Program-made: the position numbers and the translations under genes | Shown here: in pieces, positions 1 through 64,000 of the stretch | Layout of the letters: every line of letters begins with the position of its first letter | Numbering within the stretch: the stretch's first letter is position 1 | Notes under the pieces: generated by a model | The model's input: only the letters and a program-made list of their open reading frames with translations | Databases searched by the model: none | What the model was told of the DNA's origin: nothing | Assembly (NCBI GenBank): GCA_002508705.1 | Contig: DAYL01000019.1 | Span: forward strand, 29,890-93,889 | Origin: Methanoculleus sp. UBA374 | GTDB lineage: Archaea; Halobacteriota; Methanomicrobia; Methanomicrobiales; Methanoculleaceae | Reading direction: 5' to 3' | Length of the DNA: 64,000 nt

Positions 1-90
1 CCCAGAGGGAAGCCGTGTCAGCAACTTGATGCCAAAGATTACTCATTTTTTCGTGGGGATGTGTCAGAATACTCTGAATTATATAAATCT

Positions 91-177
91 TCAGCCGCTG
101 GACACTTTTGGGATGACTTCAACTGTACGCTCCTCGAGTGCCAGAGCGTTCCACAGAGCATTTGCATCTGGATCCAT
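91..177 (-). CDS. possible 28-residue micro-protein downstream of hcp
   Basis: An ATG at 177 (minus strand) opens a 28-codon frame ending at 91. A strong Shine-Dalgarno-like GGAGGTG lies about 8 bases upstream. The predicted peptide starts MDPDANALWNALALEER. It matches no family I know. It lies downstream of hcp on the same strand, beyond a T-run that may terminate hcp transcription. The good ribosome site is the only positive evidence; the frame could be a remnant of a longer gene or spurious. Confidence 0.25.
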   Translation of the reverse strand: MDPDANALWNALALEERTVEVIPKVSSG

Positions 178-278
178 CCGCGTGAACCACCTCCTCTTGC
201 GCAGGGGTCTTCCCGCTCCGCTCCTTCAACCCCGCGGGGATAAAGGCCCGCACCCGGGTTTCCTAAGTCCAGTTCTTC

Positions 279-286
279 AAAAAAAA
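279..286 (-). terminator. T-run terminator after hcp
   Basis: On the minus strand a run of eight T follows within 15 bases of the hcp stop. Short T-runs without a hairpin are typical archaeal terminators. Confidence 0.45.
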
Positions 287-292
287 GATTAC

Positions 293-1909
293 TCAGTTCC
301 CCGGCACCATCCCGGGAAGGTCTTCCTCGACCGTCGCAATCCCCCGGACCCCGAAGTTCTCGACGAGTACTTTCAGGATACCGGGCGAGACGAAGGCCGG
401 GAGACGGGGGCCGAGGGTGATGTCCCGAACCCCGAGTGAGAGGAGGGCAAGAAGGACGAGCACCGCCTTCTGCTCGTACCAGGCGATGTTGTAGGAGATC
501 GGGAGTTCGTTGATCCCGACGCCGAATGCTTCGGCGAGGGCCTTTGCGATGACCACCAGGGAGTAGCAGTCGTTGCACTGTCCGGCGTCGAGGACGCGGG
601 GGATGCCGCCGATATCCCCGAAACCGAGGCTGTTGTAACGGTACTTCGCGCACCCGGCGGTGAGGATGACCGTATCCGCGGGAAGGGCCTCTGCAAACCG
701 GGTGTAGTAGTCCCGCTCGCCGTGCCGTCCGTCGCAGCCCGCCATCACGACAAAACGCCGGACGGCGCCGGACTTCACCGCACCGACGACCGTATCGGCG
801 ATGGTGAGGACCGGGGCATGGGCGCACCCGGTGACCAGGTCTCCGCGGGAGAGGTCCTCCGGGGGGTTGCAGCGCTTCGCATGCTCGATCAGGGCCGAAA
901 AGTCCTTCTTCCCGTCCGGCGAGGCACCGATGTGGGTAAGCCCGGGATATCCGACGGGCCCGGTAGTGTAGACCCGGTCGCGGTAGGAGTCCTTCGGGGG
1001 CACGAGGCAGTTGGTGGTGACGAGGACCGGGCCGTTGAACCGCTCGAACTCTTCCCGCTGGAAGGGCCAGGAACCGCCGTAATTTCCGACGAGGTGGTTG
1101 TACTTCCGGAACTCCGGGTAGGCATGCGCCGGGAGCATCTCGCCGTGGGTGTAGATGTCCACCCCCGTCCCCACGGTCTGTTCGAGGAGGTCGGCGAGGT
1201 CTTTGAGGTCGTGGCCGGTAACCAGGATGCCCGGGCGCGTGCCCGCCGCGGTGCCGACCTTCGTGATCGCCGGCGTCCCGTAGACGGCGGTGTTCGCCGT
1301 ATCGAGGAGGGCGAGGACCTTCACGCCGATCTTACCGCATGCGAGCACGTAGCCGACCATCTCCTCCACAGTGTGGTCCTGCAGCGTGGCGGCGAGGCCC
1401 TTCTGCATAAAGGTCGTGACCTCTTCGTCATCGTAACCGAGGACGGCTGCATGGTGCGAGTAAGCGGCCACCCCTTTGAGCCCGTAGACGAGAAGCTCGC
1501 GGAGCGACTGCAGGTCCACGTTCACGGTCTCACGCGCGGCGGCGATCTCCTGCGCTTTTGCCGCAATCGCCGTCGGCGAACCTGGCGCCCAGGTGCAGGC
1601 GTCGGGTTCCCCACTCCCGGAGGGCGGGAGGGCGTCGCGGATACGGACCGCCTCCCGGACGGCATCCCGGAACCGTGCAGGGTCGAAGTTCACGTTGGTC
1701 AGGGTGGCGAAGAGACACTCCGCGATGAACCTCCCGGCTTCCGGATCGCCGCCGCCCTTCTCTGCCGCCGCAAGGTTCCGGACCGAGACCCCCTTGAGGA
1801 GGTAGATCAGGACGTCCTGGAGCCCGGCGGTCTCCCCGTCCTTGCCGCAGACACCACGGACGGTGCACCCGAGCCCTTTTGCTGTTTCTTCACACTGGTT
1901 GCAGAACAT
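293..1909 (-). CDS. hcp: hybrid cluster protein (hydroxylamine/NO reductase family)
   Basis: A 538-residue protein of the Hcp (prismane) family. These cytoplasmic Fe-S enzymes carry a cubane cluster plus a hybrid Fe-S-O cluster and reduce NO or hydroxylamine under nitrosative or oxidative stress. The N-terminal cluster ligands are visible as Cys3, Cys6, Cys15 and Cys21, and the later cluster-binding stretches ([29 protein letters not shown]) are present. Length is normal for the shorter class of Hcp. It is divergent from an HxlR-type regulator, and two palindromes stand directly upstream of its start, which suggests regulation by that neighbour. The ATG at 1909 puts the first Cys pair at the very N-terminus, as usual. 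Confidence 0.93.
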
Positions 1910-1925
1910 TCATGCTCACTCCAAA

Positions 1926-1958
1926 GTATCTTTTTGATACAAAGTATCTATGAGATAC
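1926..1958. promoter_or_regulatory. twin palindromic operators between hcp and the HxlR regulator
   Basis: Two perfect 15-bp palindromes of form GTATC-N5-GATAC lie at 1926-1940 and 1944-1958, with centres 18 bp apart. They sit 17 bp upstream of the hcp start and 37 bp upstream of the regulator start. A TATA-like GTATAAG follows at about 1964-1970 on the regulator side. Spacing near two helical turns suits two winged-helix dimers on one face. Inferred function: autoregulated control of both divergent genes. Confidence 0.75.
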
Positions 1959-1995
1959 CAACGTATAAGTAGGAGAAGGTTTCTCTCATTATACC

Positions 1996-2355
1996 ATGCA
2001 GGACGGCTGCACGGTCAATCAGACCGTCAAATACCTCGGGAAGAAGTGGATGCTCCTGATCATCCTTGAACTCTACAAAGGGGACGGCTACACCCGGCGG
2101 TTTACCGAGGTGAAGGAGCGACTCCCGGGTATCACGGCAAAGGTCCTTTCGGCCCGCTTGAAGGAGCTCGAAGAGGAGGGCCTCGTCGAGAAACGGATGG
2201 AGACCGGAACCGTCCCCGTCAGAAGCGAGTACACGCTCACCGAAAGCGGGCTTGAGATGGTCGAGGTAATCAAGGATATCAAGCGATGGGCCCTCCGGTG
2301 GAAGATCGAGAACCTCGCATGCGGGGCGCAGGACTGCCGGAACTGTGTGTTGTGA
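1996..2355 (+). CDS. HxlR-family winged-helix transcriptional regulator, cysteine-bearing
   Basis: A 119-residue HxlR/MarR-like DNA-binding protein. The family core is visible: an N-terminal Cys5 before the KWMLLIILEL helix, then the recognition region (GITAKVLSARLKELEEEGLV) and the wing around RSEYTLTESG. An N-terminal Cys is the redox-sensing residue in YodB/HypR-type members. Three more Cys sit at the C-terminus (109, 114, 117; CGAQDCRNC), a possible metal or Fe-S site. Divergent from hcp with twin palindromes between, so it is the likely regulator of hcp and of itself. The sensed signal (NO, oxidants, quinones) is inference. Confidence 0.85.
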   Translation: MQDGCTVNQTVKYLGKKWMLLIILELYKGDGYTRRFTEVKERLPGITAKVLSARLKELEEEGLVEKRMETGTVPVRSEYTLTESGLEMVEVIKDIKRWALRWKIENLACGAQDCRNCVL

Positions 2356-2714
2356 ATTCCGTTCCGTGGGCACCGCTGGGTGCAAAGAAACAGAGTTCGA
2401 GAAAGACGCGAAATATTTTTCGAGTAACGACGTTCCGAAGGGCGACGGTTCGTTAGAATCAGAGCGCGAGCACCGGAGGTGTGAAGAAACGGAGTTTGCG
2501 GTCTTGCATGGATATGGGGGGAACAGCACGTTCGGCCTCCGGGAGATGCATACGGGCTGAAGAGGGCAGTCCTCTCCGTCATTTGAAGGTTTTCCCCCGC
2601 TCAATCATCCATCCGCCTCCGGAGGGACTCCGGCCGGACCCGGCGGAGCAGACTGCAGAAACCAACATCAGGGGAGGCGCAAACCTCATCACCGCCTACG
2701 CCAATCATTCTACG
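2356..2714. other. gene-free stretch before the MNT gene
   Basis: About 360 bases with no convincing gene. An AT-rich patch (AAATATTTTT, about 2411-2420) lies in it. A short hairpin, CACCGGAGGTG, near 2470 resembles the small hairpins repeated at 16.5-16.7 kb. The frame of the following gene stays open through much of it, but its family homology begins only at the ATG at 2715. Confidence 0.4.
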
Positions 2715-3197
2715 ATGAGACCAAGAGACCTCTCTTTTAAGGAGAAGCAGCGGCTCTCCAATCTACTCGCCGGGCTGCTCTTAGAGAGAGAGGAGATTCT
2801 CTTTGCCTACCTGTATGGGTCATTGCTCCACGGTACATTCCGCGACATCGATATCGGCGTCTTCCTGCGGGACGAAAGCAGCGGAGCAGCCGTTTCTCTC
2901 AGGTACGAAACGGCGCTCGAGCAGGAACTGGAAAACAGTACGGGGGTGCCCATCGACGTCAGGGTCCTGAACGTTGCGCCTCTGCCGTTCGCCTACTCGG
3001 TCCTGCAGACCGGGGAAGTGCTCGTTTCTCGCGACGAACAGGCACGCTGCGATTTCGTCTGCAGGATATATGCCTATTTATTACCACGATTTTGCCTACT
3101 ACCGAAAGCGTTACCGGAGGGAAGCACTTGGTCTCCTACGAGGACGAGAAAGTCACCGCACTCTCGTCGGAGCTGGTGCAGGCGTGCGGGCGTCTGA
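2715..3197 (+). pseudogene. MNT-type nucleotidyltransferase (antitoxin), frameshifted near the C-terminus
   Basis: From ATG 2715 this is a minimal nucleotidyltransferase. YGSLLHGTFRDIDIGVFL is the GS-x-D-x-D active site, and IDVRVLN supplies the third Asp. MNT proteins pair with HepT toxins and inactivate them by AMPylation (type VII toxin-antitoxin). The family C-terminus (YYHDFAYYRKRYRREAL) lies in the next reading frame from about 3074. In the present frame the protein ends in a low-complexity tail, so a one-base frameshift is likely near 3072-3078. The HepT gene follows directly. A sequencing error cannot be excluded, but the partner gene is damaged too. Confidence 0.7.
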
Positions 3198-3556
3198 AGG
3201 ACCTCGGCCGTATGCCGAAAGAGGTCGTTGTTAGAGACCCTCACCTGGTCGCCAGCGCAAAGTATCACCTCATCATCGGCATCGAGGCCGCCATCGATCT
3301 CGCCAACCACCTGATTGCAAGAAATCGATGGAGAGCGCCGGAGGACTATGCAGATACATTCCGCATCATGGAGGAGCGTGGTATTGTTGACGCAGAGTTT
3401 GCAGAGCGCCTTCAAAGGATGGCACGGTTCAGAAACCGCCTGATCCATATTTACTGGGATATCAACGACGAAACCATCTAAAATCTCCTCCAGGAAGATG
3501 TTTGCGACATTGAGGAGTTTCTTGATGAGTATCTCCGTTTTCTTCGAACTGCGTGA
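3128..3556 (+). pseudogene. HepT-like toxin (DUF86), truncated by an in-frame TAA
   Basis: A HepT/DUF86 helical RNase. The catalytic R-x4-H-x-Y motif is intact (RNRLIHIY). A TTG at 3128 fits the family N-terminus (VSYEDEKVTALSSEL). The frame stops with TAA at 3479-3481, right after WDINDETI. The same frame then continues for 24 more family-like codons (NLLQEDVCDIEEFLDEYLRF and onward) to TGA at 3554-3556. A Tyr codon mutated to TAA is the simplest explanation. The truncated protein might keep its active site. With the frameshifted MNT upstream, the pair looks like a decaying toxin-antitoxin module. Confidence 0.75.
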
Positions 3557-3637
3557 GGGAGTGACGGTCGCATACTCTTATCCGCTCTCGATCTTCTCTC
3601 ACCATGACCACCGCAGAACCCAGTAGGTCTACAATAG

Positions 3638-3871
3638 ACTGGTCAGAACCTGCTCTGGAATCTGGAACAGTGGAGGAAGTTCGTGGCCATCCGGTCCCGG
3701 ATCGAGGATGTCTTCAAGGTGGCCAAAGAAGCGTTCTCGTTATGGAAATTACATCGATATTCATGACTCTCAGTCGCAAAGGTCGTCGCTGTGGATTTAC
3801 TTCTGCTAGAGACGACAATAGCGGCGGGATTTGACGAAAAGAAGAAGGTACAGAGGGTCGCGGAGTGGTGA
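3638..3871 (+). pseudogene. C-terminal remnant of a transposase
   Basis: This frame reads QNLLWNLEQWRKFVAIRSR, IEDVFKVAKEAFSLWKLHRYS, then a TGA, then LSVAKVVAVDLLLL and AAGFDEKKKVQRVAEW to a stop at 3871. It resembles the extreme C-terminus of methanogen IS-element transposases (the DDE helix containing the catalytic Glu, R-x-R-I-E-D-V-F). Only the last quarter or so is left, with one internal stop. No terminal inverted repeats were found. The assignment rests on recall of the family. Confidence 0.55.
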
Positions 3872-4104
3872 GACGGGGAGGGGGCTAATCTTAAAAGGAT
3901 CCGGCGAGCGAGGATCCGCACGAATAAAACACTCCGACACATGTTTATGTGAATATGAGTCGCATCTGTTGCTTTGTTGTGAACGCGGCTTTTTCTGAGT
4001 TTCATCACGTAAGGGAGGGAGCAGGGCACGGCAGGGAGAAATTTGAGAAGATCAGGCCCTTTGAGCGACGGTTATCTCGCTCCTACCAGATTTAAAGTTG
4101 ACAT

Positions 4105-4380
4105 CTATTTTGTTTTCATAGCGAGATACGCATAGTATGGAGGGCCCCATTTCAGTTTGCCTTCACCATCGGCCCGGATATTTTCGCATTCCTTATACTT
4201 TTTAAAGCGTTTTATGAGATACTGCTCCATCAAGCACACTCTCTCTTTAGATTGCGTTCGATACAGGACGATCATGCGGTCGTAGTCATTCAACAAATAA
4301 TCATCACCTTCTGCTCGGTGATTATAGTCAGTTGTAATCCCGATCTTAAACTTTGAAGCAGCCTTTCTCTGCTCATTCAT
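4105..4380 (-). CDS. small protein, GIY-YIG-like in part
   Basis: A 91-residue predicted protein. FKIGITTDYNHRA, then MIVLYRTQSKERVC and LMEQYLIKRFKKY, resembles the second half of a GIY-YIG fold: the Arg after the second strand and a Glu in the long helix. The first GIY strand is missing or very divergent, so nuclease activity is uncertain. Base composition is more AT-rich than the neighbours, which suggests acquired DNA. It lies 20 bp downstream of another small unknown gene on the same strand, next to a transposase remnant. Confidence 0.6.
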   Translation of the reverse strand: MNEQRKAASKFKIGITTDYNHRAEGDDYLLNDYDRMIVLYRTQSKERVCLMEQYLIKRFKKYKECENIRADGEGKLKWGPPYYAYLAMKTK

Positions 4381-4400
4381 GATTAAAGTAATTTTGAGGA

Positions 4401-4721
4401 TTAGAGGTCCAGCAGGAGGTCTGCGTCCGGATCAGCTGACAGTAGGGTGACGTTTGTGATTTTGTGGTAGAACCTCTGAGGGTAATAGTAGGTTGTTTTC
4501 CCGCTCCGGCTTTTTTGTGCGAAAGGTTTGAGGATATCCTCCGTCTCATACTCAAGCGAGTACGCCACCCCGGTTTTGAGGACAGGCCCCTCCTTCACCC
4601 GGAACATGACCCTCCTGAAGCCCTCCGTCGAATGGTCACAGTCCGAGTAGTCTGAGGCGAAAACAAGCCCGTCTTTCCGGATCCTGTCGATCACAATCCT
4701 GGTTCGTAGCACGTTCTTCAC
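4401..4721 (-). CDS. hypothetical protein, 106 residues
   Basis: A GTG at 4721 preceded by AGGTGAAG gives a 106-residue protein with alternating basic and aromatic beta-like segments (TYYYPQRFYHKITNV) and an acidic tail (DPDADLLLDL). I do not recognise a family. It precedes the GIY-YIG-like gene by 20 bp, and the two may be co-transcribed. Confidence 0.55.
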   Translation of the reverse strand: MKNVLRTRIVIDRIRKDGLVFASDYSDCDHSTEGFRRVMFRVKEGPVLKTGVAYSLEYETEDILKPFAQKSRSGKTTYYYPQRFYHKITNVTLLSADPDADLLLDL

Positions 4722-4802
4722 CTATTTTGATTGGTGTCACCCCCGTCAGGTATTAAGATGCGCCGTGTGGGGTGAAAGTGCTTCCGACGAAAGGGCCCCG
4801 CT

Positions 4803-5891
4803 CTAGATAACCCCCATCTCCGACAACCTCGTCGGCAGGTACTCCTTCGTCACAAAATCGAGCCCTCGGCTCGCGAACGCCTGCTGTTCCGACTTCATCT
4901 GCATATCGAGCTGCAGGTTGATCTGGTTATGCCAGTACTCGGTTGCAAACCGCGGATCGGTCAACTCTGCCTTCAATGCGTTGACGTCCTGCTCGGTGAG
5001 GTGGTCGGAGGGGAGATTGTAGTCCGAGATGTCGGAAGGCTGCACCCCGACGAACTGCGCCTGGGGGGTCGCCAGGAGTTCCGACATATGGGCGCTCTTG
5101 ATCGAGCCGTAGGCGACGCTCGCGTAGATCCGGTAGGACCAGGGGTCGCCGTCGGTGAAGACCACGACCGGAAGGTTGAGCGACTCGTTGAGCCGTCGTA
5201 AGACCCGGCGCGTCGAGCGCGCCGGCTGCCCCTTGAGATGTACCAGGATCGCCCCGTACTCCTCGTCGAACCCGTTCTCCATCAGACGGGCGTACATACC
5301 GCCGGTCTCGATGGCGATGACGAACTTCGCGTCGTGGTCGATGAAGTCGAGGTTGTCGACGTTGTTCGGGATGGGGTAGCCCGCCTCCCCGACGTCTTCC
5401 TGACAATGCATCTCCTTCACGCCCCGCCGGGTGGTCTCGCGGATTCGCAGGGGCCCGAAGATCGAGGCGCCGTCCTCCTCCGGCCGGAGGTGGAACGCCT
5501 CGCGCTGCACCTCGGTGATGATCTCCAGGTCCTCGATCAAGAGGTTGCTCTCGTCCTGGGCGGCGAACTTCGCCTTCTTCCAGCCTTCGGAGATGTAATA
5601 GAGTTCTCTCAAGGTCGACGACCGGTTCTCCACGAGTTGCTTCTTTAAAAACCAGATGACGTAGGCCATCTTCAGAAGGTGGACCGCGCTCTTCTCGGTC
5701 GTCGCCGCCCGGGTGCTCTCTTTCTCGCCGTACTTCCAGACCTCGCTTACGTCGTCGTACGCGATATTCCGCTTCGTCCGCGTCGGCAGCCGGATGTAGG
5801 GCACGATACCGTCCCGCATCTGGTCATACCACCCCCGGGCGATCTTCATCAGCCGCTCCTTTGCCAGCGCATCCATCTCATCCTTAGACAT
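4803..5891 (-). CDS. top6A: DNA topoisomerase VI subunit A
   Basis: A 362-residue Spo11-type catalytic subunit of the type IIB topoisomerase, which cuts both strands and relaxes or decatenates DNA. The winged-helix active site is [13 protein letters not shown], where the second Tyr (about residue 99) aligns with the Spo11 catalytic Tyr. The Toprim domain shows the acidic [11 protein letters not shown]lu and VFTDGDPW (D-x-D) for Mg2+. Length is normal. Its start overlaps the end of top6B by 8 bp, as expected for translationally coupled A2B2 subunits. It is the last gene of the leftward hisS-top6B-top6A operon. Confidence 0.96.
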
Positions 5892-7686
5892 CGAGATCCA
5901 CCACCACTTTCATGCCGTCCTCCACGCCGCGGAGGTCAAGCGTTCCGTCGCCCGCTCCCGTGTAGGCGACCTGCCAGGCGGCGCCGGAGCCGAGCGTGCA
6001 CCGCCAGACCTTGTTGTACTCCCCGTCCATCTCATCCACGAAGTCGGGCCGGGGCTCCGCGTCCGCGGCCGCATCACGGGAGAGGTTGTAGAGGACGATG
6101 GTCACCTCCTTTGCCGTGTAGTTGTTCACGTCGATACGGACCCGTCCGTCGTTCGTCCTCTTCTTGGCGACGACCTTGCGCATGATCTTCCCTTCAATCG
6201 GGGAGGTGTCCACAAGGGGGAGTTCCACGATCTCGCTCACCTTCGCAGCGATCTCGGGGATGATCGAGCAGATTGCCCGGGCGCGGTCGTCCTGCAGTTT
6301 CTTCCTCTCCCGCCGGGAGAGGTACATCTTGAGTTCCCGGCCGAGTTCCTGGAGGACGAGGACTATCTCCCGCTCGATCTCCGGGATGGACGCGACCGCG
6401 TCCTTGCTCTCGCTTGTGAAGGGGACGTTCGTGGACGCCACGTGGACCATGACGAGCACCGGGCCCATGGGAAGCCCCTGCTGCGAGAGGCCGTAGTTCT
6501 TCCAGTTCACCTGCGAGATGCAGTCCGTGATCGCGCAGGCGCCCTGCTGGTAGAGGAGCGGGACGCGGTTTGCAAACCGGAAGATCAGGGCGTTTCCCTC
6601 GGGAGGGATCTTGCCGCCGTAGCCGATAGCCGCCTCGATGATGAACGAGTGCCCGCCGTAGACCGCGCTCGGGCGGGTACGGGCCTTGATGAAGTCAAGC
6701 TGGATCTCCTTCTCAAGCCCCTTGCAGATCAGGTCCTCCCCGATGGGGGAGAGACACTGCTGCGCCAGCGGCGCCGGGACCCTCACGCTCTGCATGGCAT
6801 CGAGGAGGTTCTTCAACTCGTCGGCATCGAGTTTGCTCACCTTTCGGGAAGGCTTGAGCCCGGCAAGGGCGATCATCTCGTCTGCGGTCTTCTTTCCTAC
6901 CCGGGAGAAACTGCTGATCAGGAACTCCTCGACGGTCCCGGTGCTCGCGGCCGCGATCCGTTTCAACGCCCCGAACTCGATCCCGTGAGGGTGCGGGAGG
7001 ACGGGCTTCGGGCACGGCGGGACCTCGCTCGTCACCCGCTCGAACGTCATCACCTCACCGTCGATATCGGCCGTGATCCGGGCGTGGGGGTTGACGATCG
7101 CGGTGAGACGAAGGTAGTCGACCAGCCGCTTCTTTGCGGTAAGGGTGCTCTTAAACTGGATCTCGATCCGTGTCCCGTGCGTCCGGTCCCAGTCAATCTC
7201 TTCGTGGCTGACGATTTCGGGCTCGTTGGTCTCGGTCCGGATCATCAGTTCGAACCGGTGGGCCGATGTCTTCGCCCCCGTTCGTGAGGTGACCCGCGCC
7301 GGGGTGCCGGTGGTGAGCTGCGCATACAGCACCGCCGCCGATATCCCGATACCCTGCTGACCCCGGCTCTGCCGGATCTGGTGGAACCGCGACCCGTAGA
7401 GGAGTTTTCCATAGACCAGCGGAACGTTCTCCGGCACGATCCCGGGGCCGTTGTCTTCGACGGTTATCCGGTAAACCTCGGTATCGATTCTCCTCACGCC
7501 GACAAAGATGTCGGGGAGCACCTCCACCTCCTCGCAGGCGTCAAGGGCGTTGTCCACCGCCTCCTTGACGGTGGTGATGATGCCGCGCGTCGGGGAGTCG
7601 AAACCGAGCAGGTGCTTGTTCTTCTCGAAGAACTCCGCGACGCTGATGCTCCGCTGTTGTTTGGCGAGGTCCTCAGCAAGCACCAT
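5884..7686 (-). CDS. top6B: DNA topoisomerase VI subunit B
   Basis: A 600-residue GHKL-ATPase subunit of topoisomerase VI. The ATP site is seen in [13 protein letters not shown] (N-box), [11 protein letters not shown] and [17 protein letters not shown] helix-two-turn-helix segment follows ([19 protein letters not shown]), then the transducer domain with the switch Lys region around [13 protein letters not shown]. The C-terminal region (about residue 500 on) looks like a beta-rich Ig-like extension. The start overlaps hisS by 14 bp and the end overlaps top6A by 8 bp. Confidence 0.96.
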
Positions 7687-8905
7687 ACCGTGCTACCTCA
7701 GCGATGGCGTCCTCAAGGCTCCTCTCCTGCTGCTCGCCGGAGCGGAGGTCCTTCAGGGTAACCGTACCCGCTTCGACCTCGCGCTGTCCGAGAATCACGA
7801 CATAGTCCGCTGTCTTTGCGGCGTGCGCGACCTGGGCGCCAATTCCCCGCTGCATCAGGTCCGTCTCGGCCCGGACCCCCGCTTCCCGAAAGGCCCGGGC
7901 GACCTCGAGCGCCCGCGGCCGTGCTTCGGGCGTGCAGACGACGCCGACGACGGGCTCGTGCGCGAGGGGAAAGTCTCCGACCGAGACCATGACCCGGTCG
8001 AACCCGATGGCGAACCCCGCGGATGCGACGTCGTCGCCGCCGAAGAGGTGGGCGAGCCGGTAGGTCCCGCCGCCGAGGATCTGGTTTTCAGCGCCGAGGT
8101 TATTGGCGAATCCCTCAAAGACCATCCCTGTGTAGTAATCGAGCCCGCGTGCAATCCCGAAATCGGGCCGGTAGTCGATGCCCTGGGAGTCAAGGAGCGC
8201 GAAGGTCTCCTCGATCCGCGCGCGCTCCGGGATGTCGCCCACGATCTCAAAGACTTCCGCGACGGTGCGGCACTCCGAAAGGGCGGCGAGAGGTTCGGCA
8301 AGGCGGGTAAGACCCCGCCCGACGAGCGCTGCTTCGAGCCCTTCCCGGTCGTGTTTGTCGAGACAGGCCATGATCGCCCGCTGGTCGCCGGGCGAGAGGT
8401 CGGAGAGGAGATGCTTCATCGGCGCGAGGTGGCCGACATGGAGTTCGAAAGTGACTCCGCTCGATCGGAGCGCCTCGTCGGCGAGCATGATCACCTCGGC
8501 GTCGGCGCTTGCCGTGTCCGCGCCGATGAGCTCGACGCCGAACTGCCAGAACTGCCGGTAACGGCCTTTCTGGGGACGCTCATAGCGGAAACAGTCGGCG
8601 AAATAGCACCAGCGGATCGGTTTCGGGAGGACCTTGCCCTCGTTGACGTACATCCGGAGGACCGCCGCCGTCACCTCCGGCCGGAGCGTCATCTTCCGGC
8701 CGCTCTTGTCCTCGAAGACGTACATCTCCTGCATGATCCCTTCGCCGGATTTCATCGTGAAGAGTTCGAGGTGCTCGAAGTCAGGGGTGCTGACCTCCCG
8801 GTATCCCCATCTTCGGGCCGCGTCGCGCATCCGCCGTTCGATCAGCCGCCGCCGTTCCATCTCGTCGGGTAAAAAGTCCCGTGTTCCCCGTGGTTTCTGA
8901 AGCAT
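7673..8905 (-). CDS. hisS: histidyl-tRNA synthetase
   Basis: A 410-residue class II synthetase charging tRNA-His. The ATG at 8905 was chosen because LQKPRGTRDFLPDEM is the standard HisRS N-terminus; the frame extends upstream but into the next gene. Motif 2 (CFRYERPQKGRYRQFWQFG), the histidine-specific GLDYYTG region and motif 3 (GFAIGFDRVM) are present, followed by the anticodon-binding domain. It sits between a small membrane protein gene and top6B in one leftward transcription unit. Confidence 0.95.
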   Translation of the reverse strand: MLQKPRGTRDFLPDEMERRRLIERRMRDAARRWGYREVSTPDFEHLELFTMKSGEGIMQEMYVFEDKSGRKMTLRPEVTAAVLRMYVNEGKVLPKPIRWCYFADCFRYERPQKGRYRQFWQFGVELIGADTASADAEVIMLADEALRSSGVTFELHVGHLAPMKHLLSDLSPGDQRAIMACLDKHDREGLEAALVGRGLTRLAEPLAALSECRTVAEVFEIVGDIPERARIEETFALLDSQGIDYRPDFGIARGLDYYTGMVFEGFANNLGAENQILGGGTYRLAHLFGGDDVASAGFAIGFDRVMVSVGDFPLAHEPVVGVVCTPEARPRALEVARAFREAGVRAETDLMQRGIGAQVAHAAKTADYVVILGQREVEAGTVTLKDLRSGEQQERSLEDAIAEVARYGAC

Positions 8906-8921
8906 TCGGTAGTCTCCTGAA

Positions 8922-9254
8922 CTAAAGTCTCTTGCCTGAACCCTTATCTTTTGTGCGCTTCGCCCTGCCGAAGAATCGCTCGGCGGCGCCCTCGCCGTGC
9001 CATACGTTCTCCCGATCGACCCGGCCCTGGAGGTAGAGGGCCAGAAGGACCAGGCCGAGGCCGAAGAATTCCCACGCTTCGGCAAACGCGGTGACGAAGA
9101 AGCCGAACAGGGCGAGTGCCGTGCAGGGCACCCCGACATAGGCCGCCTTCCGGTATCCGGGAAGACCGGTACGGAAGAATATCCGCAGGTCGCGGAGCCA
9201 CAGGAAAACGGTGACGGCAACGCCGAACCCTGCGACATAGGCGAGGTATGACAT
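8922..9254 (-). CDS. small membrane protein, 110 residues
   Basis: It has three predicted membrane segments: YVAGFGVAVTVFLWL, VGVPCTALALFGFFVTAF and FFGLGLVLLALYLQ. A basic, soluble C-terminal tail follows (FFGRAKRTKDKGSGKRL). I do not recognise a functional family. It starts the leftward operon and ends 16 bp before hisS, so it shares expression with hisS and top6BA, without an obvious functional link. Confidence 0.7.
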   Translation of the reverse strand: MSYLAYVAGFGVAVTVFLWLRDLRIFFRTGLPGYRKAAYVGVPCTALALFGFFVTAFAEAWEFFGLGLVLLALYLQGRVDRENVWHGEGAAERFFGRAKRTKDKGSGKRL

Positions 9255-9301
9255 GAGATGAAGTAATATTATACTTCCACCCCTATTTTTGTTATCGAAC
9301 T

Positions 9302-10596
<1,295 letters not shown>

Positions 10597-10632
10597 TGGG
10601 GACGACCGTCACAGGGTACATTCAGGTGGACT

Positions 10633-11934
10633 ATGTTTAAGCAACTGCGAGACCTCTTTCGGCGAACCGAACCTGAAAAGGAGGCTCTAGGGCTCGCCTT
10701 TGACGACCTTCCCGCATGGCTGGATTCCCGCGAGGAGAAGATCGAGAACGAACTCGTCGGCGCCACGAGTTCGTCGCGGGAGGCAATCGACGGTATCCTC
10801 GATAACCTCGAGGAGGTGGTCGCCCGTATGGAAACAGCGGAGGGTAGTGAGGAGGTCCACCCACGGCTCCGGGATATCTCCCGGAAGGCGCTTCCCGGAT
10901 TTGCGAGGTCGATGACCCAGATCCTCTGCCGCAGGCCTTCCGGCGACCCGGAAACCTTCTACACCGCCGCCGCCGAGACCCTGAAGAGCGCTCTCAAGGC
11001 GGTGAAAGGGCAGGGAAAGTATCTCTCCTCCCTCTACCCGGACGAGATGAAGGAGGTGCGCACCACCGTCAGGGACCTCGGGCGGGAGATCAACGCGATG
11101 ACGGAGGCGATTACCCGGGCGCGTGCGGATCGGCAGCCGGTGGCGGATGTCAGAAAGTCGTATGACTCCCTCGTCCATATTCGTGAGGAGTATGCCGTCG
11201 CCTCCGGTCAGGTACGGGTCTGCGGGGCGGCGCTCGCAGAAGTGGAGGCGGCGATCCGGAAGGCTGAAGAAGACCTCGCCGCCCTCAGACAGCACCCGGA
11301 TTACGCAGAAAAGCAGGATCTCGAAGGGAAGATCCGTGAACTCGATTCTGCGGACGAAAAGATCGAGCGGGAGATCGCGGCCCTGCGGGTCCCTGCCGTC
11401 CACGTCTTCCGGAAGGCCGAGAAGGTTGCCGAAAAGGCGGGAGATAGCACGGCGGCCGCGGCAGTCGGGCGGGTCCTCGATGCCTATACGGGCAGCCTCA
11501 CGGACGGCAGTGAGGACCCGGTCGGTCTGACCGAAGCAGCGATGCCGGCAACCCTTGCCATGATCCGTGAGGGGTCCCTCCCTCTCAAGAACCAGGATGA
11601 GGTTCACCTCTTCTCGGACCCCGATACCCTGCCTGCCGGAATACGGCAGGTTCTGGACCGGCGGAGGGAGGTCCGGGAACAGCGCGCGGCACTGCAGGAG
11701 ACTCACGCCGCGCTTCCGGGTGTGATCGAGGAGCACCGCCTCACCGCGACGCTCGCGGAACTGCGGCGGGAGCGCGAAACGAGAACCGCCGCGCGGACCC
11801 GGGCGGAGAACCAGCAGGAGGTCTTGCGGACCTCGTATGCTGCCGAGCGCGAAAGGCTCCAGTCCCGCATGATTGCCCTTGCCGAAGGGGAGGTGGAGGT
11901 CGATGTGCCCGACCTCCCGTCTCCTTCCTCATGA
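10633..11934 (+). CDS. coiled-coil protein of unknown function
   Basis: A 433-residue, almost wholly helical, charged protein with no membrane segment. Heptad-like stretches appear around residues 195-255 (AALAEVEAAIRKAEEDLAAL, then IRELDSADEKIEREIAAL) and 335-420 (RRREVREQRAALQETHAAL and onward). The N-terminus (FKQLRDLFRR) is basic and amphipathic and might touch membrane or nucleic acid. The C-terminus is acidic. I recognise no family. It starts 36 bp after nadM, so it may be in the same transcript. A structural or SMC-like accessory role would be a guess. Confidence 0.65.
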   Translation: MFKQLRDLFRRTEPEKEALGLAFDDLPAWLDSREEKIENELVGATSSSREAIDGILDNLEEVVARMETAEGSEEVHPRLRDISRKALPGFARSMTQILCRRPSGDPETFYTAAAETLKSALKAVKGQGKYLSSLYPDEMKEVRTTVRDLGREINAMTEAITRARADRQPVADVRKSYDSLVHIREEYAVASGQVRVCGAALAEVEAAIRKAEEDLAALRQHPDYAEKQDLEGKIRELDSADEKIEREIAALRVPAVHVFRKAEKVAEKAGDSTAAAAVGRVLDAYTGSLTDGSEDPVGLTEAAMPATLAMIREGSLPLKNQDEVHLFSDPDTLPAGIRQVLDRRREVREQRAALQETHAALPGVIEEHRLTATLAELRRERETRTAARTRAENQQEVLRTSYAAERERLQSRMIALAEGEVEVDVPDLPSPSS

Positions 11935-12067
11935 CCTATAAAGGGCACGGGAAAGCGGCCTCCCTCTAAAAGCGCCGGTCCGCCGGAGCCGGAGGGCGGG
12001 AGCACCCGGCGGTACGAAAGGAAATCCTGTTTATGCTCCGGGTGCAACCACTCAGAGAGAACTACTG

Positions 12068-12892
12068 ATGACGCTGGACAACACCACATCCGGGCCTCTG
12101 TCTCGTCTCTGGATAGCGGTTCCTGCAGTCTCGTTCGGGGGTATCGGGATTGCATTCCTGCTCGCCTTCGTCGGCTTCCCATACGCCGTCTGGGCGGGCA
12201 TTGCAGGGTGCGTGATCGCCTCGTGCATCCTCTGCTACCAGGCATACCTCAAACCACGCAGGGATATTGTCTCGCTCTTCGTGCCGCTCTTTGCGGTTCT
12301 GATCTTTCTTGTGCCGGGCGAGATCAGCACGGGCGTAATAACGCAGGCGTTCTTCGCGGCGACGATCACCGTCCTCGCGGTTCGAGTAGAAAAATTGTTT
12401 AATGCGCCGAAGCGAGAGAAGAGAACAATGAAGCAGATACTGAACGACTACATCGGCCGGATTGCACCGCTTATCGCCGTGGTGGATGAGGAGACCGGCC
12501 ACCTGATTGCCCAATCCTTGCTGACCTATAAGTTCGAGCTCTATGGGAACGCGGTCGAGAAGAGCACGGCTGCGCTTGCCCGGCTCAACGCGATCACCCC
12601 GCATCCCGATGCTCTGGAGCGTGCCCTGCTGATCTTTCGGGAGCGTGCTGGCGACCTCGCCGATTCCCGGGTGACGGCAAGCCCGAAGTACACCTTTGCA
12701 GGGGCGGACGCCGACGACCTCGCCATCCACCTTCCTCCCGACCAGGTCGAGGACCCTGCGGCGCTCGACCTTGACAACGCGCTGGTCCTGCTCTACGCTG
12801 TCGGGATCGAGACCTCCCCCGACGATGAGCAGGCCCTCGAAGAGCACCAGCGCTTTATCCTCCAGATCCTGGAATCCTATTCCAAAAAATGA
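12068..12892 (+). CDS. membrane protein with soluble C-terminal domain
   Basis: A 274-residue protein. Four hydrophobic segments fill the first 110 residues (LWIAVPAVSFGGIGIAFLLA, YAVWAGIAGCVIASCIL, SLFVPLFAVLIFLV, AFFAATITVLAV). A soluble helical domain of about 160 residues follows, with a TPR-like stretch (YGNAVEKSTAALARLNAI). Family unknown to me. A TATA-like CCTATAAAG (about 11935-11943) and a GC hairpin precede it. Confidence 0.65.
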   Translation: MTLDNTTSGPLSRLWIAVPAVSFGGIGIAFLLAFVGFPYAVWAGIAGCVIASCILCYQAYLKPRRDIVSLFVPLFAVLIFLVPGEISTGVITQAFFAATITVLAVRVEKLFNAPKREKRTMKQILNDYIGRIAPLIAVVDEETGHLIAQSLLTYKFELYGNAVEKSTAALARLNAITPHPDALERALLIFRERAGDLADSRVTASPKYTFAGADADDLAIHLPPDQVEDPAALDLDNALVLLYAVGIETSPDDEQALEEHQRFILQILESYSKK

Positions 12893-13018
12893 CCGTATAA
12901 TCGGCCCGATCTGGGATAGTTTCCTTCCGTGCCCCCGGGCCCGGCCTACGTACGGTTTTCAGCCCTCCCTTTCCCCCGGAACGGCGCGCGGCCTGCCCGA
13001 TCGAGAATGAAAAGAACT

Positions 13019-13028
13019 GATAAAAAAA
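13019..13028 (-). terminator. T-run terminator
   Basis: Seven T on the minus strand directly follow the stop codon of the gene ending at 13029. Confidence 0.45.
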
Positions 13029-13349
13029 TCAGAGCGAGTCGAGGCTGATCCCGCTGAACTCGTCGGCGACCGCGTTGATGTCCTTCACACCGAACGCGGT
13101 CTGGACCGTGGCAAGTTCGAGGTCGCGCGCCACGTCGCACATATAATCGAGGATGTCGACCGAAAGCTCCCGCTTCTGCTTGGACTTGCGGAGCTGGTCC
13201 ACAAGGAACGTCATTCTCTCGGGAGGCTCCATGCGAAGTTTGGCGAGGCTCATCACGCACATATAGATTCTCGTCAGGTTCCTGTCCGTTCCGGTGATGG
13301 TATCGAAGAAATTCCGGAGGACCTGTGCCTGATAGACCTCGCCGCTCAT
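13029..13349 (-). CDS. conserved small helical protein, 106 residues
   Basis: A soluble, all-helical, mixed-charge protein (LRNFFDTITGTDRNLTRIYM, PPERMTFLVDQLRKSKQKRE, ILDYMCDVARDLELA). It is a single gene with its own T-run terminator. No family recognised; codon use and composition match the genome, so it is probably real. Confidence 0.6.
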   Translation of the reverse strand: MSGEVYQAQVLRNFFDTITGTDRNLTRIYMCVMSLAKLRMEPPERMTFLVDQLRKSKQKRELSVDILDYMCDVARDLELATVQTAFGVKDINAVADEFSGISLDSL

Positions 13350-13392
13350 ACTGATCGACTATTTCCTCAATGCTCTATAAATGCCTGCCGGT

Positions 13393-14562
13393 TCACTTTC
13401 GGACGCTGACGATCTTGATGATATCCCCGTTCTTCAGTTCGTGGGTATCCTTGATCCGCATCCCGGTCCTTGCGTCGATGGCGTACAGGAACCCCTCGCC
13501 GATATCGGTGTGGACCTGGTAGGCAAGGTCGCGGGGGGTCGACCCGCGCTTCATCAGGAACGCATCGGGAAGCACCCGACCCTTGCCGTCGGTGAGTTTA
13601 TGCTCGTCCTCGACCGGGAAGACGACGATCCGGTCGAGGAGGGTGAAGACCGCGGCATCGAGCGCTTTCTGGACGCCGGTGCCGTCGAACTTCTGCATGA
13701 AGTCCGCTATCTGCTGCAGGCCGGCGCGTTGCGCGGCGCTGAGGTTTGCCCCGGGGTTCAGGGTGAAACTCTCATCGCCGGGGAGGTAATTGATGAACTT
13801 TCCCTCCGCGGCCATTCGGAGCGCAAGTTCCCCGGCCGCGCTTGCGAAGATGACGTCGTGCTTTGCGAGCCGGTCTAGGCACTCTTCCGGTGCCTGGTCG
13901 GCCTTATTCCCGACGATCAGCATCGGCTTGCTGATCGTCATCAGTTCCCGGCAGAACCGGACCAGGTCTTCCTCCCCGGCGGTCCGCAGTTCGACCCCGG
14001 CGGCCTCGACGGCATCGCGGACGTGCTCGAACGTCACCCCGAGACCGGCAAAGACCTCGGCAATCGCGGCTGCAAGCGAAAAATCCTTTGTCTGCGCCTG
14101 CCGCACGAGTTTCGCCCAGTTCCGCGAGAGGATGCCGTACATCCACATCGACATCTCGTACTGGAGGAACTCGATATCTTTCACGGGGTCGCGCGAGCCG
14201 ATATCGACCGGGTTTCCCTCGGCGTCCGTCGCCCCGCTGGCGTCGACGATCTGGAGGATCGCGTCCGCCTGTCGAAGGTTGTCGAGGAACTGGTTTCCAA
14301 GCCCCCGCCCCATATGCGCCTCGGGGACAAGGCCCGCCACGTCGATCAGCCCGACCGGGACGAACCTGACTCCGTCCCGGCAGTTCTCGCACGGCACGTG
14401 CATCTCCCGGCAGGGGCAGGCGGTCCTGACATACGCGACGCCGTGGTTGGCGTCGATGGTTGTGAAGGGGTAATTGGCGATCTCCGCCTGGGCCAGGGTC
14501 GCGGCTCTGAAAAATGTCGATTTACCACAGTTGGGTTTTCCTGCAATGGCCAGTGTGATCAT
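13393..14562 (-). CDS. YchF/Obg-like translation-associated GTPase (ATPase)
   Basis: A 389-residue P-loop protein of the OBG family. G1 is GKPNCGKST, G3 DVAGLVPEAHMGRG and G4 VGNKAD. A helical insert follows, and a C-terminal TGS domain is visible from LMKRGSTPRDLAYQVHTDIG to the end. A Cys cluster between G1 and G3 (CPCREMHVPCENC) is common in archaeal members. Members bind ribosomes and hydrolyse ATP or GTP. It is a single leftward gene. Confidence 0.9.
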   Translation of the reverse strand: MITLAIAGKPNCGKSTFFRAATLAQAEIANYPFTTIDANHGVAYVRTACPCREMHVPCENCRDGVRFVPVGLIDVAGLVPEAHMGRGLGNQFLDNLRQADAILQIVDASGATDAEGNPVDIGSRDPVKDIEFLQYEMSMWMYGILSRNWAKLVRQAQTKDFSLAAAIAEVFAGLGVTFEHVRDAVEAAGVELRTAGEEDLVRFCRELMTISKPMLIVGNKADQAPEECLDRLAKHDVIFASAAGELALRMAAEGKFINYLPGDESFTLNPGANLSAAQRAGLQQIADFMQKFDGTGVQKALDAAVFTLLDRIVVFPVEDEHKLTDGKGRVLPDAFLMKRGSTPRDLAYQVHTDIGEGFLYAIDARTGMRIKDTHELKNGDIIKIVSVRK

Positions 14563-14783
14563 GAGTAACTCCTTTTATCTCACTGTTCGGTTAAGAATAG
14601 TGTTGGGGCATGCACCATTTATCCTCTTCTTCCCGGTCATCCGGTCCGGTTGTCTCGTTCGTGGATAGCCGTCGGTAGAGCGGATACCGCATGCCCCGGG
14701 TTCGCCGGCCCTTGCGGTTGCGATCCCGTGGCGCCGCCCGTTGAAACGGGGGGTTCAATTAGGAGAGAGGACAACATGATTGC

Positions 14784-15374
14784 ATGGGCTTCGTAACCAG
14801 AAATACCTACTATTTCGATGCCCCCGGCGAACAGAACACCCGCGACGCCGCCAGGTTCGCCGTCGAGCGGGCGCGGGGGCTCGGCATCCGGAAGATTGTG
14901 GTCGCGAGCACCAGCGGTCGGACGGCGCTTATTTTCCGGGACGCCATCGCGGGGACGGATCTCGATCTGATCGTCGTCACCCACGCGGTCGGCTACTCAA
15001 AACCCGGCGAGTGGGAGTTCTCAAAGGAGACAGCCGAGACCCTCCGATCCGAGGGAGCGACCATCGTCACCGGCACGCATGTGCTCTCCGGGCTCGAACG
15101 CGCGATCTCGCGATCGCCGAAGCTCGGCGGGAGTTCCCGCACCGAGGCGATCGCCGAGGCGTTGCGGCGCGTCGTTGCGGTCGGCCTGAAGGTCGCGGTG
15201 GAGTGTGTCCTCATCGCCGCAGACCAGGGTGTGGTCGGCGTCGATGAAGAGGTGATCGCGGTGGGCGGGACCGCAAGCGGTGCCGATACCGTCTGTGTCA
15301 TCCGCCCGGCGCATACCGCGACGTTCTTCGACCTGCAGGTGCGCGAGATCGTCGCCATGCCGAGAAACCGGTGA
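14784..15374 (+). CDS. stand-alone pyruvate kinase C-terminal-like domain protein
   Basis: A 196-residue protein resembling the alpha/beta C-terminal domain of pyruvate kinase, without the catalytic barrel. RKIVVASTSGRTALIFRDAI matches the start of that domain, and the TVCVIRPAHTATFFDL end closes the sheet. Stand-alone copies are widespread in archaea with unknown role; allosteric ligand sensing is a guess. A short five-codon-plus reading frame (ATG at 14776) overlaps the start behind the better ribosome site. It overlaps the next gene's possible GTG start. Confidence 0.8.
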   Translation: MGFVTRNTYYFDAPGEQNTRDAARFAVERARGLGIRKIVVASTSGRTALIFRDAIAGTDLDLIVVTHAVGYSKPGEWEFSKETAETLRSEGATIVTGTHVLSGLERAISRSPKLGGSSRTEAIAEALRRVVAVGLKVAVECVLIAADQGVVGVDEEVIAVGGTASGADTVCVIRPAHTATFFDLQVREIVAMPRNR

Positions 15375-15376
15375 TT

Positions 15377-16204
15377 ATGGCGTTCAACTCTCTTACCGGT
15401 GCCGCCGCACTCCTCCGGCAGCACCCGGTCCTCTGGTTGATCGGTCTTGTCATGGGCGCCTTCGCGGTCCTCGACATCGTTGTCCCCGTGTACGGCGGGA
15501 CGTTCTACGTGGAGCCCCTGGCACTCCTGCAGGTCCTTGTCGTGCCGTTTCTGGCCGGCGGGGTGTACGGTGCGGTCAAGGAAGAGGCATTCAAGCCCGG
15601 AGAGTTCCTGCGGTTCGGCCGGACCTACTACTTCCGGATACTCCTCCCTGCGCTGGTCATCCTCTTTGCGGTTCTCCTGACGGTCTTTCTGCTCGCGATA
15701 CCGCTCTCGCTCCTCGGCACCAATGTTGCCGCGGGGCTGACGCCGCTCCTCTTCGGCGTGGCCCTCTCGATCGCCTTCCTCACGTTCTTCTACGACACCG
15801 CGGCGGTCTTTGAGGAGACAACCGTCTTTGAGTCGATCCGGCGGGGCATCGAGTTCGTCGTCAACAACCTCGGCAGCGTCCTTCTCTTCTATCTGGCAAA
15901 CATCGCCGTCCTGGTGGTGCTCGGGCTCGCGGCACTCTTCGCCTGGACCGCCCTGCTCGTCGACAAACTCGAACCGCTCACCCTCATGAACCAGACCGAA
16001 CTCCAGACGCTGATGCCGCAGGACATCGTCGCTCTCATCGGGACGGACGGCATATGGGTATCCGCGGTCGTCTATGCGGTTGTGATCTTCCTCTACTCGG
16101 CTTTCCTCTACGCCTACAAGGCAAGTTTCTTCCGTAACCACGCCGAAGGGGCACGTATGCCCCAGGGCGAATACGACGAGAAGGGCCGGTGGTATAAATA
16201 CTGA
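15377..16204 (+). CDS. polytopic membrane protein, 275 residues
   Basis: About six membrane segments, for example WLIGLVMGAFAVLDIVVPV, ILLPALVILFAVLLTVFLL and VLLFYLANIAVLVVLGLAAL. A short charged tail follows (RMPQGEYDEKGRWYKY). It resembles the archaeal DUF7847-type membrane proteins. The ATG at 15377 is two codons inside a GTG at 15371 that would overlap the previous stop. Probably co-transcribed with the pyruvate-kinase-like gene. Function unknown. Confidence 0.7.
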   Translation: MAFNSLTGAAALLRQHPVLWLIGLVMGAFAVLDIVVPVYGGTFYVEPLALLQVLVVPFLAGGVYGAVKEEAFKPGEFLRFGRTYYFRILLPALVILFAVLLTVFLLAIPLSLLGTNVAAGLTPLLFGVALSIAFLTFFYDTAAVFEETTVFESIRRGIEFVVNNLGSVLLFYLANIAVLVVLGLAALFAWTALLVDKLEPLTLMNQTELQTLMPQDIVALIGTDGIWVSAVVYAVVIFLYSAFLYAYKASFFRNHAEGARMPQGEYDEKGRWYKY

Positions 16205-16478
16205 CACGGGTGTCCGGCGGGACACTACATCTCTTTTTCGTGCTCTGTTCAGGCGATTAAATCCGCCTGGGCCACTGGTTATCTCACCACGGGCAGGTTC
16301 TATTGAGTCCTGCAGTTCGCACCTTCGTCCCGGCGCACCTCACGCCTCTGGTGTCCGTATTCCGTTCCACCGGGGGTATTATTGCAGAAGAACAATGTGA
16401 GTTTCCCCGGCTCGCCCGATACACCGGATTGTGGAATTATCGCCACGCAGGGAACGACTGCCGGTACGGCAGGAGTTT

Positions 16479-16606
16479 GAGACGACTGGAGGTCTTCGAG
16501 AAGCGACTGGTCGTAGAGCAAGAGCGGGAGAAGACTGGAGGTCTTCGAGAAGCGACTGGTCGTAGAGCAAGAGCGGGAGACGACCGGAGGTCTTCGAGTG
16601 AGGGAC
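16479..16606. repeat. 49-bp tandem repeat, two full copies and a partial third
   Basis: Copies start at 16479, 16528 and 16577 (exact 49-bp period). Copies one and two differ at one base or so. Copy three diverges after about 21 bases. Each starts with a small hairpin-forming core, AGAC-x-GGAGGTCT. The period and the lack of distinct spacers argue against CRISPR. Confidence 0.85.
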
Positions 16607-16611
16607 CGGGA

Positions 16612-16673
16612 GGGGGCACCCGCTGTTTCGCCGGGTGCATGAGAAGACCGAAGGTCTTCGAACGGGTGCCCCC
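16612..16673. repeat. 62-bp stem-loop with nested hairpin
   Basis: Arms GGGGGCACCCG (16612-16622) and CGGGTGCCCCC (16663-16673) are perfect inverted repeats of 11 bp. Inside, GAAGACC-GAA-GGTCTTC (16643-16659) forms a second perfect hairpin whose stem matches the core of the adjacent 49-bp repeats. It could be a structured RNA, a terminator-like element or a palindromic mobile repeat. Confidence 0.8.
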
Positions 16674-16895
16674 CTGGTTACAAGGTGGCATCCTTTTACC
16701 CCACCCTGAGGGCGGGGGCAGTGCGTGGCGATATCCTCTCGAAATCCGTACAAGGGGATAGCGATAATTGTGTTGTGCGAAGTGTACAGTCCCATGCTCC
16801 ACTGTTTCAGGCCTTTTAGTCATTGAAAATTTCAGCAATTACGAATTTTTGAAGAGACTAAAAGCCAAAACCGCCCCGGAGCCCGCACGTTTCCT

Positions 16896-18092
16896 TCACA
16901 CCACCATGTAGAGCAGCATCCCCGAGACCCCGCCGAAGAACGTTGCAGCCAGGTTTGTGCCTGCATTTCCGATCCTGCCGCTGTTCTCGAGCGTTGCGCC
17001 TACGACGCTGTCAACGTTGGTGCCGATGAACCCGGCGACGACCGTAACGACGACCATCCAGGGGTCGGCGACTCCCATCGCCCAGGCGACGGCCGCGACG
17101 ATGACGGCCGCGATGACGGCTGCCGCTTCCCCCAGCAAGGTCACTCCGCCGTTCGTCCCCCGGGGCACCGGCCGGAGCGTCGTGATCAGGTACGGTGTCT
17201 TTCCCGTGACCCCGATCTCGCTTGCGGCGGTGTCGGCGGCGGCGGAAGCGACGCTCCCCATGAAGAGCGCCACGAAGGCAGGACTCCCGGTTATCCCGTA
17301 GAGAATGGCGGCACCGGTTGCTACGAGGCCGTTTGCAAAGACGTTAAAATAACCGCGCACCCCCCCGTGCTCCTGGGCGACCCCGAGCCTCTCCTTCTCC
17401 CCGTAGCGGTACCGGGTCGCACCGGCGCCGATGATGAAGAACGTGAGCATGATCAGGAACCACCGAACGTCCGCAAAGACGATGAGGATGATGCCGATCA
17501 TGGCACCCGAGAAGAGGCCGCTGATGTCGGCCACCCGGAACCAGTAGGCGGTGTAACCGAACCCGAACCCTATCGCGGCCGCCGCGACGAGAATGGTCAG
17601 ATCAACCTCGAAGTGGAGTTCTTCAAAGAGAAACATGGTCATCGCCACACCGAGCGCCGTGATCATCAGGGCGTCGTTCCGGCCCCGGAGAACCGCCCGG
17701 AGCAGCACCGCGGTAACCACACCCATAACCGCGACGAGCGGTGCGGTGTAGTCGAGGTAGAGCATCACCGCAAGCGAGACGCCGATGGCGGCAACCAGGT
17801 GGTAGAGGTAGGATGCCTGCCTCCCCCCGGTAAGGCGGAACGCCAGCTCGCCGATCACCACGATACCGAGCGTACAGGTGAGGACGAATGTCGAGAGCCA
17901 GCCGAGCCCGTAGAGCACGGCAAGTGCGATGATCGAGAACGACATGTACCGGGTGTCCCGGATAAGGGAGAGGACAAGCGAGAGCGGGATAAGGAGGAGC
18001 GTGAGCAGCCATGCCGGCTGGAGCAGGGGGGCAAGGCCTATGCAGGCGAGGGTGAGTATCGACGCCAGAACCAACCCCAGCGGTCTTGTCAT
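16896..18092 (-). CDS. DUF92 / TIGR00297 membrane protein (VTE6/TMEM19-like)
   Basis: A 398-residue polytopic membrane protein with about ten hydrophobic segments. The C-terminal half has the family signature: GSVASAAADTAASEIG, RPVPRGTNGGVTLLGE and GFIGTNVDSVVGATLE. Plant VTE6 members phosphorylate phytyl-phosphate, so an archaeal role in recycling prenyl phosphates for membrane lipids is plausible, but this is inference from the family. The N-terminal half (about 180 residues) is an extra membrane region common in archaeal members. Confidence 0.8.
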   Translation of the reverse strand: MTRPLGLVLASILTLACIGLAPLLQPAWLLTLLLIPLSLVLSLIRDTRYMSFSIIALAVLYGLGWLSTFVLTCTLGIVVIGELAFRLTGGRQASYLYHLVAAIGVSLAVMLYLDYTAPLVAVMGVVTAVLLRAVLRGRNDALMITALGVAMTMFLFEELHFEVDLTILVAAAAIGFGFGYTAYWFRVADISGLFSGAMIGIILIVFADVRWFLIMLTFFIIGAGATRYRYGEKERLGVAQEHGGVRGYFNVFANGLVATGAAILYGITGSPAFVALFMGSVASAAADTAASEIGVTGKTPYLITTLRPVPRGTNGGVTLLGEAAAVIAAVIVAAVAWAMGVADPWMVVVTVVAGFIGTNVDSVVGATLENSGRIGNAGTNLAATFFGGVSGMLLYMVV

Positions 18093-18246
18093 TCATACAT
18101 CATTGGCGGTACTGGGAAAAAGCCTTTAGGTTCGAATGCTCGCCGTCTCCGCTGCTTGTTGTGGTTAACCCCCGGGAGACTTCCTTTTGGGACGGTGGAG
18201 CCGCCATACGGGTGAGGGTGCTCCACGGCAGGAAAACCCTGTAGAA

Positions 18247-18255
18247 CAATATATC
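18247..18255 (+). promoter_or_regulatory. TATA box of valS
   Basis: CAATATATC is centred about 26 bases before a likely start near 18277, which would leave a leader of about 10 bases before the valS ATG. Confidence 0.4.
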
Positions 18256-18286
18256 TCACTGGAAAGAGAGAGATTATACACTGAAA

Positions 18287-20881
18287 ATGTCGCCGTCACA
18301 TCAACTACCAAAGAACTACGATAGCGAAGAAGTGGAGAAGCGCTGGCAGAGCATCTGGCGGGATGAAGATAACTATTTCGATCCCATCTCACCGAAGCCC
18401 CGGTTCATCATCGATACGCCGCCGCCGTACCCCACCGGCAACTTCCATATCGGGAACGCCTTAAACTGGTGCTATATCGACTTCATCGCACGATACAAGC
18501 GCATGCGCGGCTACAACGTCATGTTCCCGCAGGGGTGGGACTGCCACGGCCTCCCCACCGAGGTGAAGGTAGAGGAGACCTACGGGATCACCAAGAACGA
18601 TGTACCGCGGGAGAAGTTCCGGGAGATGTGCCGCGACCTCACGCTTGCAAATATTAAGAAGATGCGTGTGACCATGCGGCGGCTCGGGTTCTCGACCGAC
18701 TGGAGCCACGAGTATATCACCATGCTTCCGGAGTACTACAGAAAGACCCAGGCGTCGTTCCTCAAGATGCTCAAAGCCGGCGACATCTATCAGAGCGAGC
18801 ATCCGGTGAACTTCTGCACCCGGTGCGAGACGGCAATCGCGTTCGCCGAGGTCAACTACACCCCCCGTACCACCCGCCTCAACTATTTCGACTTCGACGG
18901 CGTCGAGATCGCAACCACCCGCCCGGAACTCCTCGCGGCCTGTGTTGCGGTGGCGGTTCATCCCGACGACGAGCGATACCGCGACCTTGCGGGGAAGCGG
19001 CTCACCGTCCCCATCTTCGGGCACCAGGTGCCGGTCATCGAGGATGCTGCGGTCGATCCGGGCTTCGGCAGCGGTGCGGTGATGATCTGTACGTTCGGGG
19101 ACAAGACGGACGTTTACTGGTGGAAGCAGCATAAACTGGACCTCCGGAAGGCAATCGACCGGAAGGGTGTTATGACCGCGGTGGCCGGCCCCTATGCAGG
19201 GATGTCTTCGGAGGCCTGCAGAAAGGCGATCCTCCGGGACATGGAGAAGGCGGGCATCCTGAAGCGGCAGGAAGAACTCGAACAGCGGGTCGGAACCTGC
19301 TGGCGGTGTAAGACCCCGATCGAGATCCTCTCGGAGCGCCAGTGGTTCGTGAAGGTCCACCGGGACCAGATCCTCGAGACGGCCCGGCAGATCTCCTGGA
19401 CGCCGGAGCATATGTTCACCCGGATGGAGAACTGGGCTCAATCGATGGAATGGGACTGGTGCATCTCCCGGCAGCGGATCTTCGCGACCCCGATCCCGGT
19501 CTGGTTCTGTGCCTCCTGCGGCGAGATGGTCCTTCCGGCCCTGGAGGACCTCCCTATCGACCCGACCGTCGATAAGCCGAAAACTCCCTGCCCGAAGTGC
19601 GGCGGTTCGGACTTCATCGGCGAGAAGGACGTCCTGGATACCTGGATGGACTCATCGATATCGGTGCTGCACGTCACCGGGTGGGACGGAACCGACGCAA
19701 AACCCCCGCTCTTCCCGGCGCAGATCCGCCCCCAGGGCCACGACATCATACGGACGTGGGCGTTCTACACGATCCTCCGGTCAAAGGCGCTCGTCGGCGG
19801 CCACCCCTGGGACAAGATCCTCGTCAACGGCATGGTGCTCGGGGAAGACGGGTTCAAGATGAGCAAGAGCAGGAACAACATCATCGCCCCTGAGGAGATC
19901 GTCGGGAAGTACGGCGCGGACGCGCTCCGGCAGTGGGGTGCGGGAGGTGCGGCGATCGGCTCGGATATCACGTTTAACTGGAACGACGTCGTCGCCGCGT
20001 CCCGGTTCCAGACGAAACTCTGGAACATCTTCCGGTTCGTCGTGGGGCACCTGGACTCCGGGACGGAGAACCCGGCGCCGGTGACGGAACTCATCGACCG
20101 GTGGCTGCTCGTCAGGCTCTCCGATACCGTCGCAGAGGTCACCGCCGCAATGGAAGGCTACCAGTTCGACCGGGCGCTCAGGGCGATCCGGGAGTTTGCC
20201 TGGGGTACGCTCGCCGACGACTACATCGAGATCGTGAAGGGCCGCCTGTATGCAGACGAAAGCAGCAGGGCAAGCGCATGCAGCGCACTTCGGACGACCA
20301 CGGATGTCCTCTGCCGTCTCCTCGCCCCGTTCATCCCGCATTTTGCGGAGGAGTGTTACCATTACCTCGCCGGGAGAAGCGTACATAAAGAGGCCTGGCC
20401 CGACTTCCAGTATATCGACGATGCGGCGCGGCGCCACGGCGACCTCCTTGTGAAGACGGTCGCTGAACTCCGACGCTACAAGCACGACCGGGGTCTGGCG
20501 CTGAACGCCCCGCTCGGCCACGTGACGATCTACGCCCCGGAGCCGGTTGACGACGCCGGTGACGCCGGGCGGGCGCTCAATGCCGCTGCCCGCTGGAGCA
20601 CCGGGAAACCCCTCCTCGAAGAGGTCGCAAGCGGTGTGAACTTTAACATGGCGGTCATTGGCCCGGCGCTCCGAAAGCAGGCCCGCGGGTTCATGGAGGC
20701 CGTGCAGGCGCTTCCGTCGGAGCAACTCAAAAATCCGCCCGCAACCGTCACCGTCGACGGTGCGGAGGTCCCGGTGCCTCCCGGCTCCTTCACGCCGAAG
20801 GTCGCCTATCGGGTGGCGGGAGAAGAGGTGGACGTCCTCACGTTCGAGGACGCTGTCGTGACGATCGGACACTCGTCCTGA
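18287..20881 (+). CDS. valS: valyl-tRNA synthetase, archaeal type
   Basis: An 864-residue class I synthetase. The HIGH site is [15 protein letters not shown] (HIGN near residue 54) and the KMSKS loop [10 protein letters not shown] is near residue 524. Between them lies the CP1 editing domain ([20 protein letters not shown]) and a zinc-ribbon pair, CWRCKTPIE and [10 protein letters not shown]-terminal anticodon-binding helical domain follows. Length suits the shorter archaeal form. It converges on tmk with a 44-bp overlap. Confidence 0.96.
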
Positions 20882-21455
20882 TCTCGTCGGCGATGAACCC
20901 GGCAACCTCCTCTTTCTGGAGCAGGGCATCGACGATGACGAACCGCGCGGGGTCCCGGGCGGCAAGGCCCAGGTAATTTTCCTGCACCCGCGCGAGAATT
21001 TTGGCATTTTCGAAATATTCTCTCTTTTTCGCAGGGTCCAGCCTTGCGACGGCATCCTCCACCGGGAGGACGAGAAGGAACGTCCGGTCGGGCCGGATCG
21101 ACCATCCTTCGTGGATCCGGCGCAGCCACTGAAGGGGATCGGGGAGGAGCCCGTCGAGGACGACCGGCTGGTAGGCAAACCGGGAGTCGGAGTAGCGGTC
21201 GGAGATGACGAGCCGCCCTTCGTCGAGCGCCGGGCGAATCACCCTATCGATGTGCGCGGCGTGGTCGGCGCAGAAGAGCAGCGCCTCGGTGATCGGGTCT
21301 ATCCGCTCGGCGACCGCCCGCCGCACCGGGTCGCCGACCCAGGTGGCGCCGGGTTCGCGGGTGAAGACGGGGTCAAGGTCGGCGAGGAGTTCCCGGAGAC
21401 GGGAGAGAAGGGTGCTCTTGCCGCTCCCGTCGATCCCCTCGATGGTGATCAGCAC
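20838..21455 (-). CDS. tmk: thymidylate kinase
   Basis: A 205-residue P-loop kinase making dTDP from dTMP. P-loop [10 protein letters not shown], the DR-x motif in [13 protein letters not shown], and the [10 protein letters not shown] substrate loop are present. The LID stretch ([15 protein letters not shown]) has family form. The C-terminus overlaps the end of valS on the other strand by 44 bp. The start overlaps the end of the HisA-like gene by 7 bp, so the two are likely translated in tandem. Confidence 0.94.
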
Positions 21456-22129
21456 GGGTGGCCCCTCCGGACCCAGAGTAGCGGCACCGCGCCGTGATGG
21501 ACGGCGGTTGCGACGATTGCCCCGTCAAACCCGGCGTCGTCGAGGAGACGGATGTCGTCGATCCCGGCAACGCCGCCCCCGTAGATGAGGCGCCCGGGGT
21601 AGCACGCCCGCATCTCCTCAAGTTCTTTCCGGGAGAGGCCCCGCTCCGTTCCCACGGCGCCGATGTTCAGGATGATGCATCCCTCAAACGAGAACCTGGA
21701 TGCATGGTGCAGCATCTCCGTCGGCCGGATGCCCCAGGGAAGAACCCGACCGTCTTTGATGTCGATGCTGAGGTAACCTCCCGGATAGGCCGCAAGGTCT
21801 TCGATCGCCCTCGCCGCCGTCTCGGTACCGACGACCGGTGTCGTCCCGGCGACCGCCGTGCAGTCGGCAGGCGACCGGCAGCCCCGGTCGAGGTAGCAGC
21901 GCTCGACCAGCGCTGCAGAGCGGCGGACAAGTTCGTCCTGCGGGGTCCTCCCCTGAATGCTTTCGAGGTCCGCAATGTAGAGAAAACGGGGCTGCAGGGT
22001 GGATATGAAGGTCTCCGGCTCGGCCGAGGGGGAGATCCCCCAGGTGAGCGGTCGGTAGTCGGCGCGCTTTCCGGACTTCCCGTGCACCACGAGACCGGCT
22101 GCAAGATCGACTGCAAGAATCAGTTCCAT
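21449..22129 (-). CDS. HisA/HisF-like TIM-barrel protein
   Basis: A 226-residue protein starting at ATG 22129 (ELILAVDLAAGLVVHGKSG). It is a phosphate-binding half-barrel duplicate like HisA: IYGGGVAGIDDIRLLDDAG and GAIVATAVHHG form the standard phosphate sites. It differs from true HisA: the early catalytic Asp is present (AVDL) but the middle of the barrel is divergent. Such HisA paralogues occur in methanogens beside cofactor genes. It is divergent from mfnB by only 44 bp and overlaps tmk downstream. A cofactor-synthesis role is inferred from context only. Confidence 0.8.
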   Translation of the reverse strand: MELILAVDLAAGLVVHGKSGKRADYRPLTWGISPSAEPETFISTLQPRFLYIADLESIQGRTPQDELVRRSAALVERCYLDRGCRSPADCTAVAGTTPVVGTETAARAIEDLAAYPGGYLSIDIKDGRVLPWGIRPTEMLHHASRFSFEGCIILNIGAVGTERGLSRKELEEMRACYPGRLIYGGGVAGIDDIRLLDDAGFDGAIVATAVHHGAVPLLWVRRGHPC

Positions 22130-22173
22130 GTCCTCAACGCAATCACTATTAGGGTGCAGGATCATTAATTTCT

Positions 22174-22863
22174 ATGCAATTACTCGTCAGTCCAAGCAGC
22201 ACTGAAGAGGCAAAACGTTCGCTTTCTGCTGACATAATCGACGTGAAGAAACCCTCGGAGGGCTCGCTGGGTGCGAACTTTCCCTGGGTCATCCGGGAGA
22301 TCAAGGCTCTCGCCGGGAAAAAGCCTGTCAGCGCTGCAATCGGGGACAATGAGTATAAGCCCGGAACTGCGGCTCTTTCGGCTTACGGTGCCGCGCACGC
22401 AGGAGCGGATTTTATCAAGATCGGTCTGATGTTCGACGGGGCCGACCGTGCCCGTGAGGTCATCGAGGCGGTGACCACGGCGGTAAAGCAGGAATTTCCC
22501 GGGAAGTCCGTTGTCATCGCCGCTTATGCTGATTTTCAACGACTGGGTACGATCTCTCCGTTTGCTGTCAGTCCGCTGGTTGCAGAGGCAGGAGCCGATG
22601 TCGCCATGATCGACACCGGTATTAAAGATGGGAAGAGTCTCTTTGAGTTCATGGACGAGGAGACACTGGCCCGGTTCACTGAACGGAACCGGGAGCTCGG
22701 GCTTCAGACGGCCCTTGCCGGTTCGCTGAAGTTTGAAGATCTCGCTGCCTTAAAGCGCATCGACCCGGAGATCATTGGCGTCCGGGGGATGGTCTGCGGG
22801 GGCGACCGGTCGGCCGCGATCCGGACCGAACTGGTGGAAAAAGCTATGATGATGATCAGGTGA
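22174..22863 (+). CDS. mfnB: (5-formylfuran-3-yl)methyl phosphate synthase
   Basis: A 229-residue TIM-barrel enzyme that condenses two glyceraldehyde-3-phosphate to 4-HFC-P, the furan precursor of methanofuran, the C1 carrier of the first step of methanogenesis. [20 protein letters not shown] holds the Schiff-base Lys (Lys25 here), and AYADFQRLG with [12 protein letters not shown] holds the second catalytic Lys. Length is standard. Three bases separate it from guaB, so they are probably one transcript. Confidence 0.95.
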
Positions 22864-22866
22864 CGT

Positions 22867-24333
22867 ATGTACAGCGAGAAGATGAATCTGGAAACAACGT
22901 TTACATTTGACGATGTGTTGCTTGAGCCCGCTGAATCCTGGGTCGAGCCCGACGAGGCCGACGTCAGGTCGCGGTTCTCACGAAACATCCCCCTGAATAT
23001 CCCTCTGGTGAGCGCCGCCATGGATACGGTGACCGAGTCGGTGATGGCGATAACGATGGCCCGCGAGGGCGGCATCGGCGTCATTCACCGGAACCTGCCC
23101 GCGGAGCGCGAGGTCGCCGAGGTCAGGATCGTCAAACAGGCCGAGGACCTGATCGAGCGCGAGGTCGTGACGGTCGGCCCCGAGTCCACGGTAACCGATG
23201 TGGAACGGGTCATGAAACAGTACGGTATCGGCGGCGTGCCCATTATCACGGATGACAGGGTGATCGGTATCGTCAGTCGTCGGGATATCCGGGCGATCCT
23301 GCCCCGACAGGGCGATGCAAAGATCACCGGCTACATGACCAAGAACCTGATCACCGCATCGGAAGACATCACTGCGGACAGTGCGCTCGATACGATGTAT
23401 TCGAACAAAGTCGAGCGCCTGCCGGTTGTCGACGGGCAGGGTCGCCTTGTCGGCATCATCACGATGCGCGATATCCTCGAAAAACGGCAGTATCCCCGCG
23501 CAAACCGTGATGCAAACGGGAGACTCCGGGTCGCCGCCGCGGTGGGCCCCTTTGACTTCAACCGGGCCATGATGCTTGTCGAGGCGGGCGTCGACGCCCT
23601 GGTAGTGGACTGCGCGCACGGCCACAACATGAACGTCGTAAAAGCGGTCAGGGAGATCAAGGCGAGCGTCGCCGTCGATGTGGTGGCCGGGAACATTGCC
23701 ACAAGAGAGGCTGCCTCCGTCCTGGTCGATTCCGTCGACGGGTTGAAGGTGGGTATCGGACCGGGTTCCATCTGTACCACAAGGATCGTCGCGGGCGTGG
23801 GCGTGCCGCAGATCTCTGCGATAGCAAACGTCGCCGAGGTGGCGCGCGATGCCGGCGTGCCGGTGATCGCCGACGGCGGCATCCGTTACTCCGGAGATAT
23901 CGCAAAGGCGATTGCCGCGGGCGCGGACTGTATCATGGCGGGCAGTCTCTTTGCCGGCACCGATGAAGCGCCGGGACGGGTTACGACGATTAAGGGCCGG
24001 CGTTACAAGCAGTACCGGGGGATGGGCTCGCTCGGTGTCATGAGCAGCGGGGAGTCGAGCGACCGCTACTTCCAGAAGAAGGGGATCGGGAGGACCAAGT
24101 TCGTTCCCGAAGGCGTCGAGGGGGTCACTCCCTACGTCGGTCGGGTCTCGGACGTCATCTATCAGCTTGTCGGCGGTCTGAAGTCTGCGATGGGTTACAC
24201 GGGGTCGAAGACGATACCCGACCTGAAGAAGAACGGCAAGTTCATCAGGATCACGCCTGCGGGCTACGGCGAGAGTCACCCTCATAATATTATGATCACC
24301 GATGAGGCACCGAACTATCGCCTCTTCGAATGA
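22867..24333 (+). CDS. guaB: inosine-5'-monophosphate dehydrogenase
   Basis: A 488-residue enzyme oxidising IMP to XMP, the committed step to GMP. N-terminal [12 protein letters not shown], two CBS domains at about residues 95-210, the catalytic loop [17 protein letters not shown] and the flap ([11 protein letters not shown]) are all visible. A downstream alternative start (MNLETTFTF, five codons in) cannot be excluded. It lies 3 bp after mfnB. Confidence 0.97.
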
Positions 24334-24336
24334 TAT

Positions 24337-24347
24337 CTTTTTATCTT
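24337..24347 (+). promoter_or_regulatory. TATA box, probably giving a leaderless mRNA
   Basis: CTTTTTATCTT lies about 29 bases before the ATG at 24371, so transcription would begin at or next to the start codon. Confidence 0.4.
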
Positions 24348-24370
24348 GAAATCACTAACATTTAGTAAAC

Positions 24371-24994
24371 ATGCTTGAGGGCAGCGACGTTTCCCGTTTA
24401 CTCGATATCCTGGGAAACCGGAACAGACGGCGAATAATAGAATTGCTGAGGCAGAAACCGTGTTTTGTGACTGAGATCTCCGAGCGCCTGCTGCTCAGTC
24501 CGAAAGCGGTGATAGAGCACCTGCAGCTGATGGAGCGGGAGGAACTCCTTGTTTCCTGCCAGGACGAGCGCAGGCGAAAGTATTACTACCTCTCGCAAGA
24601 CATCAATGTCATCGTAAACCTGCAAAAGCAGGATGGGGTTATGCTCCCCTCTGTTGAAGAGGACCAGGAGACAAGATTTATGCGAAATCTCACGGCACTC
24701 CGGCGGATGGTCCGGGCCCGCGACGAACTTCTGGATAATCTCGAACAACTGGAGCGGGAGATCGAATCGAGGTTCGACGAGGTCCTGCGCACGAAGGGAG
24801 GTTTCCTCACCGACGATGGGGATCTGGACATCATTCTTCCTCTCTCCCATGCCGACCTGACGTTCGTTGAACTCGAGGAAGTGAGCAGCCTGTCCACGGA
24901 TGAGCTGAAACAGAGACTGAGCAATCTCGTGTATACCGGGGTTGTCGAGCAGGTCAACAATCGATATCGAATACGTGGTACACATGGCGAATGA
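24371..24994 (+). CDS. ArsR-like winged-helix transcriptional regulator
   Basis: A 207-residue protein. The N-terminal ArsR-type winged helix reads DILGNRNRRRIIELLRQKPC, then EISERLLLSPKAVIEHLQLM (recognition helix) and the RRRKYYYLS wing. A coiled coil follows at residues 105-140. A second C-terminal helical region (SLSTDELKQRLSNLVYTGVV, then RYRIRG) looks like another small winged helix. It overlaps by 11 bp the start of a small acidic protein, which suggests coupled expression. Target genes unknown. Confidence 0.82.
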   Translation: MLEGSDVSRLLDILGNRNRRRIIELLRQKPCFVTEISERLLLSPKAVIEHLQLMEREELLVSCQDERRRKYYYLSQDINVIVNLQKQDGVMLPSVEEDQETRFMRNLTALRRMVRARDELLDNLEQLEREIESRFDEVLRTKGGFLTDDGDLDIILPLSHADLTFVELEEVSSLSTDELKQRLSNLVYTGVVEQVNNRYRIRGTHGE

Positions 24995-25406
24995 TCCATA
25001 CGACGAAATGTTTCGGAATATCGCGCGGTTGATGGAGAGGATCTTAAGCGAGATGCCCCTTCACGACCCAAGGATCATCGGGTTCACCATCATCAGCGGA
25101 TTGCCCGAAGGGTCGCCTTACCTTGACCCGTCCGCGGAGAACGAGAATGAAGGGTCCGATGTGGAGGTGGTCGAGGGAGATGACTGTATCTACATCACCG
25201 CGATGACGGATGCGCGGGCAGAGGGCGCTCCTTACGTCACATTCCAGAAAAACTCCGTAACGCTCTGCACCGGGGGCAACGAAGAGACGGTCATCGATCT
25301 CGACTGCGAGATAGACATTCTGCACAGTTTCTACAATGTGCAGCACGGCGTGATCGATGCAGTCTGTCGTAAGAAGAGCGTCCCGGGCGAGATTGCCCGG
25401 TCCTGA
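24984..25406 (+). CDS. acidic protein, Hsp20/alpha-crystallin-like
   Basis: A 140-residue protein from ATG 24984. The N-terminal helix (YDEMFRNIARLMERIL) and a beta-rich C-terminal part (DDCIYITAMTDARAEGAP and onward) resemble the divergent Hsp20-like proteins paired with ArsR regulators in methanogens. The true alpha-crystallin I-x-I tail is not clear. Overlaps the regulator by 11 bp. A chaperone or co-regulator role is inference. Confidence 0.65.
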   Translation: MANDPYDEMFRNIARLMERILSEMPLHDPRIIGFTIISGLPEGSPYLDPSAENENEGSDVEVVEGDDCIYITAMTDARAEGAPYVTFQKNSVTLCTGGNEETVIDLDCEIDILHSFYNVQHGVIDAVCRKKSVPGEIARS

Positions 25407-25458
25407 ACCGGGCCCGGAGTTTTTCCACTCTTTTATATCGGGTTAAAAATAAAGTGTC

Positions 25459-25800
25459 TCATTCCTGACATTCTTCAAGGGCGAGCTGGTACATCCAGTC
25501 AAGGAGGAGCGCACAATCTTCAGGTGTGCACTCCCGTTCGCAGCCGATGCACGGGAGGATCTCTCCTCCTGCCAGGATGACGCAGGGGTCGATCGCTCGC
25601 CTCTTCGCCCGCAGAAGGTAAGTCTTGATGCCGTCGCTGCGGAACTCGACGCGTTCGATCAACCCTGCATCCAGCAGCCGTTTTACAATCCTTGAGCACT
25701 TCCTGCTGTCGATATTGAGATGTTTCCAGAGCGTGCTCTGGAGAATTCCCTGGCGCTGGGACTGAATAACCTTGAGTGCTTCTTCCTCCTGGTCGGGCAT
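25459..25800 (-). CDS. winged-helix regulator with C-terminal Cys cluster
   Basis: A 113-residue protein. The N-terminal MarR/Lrp-type winged helix reads GILQSTLWKHLNIDSRKCSR and IVKRLLDAGLIERVEF with a KTYLLR wing. The C-terminus carries C-x2-C-x3-C-x5-C (ILPCIGCERECTPEDCALL), which could bind Zn or an Fe-S cluster. Similar archaeal proteins resemble RPC34/TFIIE-like winged helices with a metal site. It ends the leftward pair Lsm then HTH (5-bp gap). Confidence 0.78.
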   Translation of the reverse strand: MPDQEEEALKVIQSQRQGILQSTLWKHLNIDSRKCSRIVKRLLDAGLIERVEFRSDGIKTYLLRAKRRAIDPCVILAGGEILPCIGCERECTPEDCALLLDWMYQLALEECQE

Positions 25801-25805
25801 GGCTA

Positions 25806-26042
25806 TCAGAGCACGGGTGCAATGGTCAGGATATTGTTGCCGCGGATGACGACGGTTCCAAGGGTGCGGCCTCTCTGATCGCCGGTATACTCGGTAGTCT
25901 CGTCCATATGCAGATTCAGGTGTTCATCCACTGCCACGAGCCGGCCCTGGAGTTTTCTGCCGTCATCTTTGATCTCAACGACGATTTTAGAGTCGACGAG
26001 CGAAAAAACTTTCTTTACGGGGAGTACAATGCCGTTAACCAT
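25806..26042 (-). CDS. archaeal Lsm (Sm-like) RNA-binding protein
   Basis: A 78-residue Sm fold. Sm1 is seen in SKIVVEIKDDGRKLQGRLVA, with VDEHLNLHMDETTEY, and Sm2 in LGTVVIRGNNILTIAPV. It should form a heptameric ring binding U-rich RNA. It is followed by the winged-helix gene on the same strand. Confidence 0.92.
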   Translation of the reverse strand: MVNGIVLPVKKVFSLVDSKIVVEIKDDGRKLQGRLVAVDEHLNLHMDETTEYTGDQRGRTLGTVVIRGNNILTIAPVL

Positions 26043-26145
26043 CTGTTCCTATATGGTTATCTTCACGCATTAAGGTTTCCCCATGACTGGTTGCAGGCGT
26101 CGCGGCACCGTTGAGCGCATACCTCTGCACCCGCCGGCCGATTCG

Positions 26146-26152
26146 AAAAAAA
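26146..26152 (-). terminator. T-run terminator after the FBP aldolase/phosphatase gene
   Basis: Seven T on the minus strand stand a few bases past the stop at 26158. Confidence 0.45.
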
Positions 26153-26157
26153 GTGAG

Positions 26158-27255
26158 TTACTCGGGAAGGTCTTCCCAGCGGTCCTTAAACTGCTTCTCA
26201 ACGCCCGGGAGCGTGGTGTACTCCATCTCCTCAAGCGAGAGGCGGTGCGGTTCAAACGGCCCGTGGGCCCGGAGAACGTCGGAGAGCTCGCAACACCGGT
26301 CGCGAACGCGGTTGAACGCCGGATCGTCGAACATGTCCGCAGGCCCGATCAACTCTCCGTTGCTGACCTGGAACCCGAGACAGATGACCCGGGGCGGTCC
26401 GTCGAACTGGGTGCAGTTCGCATCGCAGACGCCCACCGGCATGAACGGTCCGTGGTGCGAGCCGCGCATCCAGCCGGCCACGAGGATGGGTGTCCTGAAG
26501 GGGTCGATGACCTCGCCGACCGACGGGAACCCGCTCTGTGCCCTGATGACCATGACCGGGTCGTCCTTACCGACGTAGCGGCCGGCCATCAGGTTCAGCC
26601 GCTGGGTGCTGGTGGACGCCGCGATCGTGCCGTCCCTCTTCCAGACGTACTTGATCACGTAGCGGCTCGGAGCTCCGATGTACGCAAGGAGGCTGTAGGA
26701 CTCTTCGGGCGTGTTGAAGCGGATCCTCCGCTTCTCCATGACGTCATGAACCTCGAACGTGAACCCCTGGTGCATCGACGGGTCGATGACGAGGCCGGAT
26801 GTGCTGAAGGGGTCGGCGAAGATCCGATAGAGGAAGTAGTTCCATGCCCCGGGCTCGGTCTTATCGGCCATGAAGACCAGGACCGGGTCGGAACCGCGCT
26901 CTTCAAACTCCATCTCTGCGACACCGGGTCCCATTCCCTTGACGTTGCCGCTGAACGCGTCGCCGAGCAGGTCCTGGCCGGCGCCGTAGAGTTTCATCTC
27001 TTTCGCGATCCCGGCGCACTCCATGAAGATGTCCCACGCCAACTTGTGGATCTCTTCATTGTCCTCGCCCTTGTTGTGCGTCATAATCAACTCGAGATCA
27101 TCACCGCAGTGGGTGACGTACGAGTCGATGAGGGTGCTGCCTTCCGCTTCTTTGAGCCTCCGGGCGGCTACCTCAAGAAGCTTCGGGTGGGTCCGGGAAT
27201 GCCCCGGGAAACTGCCAACATCTGCTTTAATTACGGACACGGTGGTTTTAACCAT
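26158..27255 (-). CDS. fbp: fructose-1,6-bisphosphate aldolase/phosphatase
   Basis: A 365-residue bifunctional gluconeogenic enzyme (FBP aldolase/phosphatase) that makes fructose-6-phosphate directly from triose phosphates. Visible family features: TVSVIKADVGSFPGHSRTHP with the metal Asp, YVTHCGDDLELIMTH, FMADKTEPGAWNYFLYRIF with the Schiff-base Lys region, and the MHQGFTFEVHDV segment. Length and start are standard. It is monocistronic with a TATA-like CATATACGG near 27310-27320 and a T-run after the stop. This fits gluconeogenic growth on C1 or acetate. Confidence 0.95.
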   Translation of the reverse strand: MVKTTVSVIKADVGSFPGHSRTHPKLLEVAARRLKEAEGSTLIDSYVTHCGDDLELIMTHNKGEDNEEIHKLAWDIFMECAGIAKEMKLYGAGQDLLGDAFSGNVKGMGPGVAEMEFEERGSDPVLVFMADKTEPGAWNYFLYRIFADPFSTSGLVIDPSMHQGFTFEVHDVMEKRRIRFNTPEESYSLLAYIGAPSRYVIKYVWKRDGTIAASTSTQRLNLMAGRYVGKDDPVMVIRAQSGFPSVGEVIDPFRTPILVAGWMRGSHHGPFMPVGVCDANCTQFDGPPRVICLGFQVSNGELIGPADMFDDPAFNRVRDRCCELSDVLRAHGPFEPHRLSLEEMEYTTLPGVEKQFKDRWEDLPE

Positions 27256-27348
27256 TTCATCACACTACCTGGCGGGCGTAGCCCTTACGACTAGTAGATA
27301 GGTATTACCGTATATGTAGGTGTTGTTGTCTTGAAAAACGTTGGCTGC

Positions 27349-27373
27349 GGCAAACCCGCATATGCGGTTTGCC
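27349..27373. repeat. near-perfect 25-bp palindrome
   Basis: GGCAAACCCGCAT faces ATGCGGTTTGCC with one unpaired C. It lies between the FBP aldolase/phosphatase promoter and the hsp20 stop, so it may serve as the hsp20 terminator hairpin or as an operator for the fbp promoter. Confidence 0.55.
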
Positions 27374-27509
27374 TGGTTTCTGGCGGGCCGATCCTTTCGA
27401 AGCATATGCGCCGGTTAGTGTTCCCGGCGGGCGAGATCATCGGGGATGCCCGATGGGAGAAAAAACTGTTGCGGCCTTGCCGGGGTTTGGGCCGGCAGGC
27501 AGGTTCCGG

Positions 27510-27968
27510 TCAGTCGATCTTGATGGGCTTACCCCGGGAGAACTTGACCTCCAGGACTCCGTGCTTATAGTTTGACTGCATGGAGTCGGGGTCCACGGTC
27601 GGGATCTCCACCGAGGTCAGCTGGCTCGCGCCCGCGATGATCGTCAGCGTACCGTTGATGAGCGACAGGTGAATATCCTCCCTCTCGACGCCCGGAAGAT
27701 CGACTGCCACCGTTACGTCATCGTCGGTCGTATACATCTCTGCTATCGGCTCAATGGTCCCTTCTGACTGGGCCTCTGCAGGATAGACAGTGGATTCAGT
27801 ATCCTCTACGGCGGGCTCCGTCGCCCCGGCATCGTGGAGGACGATCTTGAACCCGTAGGCGAACGGCCTATTCTGGTCTCCCTGCTCTTTGAGCCCCTGC
27901 TCCATGAGGCGTTTCATCAGTTCGTTGAGCTGCTCGAAGATGTCTGTTGGACTGTCACTCATGTGCAT
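27510..27968 (-). CDS. Hsp20/alpha-crystallin small heat-shock protein
   Basis: About 150 residues. An amphipathic N-terminal helix (TDIFEQLNELMKRLMEQGLK) is followed by the alpha-crystallin domain from about residue 75: DDDVTVAVDLPGVEREDI, then GTLTIIAGASQ, and ending YKHGVLEVKFSRG (the L-E-V-x-F family end). GTG 27971, ATG 27968 and ATG 27962 are all possible starts. It lies 60 bp downstream of the CDC48 gene on the same strand; the two may form a protein-quality unit. Confidence 0.88.
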   Translation of the reverse strand: MHMSDSPTDIFEQLNELMKRLMEQGLKEQGDQNRPFAYGFKIVLHDAGATEPAVEDTESTVYPAEAQSEGTIEPIAEMYTTDDDVTVAVDLPGVEREDIHLSLINGTLTIIAGASQLTSVEIPTVDPDSMQSNYKHGVLEVKFSRGKPIKID

Positions 27969-28027
27969 CACGTTGTTTCTTCATCACTGCTGGTAGGGGG
28001 CGAGCCCCCTCCTCTGGGGACGCCCGG

Positions 28028-30496
<2,469 letters not shown>

Positions 30497-30497
30497 C

Positions 30498-30512
30498 TAG
30501 TATTTATATATT
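30498..30512 (-). promoter_or_regulatory. TATA box of the CDC48 gene
   Basis: On the minus strand ATATATAAATACTAG lies about 55 bases before the CDS start. It leaves a leader near 30 bases containing GAGGAGAT as ribosome site. It overlaps the stop codon region of the cyclo-ligase gene, so CDC48 has its own promoter. Confidence 0.5.
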
Positions 30513-31091
30513 CTCACTGTCCCACTCGCGTTGCACCCGGTAAATCCCTTTTTCTGTAACGATGTAATCCATCTTCACGTCGTTCTCGTCGACAGGAATG
30601 CTCTGTGCCTGCTGACAGGAGAACGCGATGCCGATCTTCTGCGCGTGCGGGCAGCGGCAGAGGAAACGGTCGTAATACCCGGCACCGTAACCGAGGCGGT
30701 TTCCTCTGGCGTCGAATGCAAGCATCGGTATGACGACGACCCCGATGTCTCCCGGCCGTGCCGGAAGTTCGTGTCCGATCGGCTCGGGCACGTTGAACGT
30801 GCTCGGGACAAGGACCGCGGGGTCCGGCAGATACGACAGGCGGAGGCTTCGGGTCTCCCGTTCGATGAGAGGCACGACAACCCGCACGCCCCGGCGGTTC
30901 AGGTCGATGATGAGGTCGTCTGTCCGGACCTCCTGGGGCTTTGAGACATAGACCATGACGGTCGTAAATCCGTTCAGAAGTTCGAGGAGTTTTCTTTCGA
31001 TGCTGCTGCTGTACGTGGCGATCGCTCGAGGCGAGAGAAGAGACCTGGCCTCCTTTGCCTGCTCCCGGAGGGCCGCCTTTGTCTGGCTCAT
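30504..31091 (-). CDS. 5-formyltetrahydrofolate cyclo-ligase family protein
   Basis: A 195-residue MTHFS-family protein. The nucleotide and substrate signature GNRLGYGAGYYDRFL and the C-terminal VDENDVKMDYIVTEKGI (D-x-x-x-D-x-x-V-T-E) are present, as is the N-terminal basic KAALREQAKEAR. In bacteria the enzyme makes methenyl-THF. In a methanogen that uses methanopterin the substrate is not obvious; related family members serve thiamine metabolism. Confidence 0.88.
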   Translation of the reverse strand: MSQTKAALREQAKEARSLLSPRAIATYSSSIERKLLELLNGFTTVMVYVSKPQEVRTDDLIIDLNRRGVRVVVPLIERETRSLRLSYLPDPAVLVPSTFNVPEPIGHELPARPGDIGVVVIPMLAFDARGNRLGYGAGYYDRFLCRCPHAQKIGIAFSCQQAQSIPVDENDVKMDYIVTEKGIYRVQREWDSENI

Positions 31092-31149
31092 TGTGAAAAA
31101 GGTTTGGCTGAATCAGACCATAAAGTATGCATGCCCCGGGGTGTGCGGC

Positions 31150-31566
31150 CTACTCCTCCGCCCCCTGTTCTTTGCCGTAGACCTCCCGGAACTGGCGGAG
31201 GGAGGACGCAAGGACCCGGGTTTTGCCGACCATGGCGGCGATCAGGAGGGTGTCGAGGACCTCGTCGCGCGATGCCCCTTCCTTCAGGGCGGCTCCGAGA
31301 TGTACTTTCAGGCAGTTTTCCGCCCCTGCTCCCGCAGCGGCGGCAACGGCGATCAGTTCCGCGGTTTTTGCGTTGAGGGAGTCCGGCCGGGCGATCCGGG
31401 AATCGGCGATGGCTGAGAGCGCGAAGGTGTCGGGCCGGTCCCGGAGAACGGTGAAGATGAACGGCACGACGCCGAGCATCTCTCTTATGTCCTCCGTGAT
31501 ATCGTCGCCGAGATCGTCTGCATGGGTAAGAAAGTCGCTCACCAGTTTTTCGGTATCGGGTTTCAT
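31150..31566 (-). CDS. carboxymuconolactone decarboxylase / AhpD-like protein
   Basis: A 138-residue all-helical CMD-family protein. LNAKTAELIAVAAAAGAGAE, NCLKVHLGAALKEGAS and EVLDTLLIAAMVGKTRVLAS match the family. The usual redox C-x2-C before the catalytic His is here reduced to one Cys (ENCLKVHLG), so a disulfide-based peroxidase cycle is unlikely. Single gene; function unknown. Confidence 0.82.
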   Translation of the reverse strand: MKPDTEKLVSDFLTHADDLGDDITEDIREMLGVVPFIFTVLRDRPDTFALSAIADSRIARPDSLNAKTAELIAVAAAAGAGAENCLKVHLGAALKEGASRDEVLDTLLIAAMVGKTRVLASSLRQFREVYGKEQGAEE

Positions 31567-31813
31567 GAGATCTCCTCGTAATGAGTGTGAACGGGGAGGA
31601 GGATAACGGTGTGGTTTTTGTATGCATCCGTTGGTACGGGAGTCGAGTATGAAGTAGGGGTGTACACGATTGATAACCGCGAGTTCGCTCTATGGGTATA
31701 ATATCCATGAGGTCAAACCTGCGTTATGGACGGCATTGTATGTCCTGATCTTCAAGGTACATCCGTGGGCTACAAAACCGGTCCGGATGTTATGCCCGGA
31801 GGCGAACGAAAAA

Positions 31814-32467
31814 ATGTCAGTATCGAAGTCCTGGGACTGGAACGCTGAAAAGGATAATGTATGGCTCATACCCGGCGAAGAGAGTCACTATATCGCCTAT
31901 CGCTGGAAGGAGGCGGGGTTTAAAGATCTGCTGGATTTCGGTTGCGGTTTAGGTCGCCACTCCATTTTTTTTGCGAATTACGGGTTTTGCGTATCGGCGT
32001 TTGATCTATCATCCGACGGGGTTAGGCATCTGAGAGAATGGGCAAACCGGGAAGGTTTATGCATTGATACCCGGGTTGCCGACATGCTGCAATTGCCGTA
32101 TTCAGACAGTTCTTTTGACTGCCTCTTTGCATATCACGTCGCATCTCATACCGACACCCGCGGGATGAACGTCATTTTGAGGGAGATCAAGCGAGTGTTG
32201 AAGCCCGGCGGTGAGTTTTATTTGACGCTGTGCTCCAAGGAGACCTGGTCGTTTACTGAGGCCGGGTATCCCAGACTGGACGAAAACACGATTGTGAAGA
32301 CCGATGAGGGTCCGGAAAAGGATATCCCGCATTTTCATGTGAACCTGGACGATGTGCTCCGGTTGTTTTCAGATTTTACGCTATTGGACGTTCGACACAC
32401 CAATGACTGCTTCCTTGAAGGCAGAAAGCAGGATAGCAAGCATTTCTTTATACTTGGGAAAAAGTAA
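31814..32467 (+). CDS. class I SAM-dependent methyltransferase
   Basis: A 217-residue protein from ATG 31814; the frame is open further upstream, with an ATG at 31787 as an alternative. Motif I is LLDFGCGLGRHSIFFA, followed by the acidic SAFDLS, DMLQLPYSDSSFDCLFAYHV (motifs II/III) and EIKRVLKPGGEFYLTLCS. The substrate is unknown. Base composition is clearly lower in G+C than both neighbours, which suggests lateral acquisition. No partner genes. Confidence 0.83.
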   Translation: MSVSKSWDWNAEKDNVWLIPGEESHYIAYRWKEAGFKDLLDFGCGLGRHSIFFANYGFCVSAFDLSSDGVRHLREWANREGLCIDTRVADMLQLPYSDSSFDCLFAYHVASHTDTRGMNVILREIKRVLKPGGEFYLTLCSKETWSFTEAGYPRLDENTIVKTDEGPEKDIPHFHVNLDDVLRLFSDFTLLDVRHTNDCFLEGRKQDSKHFFILGKK

Positions 32468-32518
32468 GAGCGGTGATGGGGAGAAGAGTCCGCCGAACCC
32501 CCTCCTTCTTTCTATCCT

Positions 32519-33799
32519 TTAGAAGTTGAAATGCCGCCCGACGATCTTCAACGCACAGTAGTCCCCGCACATCGTGCAGGCATCGGTATCGGCCGGCATC
32601 CGCTCGGCCCGGATCGCCCGGGCGCGCTCGGGGTTGATCGCGACTGAAAATTGCCGCTCCCAGTCGAGGTCCCGGCGGGCGTGTCCCATCTCGAGGTCGG
32701 CATCCCGCTTTTTGAGCTTGATCATATCCCCGACGTGGGCGGCGATCCTCGAACTGATGACGCCCTCGTAGACCTCCTCGGGCGTGGGGAGCGCCAGGTG
32801 CTCCGCCGGCGTCACGTAGCAGATGAAGTCGGCGCCGTAGGAGGAAGAGAGTGCGGCCCCGATGGCGGCCACCCGGTCGTCGTAACCGGGCGCGATGTCG
32901 GTGACCAGGGGCCCGAGCATGTAGAACGGTTTCCGGTTCGTAACCCGCTTTTCGAGGACGACGTTCGTCTCGATCTCGTCGATGGGGATATGCCCCGGTC
33001 CCTCGATGATCGCCTGCACGCCCTCTGCATGCGCCTTGTCGGCAAGCTCCGCGTTGATGAGCAGTTCCTGGATCTGGGCGCGGTCGGTTGCGTCGTGGAC
33101 GGCGCCTGCCCGCATACCGTTGCCGAACGAGAGGGTGACCTCGTGCTCTTTGAGGATCTCAAGCAGGTAATCGAACTCAGCGTAGAGCGGGTTCTCCTTC
33201 TCGTTGTGGAGCATCCACGCGGTCATGAAGGCCCCGCCCCGGGAGACGAGCCCGGCATGGCGTCCCTGGTTCTTCAGGCGCTTCATCGTTTCGTAGTTGA
33301 TCCCGGTATGGATTGCCATGAAGTTGGTCCCGAGTTTCGCCTGCTCCGCCGTGATCCGGAAGAGGTCGTCTTCTTTCATGTCGACGACCGCGCCATACTT
33401 CCGGGCGGCCTCGATGAACGCCTGGTAGAGCGGGACCGACCCGACCGAGAGGGTCGTCGTCCCGACGACCCGGCGCCGGATCTCCGTCATGTCGCCGCCG
33501 GTGGAGAGCTCCATCAGGGTATCGGCACCGGCACGCTCGGCCTGCCGGGCCTTCTCGATCTCCATATCTACATCGACGATATCCGAGGACGTCCCGATGC
33601 TTGCGTTGACCTTCGTGCGGAGCCCTTCGCCGATACCGCAGATCTTTACCTTCCGGTAAGGAGAGACCGGGATGACGATGTGACCCTCGGCCACGCCGCG
33701 CCTGACGAAATCTTCAGTTACACCTTCTGCTGCTGCGACGGTTCGCATCTCCTCGGTGACGACGCCGCGCTGTGCGTCTTCTATGAGACCCATGGCCAT
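32519..33799 (-). CDS. thiC: ThiC-family radical SAM protein (HMP-P synthase)
   Basis: A 426-residue ThiC homologue that should convert AIR to the thiamine pyrimidine HMP-P. Family blocks are evident: GTSSDIVDVDMEIEKARQA, GADTLMELSTGGD, NFMAIHTGINYETMKRL, SRGGAF and EGPGHIPIDEIETNV. The C-terminal Fe-S ligands read CTMCGDYC, i.e. C-x2-C-x3-C, one residue tighter than the classical C-x2-C-x4-C. A 5-hydroxybenzimidazole synthase (BzaF-like) is an alternative, since methanogens carry hydroxybenzimidazolyl cobamides. No TPP riboswitch was seen upstream. Confidence 0.88.
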   Translation of the reverse strand: MAMGLIEDAQRGVVTEEMRTVAAAEGVTEDFVRRGVAEGHIVIPVSPYRKVKICGIGEGLRTKVNASIGTSSDIVDVDMEIEKARQAERAGADTLMELSTGGDMTEIRRRVVGTTTLSVGSVPLYQAFIEAARKYGAVVDMKEDDLFRITAEQAKLGTNFMAIHTGINYETMKRLKNQGRHAGLVSRGGAFMTAWMLHNEKENPLYAEFDYLLEILKEHEVTLSFGNGMRAGAVHDATDRAQIQELLINAELADKAHAEGVQAIIEGPGHIPIDEIETNVVLEKRVTNRKPFYMLGPLVTDIAPGYDDRVAAIGAALSSSYGADFICYVTPAEHLALPTPEEVYEGVISSRIAAHVGDMIKLKKRDADLEMGHARRDLDWERQFSVAINPERARAIRAERMPADTDACTMCGDYCALKIVGRHFNF

Positions 33800-33969
33800 A
33801 TGTTTGTAGAAAAGAGTTGATAAAGGCTTGTTTTTTCAATTCCGGCTAAGATATTGTTGATCTCTCCTCAAGTAAAATTGTTTTTACCTTATTCAGATCC
33901 TGTTACGCTATCCGGAAAGCCAAGGCTTACAAGAGATCGGGGAGCACCAGTATACCGTCTGGTGATCCG

Positions 33970-34668
33970 TTGTACGTTAATTTTGGGGGTTTCATCCCGA
34001 TCAGCACCGTCGACTGGCGGGGGCGGGCGGCCTGCACCGTCTTCCTCCGGGGGTGCCCCGCGCGTTGTTTCTACTGCCACAATGCCGCCCTCCAGGGTGG
34101 CGAAGACCCCCGCGACGCTGAAGAGGTCCTCTCGATGATCCGGGGCTCCCGTACTCTTGCAGGCGCCGTGGTCTTCTCCGGCGGGGAGCCTACCCTGCAG
34201 GGGCCGGCGCTCGTCCACCTCGCCGCCGCCGCCCGTACTCTGGGTTTCTCCGTCGGCCTGCATACGAACGGGATGTTCCCCGGGGTGCTTGAGGACTTGA
34301 TCGACCGGCGTCTGGTGGATATGATCGCGCTCGATATCAAGACCACGTGGGAGCGCTACGACGGCCTTCTCGGGCTTGCGGCCGTCGATGCCGTGAAGCG
34401 GTCGCTCGCCGTTTGCAGGCAGGCGAGGGCCGACGGCAGCCTCGAAGATTTCGAGGCCGTGGTCACTCTCTTTCGCGGCCGCGAGTGCGACCTCCCGTCC
34501 ATTGCGGAGGCGGTCGGGGAGACGGACCTCGTGCTCCAGCAGGGAGTCGCCCCGGGTTTTTCTCCTCTGACCCGGCCGGAACTCGAGACAGCGGCGGCAC
34601 CGCTCGGGCGGAGCGTCCGGATAAGGACACGGGAGGACGGAGAGGTCCGCTACGACCCGGAGCGGTGA
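33970..34668 (+). CDS. radical SAM protein, NrdG-type activase
   Basis: A 232-residue radical SAM enzyme starting at TTG 33970. The cluster motif is C-x3-C-x2-C in FLRGCPARCFYCHNAAL. The SAM-binding GGEP motif appears as VFSGGEPTLQG, and DMIALDIKTTWERY follows. It resembles the anaerobic ribonucleotide reductase activating protein family (NrdG2). The reductase itself is not in the window. It is divergent from thiC across an AT-rich 170-bp gap. Confidence 0.85.
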   Translation: MYVNFGGFIPISTVDWRGRAACTVFLRGCPARCFYCHNAALQGGEDPRDAEEVLSMIRGSRTLAGAVVFSGGEPTLQGPALVHLAAAARTLGFSVGLHTNGMFPGVLEDLIDRRLVDMIALDIKTTWERYDGLLGLAAVDAVKRSLAVCRQARADGSLEDFEAVVTLFRGRECDLPSIAEAVGETDLVLQQGVAPGFSPLTRPELETAAAPLGRSVRIRTREDGEVRYDPER

Positions 34669-34789
34669 CTGTTCCGGCGGGTGCACCGTTCCCGGTTCTG
34701 CCGGTGCAGCGGTGACGTTAAGCATAAGAGCGTCGGGAACGCAAAGTTTATGGAGATGGCTGCGGCGACCGCCACAGCCCGCTGTTCTG

Positions 34790-34804
34790 GATATACTATA
34801 TAAA
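34790..34804 (+). promoter_or_regulatory. TATA region of the six-gene operon
   Basis: GATATACTATATAAA lies 15-29 bases before the ATG at 34819. It implies an mRNA with little or no leader and drives the tight gene run 34819-41381. Confidence 0.45.
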
Positions 34805-34818
34805 GTGGAGAAGCCTCG

Positions 34819-35367
34819 ATGAAGGTCATTGGAATCGTAGGTATGCCGGCAAGCGGAAAAGGAGAGATATCAAAGATCGCCCGGGACCTCGGGATTCCGG
34901 TCGTGGTCATGGGGGACGCGATACGGGACCGGGTGAGAGAGGCCGGGCTTCCGGTGACGGACGCAAACTGCGGCACGATCGCCGGAAAGTTGCGCGCGGA
35001 CCTCGGCATGGACGCCGTCGCCCGGATCACCATCCCGGCCATCGAGGCCCGGTCCTCTCCGGTGGTCCTGGTCGACGGCATCAGGGGCGACTACGAGGTG
35101 GCGACGTTTCGGGAGCACTTCCCCGACTTCACGCTCATCGGGATCGTCTCTTCGTTTGAGACCCGTTATCGGCGGCTCGCGAACCGGGGCCGGCCCGACG
35201 ACACCCTCACCGCCGACGAGCTCCGGGTCCGCGACGAGCGGGAGCTCGGGTGGGGGCTCGGTCGAGCCCTCTCCCTGGCAGACTGTCGCGTTGTGAACGA
35301 GGGAACGCTCGAAGAATTTACCGCGGAGGTCCGTGCCCTGCTCCGCCGTCTCGGAGGGAGGGCATGA
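34819..35367 (+). CDS. UPF0200 P-loop nucleotide kinase-like protein
   Basis: A 182-residue protein with a Walker A of form GMPASGKGE near the N-terminus and an adenylate/dephospho-CoA-kinase-like layout (VVVMGDAIRDRVRE, LVDGIRGDYEVATF, RRLANRGRPDD). It belongs to the archaeal UPF0200 family, whose substrate is unknown. First gene of the operon; ATGA overlap with the next gene. Confidence 0.85.
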   Translation: MKVIGIVGMPASGKGEISKIARDLGIPVVVMGDAIRDRVREAGLPVTDANCGTIAGKLRADLGMDAVARITIPAIEARSSPVVLVDGIRGDYEVATFREHFPDFTLIGIVSSFETRYRRLANRGRPDDTLTADELRVRDERELGWGLGRALSLADCRVVNEGTLEEFTAEVRALLRRLGGRA

Positions 35368-36137
35368 GTCTTATTCCGTATTTTTCATCTTCATCCAAGG
35401 TCTGGGAGTCGCGGGACTGGGTCTTCGGACTCGAGGACATCGGGTACACCGGCTGGGAGATCGTTGCCGACGGGAAGTATCGCCTGGACAACCCCGAAAA
35501 TTTCGCCGCCATCCGGGAGAACCTCGAAAGCACCGGTCTACTCGCGACCGTCCACGCTCCCTACAGCGACTTAAACCTTGCATCGCTGAATTACCCCATC
35601 TGGCGCGAGTCCATCCGTCAGACCTGCTGCTGCATCCGCTACGCGGCCGACCTGACCGACCGGGTAACGGTTCACCCCGGGTTTGTCTCCCCCGTAGGAA
35701 AACTCGTCCCCGAGAAGGTCTGGGAGATGCAGAAGACCGCACTTGTCGAGATCGGGAAGTATGCGGAGGAGCACGGCGTCCTTGCATGCGTCGAGAACAT
35801 GATCAGCATCAAGGACTTTCTCTGCCGCTACCCGGAGGAACTCCTCGGACTCACGGAAGGGATTGCGGGGATCGGGGTCACCCTCGACATAGGGCATGCC
35901 AACACCAACGGTCTTGTGGATGCGTTTCTCGCCCATGTCCGGGAAGCCAGTCACCTGCATGTCCACGACAACCACGGAAAGTCGGACGAGCACCTTGCCC
36001 TCGGCGACGGGACCATCGCCTGGGAGAAGGTCGGGTGGGTCGTTGCCCGCGATTACTCCGGCCGGGTCGTGATCGAGGGCCGGACGCTTGAAGAGGCAAA
36101 GCGGAGCCTTGCAGCATTCAGGGAGTGGTTTGTATAG
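35364..36137 (+). CDS. TIM-barrel sugar-phosphate isomerase / AP-endonuclease 2-like protein
   Basis: A 257-residue Xyl-isomerase-like TIM barrel from ATG 35364, chosen because it overlaps the previous stop (ATGA). Metal-site segments are visible: VHAPYSDLN, VTVHPGFVSP, LACVENMIS, GVTLDIGHANTNG and LHVHDNHGKSDEHLALGDG. The His/Glu/Asp set resembles endonuclease IV as much as sugar isomerases, so DNA repair or sugar metabolism are both possible. It overlaps the start of rnz by 13 bp. Confidence 0.83.
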   Translation: MSLIPYFSSSSKVWESRDWVFGLEDIGYTGWEIVADGKYRLDNPENFAAIRENLESTGLLATVHAPYSDLNLASLNYPIWRESIRQTCCCIRYAADLTDRVTVHPGFVSPVGKLVPEKVWEMQKTALVEIGKYAEEHGVLACVENMISIKDFLCRYPEELLGLTEGIAGIGVTLDIGHANTNGLVDAFLAHVREASHLHVHDNHGKSDEHLALGDGTIAWEKVGWVVARDYSGRVVIEGRTLEEAKRSLAAFREWFV

Positions 36138-37078
36138 CCGGCGAGACCCTGCACGTTCACTTCCTCGGTACGGCGGGTGCGCTCCCGTCGCCGCAGCGAA
36201 ACCCCTCCTGTATCCTGATCCGACGGGGTTCCGATACCCTGCTCTTCGACTGCGGGGAGGGTACCCAGCAGCAGATGATGCGCGCCCGGACCGGGTTCAC
36301 CGTGAACGCCATCTTCATCACCCACTGGCATGCCGACCATTTCCTCGGTGTCTTCGGGCTTATCGAGACCCTTGCGTTCATGGGACGTACCGACCCGCTT
36401 CCGATCTACGGCCCTCCCTGGGTGGAGGAGTTCGTCGAGATCGTGCAGAAGATTAACCGCCACACCCGGGGATTTTCCGTCACCGCTCACGCTCTCGACC
36501 ACGGTTCGGTCGTGCCCTTCAGCGGCTACACCGTCCGGGCGTTCGCCACGTCTCACGGCATCCCCGGGCTCGGCTACGTGATGGAGGAGGATGAACGGCC
36601 CGGCCGGTTCAACCGCGAGCGGGCGATTGCGCTCGGCATCCCGCCGGGTCCGCTCTTCGGGAGGCTGCAACGCGGGGAAGCGGTCCGCATCGTCCGCGAC
36701 GGCGTCGAGACCGAGGTCCTGCCCGTCGATGTGCTGGGAGAGCCGCGCCCCGGACGGAAGGTCGTCTATACCGGGGACACCCGACCGCTCCAGAACCAGC
36801 CCGAGACCGCGGCGATGATCCGGGACGCCGACCTCCTGATCCACGACGCTACGTTCGACGACCAGGAGAGCAACCGCGCCCGGGAGGTCCTGCACTCCAC
36901 CGCCGGTGAAGCCGGTGAGGCCGCCCGGGCCACAAACGCCCGTATGCTTGCCCTGATGCATATAAGCTCCCGGTATACGAGCACAGCAAACCATATACGC
37001 GATGCAAAGCGACAGTATGAGGGAGACGTGATCCTGCCGGCAGACCTGACGGTGCTGGAGGTCCCGTATCGAGGTTGA
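36125..37078 (+). CDS. rnz: ribonuclease Z (tRNA 3' processing)
   Basis: A 317-residue metallo-beta-lactamase-fold endonuclease cutting the 3' trailer of pre-tRNA. HFLGTAGALPSPQRN, the metal motif ITHWHADHFLG, the HDATF Asp ligand and the final LMHISSRYT His are in order. The exosite-type arm region around residue 155-200 is present. It starts at GTG 36125, overlapping the previous gene. The transporter gene follows immediately. Confidence 0.93.
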   Translation: MVCIAGETLHVHFLGTAGALPSPQRNPSCILIRRGSDTLLFDCGEGTQQQMMRARTGFTVNAIFITHWHADHFLGVFGLIETLAFMGRTDPLPIYGPPWVEEFVEIVQKINRHTRGFSVTAHALDHGSVVPFSGYTVRAFATSHGIPGLGYVMEEDERPGRFNRERAIALGIPPGPLFGRLQRGEAVRIVRDGVETEVLPVDVLGEPRPGRKVVYTGDTRPLQNQPETAAMIRDADLLIHDATFDDQESNRAREVLHSTAGEAGEAARATNARMLALMHISSRYTSTANHIRDAKRQYEGDVILPADLTVLEVPYRG

Positions 37079-38296
37079 TTGCGATGGACGGTGATGGTGA
37101 TGTGGCAGGGTCTCTTCAGCCAGAACCGCCTGATCCTGACCGGTCTTGGCGCTTTGCTCGCCAGCGCCGCTGCCTTAAGCATTGCAGGCATCTATCTTGG
37201 CTCCGTCCGTGAAGTCCTCAGCCTGATCCCCGGCCTGATGGTGCTTCTGCCGTCGACCATCAATATGCGGGGGAGCATCGCCGGGGTTTTTGCATCCCGC
37301 CTCTCGTCGTCGATGCACCTCGGGGAGTTCTCCATCGACTTTCGGGACGGCTCGGTCCTCGGCGATAATATCCGTGCCTCGCTCGTGGTGACGGTCGAGA
37401 CGGCCTTCGCGCTCGGCATCCTCGCCTACGCGGCGGGTCTTCTCTTCGGGTTTCCCACGGTGGGCGTCGTCGACCTCGTGCTGATCTCGGTTGTGAGCGG
37501 GATCGTCTCCGGGCTTGTGGTGACGGGAGTCACCCTGGTCGTTGCGCTTGTAAGTTACCGTTACGGCCTCGACCTCGATATGATCGCCGCACCGACCGTC
37601 ACCACCTCCGGAGACATCGTCACGCTCCCGATCCTCATGCTCTCCGCGACATCGGTCATGCTCCTTTCCCCCGGGGCACGCCAGGCGCTCGGTGTCGTCG
37701 TGGTCGCCGTCGTCATAGCCACGCTCCTCTACACCCGCCGCCGGTCGGAGGGGACGGGAGCCATCGTCCGCGAGAACCTCGCTCTCCTCATCCCGCTCGG
37801 CGTCTTCGGTACGCTGGCCGGGCTGACCTACTCGTTCAATCTGGACAACTTGCTTGTGCTTGCGGTCTTCCTCATCCTGATACCGCCGTTCACGGGCGGA
37901 CTCGGATCGATAGGCGGCATCCTCGCATCGCGCCTATCGACGGAGATGCACACCGGCGAAGTCAACCCCTCGTTCCTCCCCGGGCGCGGTGTCGTGCATC
38001 ATTTTATTATTTCCTATCTCTATACGTTGATACTGCTTCCACTGCTGGCGCTCATCGCGCATGGTGCGGCGGTGCTCATGGAGTTAAACAGCCCCGGCCC
38101 CGGGGTACTGGTCACCATCAGCCTTGTAGCAGGTCTGGCCGTCGTGACACTGGTGAACGGCGTGGCGTATATAACCGCCAGCCTTTCGTTTCGGTATGGT
38201 CTCGATCCCGACAACTTCGGAATCCCTGTCATCACAAGCCTGATCGACCTGATCGGCGCAGCCACCCTTGTGACAGTGATGAACCTGCTGTTGTAG
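37079..38296 (+). CDS. MgtE/SLC41-type divalent cation transporter, duplicated
   Basis: A 405-residue membrane protein with two tandem MgtE transmembrane domains. Each starts with a matching signature: LIPGLMVLLPSTINMRGSIA with FASRLSSSMHLGE, then LIPPFTGGLGSIGGILASRL with STEMHTGE. Unlike bacterial MgtE there is no N-terminal or CBS cytoplasmic gating part, so gating may come from the adjacent PhoU/TrkA-C protein. TTG 37079 or ATG 37094 is the start. Confidence 0.88.
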   Translation: MRWTVMVMWQGLFSQNRLILTGLGALLASAAALSIAGIYLGSVREVLSLIPGLMVLLPSTINMRGSIAGVFASRLSSSMHLGEFSIDFRDGSVLGDNIRASLVVTVETAFALGILAYAAGLLFGFPTVGVVDLVLISVVSGIVSGLVVTGVTLVVALVSYRYGLDLDMIAAPTVTTSGDIVTLPILMLSATSVMLLSPGARQALGVVVVAVVIATLLYTRRRSEGTGAIVRENLALLIPLGVFGTLAGLTYSFNLDNLLVLAVFLILIPPFTGGLGSIGGILASRLSTEMHTGEVNPSFLPGRGVVHHFIISYLYTLILLPLLALIAHGAAVLMELNSPGPGVLVTISLVAGLAVVTLVNGVAYITASLSFRYGLDPDNFGIPVITSLIDLIGAATLVTVMNLLL

Positions 38297-38310
38297 TAAA
38301 ACATGAGAAA

Positions 38311-39531
38311 ATGGTTGACAGACCCATGACGGAACGTGAATATCAGCCGATCAGCTTCAAAGACGTTCTGATCGAGATGAAGGACGTCTCGGAACTGATG
38401 GTTGACCTCGCCTATTCTGCGATACTCTTCGACAGCAAAGAGATAGCGCTCGAGGTGATTAATCTCGAGGAAAGCATGAATAAACTGGTTTATCAGGCCA
38501 GAATTCAGAGCGTCCTTGGTGCTCGAAGGCTCGAAGAGGCGGAAGCGATGAGCGGTATGCTTCAGGTGGCTGAGGCAGCGGAGCGAATTGCGAACTCGGC
38601 TTCCGACGTAGCAAAACTTATCCTGAAAGACATCAGGTTCCCGGCAAAACTCAAGCGCGTCTTTCCCGAAGCTGAAGAGATTGTCACCCGGGTTATCGTC
38701 GGCCAGGGAAGCGAACTTGTCGGCCGCACGCTCGGCGAACTTAAAATCCAGAGTACGACGGGTATGCAGGTGATTGCCATCCGTCGCGGGAGGGGCTGGA
38801 TCTACGACCCCGATAAAACCACCCGGGTGGAGAGCGGCGACATCCTGATATCGCGGGGCTCGGAGGCCGGAGCGGCTATCCTCTCCCGGATGGCGGGGGT
38901 GACGGAATGCGCCCCGGGAAAATCCTCGCATGCGGCCGAGGTCGATGACCTTGACCGGGCGGTCCAGTTGATCATCGAGATGAAAAACCTCTCGGAACTC
39001 TCCGTTGGACTGGCATACACCTCCCTGCTCTTCAACAACAAGGAGGTCGCGCACGAGGTGGTCGCCCTTGACTCGACGCTCGACGACATGCGCTACGACC
39101 TGGACCTCTGGATCCTTGAAGCGGCGCGAAAGATCGACGATGTGCGCTACCTCCGGGGTCTTTTGTATATGTCCTCTTTTGCACAGGGGATCAGTGATTC
39201 TGCCCACGCCATTGTCGACGTAATCCTGCGTGATATTGAGGTCCCGCCGGTCTTTAAGAAGATCGTCCGTGAGTCGGATGAGATTATCACGCGGGTTCCT
39301 GTGGCCGGCTCGTCGCTGCTCGTGGCGCGGACCCTTAAGGAGGCGTCGCTTTCGACGGTGACCGGGATGGTCGTGCTCGCCATCAAACACCGCGACCGGT
39401 GGGTCTACCGCCCGGGGAAGGATGTCCGACTAGCGAGCGGTGATATTATCATCGCCAAGGGCAGACGGGATGGTGAGTGCCGGTTGTATGAACTTGCCGG
39501 ATACCCCGCCAGGGTGCCCGAAGAAGAATGA
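38311..39531 (+). CDS. PhoU/TrkA-C repeat protein, probable transporter regulator
   Basis: A 406-residue soluble protein built as a duplication: PhoU-like helical domain, TrkA-C (RCK-C) domain, then both again. The first RCK-C is RTLGELKIQSTTGMQVIAIR with IYDPDKTTRVESGDILI; the second is RTLKEASLSTVTGMVVLAIK with VYRPGKDVRLASGDIII. RCK-C domains bind small ligands or ions. The placement 14 bp after the MgtE-type transporter suggests it gates that transporter. Confidence 0.88.
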   Translation: MVDRPMTEREYQPISFKDVLIEMKDVSELMVDLAYSAILFDSKEIALEVINLEESMNKLVYQARIQSVLGARRLEEAEAMSGMLQVAEAAERIANSASDVAKLILKDIRFPAKLKRVFPEAEEIVTRVIVGQGSELVGRTLGELKIQSTTGMQVIAIRRGRGWIYDPDKTTRVESGDILISRGSEAGAAILSRMAGVTECAPGKSSHAAEVDDLDRAVQLIIEMKNLSELSVGLAYTSLLFNNKEVAHEVVALDSTLDDMRYDLDLWILEAARKIDDVRYLRGLLYMSSFAQGISDSAHAIVDVILRDIEVPPVFKKIVRESDEIITRVPVAGSSLLVARTLKEASLSTVTGMVVLAIKHRDRWVYRPGKDVRLASGDIIIAKGRRDGECRLYELAGYPARVPEEE

Positions 39532-39545
39532 TTTGGTGAACTGTT

Positions 39546-41381
39546 ATGGAAGATACAAACGACATGATTGTCTATCGCCTCGGGGCGAACTGTGACCTCG
39601 ACGAGGTGGAAGAAGGAAAGACGTATCTTGGACGGGTGCAGGGTTTCGCCCCGTTCGGCGTCTTCGTCCAGTTGAATGATCGGGTTAAGGGGCTCGTTCA
39701 TAAGAGTAATGTAAAGTTGCAGCATACCGAGCGCGACCCGATCATCGTTCACGTCCTCCAGATCCGGAGCAACGGCAACATCGACCTTGAAGAGGTTACG
39801 CCGACCGTCTACCAGACCCAGAACGTGAACAAGAAGACGACGAATGTGCTTCTTTCCGATATCGGGAAGAAGATCGGCAGGACGGTACTGATCGAGGGCG
39901 AGATCGCCCAGATCAAGCAAACATCGGGACCGACGATCTTTACGGTCGTGGACGAATCCGGCACCGCAAACGCGGCTGCATTCATCGAGGCGGGTGTCCG
40001 CGCCTACCCTGAGGTGAACCTCGGTGATATCGTTTCCCTCACGGGTGAGGTGATGCAGCGCAACAACCAGCTCCAGATCGAGGCCAGGTCCATGGCGGTC
40101 ATGGACCCGGGGGACGCGGGCGAGGTCCGGGGGCGTATCGATGCGGCGCTTGAGAAGCGTGCGGAACCGCCCGACCTTCCGTTCCTTATTGAGAGTGAGG
40201 TCCTTGACGCTCTCCGGCCCCGGATGCGCCAGGTGGCAAAGGAGATCCGGAAGGCGGTCCTGACCGCGAGGCCGATTATCCTCCGGCACCATGCGGACGC
40301 TGACGGGATCTGTGCTGCCGTTGCTATTGAGCAGGCGGTGACCGCGCTGCTCCGTGAGAGCGCCGGAGACTTCGATGCAGAGTACTTCCTCTTCAAACGG
40401 TCGCCGTCCAAAGCCCCGTTCTACGAGGTGGAGGACATCACGCGCGACCTCGACTTCGCTCTCAAGGACAACGTCCGCTACGGACAGAAGATGCCGCTGA
40501 TCCTCCTGATGGACAACGGGTCCACCGAGGAGGATATGCCGTCGCTGAAGTTGACCCGGATCTACGGTCTCCCGGTGATGGTTGTGGACCACCACCATCC
40601 CGATAAGGTCGTGGATGATTACCTGATCGGGCACGTGAACCCCTATCTGGCGGGGGGAGATTACGGGATCACGGCCGGGATGCTGGGAACGGAGATCGCC
40701 CGCATGGTCAACCCGGCGATCGAGGACCAGATCCGGCACCTGCCGGCGATTGCGGGGGTCGGCGACCGGAGCGAAGCACCGGAGCGTGCCCGTTACCTCG
40801 CGGTGGCCGCACCCGGCTACTCGGAGGACGATTGCCGCGATATTGCTCTGGCACTCGATTATGAGCAATTCTGGCTCCGGTTCGGCGATGGGAGAGAACT
40901 TGTCAAAGATATCCTGAACCTCTCCGGTAAGCCAGAACGCCATGAACAGTTCGTCGACCTGCTGGTCGAAGAGGCAAATCACGCGATCGAGGAGCAACTC
41001 AGTGCCATCATGCCCCACGTCGAGAGCCGGGTGCTGCAGAACGGGGCTCATCTCTTCATGCTCGATGTGGAGATCTTCGCTCACAGGTTCACGTTCCCGC
41101 CGCCCGGCAAGACTTCGGGAGAGGTGCATGACCGGCTGGTCAAAGCGCATCCGGGAGAGCCGGTCGTCACGATCGGGTTCGGGCCGGACTTTGCCGTCTT
41201 GCGTTCCCGGGGCGTCATGATGAACATACCCCGGATGGTGCGCGAACTCCATAGTGAGATCTCCGGCGGCGGGGTGAGCGGCGGCGGTCATCTTGTCGTC
41301 GGGAGCATCAAGTTCGTCGAGGGAATGCGCGATGTGGTACTGGATAGCCTGATCCAGAAGATTGGCGAAGCACCAATCTGA
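39546..41381 (+). CDS. archaeal RecJ-like DHH phosphoesterase with S1 and OB domains
   Basis: A 611-residue protein. An S1 domain (about 22-80, TYLGRVQGFAPFGVFVQLND) and an OB fold (about 105-190, VLIEGEIAQIKQTSGPTIFT) precede a DHH domain: RHHADADGICAAVA, LLMDNGSTEEDMP and VVDHHHPDKVV hold the metal ligands. The DHHA1 end is GGGVSGGGHL. It is a single-strand nuclease or nucleotide phosphodiesterase of the archaeal RecJ/GAN type, probably in replication or RNA turnover. Last gene of the operon. Confidence 0.9.
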   Translation: MEDTNDMIVYRLGANCDLDEVEEGKTYLGRVQGFAPFGVFVQLNDRVKGLVHKSNVKLQHTERDPIIVHVLQIRSNGNIDLEEVTPTVYQTQNVNKKTTNVLLSDIGKKIGRTVLIEGEIAQIKQTSGPTIFTVVDESGTANAAAFIEAGVRAYPEVNLGDIVSLTGEVMQRNNQLQIEARSMAVMDPGDAGEVRGRIDAALEKRAEPPDLPFLIESEVLDALRPRMRQVAKEIRKAVLTARPIILRHHADADGICAAVAIEQAVTALLRESAGDFDAEYFLFKRSPSKAPFYEVEDITRDLDFALKDNVRYGQKMPLILLMDNGSTEEDMPSLKLTRIYGLPVMVVDHHHPDKVVDDYLIGHVNPYLAGGDYGITAGMLGTEIARMVNPAIEDQIRHLPAIAGVGDRSEAPERARYLAVAAPGYSEDDCRDIALALDYEQFWLRFGDGRELVKDILNLSGKPERHEQFVDLLVEEANHAIEEQLSAIMPHVESRVLQNGAHLFMLDVEIFAHRFTFPPPGKTSGEVHDRLVKAHPGEPVVTIGFGPDFAVLRSRGVMMNIPRMVRELHSEISGGGVSGGGHLVVGSIKFVEGMRDVVLDSLIQKIGEAPI

Positions 41382-41593
41382 TCGCTACTTCTTTCTCGCT
41401 GATATTCCTCTCTGCCGGGTTCTTCTCTTTTGCGGCCCTGGTTCGGGTCTTTTCACGGGCACTGTGTCTTCTTACGGCGCTTGTTTCCGTATAACGATCT
41501 CTCCAGCATTGCTATGTCTGGGAGAACCACTACCGGTGTATCTTTGATTGATACCGAAATATAAAAATAGGTTTATACCGAATCGGGGTCCTC

Positions 41594-42163
41594 ATGGCAG
41601 GAAATCGATGGACATGGAGAGGACTCCTGGTAGTGCTCTTCGTGACAGCAGCGGCCCTTATGTTTCCCGTGACGGCCCAGAGCACGGCATCCGCAGAACC
41701 TCTGACCTGGACTCTCCCCCCGACCCCCGAAGAAACTCCGGATGATGCGACTCCGGAGGCAACTCCGGATGAGACGCTGAGCAACGAAACTCCGGATGAC
41801 GAGACAATCAACGAAACCGTTGTCGATGAGACTCTGGACGACGTGACTCCGGACGAGACTCCGAGCAACGAAACCCCGGCTGACGGGACAACCAACGAAA
41901 CGGCTAACGAAACCCCGGGCAACGAGACTCTCAACGAGACTGCTGTGGAGACCGGACCGCCCATCATCATCGGGACGGATGAGGTGACGACGGAAGCGAC
42001 ACCGGCAGAGACTTCAACGGCCGAGATGCCGACCTTCACGCCGATACAGGCGGCACAGGTCAACGTAAGCCCGACAGCTACCGCCCCTCTCTCGCTTGTC
42101 GGCGTCGTTACGGCGGTTGCAGTAGCCGGGCTCCTTGTCGTGATGCGGAGGAACAGGAAGTAA
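41594..42163 (+). CDS. Thr/Glu/Asn-rich surface protein with C-terminal anchor
   Basis: A 189-residue protein. A signal peptide (WRGLLVVLFVTAAALMFPVTA) and a C-terminal membrane segment (LSLVGVVTAVAVAGLLVVM, then RRNRK) flank a low-complexity region. It repeats units like ETPDDE, NETPD and NETANETPGNET. Many N-x-T sequons suggest heavy N-glycosylation. The anchor resembles archaeal S-layer-type C-termini. Probably a cell-surface spacer or stalk protein; the true ligand is unknown. Confidence 0.75.
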   Translation: MAGNRWTWRGLLVVLFVTAAALMFPVTAQSTASAEPLTWTLPPTPEETPDDATPEATPDETLSNETPDDETINETVVDETLDDVTPDETPSNETPADGTTNETANETPGNETLNETAVETGPPIIIGTDEVTTEATPAETSTAEMPTFTPIQAAQVNVSPTATAPLSLVGVVTAVAVAGLLVVMRRNRK

Positions 42164-42390
42164 CGAGAGGATACAGGGTTCCTACCGGATCGGTGCCGGA
42201 CGGCCGCGTCTCCGGGTCAACGGCGCCTATACCGGGCGCTCCACCGTTATGCAGCCCCGATAAAAGAGGGGGCCAGTCCCACCCCTTCCGGCATATCGAC
42301 CGCCTCGCCTCACCGTTCGGCGCGCCGATGCACAATAATATCCGGTGATTTGTATAGATCTATGGAGATATTTTGGTGTCAAATGAGTAG

Positions 42391-42400
42391 GTTTTTATAG
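42391..42400 (+). promoter_or_regulatory. TATA box of the DUF7123-like gene
   Basis: GTTTTTATAG lies about 46 bases before the ATG at 42442. It is followed by a short inverted repeat, AGTGCT with AGCACT, around 42398-42420. Confidence 0.4.
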
Positions 42401-42441
42401 TGCTCGCTACAAAAAGCACTTGCTCACGAGGGAATGAGTCG

Positions 42442-42693
42442 ATGTCGACAAAAGATCGAATTAAAGAGAAATATACCGATACCCAGAGGAAGATCCTGTA
42501 CCACCTCAAATCCGGGCTGAAGACAGGCAAATCCTACTTCAAATCAAAGTATATCGCGACGGACCTGGGTCTTTCCCCGAAAGAAGTCGGGATCAACCTT
42601 GCTATCCTCTCGGAGATCTGCGACGAGCTGGATATCAAGCGCTGGAGTTACTCGAACAGTACGACGTGGCGTGTTACCCCCCGGGCAGCATAG
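42442..42693 (+). CDS. small DUF7123-like protein
   Basis: An 83-residue basic protein. LKSGLKTGKSYFKSKYIATD, LGLSPKEVGINLAIL and IKRWSYSNSTTWRVTP closely resemble the haloarchaeal DUF7123 family, which has a winged-helix look. It may bind DNA; function unknown. The ATG at 42442 was chosen over an earlier in-frame ATG because family similarity begins with STKDRIKEKY. Confidence 0.75.
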   Translation: MSTKDRIKEKYTDTQRKILYHLKSGLKTGKSYFKSKYIATDLGLSPKEVGINLAILSEICDELDIKRWSYSNSTTWRVTPRAA

Positions 42694-42722
42694 TTTTATT
42701 CTGGAACGCCGTACTCTACGGC

Positions 42723-42908
42723 ATGAAGATCGTCGAGTTCGAAGCACCTGTCGAGTTTGTGGCCACCATCAACGACCACAAAGACTGCCTCATGTCCCAG
42801 GACAAGAGTCACGAGAACCCTGCTGTGCTCTGGTTTAATATCGATGTCCCGAAGGGGCACGGTATACAGGCCGGAGACCGTGTCCGGGTCACGGTCGAAA
42901 AGATCTGA
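42723..42908 (+). CDS. small beta-rich protein, 61 residues
   Basis: From ATG 42723 it reads as a small acidic beta-type protein (KIVEFEAPVEFVATINDHKD, then NIDVPKGHGIQAGDRVRVTV). The end with PKGHGIQAGDRVRV resembles short barrel or AbrB-like strands, but I do not recognise a family. 29 bp after the DUF7123-like gene, likely co-transcribed. Confidence 0.6.
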   Translation: MKIVEFEAPVEFVATINDHKDCLMSQDKSHENPAVLWFNIDVPKGHGIQAGDRVRVTVEKI

Positions 42909-42990
42909 GTTAAGGCTCGCTGCGGTTGGGGCCCCCCTCCTCGTCGCGGATGGGACCCCAACACGTTCACGGTGCGTGGGAAAAGAGGTT

Positions 42991-43590
42991 CTATTCGATA
43001 GGATTTTCCAGGTATTCAGGGAGCGTCTCCAGAGTGATGCGGTAGGAGTCGACCTCATCCACACTGACGATGACGTAGAAGTCCTTACCGCCCCTCTCGA
43101 CGTTTTTGATGATGCCGCCCGGGTAATGCAGGTCGGCCCCTTCTACAATGGTCCCGCTCTCGAGTTCCACAAGTGCCATCCTGAAGTGTGCCGCTTCAGG
43201 CCTTACCGTTGAAGAGAAACTGCAGTTCAGCCTCCAGATCGCGTAGGGCACATGGAATGCCTCGGTGATGCCTCCTCTTGTTTCCTCGATGTACGCGAAC
43301 GGGATGATCTTCGTGGTCTCCTTCCATGGCGGGTCGGAACCCCCATAGAACGTGAGATTATCGGGGAGGTGACAGAGGGGGTAACTCCAGAACCCGGCCG
43401 TATAGGTGAGCCTGGCAGGTTCGGGCGGTACGGGCGATGTCGGCGCAGGGGCAGCGGTGACGGTGGGCGGCGGGGGGATGTTTTCCGGAATTTCCGACCC
43501 CGCATCCGCTACAGGCGGGCGAAATATCACCGCTATTGCGGAGACGATGATCAGGGCAGCAACGATGCTCAATGCGTCGCCTTTATCCAC
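42991..43590 (-). CDS. membrane-anchored extracytoplasmic protein
   Basis: A 199-residue protein with one N-terminal membrane anchor (LSIVAALIIVSAIAVIF). A Pro/Ala/Thr-rich linker (ENIPPPPTVTAAPAPTSPVP) follows, then a beta-rich domain of about 140 residues with two Cys (PLCHLP, RLNCSF) that may form a disulfide. Unknown family. Confidence 0.65.
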   Translation of the reverse strand: MDKGDALSIVAALIIVSAIAVIFRPPVADAGSEIPENIPPPPTVTAAPAPTSPVPPEPARLTYTAGFWSYPLCHLPDNLTFYGGSDPPWKETTKIIPFAYIEETRGGITEAFHVPYAIWRLNCSFSSTVRPEAAHFRMALVELESGTIVEGADLHYPGGIIKNVERGGKDFYVIVSVDEVDSYRITLETLPEYLENPIE

Positions 43591-43775
43591 AGGTATAGTA
43601 GGAGGGAGTACAAGGCAAAAGACCTTCTGGTTTGAGATCTGTATTCTCCCCTGGTAATCGTGGAAATTGTCGTTTGAGATTTGAATAATCCCGGTTTTAT
43701 CATGTATCCCCTCTCGATTGAGGTTTTAAAACGGAACCGTTAATACAGAGGCAGTTCCAATGTCCTGATGAGAGC

Positions 43776-44033
43776 ATGGACGTCACTGAGGTTCGCACGT
43801 GGGTGATCTTTTATCTGCTCTCGTTTGTGGTGCTCCTCGTAGCGGTCTTCATTACCCAGAGCGACAGCCAGCTCTGGGTCAGCCTCATGCTCATCATCGT
43901 CGTCGTCGGAGTAAATTTTTACCTGCTCTTCTCTGAGTTGAGGCGTTACCAGGCCCGGAAGGCGTTCATGCACCGGATGTCGCAGTTCGACGAAACCGAG
44001 ACGGACACGGACTCTTCCGGCCACCGCTGGTAA
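43776..44033 (+). CDS. small two-TM membrane protein
   Basis: 85 residues: two membrane helices (WVIFYLLSFVVLLVAVFIT and WVSLMLIIVVVGVNFYLLF) and a charged cytoplasmic tail. Single gene with a terminator hairpin downstream. Unknown function. Confidence 0.6.
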   Translation: MDVTEVRTWVIFYLLSFVVLLVAVFITQSDSQLWVSLMLIIVVVGVNFYLLFSELRRYQARKAFMHRMSQFDETETDTDSSGHRW

Positions 44034-44115
44034 TGAGGTTGTCCCAAAATTCTGCTCTGCCAAGGCCCGGATGGCAAACACATGACATGCAAGCGTTTTG
44101 ATCAAGGTAGTACAA

Positions 44116-44137
44116 AAAAAGGTTTGCGGACCTTTTT
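44116..44137. terminator. bidirectional terminator hairpin
   Basis: AAAAAGGT and ACCTTTTT form an 8-bp stem around a 6-base loop, with A and T runs on both sides. It lies between two convergent genes: the small membrane protein and cheR. Confidence 0.6.
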
Positions 44138-44157
44138 GGGACGATTACGATCTCTCC

Positions 44158-44952
44158 CTATGCAGCTTTTCGGAATATCTTTTGCATCGTGTTGTACGGC
44201 GTAAAGAGGCTCTCCACCTCCCTTGAAAGGTACTCCGTTTTACCTATGATATAGAAGCCGTCGTTCGCAAGTGCGGAGTAAAAAAGGTGCGTCAGGTCAT
44301 TTTTTTGCTTTTCCGTGAAGTAAATGGTGACGTTCCGACAGGTGACGGCGTCAAGGTATCGTGCGATGGGAACGCCCGACATCAGGTCGTGTTTCCGAAA
44401 CTTGACGAGGTCTTTGATGTGAGGACGCACTTCAAACTTACCATCGTCATGGCTGATAAAATGCTTGCGGATTCTCTTCTCATCCACATTTTCGAGCGCC
44501 TTTCTGTCATAGATCCCGGCCGCGGCTTTCTGCAGCACCACGGCGTCGATATCGGTCGCGTATATCGTTACGCTGACCCCCGGATGGAGTGCCATAAGTT
44601 CGTGTACGAGGATCGCTATCGAGTAGGGCTCTTCACCCGTGGCGCAGCCGGCGCACCAGATCCTGATCGTGTCTCTCCGACGCGCAAGGTCCGGCAACAC
44701 GTCCCGTCGTATCACCTCAAAGACCTCCGTGTCCCGGAAAAATTTGGTGACGTTGATGGTGAGAGCATTGCGGAGCAGATTGATCTCCTCCGGGTTTGCG
44801 AGGAGATACTTGTGATAGGCCTCGTAATCTGCAGTATTCGTCAGGCGCATCCGCGAGAGGATACGCCGTTTGATGTAATCCTCTTTATAGTTTGAACACT
44901 GGATCTGGACCAGCTTCTCGATGCTCCTCTGGAGTGATGCAAATGCGTCCAT
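44158..44952 (-). CDS. cheR: chemotaxis protein methyltransferase CheR
   Basis: A 264-residue SAM-dependent methyltransferase for receptor glutamates. The N-terminal helical domain is followed by the SAM site (IRIWCAGCATGEEPYSIAIL), a DIDAVVLQKAAAGIYD acidic motif and the CRNVTIYFTEKQ segment. Length is typical; no C-terminal pentapeptide-binding addition. Last gene of the parA-mcp-cheW-cheR operon, 27 bp after cheW. It should methylate the adjacent receptor. Confidence 0.94.
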   Translation of the reverse strand: MDAFASLQRSIEKLVQIQCSNYKEDYIKRRILSRMRLTNTADYEAYHKYLLANPEEINLLRNALTINVTKFFRDTEVFEVIRRDVLPDLARRRDTIRIWCAGCATGEEPYSIAILVHELMALHPGVSVTIYATDIDAVVLQKAAAGIYDRKALENVDEKRIRKHFISHDDGKFEVRPHIKDLVKFRKHDLMSGVPIARYLDAVTCRNVTIYFTEKQKNDLTHLFYSALANDGFYIIGKTEYLSREVESLFTPYNTMQKIFRKAA

Positions 44953-44979
44953 GCCGTTCTTTCTCTCGTCCCGGACGCT

Positions 44980-45459
44980 TTACGGAGCGTTCTGGTAGTG
45001 CCCGATGTCGCTGATCACTTTCTGGACATTGAGCCAGATGATGAGGGTCTCGATCTTCTCGTCATCTTCGCCCCCGATCTTGATGATTGCTTTGACGTAA
45101 CTGCTGATCGACGATGTGATACCTTCATTGATGTGTTCTATCTGGTCGTCACGAACCGAAATGACGCCGTGAACATCGTCGACGATGATCCCCACGTTCG
45201 ACCCGCCTGCTACGTCCGGCATCAGCACGATGATCTTTCGGCTATCGGCCTCTTCCGATTCCGGGAGCCCGAGGAGATTTCTGAGATCGATGATGTTCGT
45301 GATCTCGCCCCGCAGGTTGATGATACCCGCAAGGTACTCGGGAGCGCGGGGGAGGGGAGTGATTGGCATCATCTCCACGATCTCCCGCGCAATCTGGATG
45401 TCCAGCGCGTAGTGTTCCTCCCCGAGCTGGAACTCTACAACGTCTACGGGTGCTGTCAT
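44980..45459 (-). CDS. cheW: chemotaxis adaptor CheW
   Basis: A 159-residue CheW domain (VVEFQLGEEHYALDIQIARE, LPRAPEYLAGIINLRGEITN and NVGIIVDDVHGVISV). It couples receptor to a CheA kinase. No cheA is in the window, so the kinase must be elsewhere. 12 bp after the receptor gene. Confidence 0.94.
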   Translation of the reverse strand: MTAPVDVVEFQLGEEHYALDIQIAREIVEMMPITPLPRAPEYLAGIINLRGEITNIIDLRNLLGLPESEEADSRKIIVLMPDVAGGSNVGIIVDDVHGVISVRDDQIEHINEGITSSISSYVKAIIKIGGEDDEKIETLIIWLNVQKVISDIGHYQNAP

Positions 45460-45471
45460 CGTCTCCTCCTT

Positions 45472-48318
45472 CTAGTTAATCTTGAACTGTTTGAGTGCCG
45501 CTTCCATCTGTTCGGCCATACTTGCCAGTTCGTGAGATGCGCTCCCGACCTCCTGCGTTGAGGCGCTGACCTCTTCTGCAAGCGCCGCCATGTCTTCGGT
45601 GCGGTCCAGGCTCTCCTTGGTCATGTGGTTGGACTCGTCCATCTTCTGCATGACATCGTTGGTGGAGCCGGCCTGGTCTTCGGTGGCCTTCGAGATCTCG
45701 GTGATGCCGTGGGCGACTACCTCCACACTGTTGACGATCCGGTTTAAGCCCACAATGACCTTGTTGACGCTCTCGATGCCTGCCTGGATCTCCTGATGAG
45801 ACGCCTGCATCGAACCGGTGGTCTTCTCGGTGCTGGCCTGGATCGTCCGGATCAGGTCCTCGATATCCTGGCTCGCACGCTTGGACTCCCCGGCAAGGTT
45901 CCGGATCTCGCCTGCGACCACGGCGAATCCACGACCGTGCTCTCCGGCGCGGGCGGCCTCGATTGCGGCGTTCAACGCAAGGAGGTTTGTCTGGTTGGCA
46001 ATGTCGGCGATCAACTTGACGATATTGTTGATCTCCCGCATCTGGTTGTTGAGGGTGCTGATCTCGTCTACGGTCTGCTTGGAGATCCCCTCAACAAGCT
46101 GCATCTTCTTCGCCGCGACTTCGCCGAGCGAGGCCGCTTCTTTCCCTTCTTCCGACGCCTTTGCGGCCTGGTCCATGACCTCCTGCGACGTGCTTGCGAT
46201 CTCCTCGATAGACGCCGAGAGGTCGTTGATATCCTTCCCGATCTCTTCGATCTTGTCGAGTTGCCGGCGTGCATCTTCCGACGACTGCTGTGTCGAGGTG
46301 GCAACCTGCTCGGTGGCCCGGATGATCTCGTCGGTGCTCTTGCTGACCTCTTTTGTCGTCAGGTCCACCTGGTGCCCTGTTTTTGCCACTTCTCCGAGGA
46401 GTGTGCGGATGGCGGTCAGCGAAGCGTTGTAATCGTTCTTGACGACCTGGAGCGGGTCGTCGTTTCCTGCATTCACAAACGCCGTCAGGTTGCCCTGTGC
46501 CATGGCGGCGAGTGCTTCCCCAAGCTCTTCGGCGCTTTCGGCGAGTCTCTCTTTCTCCTGCTTTGCAGTCTCCATCAGGTTTTTAACCTGCTCTTCTCTC
46601 TCCCGCTGCTCCGTGATATCGTTGTAGACGGTGAGAACCGAGTCCAGATTGCCGGTACGGTTGAGGAGCGGGATGTTGTGCCGATCAAGGAGGTAGGTGC
46701 CGGCCGGGAACTCTATTGCTGCCTCTCCGTGGCTTGCCTGCCGTGTCCGTATAGTGTCGAGAATCCCCTGTCCCGACTGGGAACGGTATTTGAAGTCCTG
46801 TGTGGTGAGCCTCGACGCCTGGTCTTCGGTGTACCCCGAGAGTTTCAGGAACGCCTTGTTTGCCATCTTCAGGGTCGCATCAGGGTTCCAGAGGAGGATC
46901 GGCATCGGGTTCTCCTGAACCATGACGTCCGTCTGTTCCTGCAGTTCCTTGATCTCTTCCATCTCTTCCTGCTGTTTGGTCCAGTCGTTCCAGACGTAGA
47001 AGGCCATCTCGATCTCGCCTTTCTTGTCGAGGATGGGGATGGCGTTCAGGGTGAGGTATTTCTTCACGCCGTCGGGCCACTTGACCATGACGTCGCTTCT
47101 GGCGAGTTTTTTCGTCTCGTAGCAGGTGTAGAAGTCCACGCCGTTGAGGATGGTGATGTCGTAGTCGTAGAGTTTCTTTGCAAGGGTCTCTTCCCGGGTC
47201 CCCCGCCACATCCGGACGTACTCGTCGTTAATGTCGATCCGGCTCTTGTCCGAGCGGAGCGTCGCGATTGCAAGCGGGTTCTGCTTGATCATCGCATCCA
47301 CCCGGTATTCGGTCTTCTTGACTTCTTCCTCCTTCTCATGGAGGTCGGTCCAGTCGTTCCAGACGTAGAAGGCCATCTCGATCTCGCCCTTCTCGTCGAG
47401 GATAGGGATGGCGTTCAGGGTGAGGTATTTCTTCACGCCGTCGGGCCACTTGACCATGACATCGCTTCGTGCCGGTTTCTTCGTCTCGTAGCAGGCGTAG
47501 AAGTGCACGTCGTTGAGGATGGTGATGTCGTAGTCGTAGAGTTTCTTTGCAAGGGTCTCTTCCCGGGTCCCCCGCCACATCCGGACGTACTCGTCGTTGA
47601 TATCGATCCGGCTCTTGTCCGAGCGGAGCGTCGCGATTGCAAGCGGGTTCTGCTTGATCATCGTATCGACGCGGCGCCGTATCCGCCGGCTTTCCTCCTC
47701 CCCCTCCCGCTGCCGGGTGAGATCGTTGTAGATGATGAGGATGCTCTCGATCTCGTTCTTCTCGTCGAGAAGCGGAATGCCATACTGCTCAAGTGTATGG
47801 GTCCCCGAGGGTAATTCGACGACGACTTCCCCGTACACGCGTTTTCTCTCCCGGATGGCCTGCCGGAGGCCGGAACCATTCAGTGAGAGTATCTTGAAGT
47901 CCGAGAGTCTCCTTGAGAGCACCTGCCCCTCCGGGATCCCGCTCATCTCGGCATAAGCAGCGTTTGCCAGGGTAATTTTGAACTGCGGGTCGACAACCAG
48001 GATGGGCATAGGGTTTTCCTGGACGATCGTCTCGGACCGCTGCCGGGCGGCTCCTGCCGCCTCCAGTCTGTTCTGGAGGTCCCGCTTCTCCTCCTGCGTC
48101 TTCTCAAGCAGCGCATTAATCGAAACTGCGAGCGGCCGAAACTCCTCCGGAACGCCGGCAAGGTCGATCTTCGCCAAGTCGTCGCCGTCGATCCCTGCGT
48201 GGAGCGCACCTTCGATGGCCTCCGGCAGTACCACCGGCCCCTGTTCTATCTTCTGTCCTGCAGTACCCGGCACAATCGGCCCGGTGAATAGTGCTTTCCT
48301 TCCAGGTTTATCGGTCAT
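45472..48318 (-). CDS. soluble methyl-accepting chemotaxis protein with four PAS domains
   Basis: A 948-residue receptor. It has no membrane segment, so it is a cytoplasmic sensor. PAS domains lie at about residues 95-205, 216-335, 339-460 and 470-600; then a coiled-coil linker and the signalling hairpin, whose tip is recognisable in [23 protein letters not shown] two and three are near-identical copies (see the repeat entry). Methylatable Glu/Gln sites are expected in the flanking helices. It starts 3 bp after parA ends and precedes cheW and cheR. Ligand unknown; PAS domains suggest redox, haem, flavin or small-molecule sensing. Confidence 0.95.
46981..47672 (-). repeat. in-frame tandem duplication of a PAS-domain unit (369-bp period)
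   Basis: The block beginning at 46981 recurs 369 bp (123 codons) further on, at 47350. The two copies match almost base for base over about 320 bp; in protein about 107 residues align with roughly six changes. Flanking linkers differ. This is a recent duplication or one kept alike by gene conversion. Confidence 0.93.
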
Positions 48319-48321
48319 TGA

Positions 48322-49200
48322 TTACACCTCATCATGTTCATTGTCCAGTTCCAGGAGCGCAGTTGTTATTGCTCGGTACTCTCTGCCCGCCTCGTTTTCG
48401 GGCGCGTAGTGGGAGATTGGAAGTCCTCGTTGTTGTGATTCATAGATTGCAGGTGAGTAGGGGACGGTGAATACCTGTTTGAACGTTTTTTTGACCTCGG
48501 ATTCAAAAGTCTTCAGCCGCTCCTGCTCTTTTTCCTCTTCTGCGGAGGAGCCGGGTGAGAAGATCCGTTTCAGGAAGAGCGCGAGGCCGCGCGTTCCGGT
48601 CGCCTGGCTGCCTGAACCCTTCCAGCGGGTCAGGATGGCGAAATCCGCTACGACGTCCTCTCCGAGCATCTCTCTAATGTCATCAAAGACCATTGAAAGG
48701 GCTTCCATACCTCTGAGGGCAAAAGTACCGGAATCGAGGGTGACGATGGTGTGGTCCGCTGCGACGAGTCCATTGATGACGAACTGGCCCATGCTCGGGG
48801 GCGTATCGATCAGGATGAAGTCGTAGTTATCCCTCACCCGGGCGAGCGCCTCCTTGAGCAGCCCTGCTCTGTCCTCGATACCGTAGAGATAGGGTTCAAC
48901 CCCCACGAGGTCCAGGGTTGCCGGGGCCAGGTCGATCCCTGATGCCGTAGGGATGATGATATCTTCAATCACGACGTCCGGAAATCCTTCGAACGTGCTC
49001 ATGAAGACGTCGTACATGCTCAGTTCAAGGGTTTCGGGGACGATCCCGAGTCCCGTGGTGGCATTGGCCTGCGGGTCGCAGTCCACCACCAGAACGCTTT
49101 TTCCGTCTTTCTGGAGGTATCCCGCAACATTGAGGCACGATGTCGTCTTTCCGGTGCCACCTTTGTGGTGGGCGAACGCTACAGTTGTGATATCCAGCAC
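48322..49200 (-). CDS. ParA/MinD-type ATPase in a chemotaxis operon
   Basis: A 292-residue deviant-Walker ATPase. The P-loop is HHKGGTGKTT (residues 11-20), with VVDCDPQANATTGLG (A') and LIDTPPSMGQFVINGL (Walker B). Start is GTG 49200. Three bases separate it from the soluble receptor gene. In bacteria, ParA-like ATPases beside che genes (PpfA, ParC) position cytoplasmic receptor arrays, and that role is the best inference here. No parB partner is in the window. Direct repeats lie just upstream. Confidence 0.9.
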   Translation of the reverse strand: MLDITTVAFAHHKGGTGKTTSCLNVAGYLQKDGKSVLVVDCDPQANATTGLGIVPETLELSMYDVFMSTFEGFPDVVIEDIIIPTASGIDLAPATLDLVGVEPYLYGIEDRAGLLKEALARVRDNYDFILIDTPPSMGQFVINGLVAADHTIVTLDSGTFALRGMEALSMVFDDIREMLGEDVVADFAILTRWKGSGSQATGTRGLALFLKRIFSPGSSAEEEKEQERLKTFESEVKKTFKQVFTVPYSPAIYESQQRGLPISHYAPENEAGREYRAITTALLELDNEHDEV

Positions 49201-49634
49201 CCCTCAATACCACTATTTGAAATGCGGGTTATTAAACTTACTTTTATGATACTCACGTATGCGGGTTATGTTTTGGATTTTGAAATGACTGAGAAACCCT
49301 GTTAATTAATCCGGTTTGTATCTGCGAGGAACATCTGGACGGAGGGATCGACATGAGGCAGGGGCCGGCTATTTTCTTCCCGCTCTTGTGTTCGACGGAT
49401 GATAGGTGTGCAGCGACGTCTCCTGCGAGACAGGGTTGGTCCGGGCCGATCGGGAGGATGGAGCGTGCATTCACCGGACCGGCCGGAAAACGGGATGATT
49501 GCAATTTGCGCTTTTTTCACAATATATTAATATTAGCAATCAAAATGGTGAATGAATAGAGGTGAAAGAGTAATGCGGAGGATGCCCGACCCGCGCTACA
49601 CCGGCACGGTGCGCCCCTCCGGTTCTCCAAGCGA
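49201..49634. other. gene-free region upstream of parA, with an 11-bp direct repeat
   Basis: About 430 bases without a supported gene. ATGCGGGTTAT occurs at 49222-49232 and 49259-49269 (37 bp apart), just upstream of parA. The repeats could be operator or ATPase-binding sites. The right part (49510-49560) is AT-rich and probably carries the promoter of the lipoprotein gene. Confidence 0.45.
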
Positions 49635-49994
49635 ATGCCCAGCAAATACGTTGGTTTTCTGATACTGATCCTTACTGTTCTCATCGGGACTGCCGGATGC
49701 TTATCTGCGACATTTGAAGCGGTGACCTACAGCGGCGATGCCCTGCAGATCCATGTGACGAATTCCGGCGAACCTGTTGAGAACGCTGTACTCCAGGTAA
49801 CGATCATGGAGGTGAGCGCGCTTGAACAGCACAAGGTCTTTTCCGAAGCACGATATGTTTACCTTGACCGTGGAGAGAACGAATATACAATCCCGATTGA
49901 CCTGCAGCCCGGATCATACAGGGCCTTCCTGACCGTCTTTGTCGGTACCGAACGGAGAGCCTCCGTCATCCGCGACCTGGGGGTAGCAGCCTGA
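49635..49994 (+). CDS. small secreted lipoprotein-like protein
   Basis: 119 residues with a lipobox-type signal (FLILILTVLIGTAGC) and a beta-sandwich-like mature part (ALQIHVTNSGEPVENAVLQV and onward, with ENEYTIPIDLQPGSYRAFLT), reminiscent of CARDB/Ig-like archaeal surface domains. It ends 9 bp before the adenine deaminase start; no functional link is obvious. Confidence 0.7.
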   Translation: MPSKYVGFLILILTVLIGTAGCLSATFEAVTYSGDALQIHVTNSGEPVENAVLQVTIMEVSALEQHKVFSEARYVYLDRGENEYTIPIDLQPGSYRAFLTVFVGTERRASVIRDLGVAA

Positions 49995-50002
49995 CCCCGG
50001 CA

Positions 50003-51649
50003 TTGCTCGCGGCGGCCCGGGGACTTGAACCGGCGGATGCGGTCTTTTCCGCAGGTGAGGTCTTCAACCCGTTTGCGTGCGTCTGGGAGCGTGCGGACTT
50101 TGCGGTGAAGGACGGTTACGTCGTCGGCCTCGGGGAGTACGAGGGGAAGCGGGAGTACGACCTTGCGGGGACCTACGTGGTGCCCGGGCTGATCGACGCC
50201 CACGTCCATATCGAGAGTTCTCTTCTCACGCCGGCGGAGTATGCCCGGCTCGTTCTTGCGCACGGCACGACGACGGTGATCGCCGACCCCCACGAGATCG
50301 CGAACGTCTGCGGAGCGCCGGGAATCGAGTATATACTCGCCGAAGGAGCGCGAACGCCGCTCGACATCCTGGTCATGCTCCCCTCCTGTGTCCCGGCAAC
50401 GCCCCTTGATATGGGCGGCGCCGTGCTCACGGCAAAAGACCTCGCCCGATTCCGGGGGCGGGAGGGGGTCGTCGGGCTTGCCGAGGTGATGAACGTTCCC
50501 GGCGTTCTCGCCGGGGACGGGGACCTCCGGGCAAAGATGGATCTCTTTCCCGTGATCGACGGCCACGCACCGTGCCTCTCCGGGAAGGACCTGAACGCCT
50601 ACATCGCCGCCGGGGCGAGAAGCGACCACGAGTGCACGACTCTCGCGGAGGCAAGGGAGAAACTCCTCCGGGGAATGTACGTCATGATCCGGGAGGGGTC
50701 GACGGAGAAAAACCTCCGGGACCTCCTGCCGCTCGTGAACGCCTGCACGGCGCCGCGGTGCTGCTTTGCCACCGACGACCGGCACGCCGACATGCTTGTC
50801 GGGGAAGGGCATATCGATGATTGTGTGAGAAAGGCGGTTGCAGGCGGCCTCAAAGTCGAGCAGGCGCTCCGTATGGCCACGCTCTCCGCTGCCGGGCGGT
50901 TCGGGCTCTCTGACCGGGGCGCCCTCGCTCCCGGGAGGATCGCCGACTTCTGCGTCGTCGACGACCCCGATCGTTTCCGTGTCGTGCGGACGTTCAAGCG
51001 CGGCGTCGAGGTGGTCGACGCCGGTTACCGCCCGCCGGTCTGTCCTGCGGCACCCATGCACGCCCGCGTCCCGGGACCCCGCGACATCCGGATCACCGGC
51101 CGGGGAGAGGCGCGGGTGATCGGGATCGTGCCCGGGCAGATCGTGACCCGGGACCTGCGCTGTCCGGTGGACGCCGCCGCGGTCCCGGACACCGACCGCG
51201 ATATCCTTAAAGCGGTCGTCACCGACCGTTACCGGGCGAACGGCTCCGGTGTCGGGCTTGTTCACGGCTTCGGGCTGCAGAATGGAGCGATAGCGGGGTC
51301 GGTCTCCCACGATTCCCACAACATCGTCGCCGTCGGGGTCGGCGACGCGGATATCATTCACGCCGTCGGCGAGGTGGTCCGGCTCGGCGGGGGGCTTGCG
51401 GCGGTCTCCGGCAATGACAGGACCGTGCTTCCTCTCGAGTGCGCCGGGCTCATGTCGGCGCTCCCCCACGATGAGGTCGTGAGACGCCTTGCGGCTCTTG
51501 AGGCGCATGCCCGACGGCTCGGAGCGGTCGAGAATCCCTTTATGTACCTTTCGTTCCTCGCCCTGACCGTCATCCCGGAGGTGCGGGTCACGGAGCGGGG
51601 AGTTTTCGACGTCCGGGCCTTTGCGGACGTCCCGATCTTCTGCGAGTGA
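50003..51649 (+). CDS. ade: adenine deaminase
   Basis: A 548-residue amidohydrolase converting adenine to hypoxanthine for purine salvage. The metal motif GLIDAHVHIESSLLTP, PHEIANVCG, VIDGHAPCLSGKDLNAYI and CFATDDRHADML are hallmark segments of the Ade family; the C-terminal Ade-specific domain (ALVVDR-like MFQ region) runs to the end. Start at TTG 50003 gives the usual N-terminal length. Links to guaB as nucleotide metabolism only in function, not position. Confidence 0.94.
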   Translation: MLAAARGLEPADAVFSAGEVFNPFACVWERADFAVKDGYVVGLGEYEGKREYDLAGTYVVPGLIDAHVHIESSLLTPAEYARLVLAHGTTTVIADPHEIANVCGAPGIEYILAEGARTPLDILVMLPSCVPATPLDMGGAVLTAKDLARFRGREGVVGLAEVMNVPGVLAGDGDLRAKMDLFPVIDGHAPCLSGKDLNAYIAAGARSDHECTTLAEAREKLLRGMYVMIREGSTEKNLRDLLPLVNACTAPRCCFATDDRHADMLVGEGHIDDCVRKAVAGGLKVEQALRMATLSAAGRFGLSDRGALAPGRIADFCVVDDPDRFRVVRTFKRGVEVVDAGYRPPVCPAAPMHARVPGPRDIRITGRGEARVIGIVPGQIVTRDLRCPVDAAAVPDTDRDILKAVVTDRYRANGSGVGLVHGFGLQNGAIAGSVSHDSHNIVAVGVGDADIIHAVGEVVRLGGGLAAVSGNDRTVLPLECAGLMSALPHDEVVRRLAALEAHARRLGAVENPFMYLSFLALTVIPEVRVTERGVFDVRAFADVPIFCE

Positions 51650-51833
51650 AGAGGGGGCGGGAGAGCACCTGACAGATGCTCTTTCTCTCACAATCAATCG
51701 TTTTTGGCGTTCGGTTGTCTCGACGGGTGGGCAGCCGGACGAGAGGGGAGGAATGGTGATGCAGAAAAGAGAAAACGGGCCACCGTTCCTTTCCAGGTTC
51801 GGTGGCCGGGGACGAGTCGCTGCTGAATACAGG

Positions 51834-52913
51834 TCACTCGTCGTCTTTCTTGGGCTCCTTTTGGTCTTTTGATCCTGAACGGGCCGTCTCTTCCGTAAGG
51901 GCCGGGGCGTCATCGGCATTGAGGTTCTTGAGGGCGGGGCAGGCCCCGGCCTGCACTTCCTCCACCACCGGACAGGTTCCGGTGCGCCGGTTCCGGATCA
52001 TGGATGCGACGACGGCCACCCCCAGGATCAGGAGGATGACGGCAAGTGAGACCTCCACCGGGACGTGGTAGATATCGGCGATCAGCATCTTGACACCGAC
52101 AAAGCTGAGGATACCGGCCAGACCGTACTTCAGGTAGCAGAAGGCGTTCATGATGTGCGCCAGCGCGAAGTACATCGACCTCAGGCCGAGAATGGCAAAG
52201 GCATTGGAGCTGAACACGATGAACGAGTTGGTGGTGATGCCGATGACGGCGGGGATGGAATCCACCGCGAACATGATGTCGGTGGTCTCCACCACCAGCA
52301 GGGTCACGAACATGGGGGTGGCCCAGAGCACCGTCCTGCCGGTCCGGTCCGGCTTCCTGACGAAGAACCTGTCGCCTTCGTAGTCCCGGGTGACCGGCAT
52401 GATCTTCCTGAACCCGCGGACCAGGATGTTCTTGTCCGGCTCGACCGTTGTCTCCTCCTTCTTGACTACCATCCTGATGCCGGTGAGGATCAGGAAGGCG
52501 CCGAAGATGTAGAGCACCCAGGAGAACCTCTCCACCAGCGCCACACCTGCCATGATGAACGCCAGACGGAACACCAGAGCCCCTATGACGCCGTAGAACA
52601 GCACCTTATGCTGGTCCTTTGCTGGCACGCAGAATGCGGCGAATATGATGACGAAGACGAAGAGATTGTCGACGCTCAGCATCAGTTCCATGATGTAGCC
52701 GGTGGTGAACTCCAGCCCGGCCTGGGGCCCCATCCAGGCATATATCCCGATATTGAAGATCACCGCGGCGAAGATGAAGACGGCGACCTGTAAGAGCGCC
52801 TCCCTTGGTTTTATGACATGGGCCTTGCGGTTGAAGACGCCGAGGTCCAATGCCAGGAGCGCCACTATGCTGATGATGAATACGATCCACGCTGCGTCCA
52901 TTATTTCTGTCAT
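51834..52913 (-). CDS. TerC/Alx-family membrane protein with Cys-containing tail
   Basis: A 359-residue integral membrane protein from ATG 52913. The core TerC signatures are ELMLSVDNLFVFVIIFAAF and VVETTDIMFAVDSIPAVIGI, each with the intramembrane Asp, plus FSSNAFAILGLRSMYF. About nine membrane segments. Bacterial relatives export Mn2+ or confer tellurite resistance. After the last helix a 55-residue soluble tail holds two C-P motifs (GTCPVVEE and GACPAL) and a charged end. No yybP-ykoY riboswitch was found upstream. Confidence 0.9.
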   Translation of the reverse strand: MTEIMDAAWIVFIISIVALLALDLGVFNRKAHVIKPREALLQVAVFIFAAVIFNIGIYAWMGPQAGLEFTTGYIMELMLSVDNLFVFVIIFAAFCVPAKDQHKVLFYGVIGALVFRLAFIMAGVALVERFSWVLYIFGAFLILTGIRMVVKKEETTVEPDKNILVRGFRKIMPVTRDYEGDRFFVRKPDRTGRTVLWATPMFVTLLVVETTDIMFAVDSIPAVIGITTNSFIVFSSNAFAILGLRSMYFALAHIMNAFCYLKYGLAGILSFVGVKMLIADIYHVPVEVSLAVILLILGVAVVASMIRNRRTGTCPVVEEVQAGACPALKNLNADDAPALTEETARSGSKDQKEPKKDDE

Positions 52914-53290
52914 AGGATCACTCAACCCGGGGCATCGTCCCGGTCACGCCAGGATGCCTGTGGGATAAAACGGGGCGGAAATAGAACTTAAGATCGGCTT
53001 TGCTTGAGATTCCGGGCGACATCATCGTTCCCGGGCCACACCTGCCATAGGCAACGTAGCCCCCTTTAGAACTCTCTTCAAGGTGTCCCCTCTTGTGCGG
53101 ATTTGCGGGAGCGGATCGTCGAAAAACCCTCCCTGACGGAAGTACCTTTATCAAAATCTCGATCAGGCAATATCTCAGTTCTTCGGTGACCGGTCCCGCA
53201 CCCCATCGTCTCACCTGATCATTTCTGCTCCCCCGTCGAAAATACTTTCTGCCCCGTTCCTGCGTCGCACTTGAAACCGCTCCAGCCCTC
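52914..53290. other. gene-free stretch between terC and the acyltransferase gene
   Basis: About 375 bases. A 98-residue minus-strand frame spans much of it, but it looks non-coding (skewed composition, no family). I see no other element. Confidence 0.4.
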
Positions 53291-54046
53291 TCACCAGAAC
53301 CCCGATCCCGACATGGCCCCGGGCGCGAGGGCCGCGATCACGAGGAGAAGGAAGGGCTGGTGCAGGAAGTAGATCAGGAGCGAGTGCCGGCCGAGGAACG
53401 AGAGCGGCCGGACGGCTGCCGGCTCCGCCGCCTGGAATGAGAACCCCCGCCTCCCGTCCGGGTAGAAGAGGGACCCGAAGGCCATCCCGAGGAGGACGAG
53501 GCCGAACCAGGGGAGGAGCGGTACGTAATCGAGGCTCGCGAAGGACTCCGGGTGAATCCCGAGCCAGAGAAGAGGCCAGGGCCCCGGAACGGCGTCGGCG
53601 ATATAGCCCGCGAAGATGCAGGCGGTGCTCGTGAGGATGAGATTTATGGGGTTGAACCGGGCAAACAGCGGGGCAAGCAGGACGGCGACGCCGATGAAGT
53701 GCAGGATGCCGAAGACGATGTAGACGGACGGCAGGAAGAGCCGGGTGACGGCGGTGATGACGAGGCCGTAACAAAATATCGTAAGACCGCGCCGGACATA
53801 CTTGAGCGTAAGGTCCCTCCCGGCGAGCCGTCGCCCGGCCCGGGCGTAACTGATCGTGAACGAGGCCCCGACGAGAAAGATGAACGTCGACGCGGTCAGG
53901 TAGGCGAGCATCCGGAGGAACCCCCCGGAGACGTCGAGCGGGAGCACCCCGAAGAAGTTGAGGTCGAATGCCGCATGAAAGACGATCATCGTCACGACGG
54001 CGACGCCCCGGGCGACGTCGATCTCCCAGTAGCGCTCTCCCGGCAT
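53291..54046 (-). CDS. DUF1624 / HGSNAT-like membrane acyltransferase
   Basis: A 251-residue polytopic membrane protein from ATG 54046 (PGERYWEIDVARGVAVVTMI). That N-terminus and the first-loop His region (IVFHAAFDLNFFG) are typical of the heparan-alpha-glucosaminide N-acetyltransferase-like family. About seven membrane helices follow, ending FLGRHSLLIYFLHQPFLLL. It probably transfers acyl groups to surface glycans or lipids. It starts 11 bp after the zinc-ribbon gene ends. Confidence 0.85.
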   Translation of the reverse strand: MPGERYWEIDVARGVAVVTMIVFHAAFDLNFFGVLPLDVSGGFLRMLAYLTASTFIFLVGASFTISYARAGRRLAGRDLTLKYVRRGLTIFCYGLVITAVTRLFLPSVYIVFGILHFIGVAVLLAPLFARFNPINLILTSTACIFAGYIADAVPGPWPLLWLGIHPESFASLDYVPLLPWFGLVLLGMAFGSLFYPDGRRGFSFQAAEPAAVRPLSFLGRHSLLIYFLHQPFLLLVIAALAPGAMSGSGFW

Positions 54047-54057
54047 GGTCCCGGCCG

Positions 54058-54216
54058 TCAGAAAGATCTTCGCCGGACGGGGGCGCCGCAGACAGGGCAG
54101 GTCTTCAGATCGTCGATCTCTCTGTTCTGCTCTTCGGTAGGCTCGTTGTAGATACGGGTGAAGCCGCACTGCCGACTGCACTCGATCACGATAAACGGGC
54201 TACAGATCCTGCCCAT
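54058..54216 (-). CDS. 52-residue zinc-ribbon protein
   Basis: A short gene: ATG 54216 to TGA 54058. It reads MGRICSPFIVIECSRQCG at the start and TCPVCGAPVRRRSF at the end. Cysteines C13-x3-C17 and C40-x2-C43 form a likely zinc-binding set. It ends 11 bp before the acyltransferase start, so the pair is probably an operon. Function unknown; small archaeal zinc ribbons often bind nucleic acid or act as adaptors. Confidence 0.7.
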   Translation of the reverse strand: MGRICSPFIVIECSRQCGFTRIYNEPTEEQNREIDDLKTCPVCGAPVRRRSF

Positions 54217-54417
54217 ATCTCACCACCCCGTTATCCTCTGTAAGCATCTCCTATGTCCATGGGGCGGCAATCAGATAAGCGTTTACCCCGGGTCGGGGAT
54301 GGCACTGTTATTCCCGTGTCCGCCCGGGCCCTCTGCCTATATTACGGCCGCCCTCCTCCCGGCCTTGCGCATCACAGCATGTCCCGGGACCGCAGGTCCA
54401 CTCGCCGCTTTGCTGAC

Positions 54418-55113
54418 CTACCTGCCCGGGATGCCCACGTGGCCCGGGAGTTCGGAAAACGCTGCAAGGACGATATCCACCTCGATCTCCGCCGGCCGGC
54501 TCTGCCGCCAGTCGCCGTAGGCGGCAAACGCCGTCGTCATGCCTAGGTGCCTTCCCGGGGCGATGTCGCGGACCAGGCTGTCGCCGACCATTATCGCCTC
54601 CGCCGGGGCCGCATTGAGCCGCCGGAGGGCATAAATAAGGGAGTCCGGTTCCGGTTTTCGTTTTCCCGATATATCCGGGGTCACCACGGTCTCGAAGTAA
54701 TCGATGAGCCCGGTTTTATTGAGCCGCCGACGCGCCTGGAACGTCTCCGCGTCGGTGACGACCGCGAGCCCGATCCCGGCGTCCGCGAGGCGCCGGAGCG
54801 TCTCTTCGACGCCCGGATACGCCTCGACCATATCGAGTTTCACGTCCTCATAGGTGCGGCAGCAGACGTCGAACGTCCCGGGCTCGTACACCCCGAGGTC
54901 TCTGAGATAGTCGCGGATGTTTCTATGGTCCTCGAACCCGTACGTCCCCCGGAGAAACTGCGAAAAGAGCGTTTCAGGGTCCCCGGTCCCGAGGTAGTCG
55001 ACCACGCACCGGCATGCCTCCCGCTTTGCTCCGACGAAGTCAAAGAGCGTGTTGTCCATGTCGCAGAGGACCGCCGTTACTTTCTTATGCCGAGTGCCGC
55101 AAGTCGCCTGCAT
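54418..55113 (-). CDS. HAD-superfamily phosphatase
   Basis: A 231-residue subclass IA HAD hydrolase. Motif I is LCDMDNTLFDF (nucleophile and acid-base Asp), motif II VVTDAE (Asp where Thr/Ser is usual next to it), motif III Lys in GKRKPEPDSL and motif IV MVGDSLVRDI. A helical cap follows motif I. Its ATG at 55113 overlaps the end of the PIN-domain gene by 37 bp; no later in-frame start keeps motif I, so the overlap appears genuine. Third gene of the CARF-PIN-HAD cassette. Substrate unknown; phosphoglycolate or nucleotide phosphates are possible. Confidence 0.88.
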   Translation of the reverse strand: MQATCGTRHKKVTAVLCDMDNTLFDFVGAKREACRCVVDYLGTGDPETLFSQFLRGTYGFEDHRNIRDYLRDLGVYEPGTFDVCCRTYEDVKLDMVEAYPGVEETLRRLADAGIGLAVVTDAETFQARRRLNKTGLIDYFETVVTPDISGKRKPEPDSLIYALRRLNAAPAEAIMVGDSLVRDIAPGRHLGMTTAFAAYGDWRQSRPAEIEVDIVLAAFSELPGHVGIPGR

Positions 55114-56084
55114 ATCTCCAGTTCCCTTGTGAATTCATGGTATGTCCCGTCATCCCGAAAGCGCACCTTCAGTTCGTCGAGGTCGTTGCCCTTCCCGCCG
55201 AACTCCCCGAAGACGGTGAAACCGTTGCAGCCTATAAACCCGAAGACAGCGGCCAGGTTGAAGATCAGCCGCCGGAATTCCTCTGCCGTGCAGGTCGCCC
55301 CCTCCAGTCTATATGGGCGGTCGAAGTAGAAGTACTCGAGCCCCTCGGCCATGCAGAGGTCGGCCATGTAGATATCGGCGGTGAGGAGAACCGGGAGGGC
55401 ATACCGTTCCTCCTCGAATTTCCGAAGCGCCCGAACGATGTTACGGTCGTTCTCTTCCGTCAGGTGCGTGTGGGGGCCGGGCGCTGCGATCTCCATCGCC
55501 CGGTCGCGGATGGTCCGGTACTCCTTCAGCGCGAGGTAGGCCGCTTTCCGGGACCGCTTCGTCCGCTTGTTCTCGAGTTCCCCGATGAACTCCCGCGAGC
55601 CCGGTGCGCACGCCGCCATCTCCGCGATCGTCTTCGCCGGGTACTTGCGGTTGATGGCGTAGGTGATCTCGTCCCGGACGGTATCGACGATCAGGTAGGA
55701 GGAGTGGTTGATCGCCGGGTTGTTCGACGCAAAACCGTGGTAGAAAAGGTTCGTATCCAGGCCGAAGAAGACATCCTTCTTGAGCTGCCCATAGGATACG
55801 CGCATCGATTCAAAGGCGGCCTGGTTTGTGTAACGCGCGATCCCGCTTGCAAACATGCATTCCTGAAGGTCGGCGTAGGATGGAAGTTCGCCGGCGATAG
55901 GCCCGTACCCGGAGAGCCAGTTCTGGAAGGTCTCGCGCGTTGCGGGTAGTTCGAGGGCGTAGCCGGTTCCATCGGGGTGTGCGACCAGAATATCCCCCTC
56001 ATAGAGCGGATACGAAACACGGACTTCGTCGAGACTGTTGAGGAGGACCTGCACCTCGTCCTCCCGAATGACCGCGTCGTGCAT
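55077..56084 (-). CDS. PIN-domain protein, candidate CARF-linked nuclease
   Basis: A 335-residue protein from ATG 56084, which shares a base with the previous stop (TGATG). A PIN-like domain starts near residue 104: VFFGLDTNLFYHG (Asp110), then VRDEITYAI (Glu139), ENDRNIVRAL (Asp213) and LLTADIYMADL (Asp237, Asp242). This order of acidic residues fits a Mg2+ PIN ribonuclease. The N-terminal 100 residues and C-terminal 75 residues are unassigned. It is coupled to the CARF-like gene upstream and overlaps the HAD gene downstream. The function is inferred; I know of no characterised homologue. Confidence 0.72.
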   Translation of the reverse strand: MHDAVIREDEVQVLLNSLDEVRVSYPLYEGDILVAHPDGTGYALELPATRETFQNWLSGYGPIAGELPSYADLQECMFASGIARYTNQAAFESMRVSYGQLKKDVFFGLDTNLFYHGFASNNPAINHSSYLIVDTVRDEITYAINRKYPAKTIAEMAACAPGSREFIGELENKRTKRSRKAAYLALKEYRTIRDRAMEIAAPGPHTHLTEENDRNIVRALRKFEEERYALPVLLTADIYMADLCMAEGLEYFYFDRPYRLEGATCTAEEFRRLIFNLAAVFGFIGCNGFTVFGEFGGKGNDLDELKVRFRDDGTYHEFTRELEICRRLAALGIRK

Positions 56085-56596
56085 CACGGCACCCCTCTCG
56101 CATCCTCCATGATATCCCGGATCTTCTGGACCTGGCGCGGGATCATCATATACGGCTTTGCGACGTCGTCGGTGCTCTTCATGGAGAGGTAGTAGATGTG
56201 CTGGATATCGAGCCCCGCAAGTGAGACCGCGATGAGCGCCCCGGCGACCGTAACCTTCCTTCCCGAGGTGATATCGATCGCCACGCGGAGCCCCTGCCGG
56301 ATGAATTCTGCGGCAAGCGAGCGGATTGTCTGTCCGGCCCTTATAAAGTCCAATTCCGGCAGAATTTCCACATCTATTGCCGGGGTGAACCCGTATCCCT
56401 CTGAAACTACCCGGATTGCTTCGGCTGCGGTCGATGCATCTCCCGCGTAGGGCTCTTCTGTGACGATTGAGACCCGTTCGAGGCGCAACCCCTTCTCCCG
56501 CAGGACTGCATGATAAGCGTTGACGAGCGCCCACGTTGAGCGTCCCAGAAGTGTTATGTAGGCATCGCCGGAAGCGGGTGTCACGGGAGAGATCAC
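56084..56596 (-). CDS. stand-alone CARF-like (Rossmann) protein
   Basis: A 170-residue protein. AYITLLGRSTWALVNAYHAV forms a first strand and helix, RVSIVTEEPY a second strand. The key segment RVAIDITSGRKVTVAGALIA (residues 104-123) matches the CARF motif D-x-T-[SG]-G-[RT]-K followed by a small-residue helix, and DIQHIYYLSM the next strand. CARF domains sense cyclic oligoadenylates in type III CRISPR defence. No effector domain is fused; the PIN gene follows at once (TGATG). It could instead bind another nucleotide. Confidence 0.72.
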   Translation of the reverse strand: MISPVTPASGDAYITLLGRSTWALVNAYHAVLREKGLRLERVSIVTEEPYAGDASTAAEAIRVVSEGYGFTPAIDVEILPELDFIRAGQTIRSLAAEFIRQGLRVAIDITSGRKVTVAGALIAVSLAGLDIQHIYYLSMKSTDDVAKPYMMIPRQVQKIRDIMEDARGVP

Positions 56597-56903
56597 TGCT
56601 CAAGACTCATCCTGCTGCTATATAGGCTTTGTCGGGAGCCCTCTTTCGGGAAAAAGATCAAAAAGTGGTAATCAGAGCACGATATCCTGTTTTCTTGGGC
56701 GGATCTGCTCAATTCGCATGTATTTTGGAACTGAATGAGATGGAATGCGGGATCGTGACGGCATTTCACTGCCGGGGTGCTTAAACAAAGCCTTTGATGC
56801 TAAAGAAATCGCAAAATACCGCAAAATATTTGGTAAATCTTTTATGATCCATACCCCCACAGTGGTATAAGAGCGCGAAAATACCCGGGAGAGATTCTGG
56901 CAC
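56597..56903. other. gene-free AT-rich intergenic region
   Basis: About 307 bases between divergent units. It holds a short direct repeat (CGCAAAATA twice, near 56808-56828). It probably carries promoters for both the CARF cassette and the 56904 gene. The minus-strand frame that crosses it is not convincing as a gene. Confidence 0.4.
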
Positions 56904-57509
56904 ATGGAGACGAGAAAAGTACAATTACGGACACCGGCTGAGATCTGGGGACTGGCGGACCCGGATCAACAGAGGAAAGCGCGTCAGGATGCTATCGACG
57001 ACGGGGATCTGATCGAGATCACCAGGATGGGGAGGGATGCGGGCATCACCTACCCGATTGCAGTCTCGGCACGGGCCGCAGAGCGTATGGTTCCATTCCC
57101 GAATATCCCGCAGGAGACCGTCACGGAGAACTTATGGGATACTCTTCATGCATTCAGGGCCAAGGCCTTTGCCACAACAAAAGAAGAGTTTGAGTTCCAG
57201 GTCAGCCTCTACCAGAACGGGCTCGTTCCCAACCTCACCTTCAAGGCCGCGGTCTCGCCGGGAGACGACGGCGAACCGGTCATCACCATCATGCTGCCGG
57301 ACGAGGACTGGGAGACGATCGGATGCGGCTGCCGTCATAGCGCGGGCGACAGGATGCTCACCGTCGACGACGTCGCCTCGACCCTTAACTTCACTCCCGG
57401 CCGGATCCGGGAGTTCATCCGGGAGGAGCGGATCCCGGCGGTCAAGTGTGGGGGGTCCTGGCGGATCAAGCGTTCAGAACTTGAACGGATCATGAACGAA
57501 GGTTTCTGA
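56904..57509 (+). CDS. DNA-binding protein with C-terminal excisionase-type helix-turn-helix
   Basis: A 201-residue protein. The last 50 residues are a MerR/AlpA-like winged helix (MLTVDDVASTLNFTPGRIRE and IPAVKCGGSWRIKRSELERI), as found in excisionases and in regulators of mobile elements. The N-terminal 140 residues (from DLIEITRMGRDAGITYPIAV) recall the DUF6573-like region of mobile elements; the match is weak. A pair of Cys sits in GCGCRHS. Unlinked to an integrase here. Confidence 0.65.
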   Translation: METRKVQLRTPAEIWGLADPDQQRKARQDAIDDGDLIEITRMGRDAGITYPIAVSARAAERMVPFPNIPQETVTENLWDTLHAFRAKAFATTKEEFEFQVSLYQNGLVPNLTFKAAVSPGDDGEPVITIMLPDEDWETIGCGCRHSAGDRMLTVDDVASTLNFTPGRIREFIREERIPAVKCGGSWRIKRSELERIMNEGF

Positions 57510-57875
57510 CCGGTTCATATGGGACGGCGGAAAAACAATAGTTTTTCTGAACGTTTCTGTCGTTCGCCAGCGGTTCTGCCAGTTGCCATACCGCCTGTCC
57601 GGATAACCGTCAGGCGTTTTTCCGGGCATGGATCTGCCGCACTGTCCGGTCCTGTATGATATCCGTTCCGGTGCCTCGCATCTCATCTGGCCTGGTCCCG
57701 ATGTCGTTTCCATCTGTTTGTCAGGGATATGCGCTACCTGGGCGTCGGGGCAGGAGCCCCGGGAAGAGGGTGACCCCCCCATATGCTCTCCTGAAATATG
57801 ATCTATTTAAATTTTTTCTTATTGATAAGACACATAAAACAAACATTTTTAATTTTTAGACGTATAGTTCTCTTA
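57510..57875. other. intergenic region with promoter of the HEAT-repeat gene
   Basis: About 365 bases. The first 250 show nothing clear. From 57780 the DNA turns markedly AT-rich (CTATTTAAATTTTTTC, then AACATTTTTAATTTTTAG), likely the promoter region of the next gene. Confidence 0.5.
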
Positions 57876-60800
57876 ATGTGCGTCGAGGGCCCACGAGTAT
57901 TCCCGGACTGTTCTTTCGCCTATTCCATGGCGGGTATCGGCGATTTTACGGCAAAACCGTTAGATTGCGAAGGTGGGGAGGTGCCCCATCCCGATGACCG
58001 TGCCAGTTTCGGGATATCGTGTGGCCTCTGGCGTGCGATCTTCTGGGGCACCTGTATTATTCTCCTTTTTCTTGGAGCGGAGGTACTGGGGGTGTCTTCG
58101 GTGCCGGCGATCGATGCAGCATGCCCCATTGTATGCTTTCCCGGGCTCTTCGGGCCGAATGGATCTTCGTTCCTCAGGTACCGGATGAAGAGGTCCGCCG
58201 AAGGGGGCGGCAAGGAGGACGATTCGGGGGGTCACGACCCTGACCCTGGCGCCTCCCTGCCGGATTCCAGTGCGCCGGACGAACCCGCCCGTGCTGACGG
58301 CGAAGAAAATATTCTCAATAGATTTGAAAAGATCCCCGAGGCCCTTCGGCAGTTTGACAGCCTCATCTACGGGGAGAAACCGGGTGCGGACCTTTCTTCC
58401 GGCAAACCGATCGAAGCGGAGAGGCTCCCTGCCCTTCCTCCACGGCACAGCCCGGATGACGGCGCGTCCGACGACCCGGACAATTTTCCGGAGCGTTCCA
58501 TGGATGATCCGCTCCCGGTGAACTCCAAACCCTTCAAACCGCCCGACTCCGACGATAAGGGCGATGAACCGTCTCTTCCGGGCCTCGTCCGTGATGCCTG
58601 CCTGCCGGAGGATGAGTCTGGTCCTGACGAACCTGCGGTAGTTTCTGTCGTGGAAGAGCGTCCCATTGCGTCACTCGTCGACGACCTCGGCAGTGACGAT
58701 GCCGGTATCCGTGAACGCGCCGCACATGCCCTCGCAGAGCGCGGAATCGACGCCGTGGCTCCTCTGATCCGGGCTCTTGCTCTTGTGGACGACGGGAGGC
58801 GGTGGTGTGTCGCCGAAGCCCTTGCCCTGATCGGCGAAGATGCAATTCCGGCATTGATTGCTGCACTTGGAGATCCCGGGACGCAGGCAGGAGCGGCTGC
58901 AACGCTTGTGCGTGTCGGCGAACCTGCCGTGCCGTCGCTCATCGCAGTGCTTGCCGGCACCGACGACGAAGTGCAGTTCGGTGCCCTCTATGCCCTCCAT
59001 GAAATCGGCGAGGCGGCTGTCCCTGCCCTTGTCGATGCTCTCGATGCGCCCGACGGGGGCATCCGGAGGGCTGCCGCTTCTGTTCTTCGGGAACTCGGGT
59101 GGAAGGCGCCTGATGAAGCCGGAACAATCCGGTATCTTATTGCCACCGAGGCGTGGCTCGATGTGGCGGAACACGGTGAAGCCGTGATCGATCCTCTCAT
59201 CCGCATCCTGCGGTCTCCGGATCGGGAGATCTGGTGGAATGCCGCCCGGACCCTCGGGGAGGTCGGCGGTGCAGCGGTCGGTCCTCTGGTCGATCTCCTG
59301 CGCGAAGCAGGTGATGAGGTGCGGCCGCTGGCGGCGATGGCACTCGCAGAGATCGGGTCTTCCGCGGTCGATCCGCTCATCCGGTTGCTTTCCGACTCCT
59401 CCCTCCGGAATACGGCGGCGGCAACCCTGATAAAGATCGGGGAGCCGGCGATAGAGGCATGTATCCAGGCCCTGGACGGCGCGGATGCGGACGTGCAGGC
59501 GGCGCTCCAAAACGTCCTCTGTGCGTTCGGCGACGCGGCGGTCCCATCTCTGATCCAGGCACTGACCTCCGATCGGTCCCGTGCTCCTGCCGCTACGATC
59601 CTGGATCGGATGGGCTGGGAGCCCTGGAGCGACACCGAACGGGCATGGTACCTGATCGCCCGGGAGGAGTGGGTGGAACTCGCCTTGATGGGTGCGCCGG
59701 CGGTCGAGCCCCTGATCCGGACGCTCAACGGCGGCGATGACCGCATACGCGGCGAAGCTGCGGCGACGCTCGGCGAGATCGGCGATCCTGCGGCTGTCGG
59801 GCCGCTCGTGGATGCCCTTGCCGACGAGGCCGTTGCCCCGGCAGTGGCGGATGCGCTCGTTGCCATCGGGAAGCCAGCCGTACCTCCGACTCTTGCGCTG
59901 CTTGAAGAGAGGACCGGTGCCGCCCTCTCGAATGCCGTCGAGGTGCTGGGCAGACTCGGGGCGGACGAAGCGGTTCCGGCACTCGTTGAACTCGTCAGGA
60001 GCGGCGGCGACCGCCTTCACCGGAAAGCCGTCGACGCCCTGGTCGGCATCGGTGCGCCTGCGATAGGCCCCCTTATCTCCCTCCTCGGCGAGGACGGCGA
60101 CGGGCACACGGGAGCAGTGGCGGCGCTCACCGGAATCGGCGACGCCTCATCCGGGTCGCTTGCCGCCGCGCTTCGCGATGAGAACGTCCTGACCCGCATG
60201 GGGGCCGCCACCGTCCTCGGGAGGCTTGGCTGGGCTCCTGCAGGAGAGGAGGAGCAGGTTGTCTACCTGATTGCGCTGCAGCGGTGGTCCGACACTCCGG
60301 CCCTCGGGGCTGCGGCCGTCGACCCCCTGGTTGCGCGGCTCGGCGATCCGGACCCCGGCGTGCAGATGGGTGCGGCGGAAGCGCTTGCCCGGATCGGGGC
60401 GCCTGCGGTACCTCCTCTGGTCCGCCTGCTCGGCGATGAGGCCGGTTCCGCGCTCGCAGGCGATACGCTGGTACGGATCGGCGAAGCAGCCGTAGATCCG
60501 CTGATCCGTGCTCTCGGCGACGATGCGCTCCGGCAGGCTGCCGCCGGGGTGCTGGTCCGGGTCGGGCGCCCCGCTGCCGGTGCGCTCGTTCCAACCCTCG
60601 GGCTTTCCGACACGGGCGAAATTACGGCAGAGATCCTGGCGGCAATGGGCGAACCTTGTGTCGATGTCCTGGTCGGTGCGCTCGGGAGCGACGACGCCCG
60701 GATCCGACAACGGGCGGGGGATGTGCTCGTCGGCCTCGGCGATATCGCTATCGGCCGGCTTATCGGAGCATTGGGGTATCCGGACGGTGCCCTCAGGATC

Positions 60801-62105
60801 GGGGTGATCGATACGCTCACCCGGATCGGCAGACCGTCGACGGCCGGCCTTATGGAAGCACTTTCGGACGAGCGCTACCGTGTGCGGCTGGGCGCGGCGG
60901 AGGTCCTTGGTAGAGCCGGCTGGGTTCCGGAGACCGGGGAGGAGACCGTCCTCTACCTGATCGCAAAGGAGCAGTGGGCCTCTGTTGCAGAGACCGGGCC
61001 CGGTGCCGTCGAACTGCTGATCCGGACGCTCAACGATCCCGACAGCGCAATCCAGATGGGTGCGGCCCGGGCGCTCGGCATGATCGGGGCTCCCGCGGTC
61101 GCGCGACTGACCGACGAACTCCGTACGGAGCAGGACGGCAGGCAGAGGAAGGCGGTCGAGGCACTCAAGTTGATCGGGGCGCCCGCGGTCGTGCCGCTCA
61201 TCGACGCCCTTCAAGACCGTGACTGGCGCATCCGCCTGGGAGCGGCGCGTGCGCTTGTCGCTATCGGGGACCCCGCGGTCGATCCGCTGGTCCGGGCTCT
61301 TCGAGAGGGCTCCCCGGCGGTCCAGATGGGAGCTGCGGCGACGCTCGGTAAGATCGGAAGCCCGACGTCCATCAAGCCGCTTACCGATGCGCTCCTGCAT
61401 GACGACTGGCGCGTGGGGCGCGTTGCGGTGCGGGCGCTCGGCATGCTGGGCGAGGCGGCAGTCGAGCCGCTTCTGTCCGTCCTCCGGGAGGGGAACGATA
61501 CGGCCTGGAGGGGTGCGGTTACGGCTCTTGTGCTGATCGGCGATGCGGCGGTGCGGCTGCTCCCCGGTGCGCTCACGGACGGGCATTTCCGTGTCCGTGC
61601 CGGGGCCGCGGATGCGCTCGACCGTCTGGGCTGGTCCCCGGAGCCGGGGGAGGAGACGGTTCGTTACCTGATCGCGAAGGAGCAGTGGAGCGATCTCGCC
61701 CGGGTGGGCGAAGCGGCGGTTGAGCCGCTTGTCGCGGTGCTCAACGACCGCGACGACAGCATCCGGCGGCGGGCGGCCATGGCCCTCGGTGAATTGCGCG
61801 ACCCCCGGTCGGTCCCGGCGCTCATGACCCTCCTCCACGACGACTACTACAGCAACCGGCGAGAGGCTGCGGCGGCGCTCGTTGCGATCGGAGCCCCTGC
61901 CATGGCTTCCGTCGTCTCCGCTCTCGGCGACGGGGACGGCGATGTCAGGAAGCGTGCGGCGGATGTGCTGGCCGAGATCGGGGATGCACGGGCGGTCGAG
62001 GCTCTCAGGAATATCTTCAACGATGAGGACTGGTATGTCAGGAAGGCTGCCGAAGACGCGGTGGAGCGGATCCGGGAGCGGACCGGCGGTGCATCGGGCG
62101 AGTAG
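57876..62105 (+). CDS. giant HEAT-repeat protein, membrane-anchored
   Basis: From ATG 57876 it has 1409 residues; an earlier ATG (57798) lies inside the AT-rich promoter and a later one (57927) is also possible. A hydrophobic segment (about 54-76, IFWGTCIILLFLGAEVLGV) suggests a membrane anchor. An acidic, Pro/Ser-rich stretch to about residue 260 follows. Then about 30 PBS-lyase-type HEAT repeats of 31 residues (such as AVDPLIRLLSDSSLRNTAAA) run to the end. Every five or six repeats are interrupted by a linker of form GW-x-P-x-x-x-EE-T-V-x-YLIA-x-E-x-W, near 59098, 59608, 60225, 60912 and 61624. HEAT arrays are scaffolds; the partner is unknown. Confidence 0.88.
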   Translation: MCVEGPRVFPDCSFAYSMAGIGDFTAKPLDCEGGEVPHPDDRASFGISCGLWRAIFWGTCIILLFLGAEVLGVSSVPAIDAACPIVCFPGLFGPNGSSFLRYRMKRSAEGGGKEDDSGGHDPDPGASLPDSSAPDEPARADGEENILNRFEKIPEALRQFDSLIYGEKPGADLSSGKPIEAERLPALPPRHSPDDGASDDPDNFPERSMDDPLPVNSKPFKPPDSDDKGDEPSLPGLVRDACLPEDESGPDEPAVVSVVEERPIASLVDDLGSDDAGIRERAAHALAERGIDAVAPLIRALALVDDGRRWCVAEALALIGEDAIPALIAALGDPGTQAGAAATLVRVGEPAVPSLIAVLAGTDDEVQFGALYALHEIGEAAVPALVDALDAPDGGIRRAAASVLRELGWKAPDEAGTIRYLIATEAWLDVAEHGEAVIDPLIRILRSPDREIWWNAARTLGEVGGAAVGPLVDLLREAGDEVRPLAAMALAEIGSSAVDPLIRLLSDSSLRNTAAATLIKIGEPAIEACIQALDGADADVQAALQNVLCAFGDAAVPSLIQALTSDRSRAPAATILDRMGWEPWSDTERAWYLIAREEWVELALMGAPAVEPLIRTLNGGDDRIRGEAAATLGEIGDPAAVGPLVDALADEAVAPAVADALVAIGKPAVPPTLALLEERTGAALSNAVEVLGRLGADEAVPALVELVRSGGDRLHRKAVDALVGIGAPAIGPLISLLGEDGDGHTGAVAALTGIGDASSGSLAAALRDENVLTRMGAATVLGRLGWAPAGEEEQVVYLIALQRWSDTPALGAAAVDPLVARLGDPDPGVQMGAAEALARIGAPAVPPLVRLLGDEAGSALAGDTLVRIGEAAVDPLIRALGDDALRQAAAGVLVRVGRPAAGALVPTLGLSDTGEITAEILAAMGEPCVDVLVGALGSDDARIRQRAGDVLVGLGDIAIGRLIGALGYPDGALRIGVIDTLTRIGRPSTAGLMEALSDERYRVRLGAAEVLGRAGWVPETGEETVLYLIAKEQWASVAETGPGAVELLIRTLNDPDSAIQMGAARALGMIGAPAVARLTDELRTEQDGRQRKAVEALKLIGAPAVVPLIDALQDRDWRIRLGAARALVAIGDPAVDPLVRALREGSPAVQMGAAATLGKIGSPTSIKPLTDALLHDDWRVGRVAVRALGMLGEAAVEPLLSVLREGNDTAWRGAVTALVLIGDAAVRLLPGALTDGHFRVRAGAADALDRLGWSPEPGEETVRYLIAKEQWSDLARVGEAAVEPLVAVLNDRDDSIRRRAAMALGELRDPRSVPALMTLLHDDYYSNRREAAAALVAIGAPAMASVVSALGDGDGDVRKRAADVLAEIGDARAVEALRNIFNDEDWYVRKAAEDAVERIRERTGGASGE

Positions 62106-62195
62106 CGGTGCAGAGGGGAGGTTTCGTCAAGAATCCGGGAGCCGTCCGCTGGCGCCTTCGGTGTATATTTATGCGTTCCGTCCCAACATTTCCGC

Positions 62196-62699
62196 ATGTG
62201 GGCCGACATTTCACGGGAGTTTGCCGATTCACCGTCCCAGGGCCGGGTAATCCGTTTTATGCTTGAGAACGGGTTCGGCATCAATGAGGAGGGACGCATT
62301 GTCTGTAACGACATCGAGATCCCCAACACGCACATCGGCAGGGCGATCGACACCGACCGCAGGGTCGTCGACGCCACCGCCCGCCGCATCCTTGAAAATC
62401 CCGGGCTGCGTGAATTTTTCATCAGGATGCGCGCGGTGCCAGACCTCTCCCTGGTCTCCGAGGTCCTCGGCCTCTCGGTGATCACGCTCTACCCGAAAGA
62501 TGCACATCAAAAAGGGATCGTCGGCGCGGCGGTCAAAGTTCTTGTCGACCACGACCTTTCCATCCGCCAGATCTTCGTCACCGACCCATACCTCGCAGAA
62601 GAGCCGAGACTCGTGATGATCGTGGACGAGTCGCGGGTCCCGGCGTCGGTCTATGAAGACCTGCGGGCGCTCCCGCAGGTGCAGCGGCTGGTTATCTGA
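62196..62699 (+). CDS. archaeal ACT-domain regulator of amino-acid metabolism
   Basis: A 167-residue protein of the COG2150 type. The N-terminal part has a small helical DNA-binding look (FADSPSQGRVIRFMLENGFG). The C-terminal ACT fold (VLGLSVITLYPKDAHQKGIV, then RQIFVTDPYLAEEPRLVMIV) would bind an amino acid. It converges on the HD hydrolase gene, whose stop overlaps its own end by 8 bp. Confidence 0.82.
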   Translation: MWADISREFADSPSQGRVIRFMLENGFGINEEGRIVCNDIEIPNTHIGRAIDTDRRVVDATARRILENPGLREFFIRMRAVPDLSLVSEVLGLSVITLYPKDAHQKGIVGAAVKVLVDHDLSIRQIFVTDPYLAEEPRLVMIVDESRVPASVYEDLRALPQVQRLVI

Positions 62700-63177
62700 A
62701 GAGTTCCATCTCCTGCCCCAGTCGGCAGATCCGCTTTCTCTGCCGTCTCGGAAGGGCGATTGCCTGCCCCAGCCGCTCCTCCATGGTGATGACGCGGGTC
62801 CCTTTCACCAGGTTATCCGCGTTGGCGACGATCTTCTCTTCGAGCGTCTGCGGAATGCAGTCGCGCGGCGTCAGGTTGAGGAGCGAGCACTCGTCGGCCG
62901 TCAGCCCGGCACCGATGTGCCGCTCGACGATGGCGACGACGCCCGGGTCAAGACCGAACGAGCGGCATATCTCGCCGCCCACCTCGGCGTGGCGAATATC
63001 GTGCGTTACTCCCCGGCCGATATCGTGGAGCAGGGCACCAATCCGGACCAGGTCGCGGTCGACGATCGGATCGGTTGCATAGGCGAGTGCAAGGTCGCGC
63101 ACCGCCCTGCAGTGCGCGATGACGCCTTCGGAGCACCCGGCGCGCCTGAGAAGGTCGATACAGTCCTGCTCACGCAC
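62692..63177 (-). CDS. HD-domain phosphohydrolase (TIGR00295-like)
   Basis: A 161-residue HD protein starting at GTG 63177 (TTG 63183 also possible). Metal ligands are visible in [25 protein letters not shown] (the HD pair) and [25 protein letters not shown]. The C-terminal half completes the helical bundle. The start overlaps the tfe stop by 8 bp, so translation is coupled. Substrate unknown, perhaps a nucleotide. Confidence 0.86.
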
Positions 63178-63691
63178 TTCCAAGGCTCTCCTTGATCTTG
63201 TCGACCCTTCTTCTGAGAGCAGTGGCGATGAGTTCATTGTCGAAATGTTCGAGCATCTTCTCACAGTTCGGGCACTCGAAGTTCCAGTTCGCCGCATCCG
63301 TGAAGGTGTAGATGGCGCCGCAGTTCTTGCACATGTAAAAGTCGTTCTTTTCTTCGTAGGCGAGCCGGACATCAAGGTGTTCGAGCACGTCCCGGATCTC
63401 TTCTTCGAGTACGTCGTGGATACGGTCCAGGCGGAGATGCCAGAGGTAGGTGAGCCACCCGGTCTCGGCGTTCTTCAGCCGCCGGTACTCGGCAAGGCGC
63501 TTCTCGTAGAGCGTGTACAGCGTGTGGCGAACGGTGTTGAGGTTGACTCCGGTAATCTCGGCAAGTTCCTCGTCACTGTGTTCCCCTTCTTCGGGGAACC
63601 GCCTGAGAAGTTCGATACCCTCCTCTCCGATCATGCGCAGGATGTATGCGTTGATCGCCGGATTGTTTAACAGTTCAGCGACGGATGCCAT
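63170..63691 (-). CDS. tfe: transcription factor E (TFIIE-alpha homologue)
   Basis: A 173-residue archaeal TFE that helps promoter melting by RNA polymerase. The N-terminal winged helix ([20 protein letters not shown], then [11 protein letters not shown]) is followed by a coiled linker and the zinc ribbon C-x2-C...C-x2-C ([12 protein letters not shown] and [10 protein letters not shown]). The order tfe then HD hydrolase with overlap resembles other methanogens. Confidence 0.95.
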
Positions 63692-63818
63692 GCTAAAATC
63701 TCCCCATAGTCAGGTATTGCATAATAGTTACGGTTTCGGGATCGGTGCGCACCATATTCTGCTCTCAATCTTTAACTTCTTTTCCCGTCGAAGGGGCCGG
63801 AGAGCCCGTGCCCGGGGC

Positions 63819-64000
63819 TCACTCACCGGTCATCCTCCGGACCGCCCCGATGTTTTTCTCAAGGTCCACGGAGGCTTCCGCCTCCGTTTTCCCGCATCCG
63901 TAGACGCTCACCAGGGCATGCCCCTCTTCAAACTCGGTGCCGGGCCATGGAATATCGGCGATGCGGGGTGCAAGCGCCGAAAGATCGGCATCAAGCCGCA
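63819..64000 (-). CDS. 3' end of a probable ATP-grasp family protein (partial)
   Basis: The minus-strand frame runs off the window end and stops at 63819. The visible 60 residues include ADIPWPGTEFEEGHALVSVY, GCGKTEAEASVDLEKN and IGAVRRM. This is like the C-terminal end of COG2232-type ATP-grasp carboligases (short P-x-P-G spacer, then V-x-V-x-G-x-G-x-x-E-A). The catalytic body lies outside the window, so identity is tentative. Confidence 0.5.
   Translation of the reverse strand, partial: RLDADLSALAPRIADIPWPGTEFEEGHALVSVYGCGKTEAEASVDLEKNIGAVRRMTGE

What the first reader, a model, noticed from the sequence alone, without database searches (positions are those of the whole stretch)
54418..56596. 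CARF-like sensor, PIN protein and HAD phosphatase in one overlapping cassette, with no CRISPR nearby
Seen: three leftward genes joined by a 1-bp overlap (TGATG) and a 37-bp overlap. The first (170 aa) has D-I-T-S-G-R-K and the surrounding CARF layout. The second (335 aa) has the acidic residue order of a PIN nuclease (D110, E139, D213, D237/D242) inside a longer protein. The third is a HAD hydrolase. Known: CARF domains sense cyclic oligonucleotides and switch on effector nucleases, normally next to type III cas genes. Inference: a two-component CARF/PIN effector, possibly with a phosphatase that clears the signal or repairs ends, used in defence or stress outside CRISPR.
Basis: partly seen in the sequence, partly recalled or inferred. 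Interest (0 to 1): 0.75.

Follow-up and report, generated by a model that had tools for sequence, protein, structure and literature searches.

The report
Split CARF–PIN nuclease cassette without CRISPR
Three neighbouring archaeal genes encode a small-molecule sensor, a separate predicted RNA-cutting enzyme and a phosphatase; sensor and cutter resemble a CRISPR alarm effector cut in two, yet most hosts checked lack the CRISPR enzyme known to make the alarm molecule, so they may answer another signal.

Summary
56084–56596 (-) is a CARF protein (PADLOC CARF_m1, E 9e-61), 55077–56084 (-) a PIN protein whose four acidic residues are kept in 48 of 48 compared relatives, 54418–55113 (-) a HAD hydrolase. 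Models of the first two lie on consecutive parts of one solved protein, cA4-bound SiRe_0806: CARF on residues 1–138, PIN protein on 152–418. The pair is a split form of that protein. In 199 genomes sampled from the order the same 58 carry both genes; HAD follows in 54 of the 55 that could be judged. Cas10, the CRISPR cyclase, is in 5 of those 58 and 14 of the other 141: no association. A divergent sister clade sits inside type III operons, another is haloarchaeal. Best reading: a nucleotide-type ligand binds CARF and switches on the PIN RNase, in defence or stress, mostly without Cas10; HAD processes nucleotides in the same pathway. Ligand, RNase activity, complex and HAD substrate are inferred, not shown. 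New variant of a known kind.

The parts
56084..56596 (-). CARF protein (170 aa, GTG start; 166 aa from GTG 56584). Motif I L17-G-R-S20, motif II D108-I-T-S-G-R-K114
55077..56084 (-). PIN protein (335 aa): N-terminal domain about 1-100, PIN domain about 104-260, C-terminal part to 335. Acidic set D110, E139, D213, D237
54418..55113 (-). HAD-IA hydrolase (231 aa), nearest TIGR02253; D18, D20, T120, K153, D178 conserved
   Evidence: Pfam HAD_2 E 2e-27; TIGR02253 E 3e-31, 109 bits, below its cut-off of 170; residues conserved 32 of 32
56618..56630 (-). Conserved promoter-like stretch AAAGCCTATATAG ahead of the CARF gene; its spacing to the GTG would fit a leaderless or short-leader transcript (inference)
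   Evidence: In the window, exact in 12 of 13 loci compared and one base different in L010

Best explanation
A split CARF-PIN effector with a dedicated HAD partner. Proposed working: the CARF protein dimerises and binds a cyclic or cyclic-phosphate nucleotide ligand between the two GRK motifs; its conserved C-terminal tail contacts the N-terminal domain of the PIN protein; ligand binding turns on metal-dependent RNA cleavage by the PIN domain. The HAD enzyme then acts on phosphorylated nucleotides in the same response. Because the motif-I serine is kept in this clade, CARF may also slowly cleave its ligand and so time the response. In most hosts the ligand does not come from Cas10. Shown here: the families, the fold match to a split SiRe_0806, linkage, conservation, non-association with Cas10. 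Inferred: dimer, ligand binding, CARF-PIN contact, RNase activity, HAD substrate, defence or stress role.
For: Profile and fold matches. The same 58 of 199 genomes carry CARF and PIN; in the phylum sample 58 of 59 double-positive genomes have them adjacent, and in the 59th both lie at contig ends. HAD follows in 54 of 55 judgeable genomes of the order sample. Catalytic residues kept in 48 of 48. Cas10 in 5 of 58 carriers against 14 of 141 others, Fisher p = 1.0. Of 17 carriers whose main contig is about the whole genome, 14 have no Cas10 by PF22335; a second Cas10 model and mCpol find 0 of these 14, and none passes the SMODS cut-off. A sister clade lies in type III operons. McrBC genes are next door in 5 genomes and an RNase J-like gene in 8.
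Against: No ligand, complex or activity was tested. The CARF model's 139-170 is mostly of low confidence and no complex could be modelled. Cas10 is present in 10 of the 43 genomes with a strong pair in the phylum sample, and lies about 6 kb from the pair in G381, 15 kb in G037 and 25 kb in G041. Twelve of the 14 near-closed genomes carry Cas1-family genes, so CRISPR as such is mostly present. Motif I is not kept, or not covered by the match, in the haloarchaeal clade, and one of two unplaced copies has a degenerate motif II. In Methanoculleus-type loci the neighbours are shared and not evident defence genes, which fits a housekeeping role equally well. Many genomes are drafts, so Cas10 may be missed in some.
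Confidence: 0.6

Rival explanations
1. The CARF protein senses broken RNA (2',3'-cyclic-phosphate ends), as the RtcR CARF does, and the cassette is an RNA-damage or RNA-decay module rather than a cyclic oligoadenylate effector.
For: [quoted passage not shown] An RNase J-like metallo-beta-lactamase gene adjoins the cassette in 8 genomes. RtcA lies about 1.2 kb from the PIN gene in one genome (G254, L114). It needs no cyclase.
Against: RtcA was found beside the cassette in that one genome only of the loci searched (many have short flanks). The CARF matches cyclic-oligoadenylate binders and keeps both ring-nuclease motifs. The sister clade is in type III operons.
Confidence: 0.18
2. A toxin-antitoxin pair: the small CARF protein simply holds the PIN toxin inactive, VapBC-like, without a ligand.
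For: Small gene first, then PIN gene, 1-bp overlap; PIN domains are common toxins (VapBC rows). One haloarchaeal pair lies beside an AbiEii toxin gene.
Confidence: 0.1
3. An ordinary type III ancillary effector that lost its neighbours and still answers cyclic oligoadenylate from a Cas10 elsewhere in the genome.
For: Sister clade inside type III operons; 15 of 58 adjacent-pair genomes in the phylum sample hold Cas10.
Against: In the order sample Cas10 is in 5 of 58 carriers; 14 of 17 near-closed carriers have none, and a second model agrees for those 14. In the phylum sample the association is weak (Fisher p 0.09) although that sample includes type III-linked pairs.
Confidence: 0.12

Closest known systems
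SiRe_0806 (PDB 9jxw, 9jxx), protein of Sulfolobus islandicus with a PIN domain, solved with cA4
   Same: Our CARF lies on its residues 1-138 and our PIN protein on 152-418, consecutive
   Different: One chain there, two genes here; 16-20% identity; here a HAD gene follows and Cas10 is usually not found. I saw only database titles, no paper
CARF_m1 family of PADLOC-DB (PDLC01971 CARF, PDLC01973 CARF_PIN)
   Same: P0001 matches the CARF-only profile at E 9e-61, P0002 the C-terminal half of the CARF_PIN profile
   Different: The labels do not describe a CARF-PIN-HAD cassette. That they derive from Makarova 2020 (10.1093/nar/gkaa635) is recalled; that paper is not held
Chp, CARF-HAD phosphatase (PMC12715507, abstract)
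   Same: CARF linked to a HAD phosphatase
   Different: Chp is a single membrane protein of type III-A systems; here HAD is a separate protein beside a PIN protein
Crn1-type ring nucleases (Sso2081, Sis0811)
   Different: R19 in place of the motif-I threonine; helical insert and activity untested
RtcR
   Same: A CARF protein outside CRISPR
   Different: RtcR also has NtrC-like AAA+ and HTH domains (PMC4012209, passages); none found here

Membership tests
CARF domain superfamily | Rossmann-like CARF fold | tested here: met
CARF domain superfamily | Ligand motif of the D-x-T-x-G-R-K kind | tested here: met
   34 or more of 36 at each fixed position in the window's clade
CARF domain superfamily | Binds a cyclic oligonucleotide | not testable with these tools
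   Needs a binding assay
PIN nuclease | PIN fold | tested here: met
PIN nuclease | Three to four conserved acidic metal ligands | tested here: met
   D110, E139, D213, D237 invariant in 48 of 48
PIN nuclease | RNA cleavage | not testable with these tools
   Needs an assay
Type III CRISPR ancillary effector | Encoded in or beside a Cas10 locus | tested here: not met
   No match to ten type III cas proteins in the window; 53 of 58 carriers of the order sample have no Cas10 match and the nearest one on the same contig is about 15 kb off. In the wider clade G381 has Cas10 about 6 kb away. Met in the divergent clade L100-L103
Ring nuclease (Crn1-like) | Motif I G-x-S and motif II G-R-K | tested here: met
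   G18-R19-S20 and G112-R113-K114 align with Sso2081 G9-T10-S11 and G104-R105-K106; S20 kept 36 of 36, K114 36 of 36, R113 34 of 36
Ring nuclease (Crn1-like) | Cleaves cA4 | not testable with these tools
   Needs an assay
Chp (CARF-HAD) | HAD, four transmembrane helices and CARF in one protein | tested here: not met
   CARF and HAD are separate genes
RtcR | CARF with NtrC-like AAA+ and HTH | tested here: not met
   170-aa protein, only CARF-type matches of note
VapBC toxin-antitoxin | Antitoxin with DNA-binding fold beside a single-domain VapC | tested here: not met
   Partner is a CARF; the PIN protein is 335 aa with extra parts

The most novel reading that the evidence does not exclude
A nucleotide second-messenger pathway of archaea that does not need Cas10: the CARF-PIN-HAD cassette answers another messenger, for example c-di-AMP (the DAC cyclase domain is in 14 of 14 near-closed carriers without Cas10, but is widespread and so does not discriminate) or the product of an unknown cyclase, and triggers RNA decay (PIN, with an RNase J-like enzyme in some lineages) and nucleotide breakdown (HAD).
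Probability: 0.3. Interest if true: 0.82.

Novelty: new variant of a known kind. Interest (0 to 1): 0.62.

Why it matters
CARF effectors with enzyme domains are understood almost only as the output arm of type III CRISPR. Here a conserved CARF/PIN pair is kept in archaea in which the enzyme known to make the CARF ligand is not found, next to a sister clade that sits inside type III operons. That makes a concrete question testable: what else do CARF proteins sense, and did CRISPR borrow this effector or release it? The two-gene form also allows sensor and nuclease to be purified and mixed separately.

Tried and rejected
Searches that gave nothing or little: relatives of the PIN protein in viral contigs (53 stretches matched a pattern, none confirmed) and in plasmids (no match); Rfam on the window (none); paper searches for SiRe_0806/CARF-PIN (none), CARF_m1 (one paper, which names CARF_m13), Methanoculleus with CARF (none), and gene tags (the ten papers listed of 220 are unrelated). 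The two best sequence rows are TAL-effector repeats without a significant single stretch and were set aside as artefacts.

SMODS-type cyclases as ligand source: 7 of 14 near-closed genomes have sub-threshold hits (20–25 bits, cut-off 26.5), probably other nucleotidyltransferases (inference); not counted. CARF rows with E 1e-4 to 1e-8 are probably other CARF proteins; they have no PIN partner. G259 was left out of the adjacent pairs because its halves lie on different contigs, both at contig ends. Three of 58 genomes (G154, G163, G125) were left out of the HAD count because the contig ends or breaks there.

I considered a mobile or phage element: no viral or plasmid relative of the window's PIN protein was found, and the Methanoculleus-type neighbours are shared among loci. 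The haloarchaeal clade differs: a haloarchaeal copy has relatives on 12 plasmid records, all with haloarchaeal names.

Full report
WHAT IS THERE. The three leftward ORFs stand at the stated coordinates. The nearest relatives in genome contigs are Methanoculleus and related Methanomicrobiales (22 loci, 75–87% identity over the PIN protein). P0001 (CARF) matches PADLOC CARF_m1 at E 9e-61; Pfam sees only a weak Csa3_N match (E 0.002, below its cut-off). P0002 matches the C-terminal half (226–457 of 465) of the CARF_m1 CARF_PIN profile, E 4e-17, while Pfam PIN_4 is only E 0.07. P0003 is a clear HAD-IA hydrolase (E 2e-27), nearest to TIGR02253 but below its cut-off.

LINKAGE. In 199 genomes sampled from the order, CARF is in 58 and PIN in the same 58. 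These genomes are related, so the Fisher value (1e-51) overstates independence. In 392 genomes sampled from the phylum, 63 have PIN matches and 69 CARF matches; 59 have both, and in 58 they are adjacent, with at most 743 bp between the matches. The HAD gene directly follows PIN in 54 of the 55 order-sample genomes where the DNA downstream is held (G117 lacks it; G154, G163 and G125 could not be judged). Among the 43 strong pairs of the phylum sample, 15 come from genomes not in the order sample; 11 of these 15 have HAD, in G282 after an extra gene and in G406 in two pieces (one frame break), while G254, G357, G381 and the strong copy of G420 lack it. I made these counts by hand from the tables of those calls.

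CAS10. By PF22335, Cas10 is in 19 of 199 genomes of the order sample: 5 of the 58 carriers and 14 of the 141 others. In the phylum sample it is in 68 of 392 (67 over the cut-off) and in 15 of the 58 adjacent-pair genomes (p 0.09), a set that includes type III-linked pairs; among the 43 strong pairs it is in 10. Of the carriers whose contig I measured, 17 have a main contig close to the (rounded) genome size: 14 without Cas10 and 3 with it (G012, G041, G310). In the 14 a second Cas10 model finds none, mCpol none, SMODS none over the cut-off, the c-di-AMP cyclase domain DAC is in 14 and Cas1-family genes in 12. So CRISPR as such is often there, but the known maker of the CARF ligand is not found. 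Draft genomes may hide some Cas10 genes.

THREE CLADES. A tree of 57 PIN proteins puts the HAD-linked copies, the haloarchaeal copies and the type III copies on separate, well-supported branches; it warns that the long branches of the last two may attract each other, and 14 rows bear no label (among them Thermococcus-type proteins, whose CARF and HAD partners I did not see, and five copies of the HAD side without HAD). That L110–L113, L158 and L159 are haloarchaeal rests on the match of one of them (L111) to 12 plasmid records with haloarchaeal names at 46–55% identity for the ten listed; two of those ten records carry the annotation CRISPR-associated ring nuclease under the match. In L101 the type III copy lies in the order cas6, cas10, csm3, cas5-like, one unknown gene, csm2, csm3, csm3-like, CARF, PIN, csx1, cas1. 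L104 (G302) also has Cas10 on the same contig, about 5 kb from the pair, in another arrangement. G420 holds both a type III copy (L103) and a copy of the window's clade without HAD (L134). HAD was found in 0 of 4 type III loci with PIN (L100–L103), 0 of 6 haloarchaeal loci and 0 of 3 others (L104, L107, L108). The PIN acidic residues are kept in 48 of 48; the CARF GRK motif is kept or nearly so in the three clades, but one of two unplaced copies is degenerate, and motif I is lost or not covered in the haloarchaeal copies.

NEIGHBOURS. An RNase J-like metallo-beta-lactamase gene with the RMMBL RNA domain lies directly upstream of CARF and overlaps it in 7 genomes (G037, G118, G040, G013, G147, G171, G019), and a divergent one directly follows HAD in G313; three more loci hold one further off (the Pfam match was checked for L127 and L118, the others by tblastn). 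McrC and in four cases McrB genes lie upstream in 5 genomes (G327, with a gap of 0.3 kb, G286, G254, G432, G410; Pfam checked for L133, the others by tblastn). A small VapC-type PIN gene sits between CARF and PIN in 3 genomes (G229, G331, G282). Flanks differ between loci, so these are minimum counts. In Methanoculleus-type loci the shared neighbours are a HEAT-repeat protein and a DUF6573-HTH protein.

SELECTION AND EXPRESSION. dN/dS is about 0.13–0.30 for the three genes against six relatives and 0.18–0.34 against L121. The promoter stretch AAAGCCTATATAG is present in the window and exact in 12 of 13 loci, with one base changed in L010.

MECHANISM. Chain of inference: the ligand binds CARF (fold and motifs shown; binding inferred), CARF signals to PIN (split SiRe_0806, linkage; contact inferred), PIN cuts RNA (fold and residues shown; activity inferred), HAD handles nucleotide phosphates (family and residues shown; substrate inferred). 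RNase J-like neighbours suggest that PIN products are degraded further, and a nucleotidase would then drain the nucleotides; the type III effector Chp depletes ATP and carries a HAD domain (PMC12715507, abstract). This last step is a proposal.

LITERATURE. [quoted passage not shown] The 2025 classification (PMC12669027, passages) lists PIN RNases among cyclic-oligoadenylate effectors. Passages of PMC11229360 and PMC12409355 added nothing on a split CARF/PIN. I found no paper on a CARF–PIN–HAD cassette in searches; most subscription papers, and the 2020 CARF classification, are not held.

Noticed in passing
L127:4893-6515, L128, L115, L119, L125, L130, L131; L118:3251-4684: RNase J-like metallo-beta-lactamase gene directly beside the CARF-PIN-HAD cassette in 8 genomes; a likely fourth member in some lineages.
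   Followed up: partly
L132, L133, L148, L095, L114: McrBC-type restriction genes upstream of the cassette in 5 genomes.
   Followed up: partly
L137:5406-5876, L138:2972-3391, L139:4033-4449: Small VapC-type PIN gene between the CARF and PIN genes in 3 genomes.
   Followed up: partly
L139:5415-6068 and L114:4668-5312: Similar-looking genes of about 215 aa directly after PIN; the L139 one has no Pfam or PADLOC match.
   Followed up: no
L109 (G406 C76): Second copy of the cassette with CARF, PIN and HAD each split over frames; described only.
   Followed up: no
window 46978-47674: A 369-bp near-perfect tandem duplication (95% matches) inside the ORF 45472-48318, which looks like a PAS/chemotaxis receptor (by eye).
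   Followed up: no
window 57798-62105: 1435-aa protein full of HEAT repeats near the cassette; its family recurs in 19 of the loci compared, the window included.
   Followed up: no
window 56904-57509: Divergently transcribed DUF6573 plus excisionase-type HTH gene next to the cassette, recurring in 15 loci, the window included; a possible regulator.
   Followed up: no
L111:7234-8031: AbiEii-type toxin gene beside a haloarchaeal CARF-PIN pair.
   Followed up: no
L110:4706-6010: IS605 OrfB/TnpB-type gene shortly before a haloarchaeal CARF-PIN pair.
   Followed up: no
12 haloarchaeal plasmid records: Relatives of the haloarchaeal PIN protein on plasmids of ten genera; two of the ten listed rows have the annotation CRISPR-associated ring nuclease under the match.
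   Followed up: no
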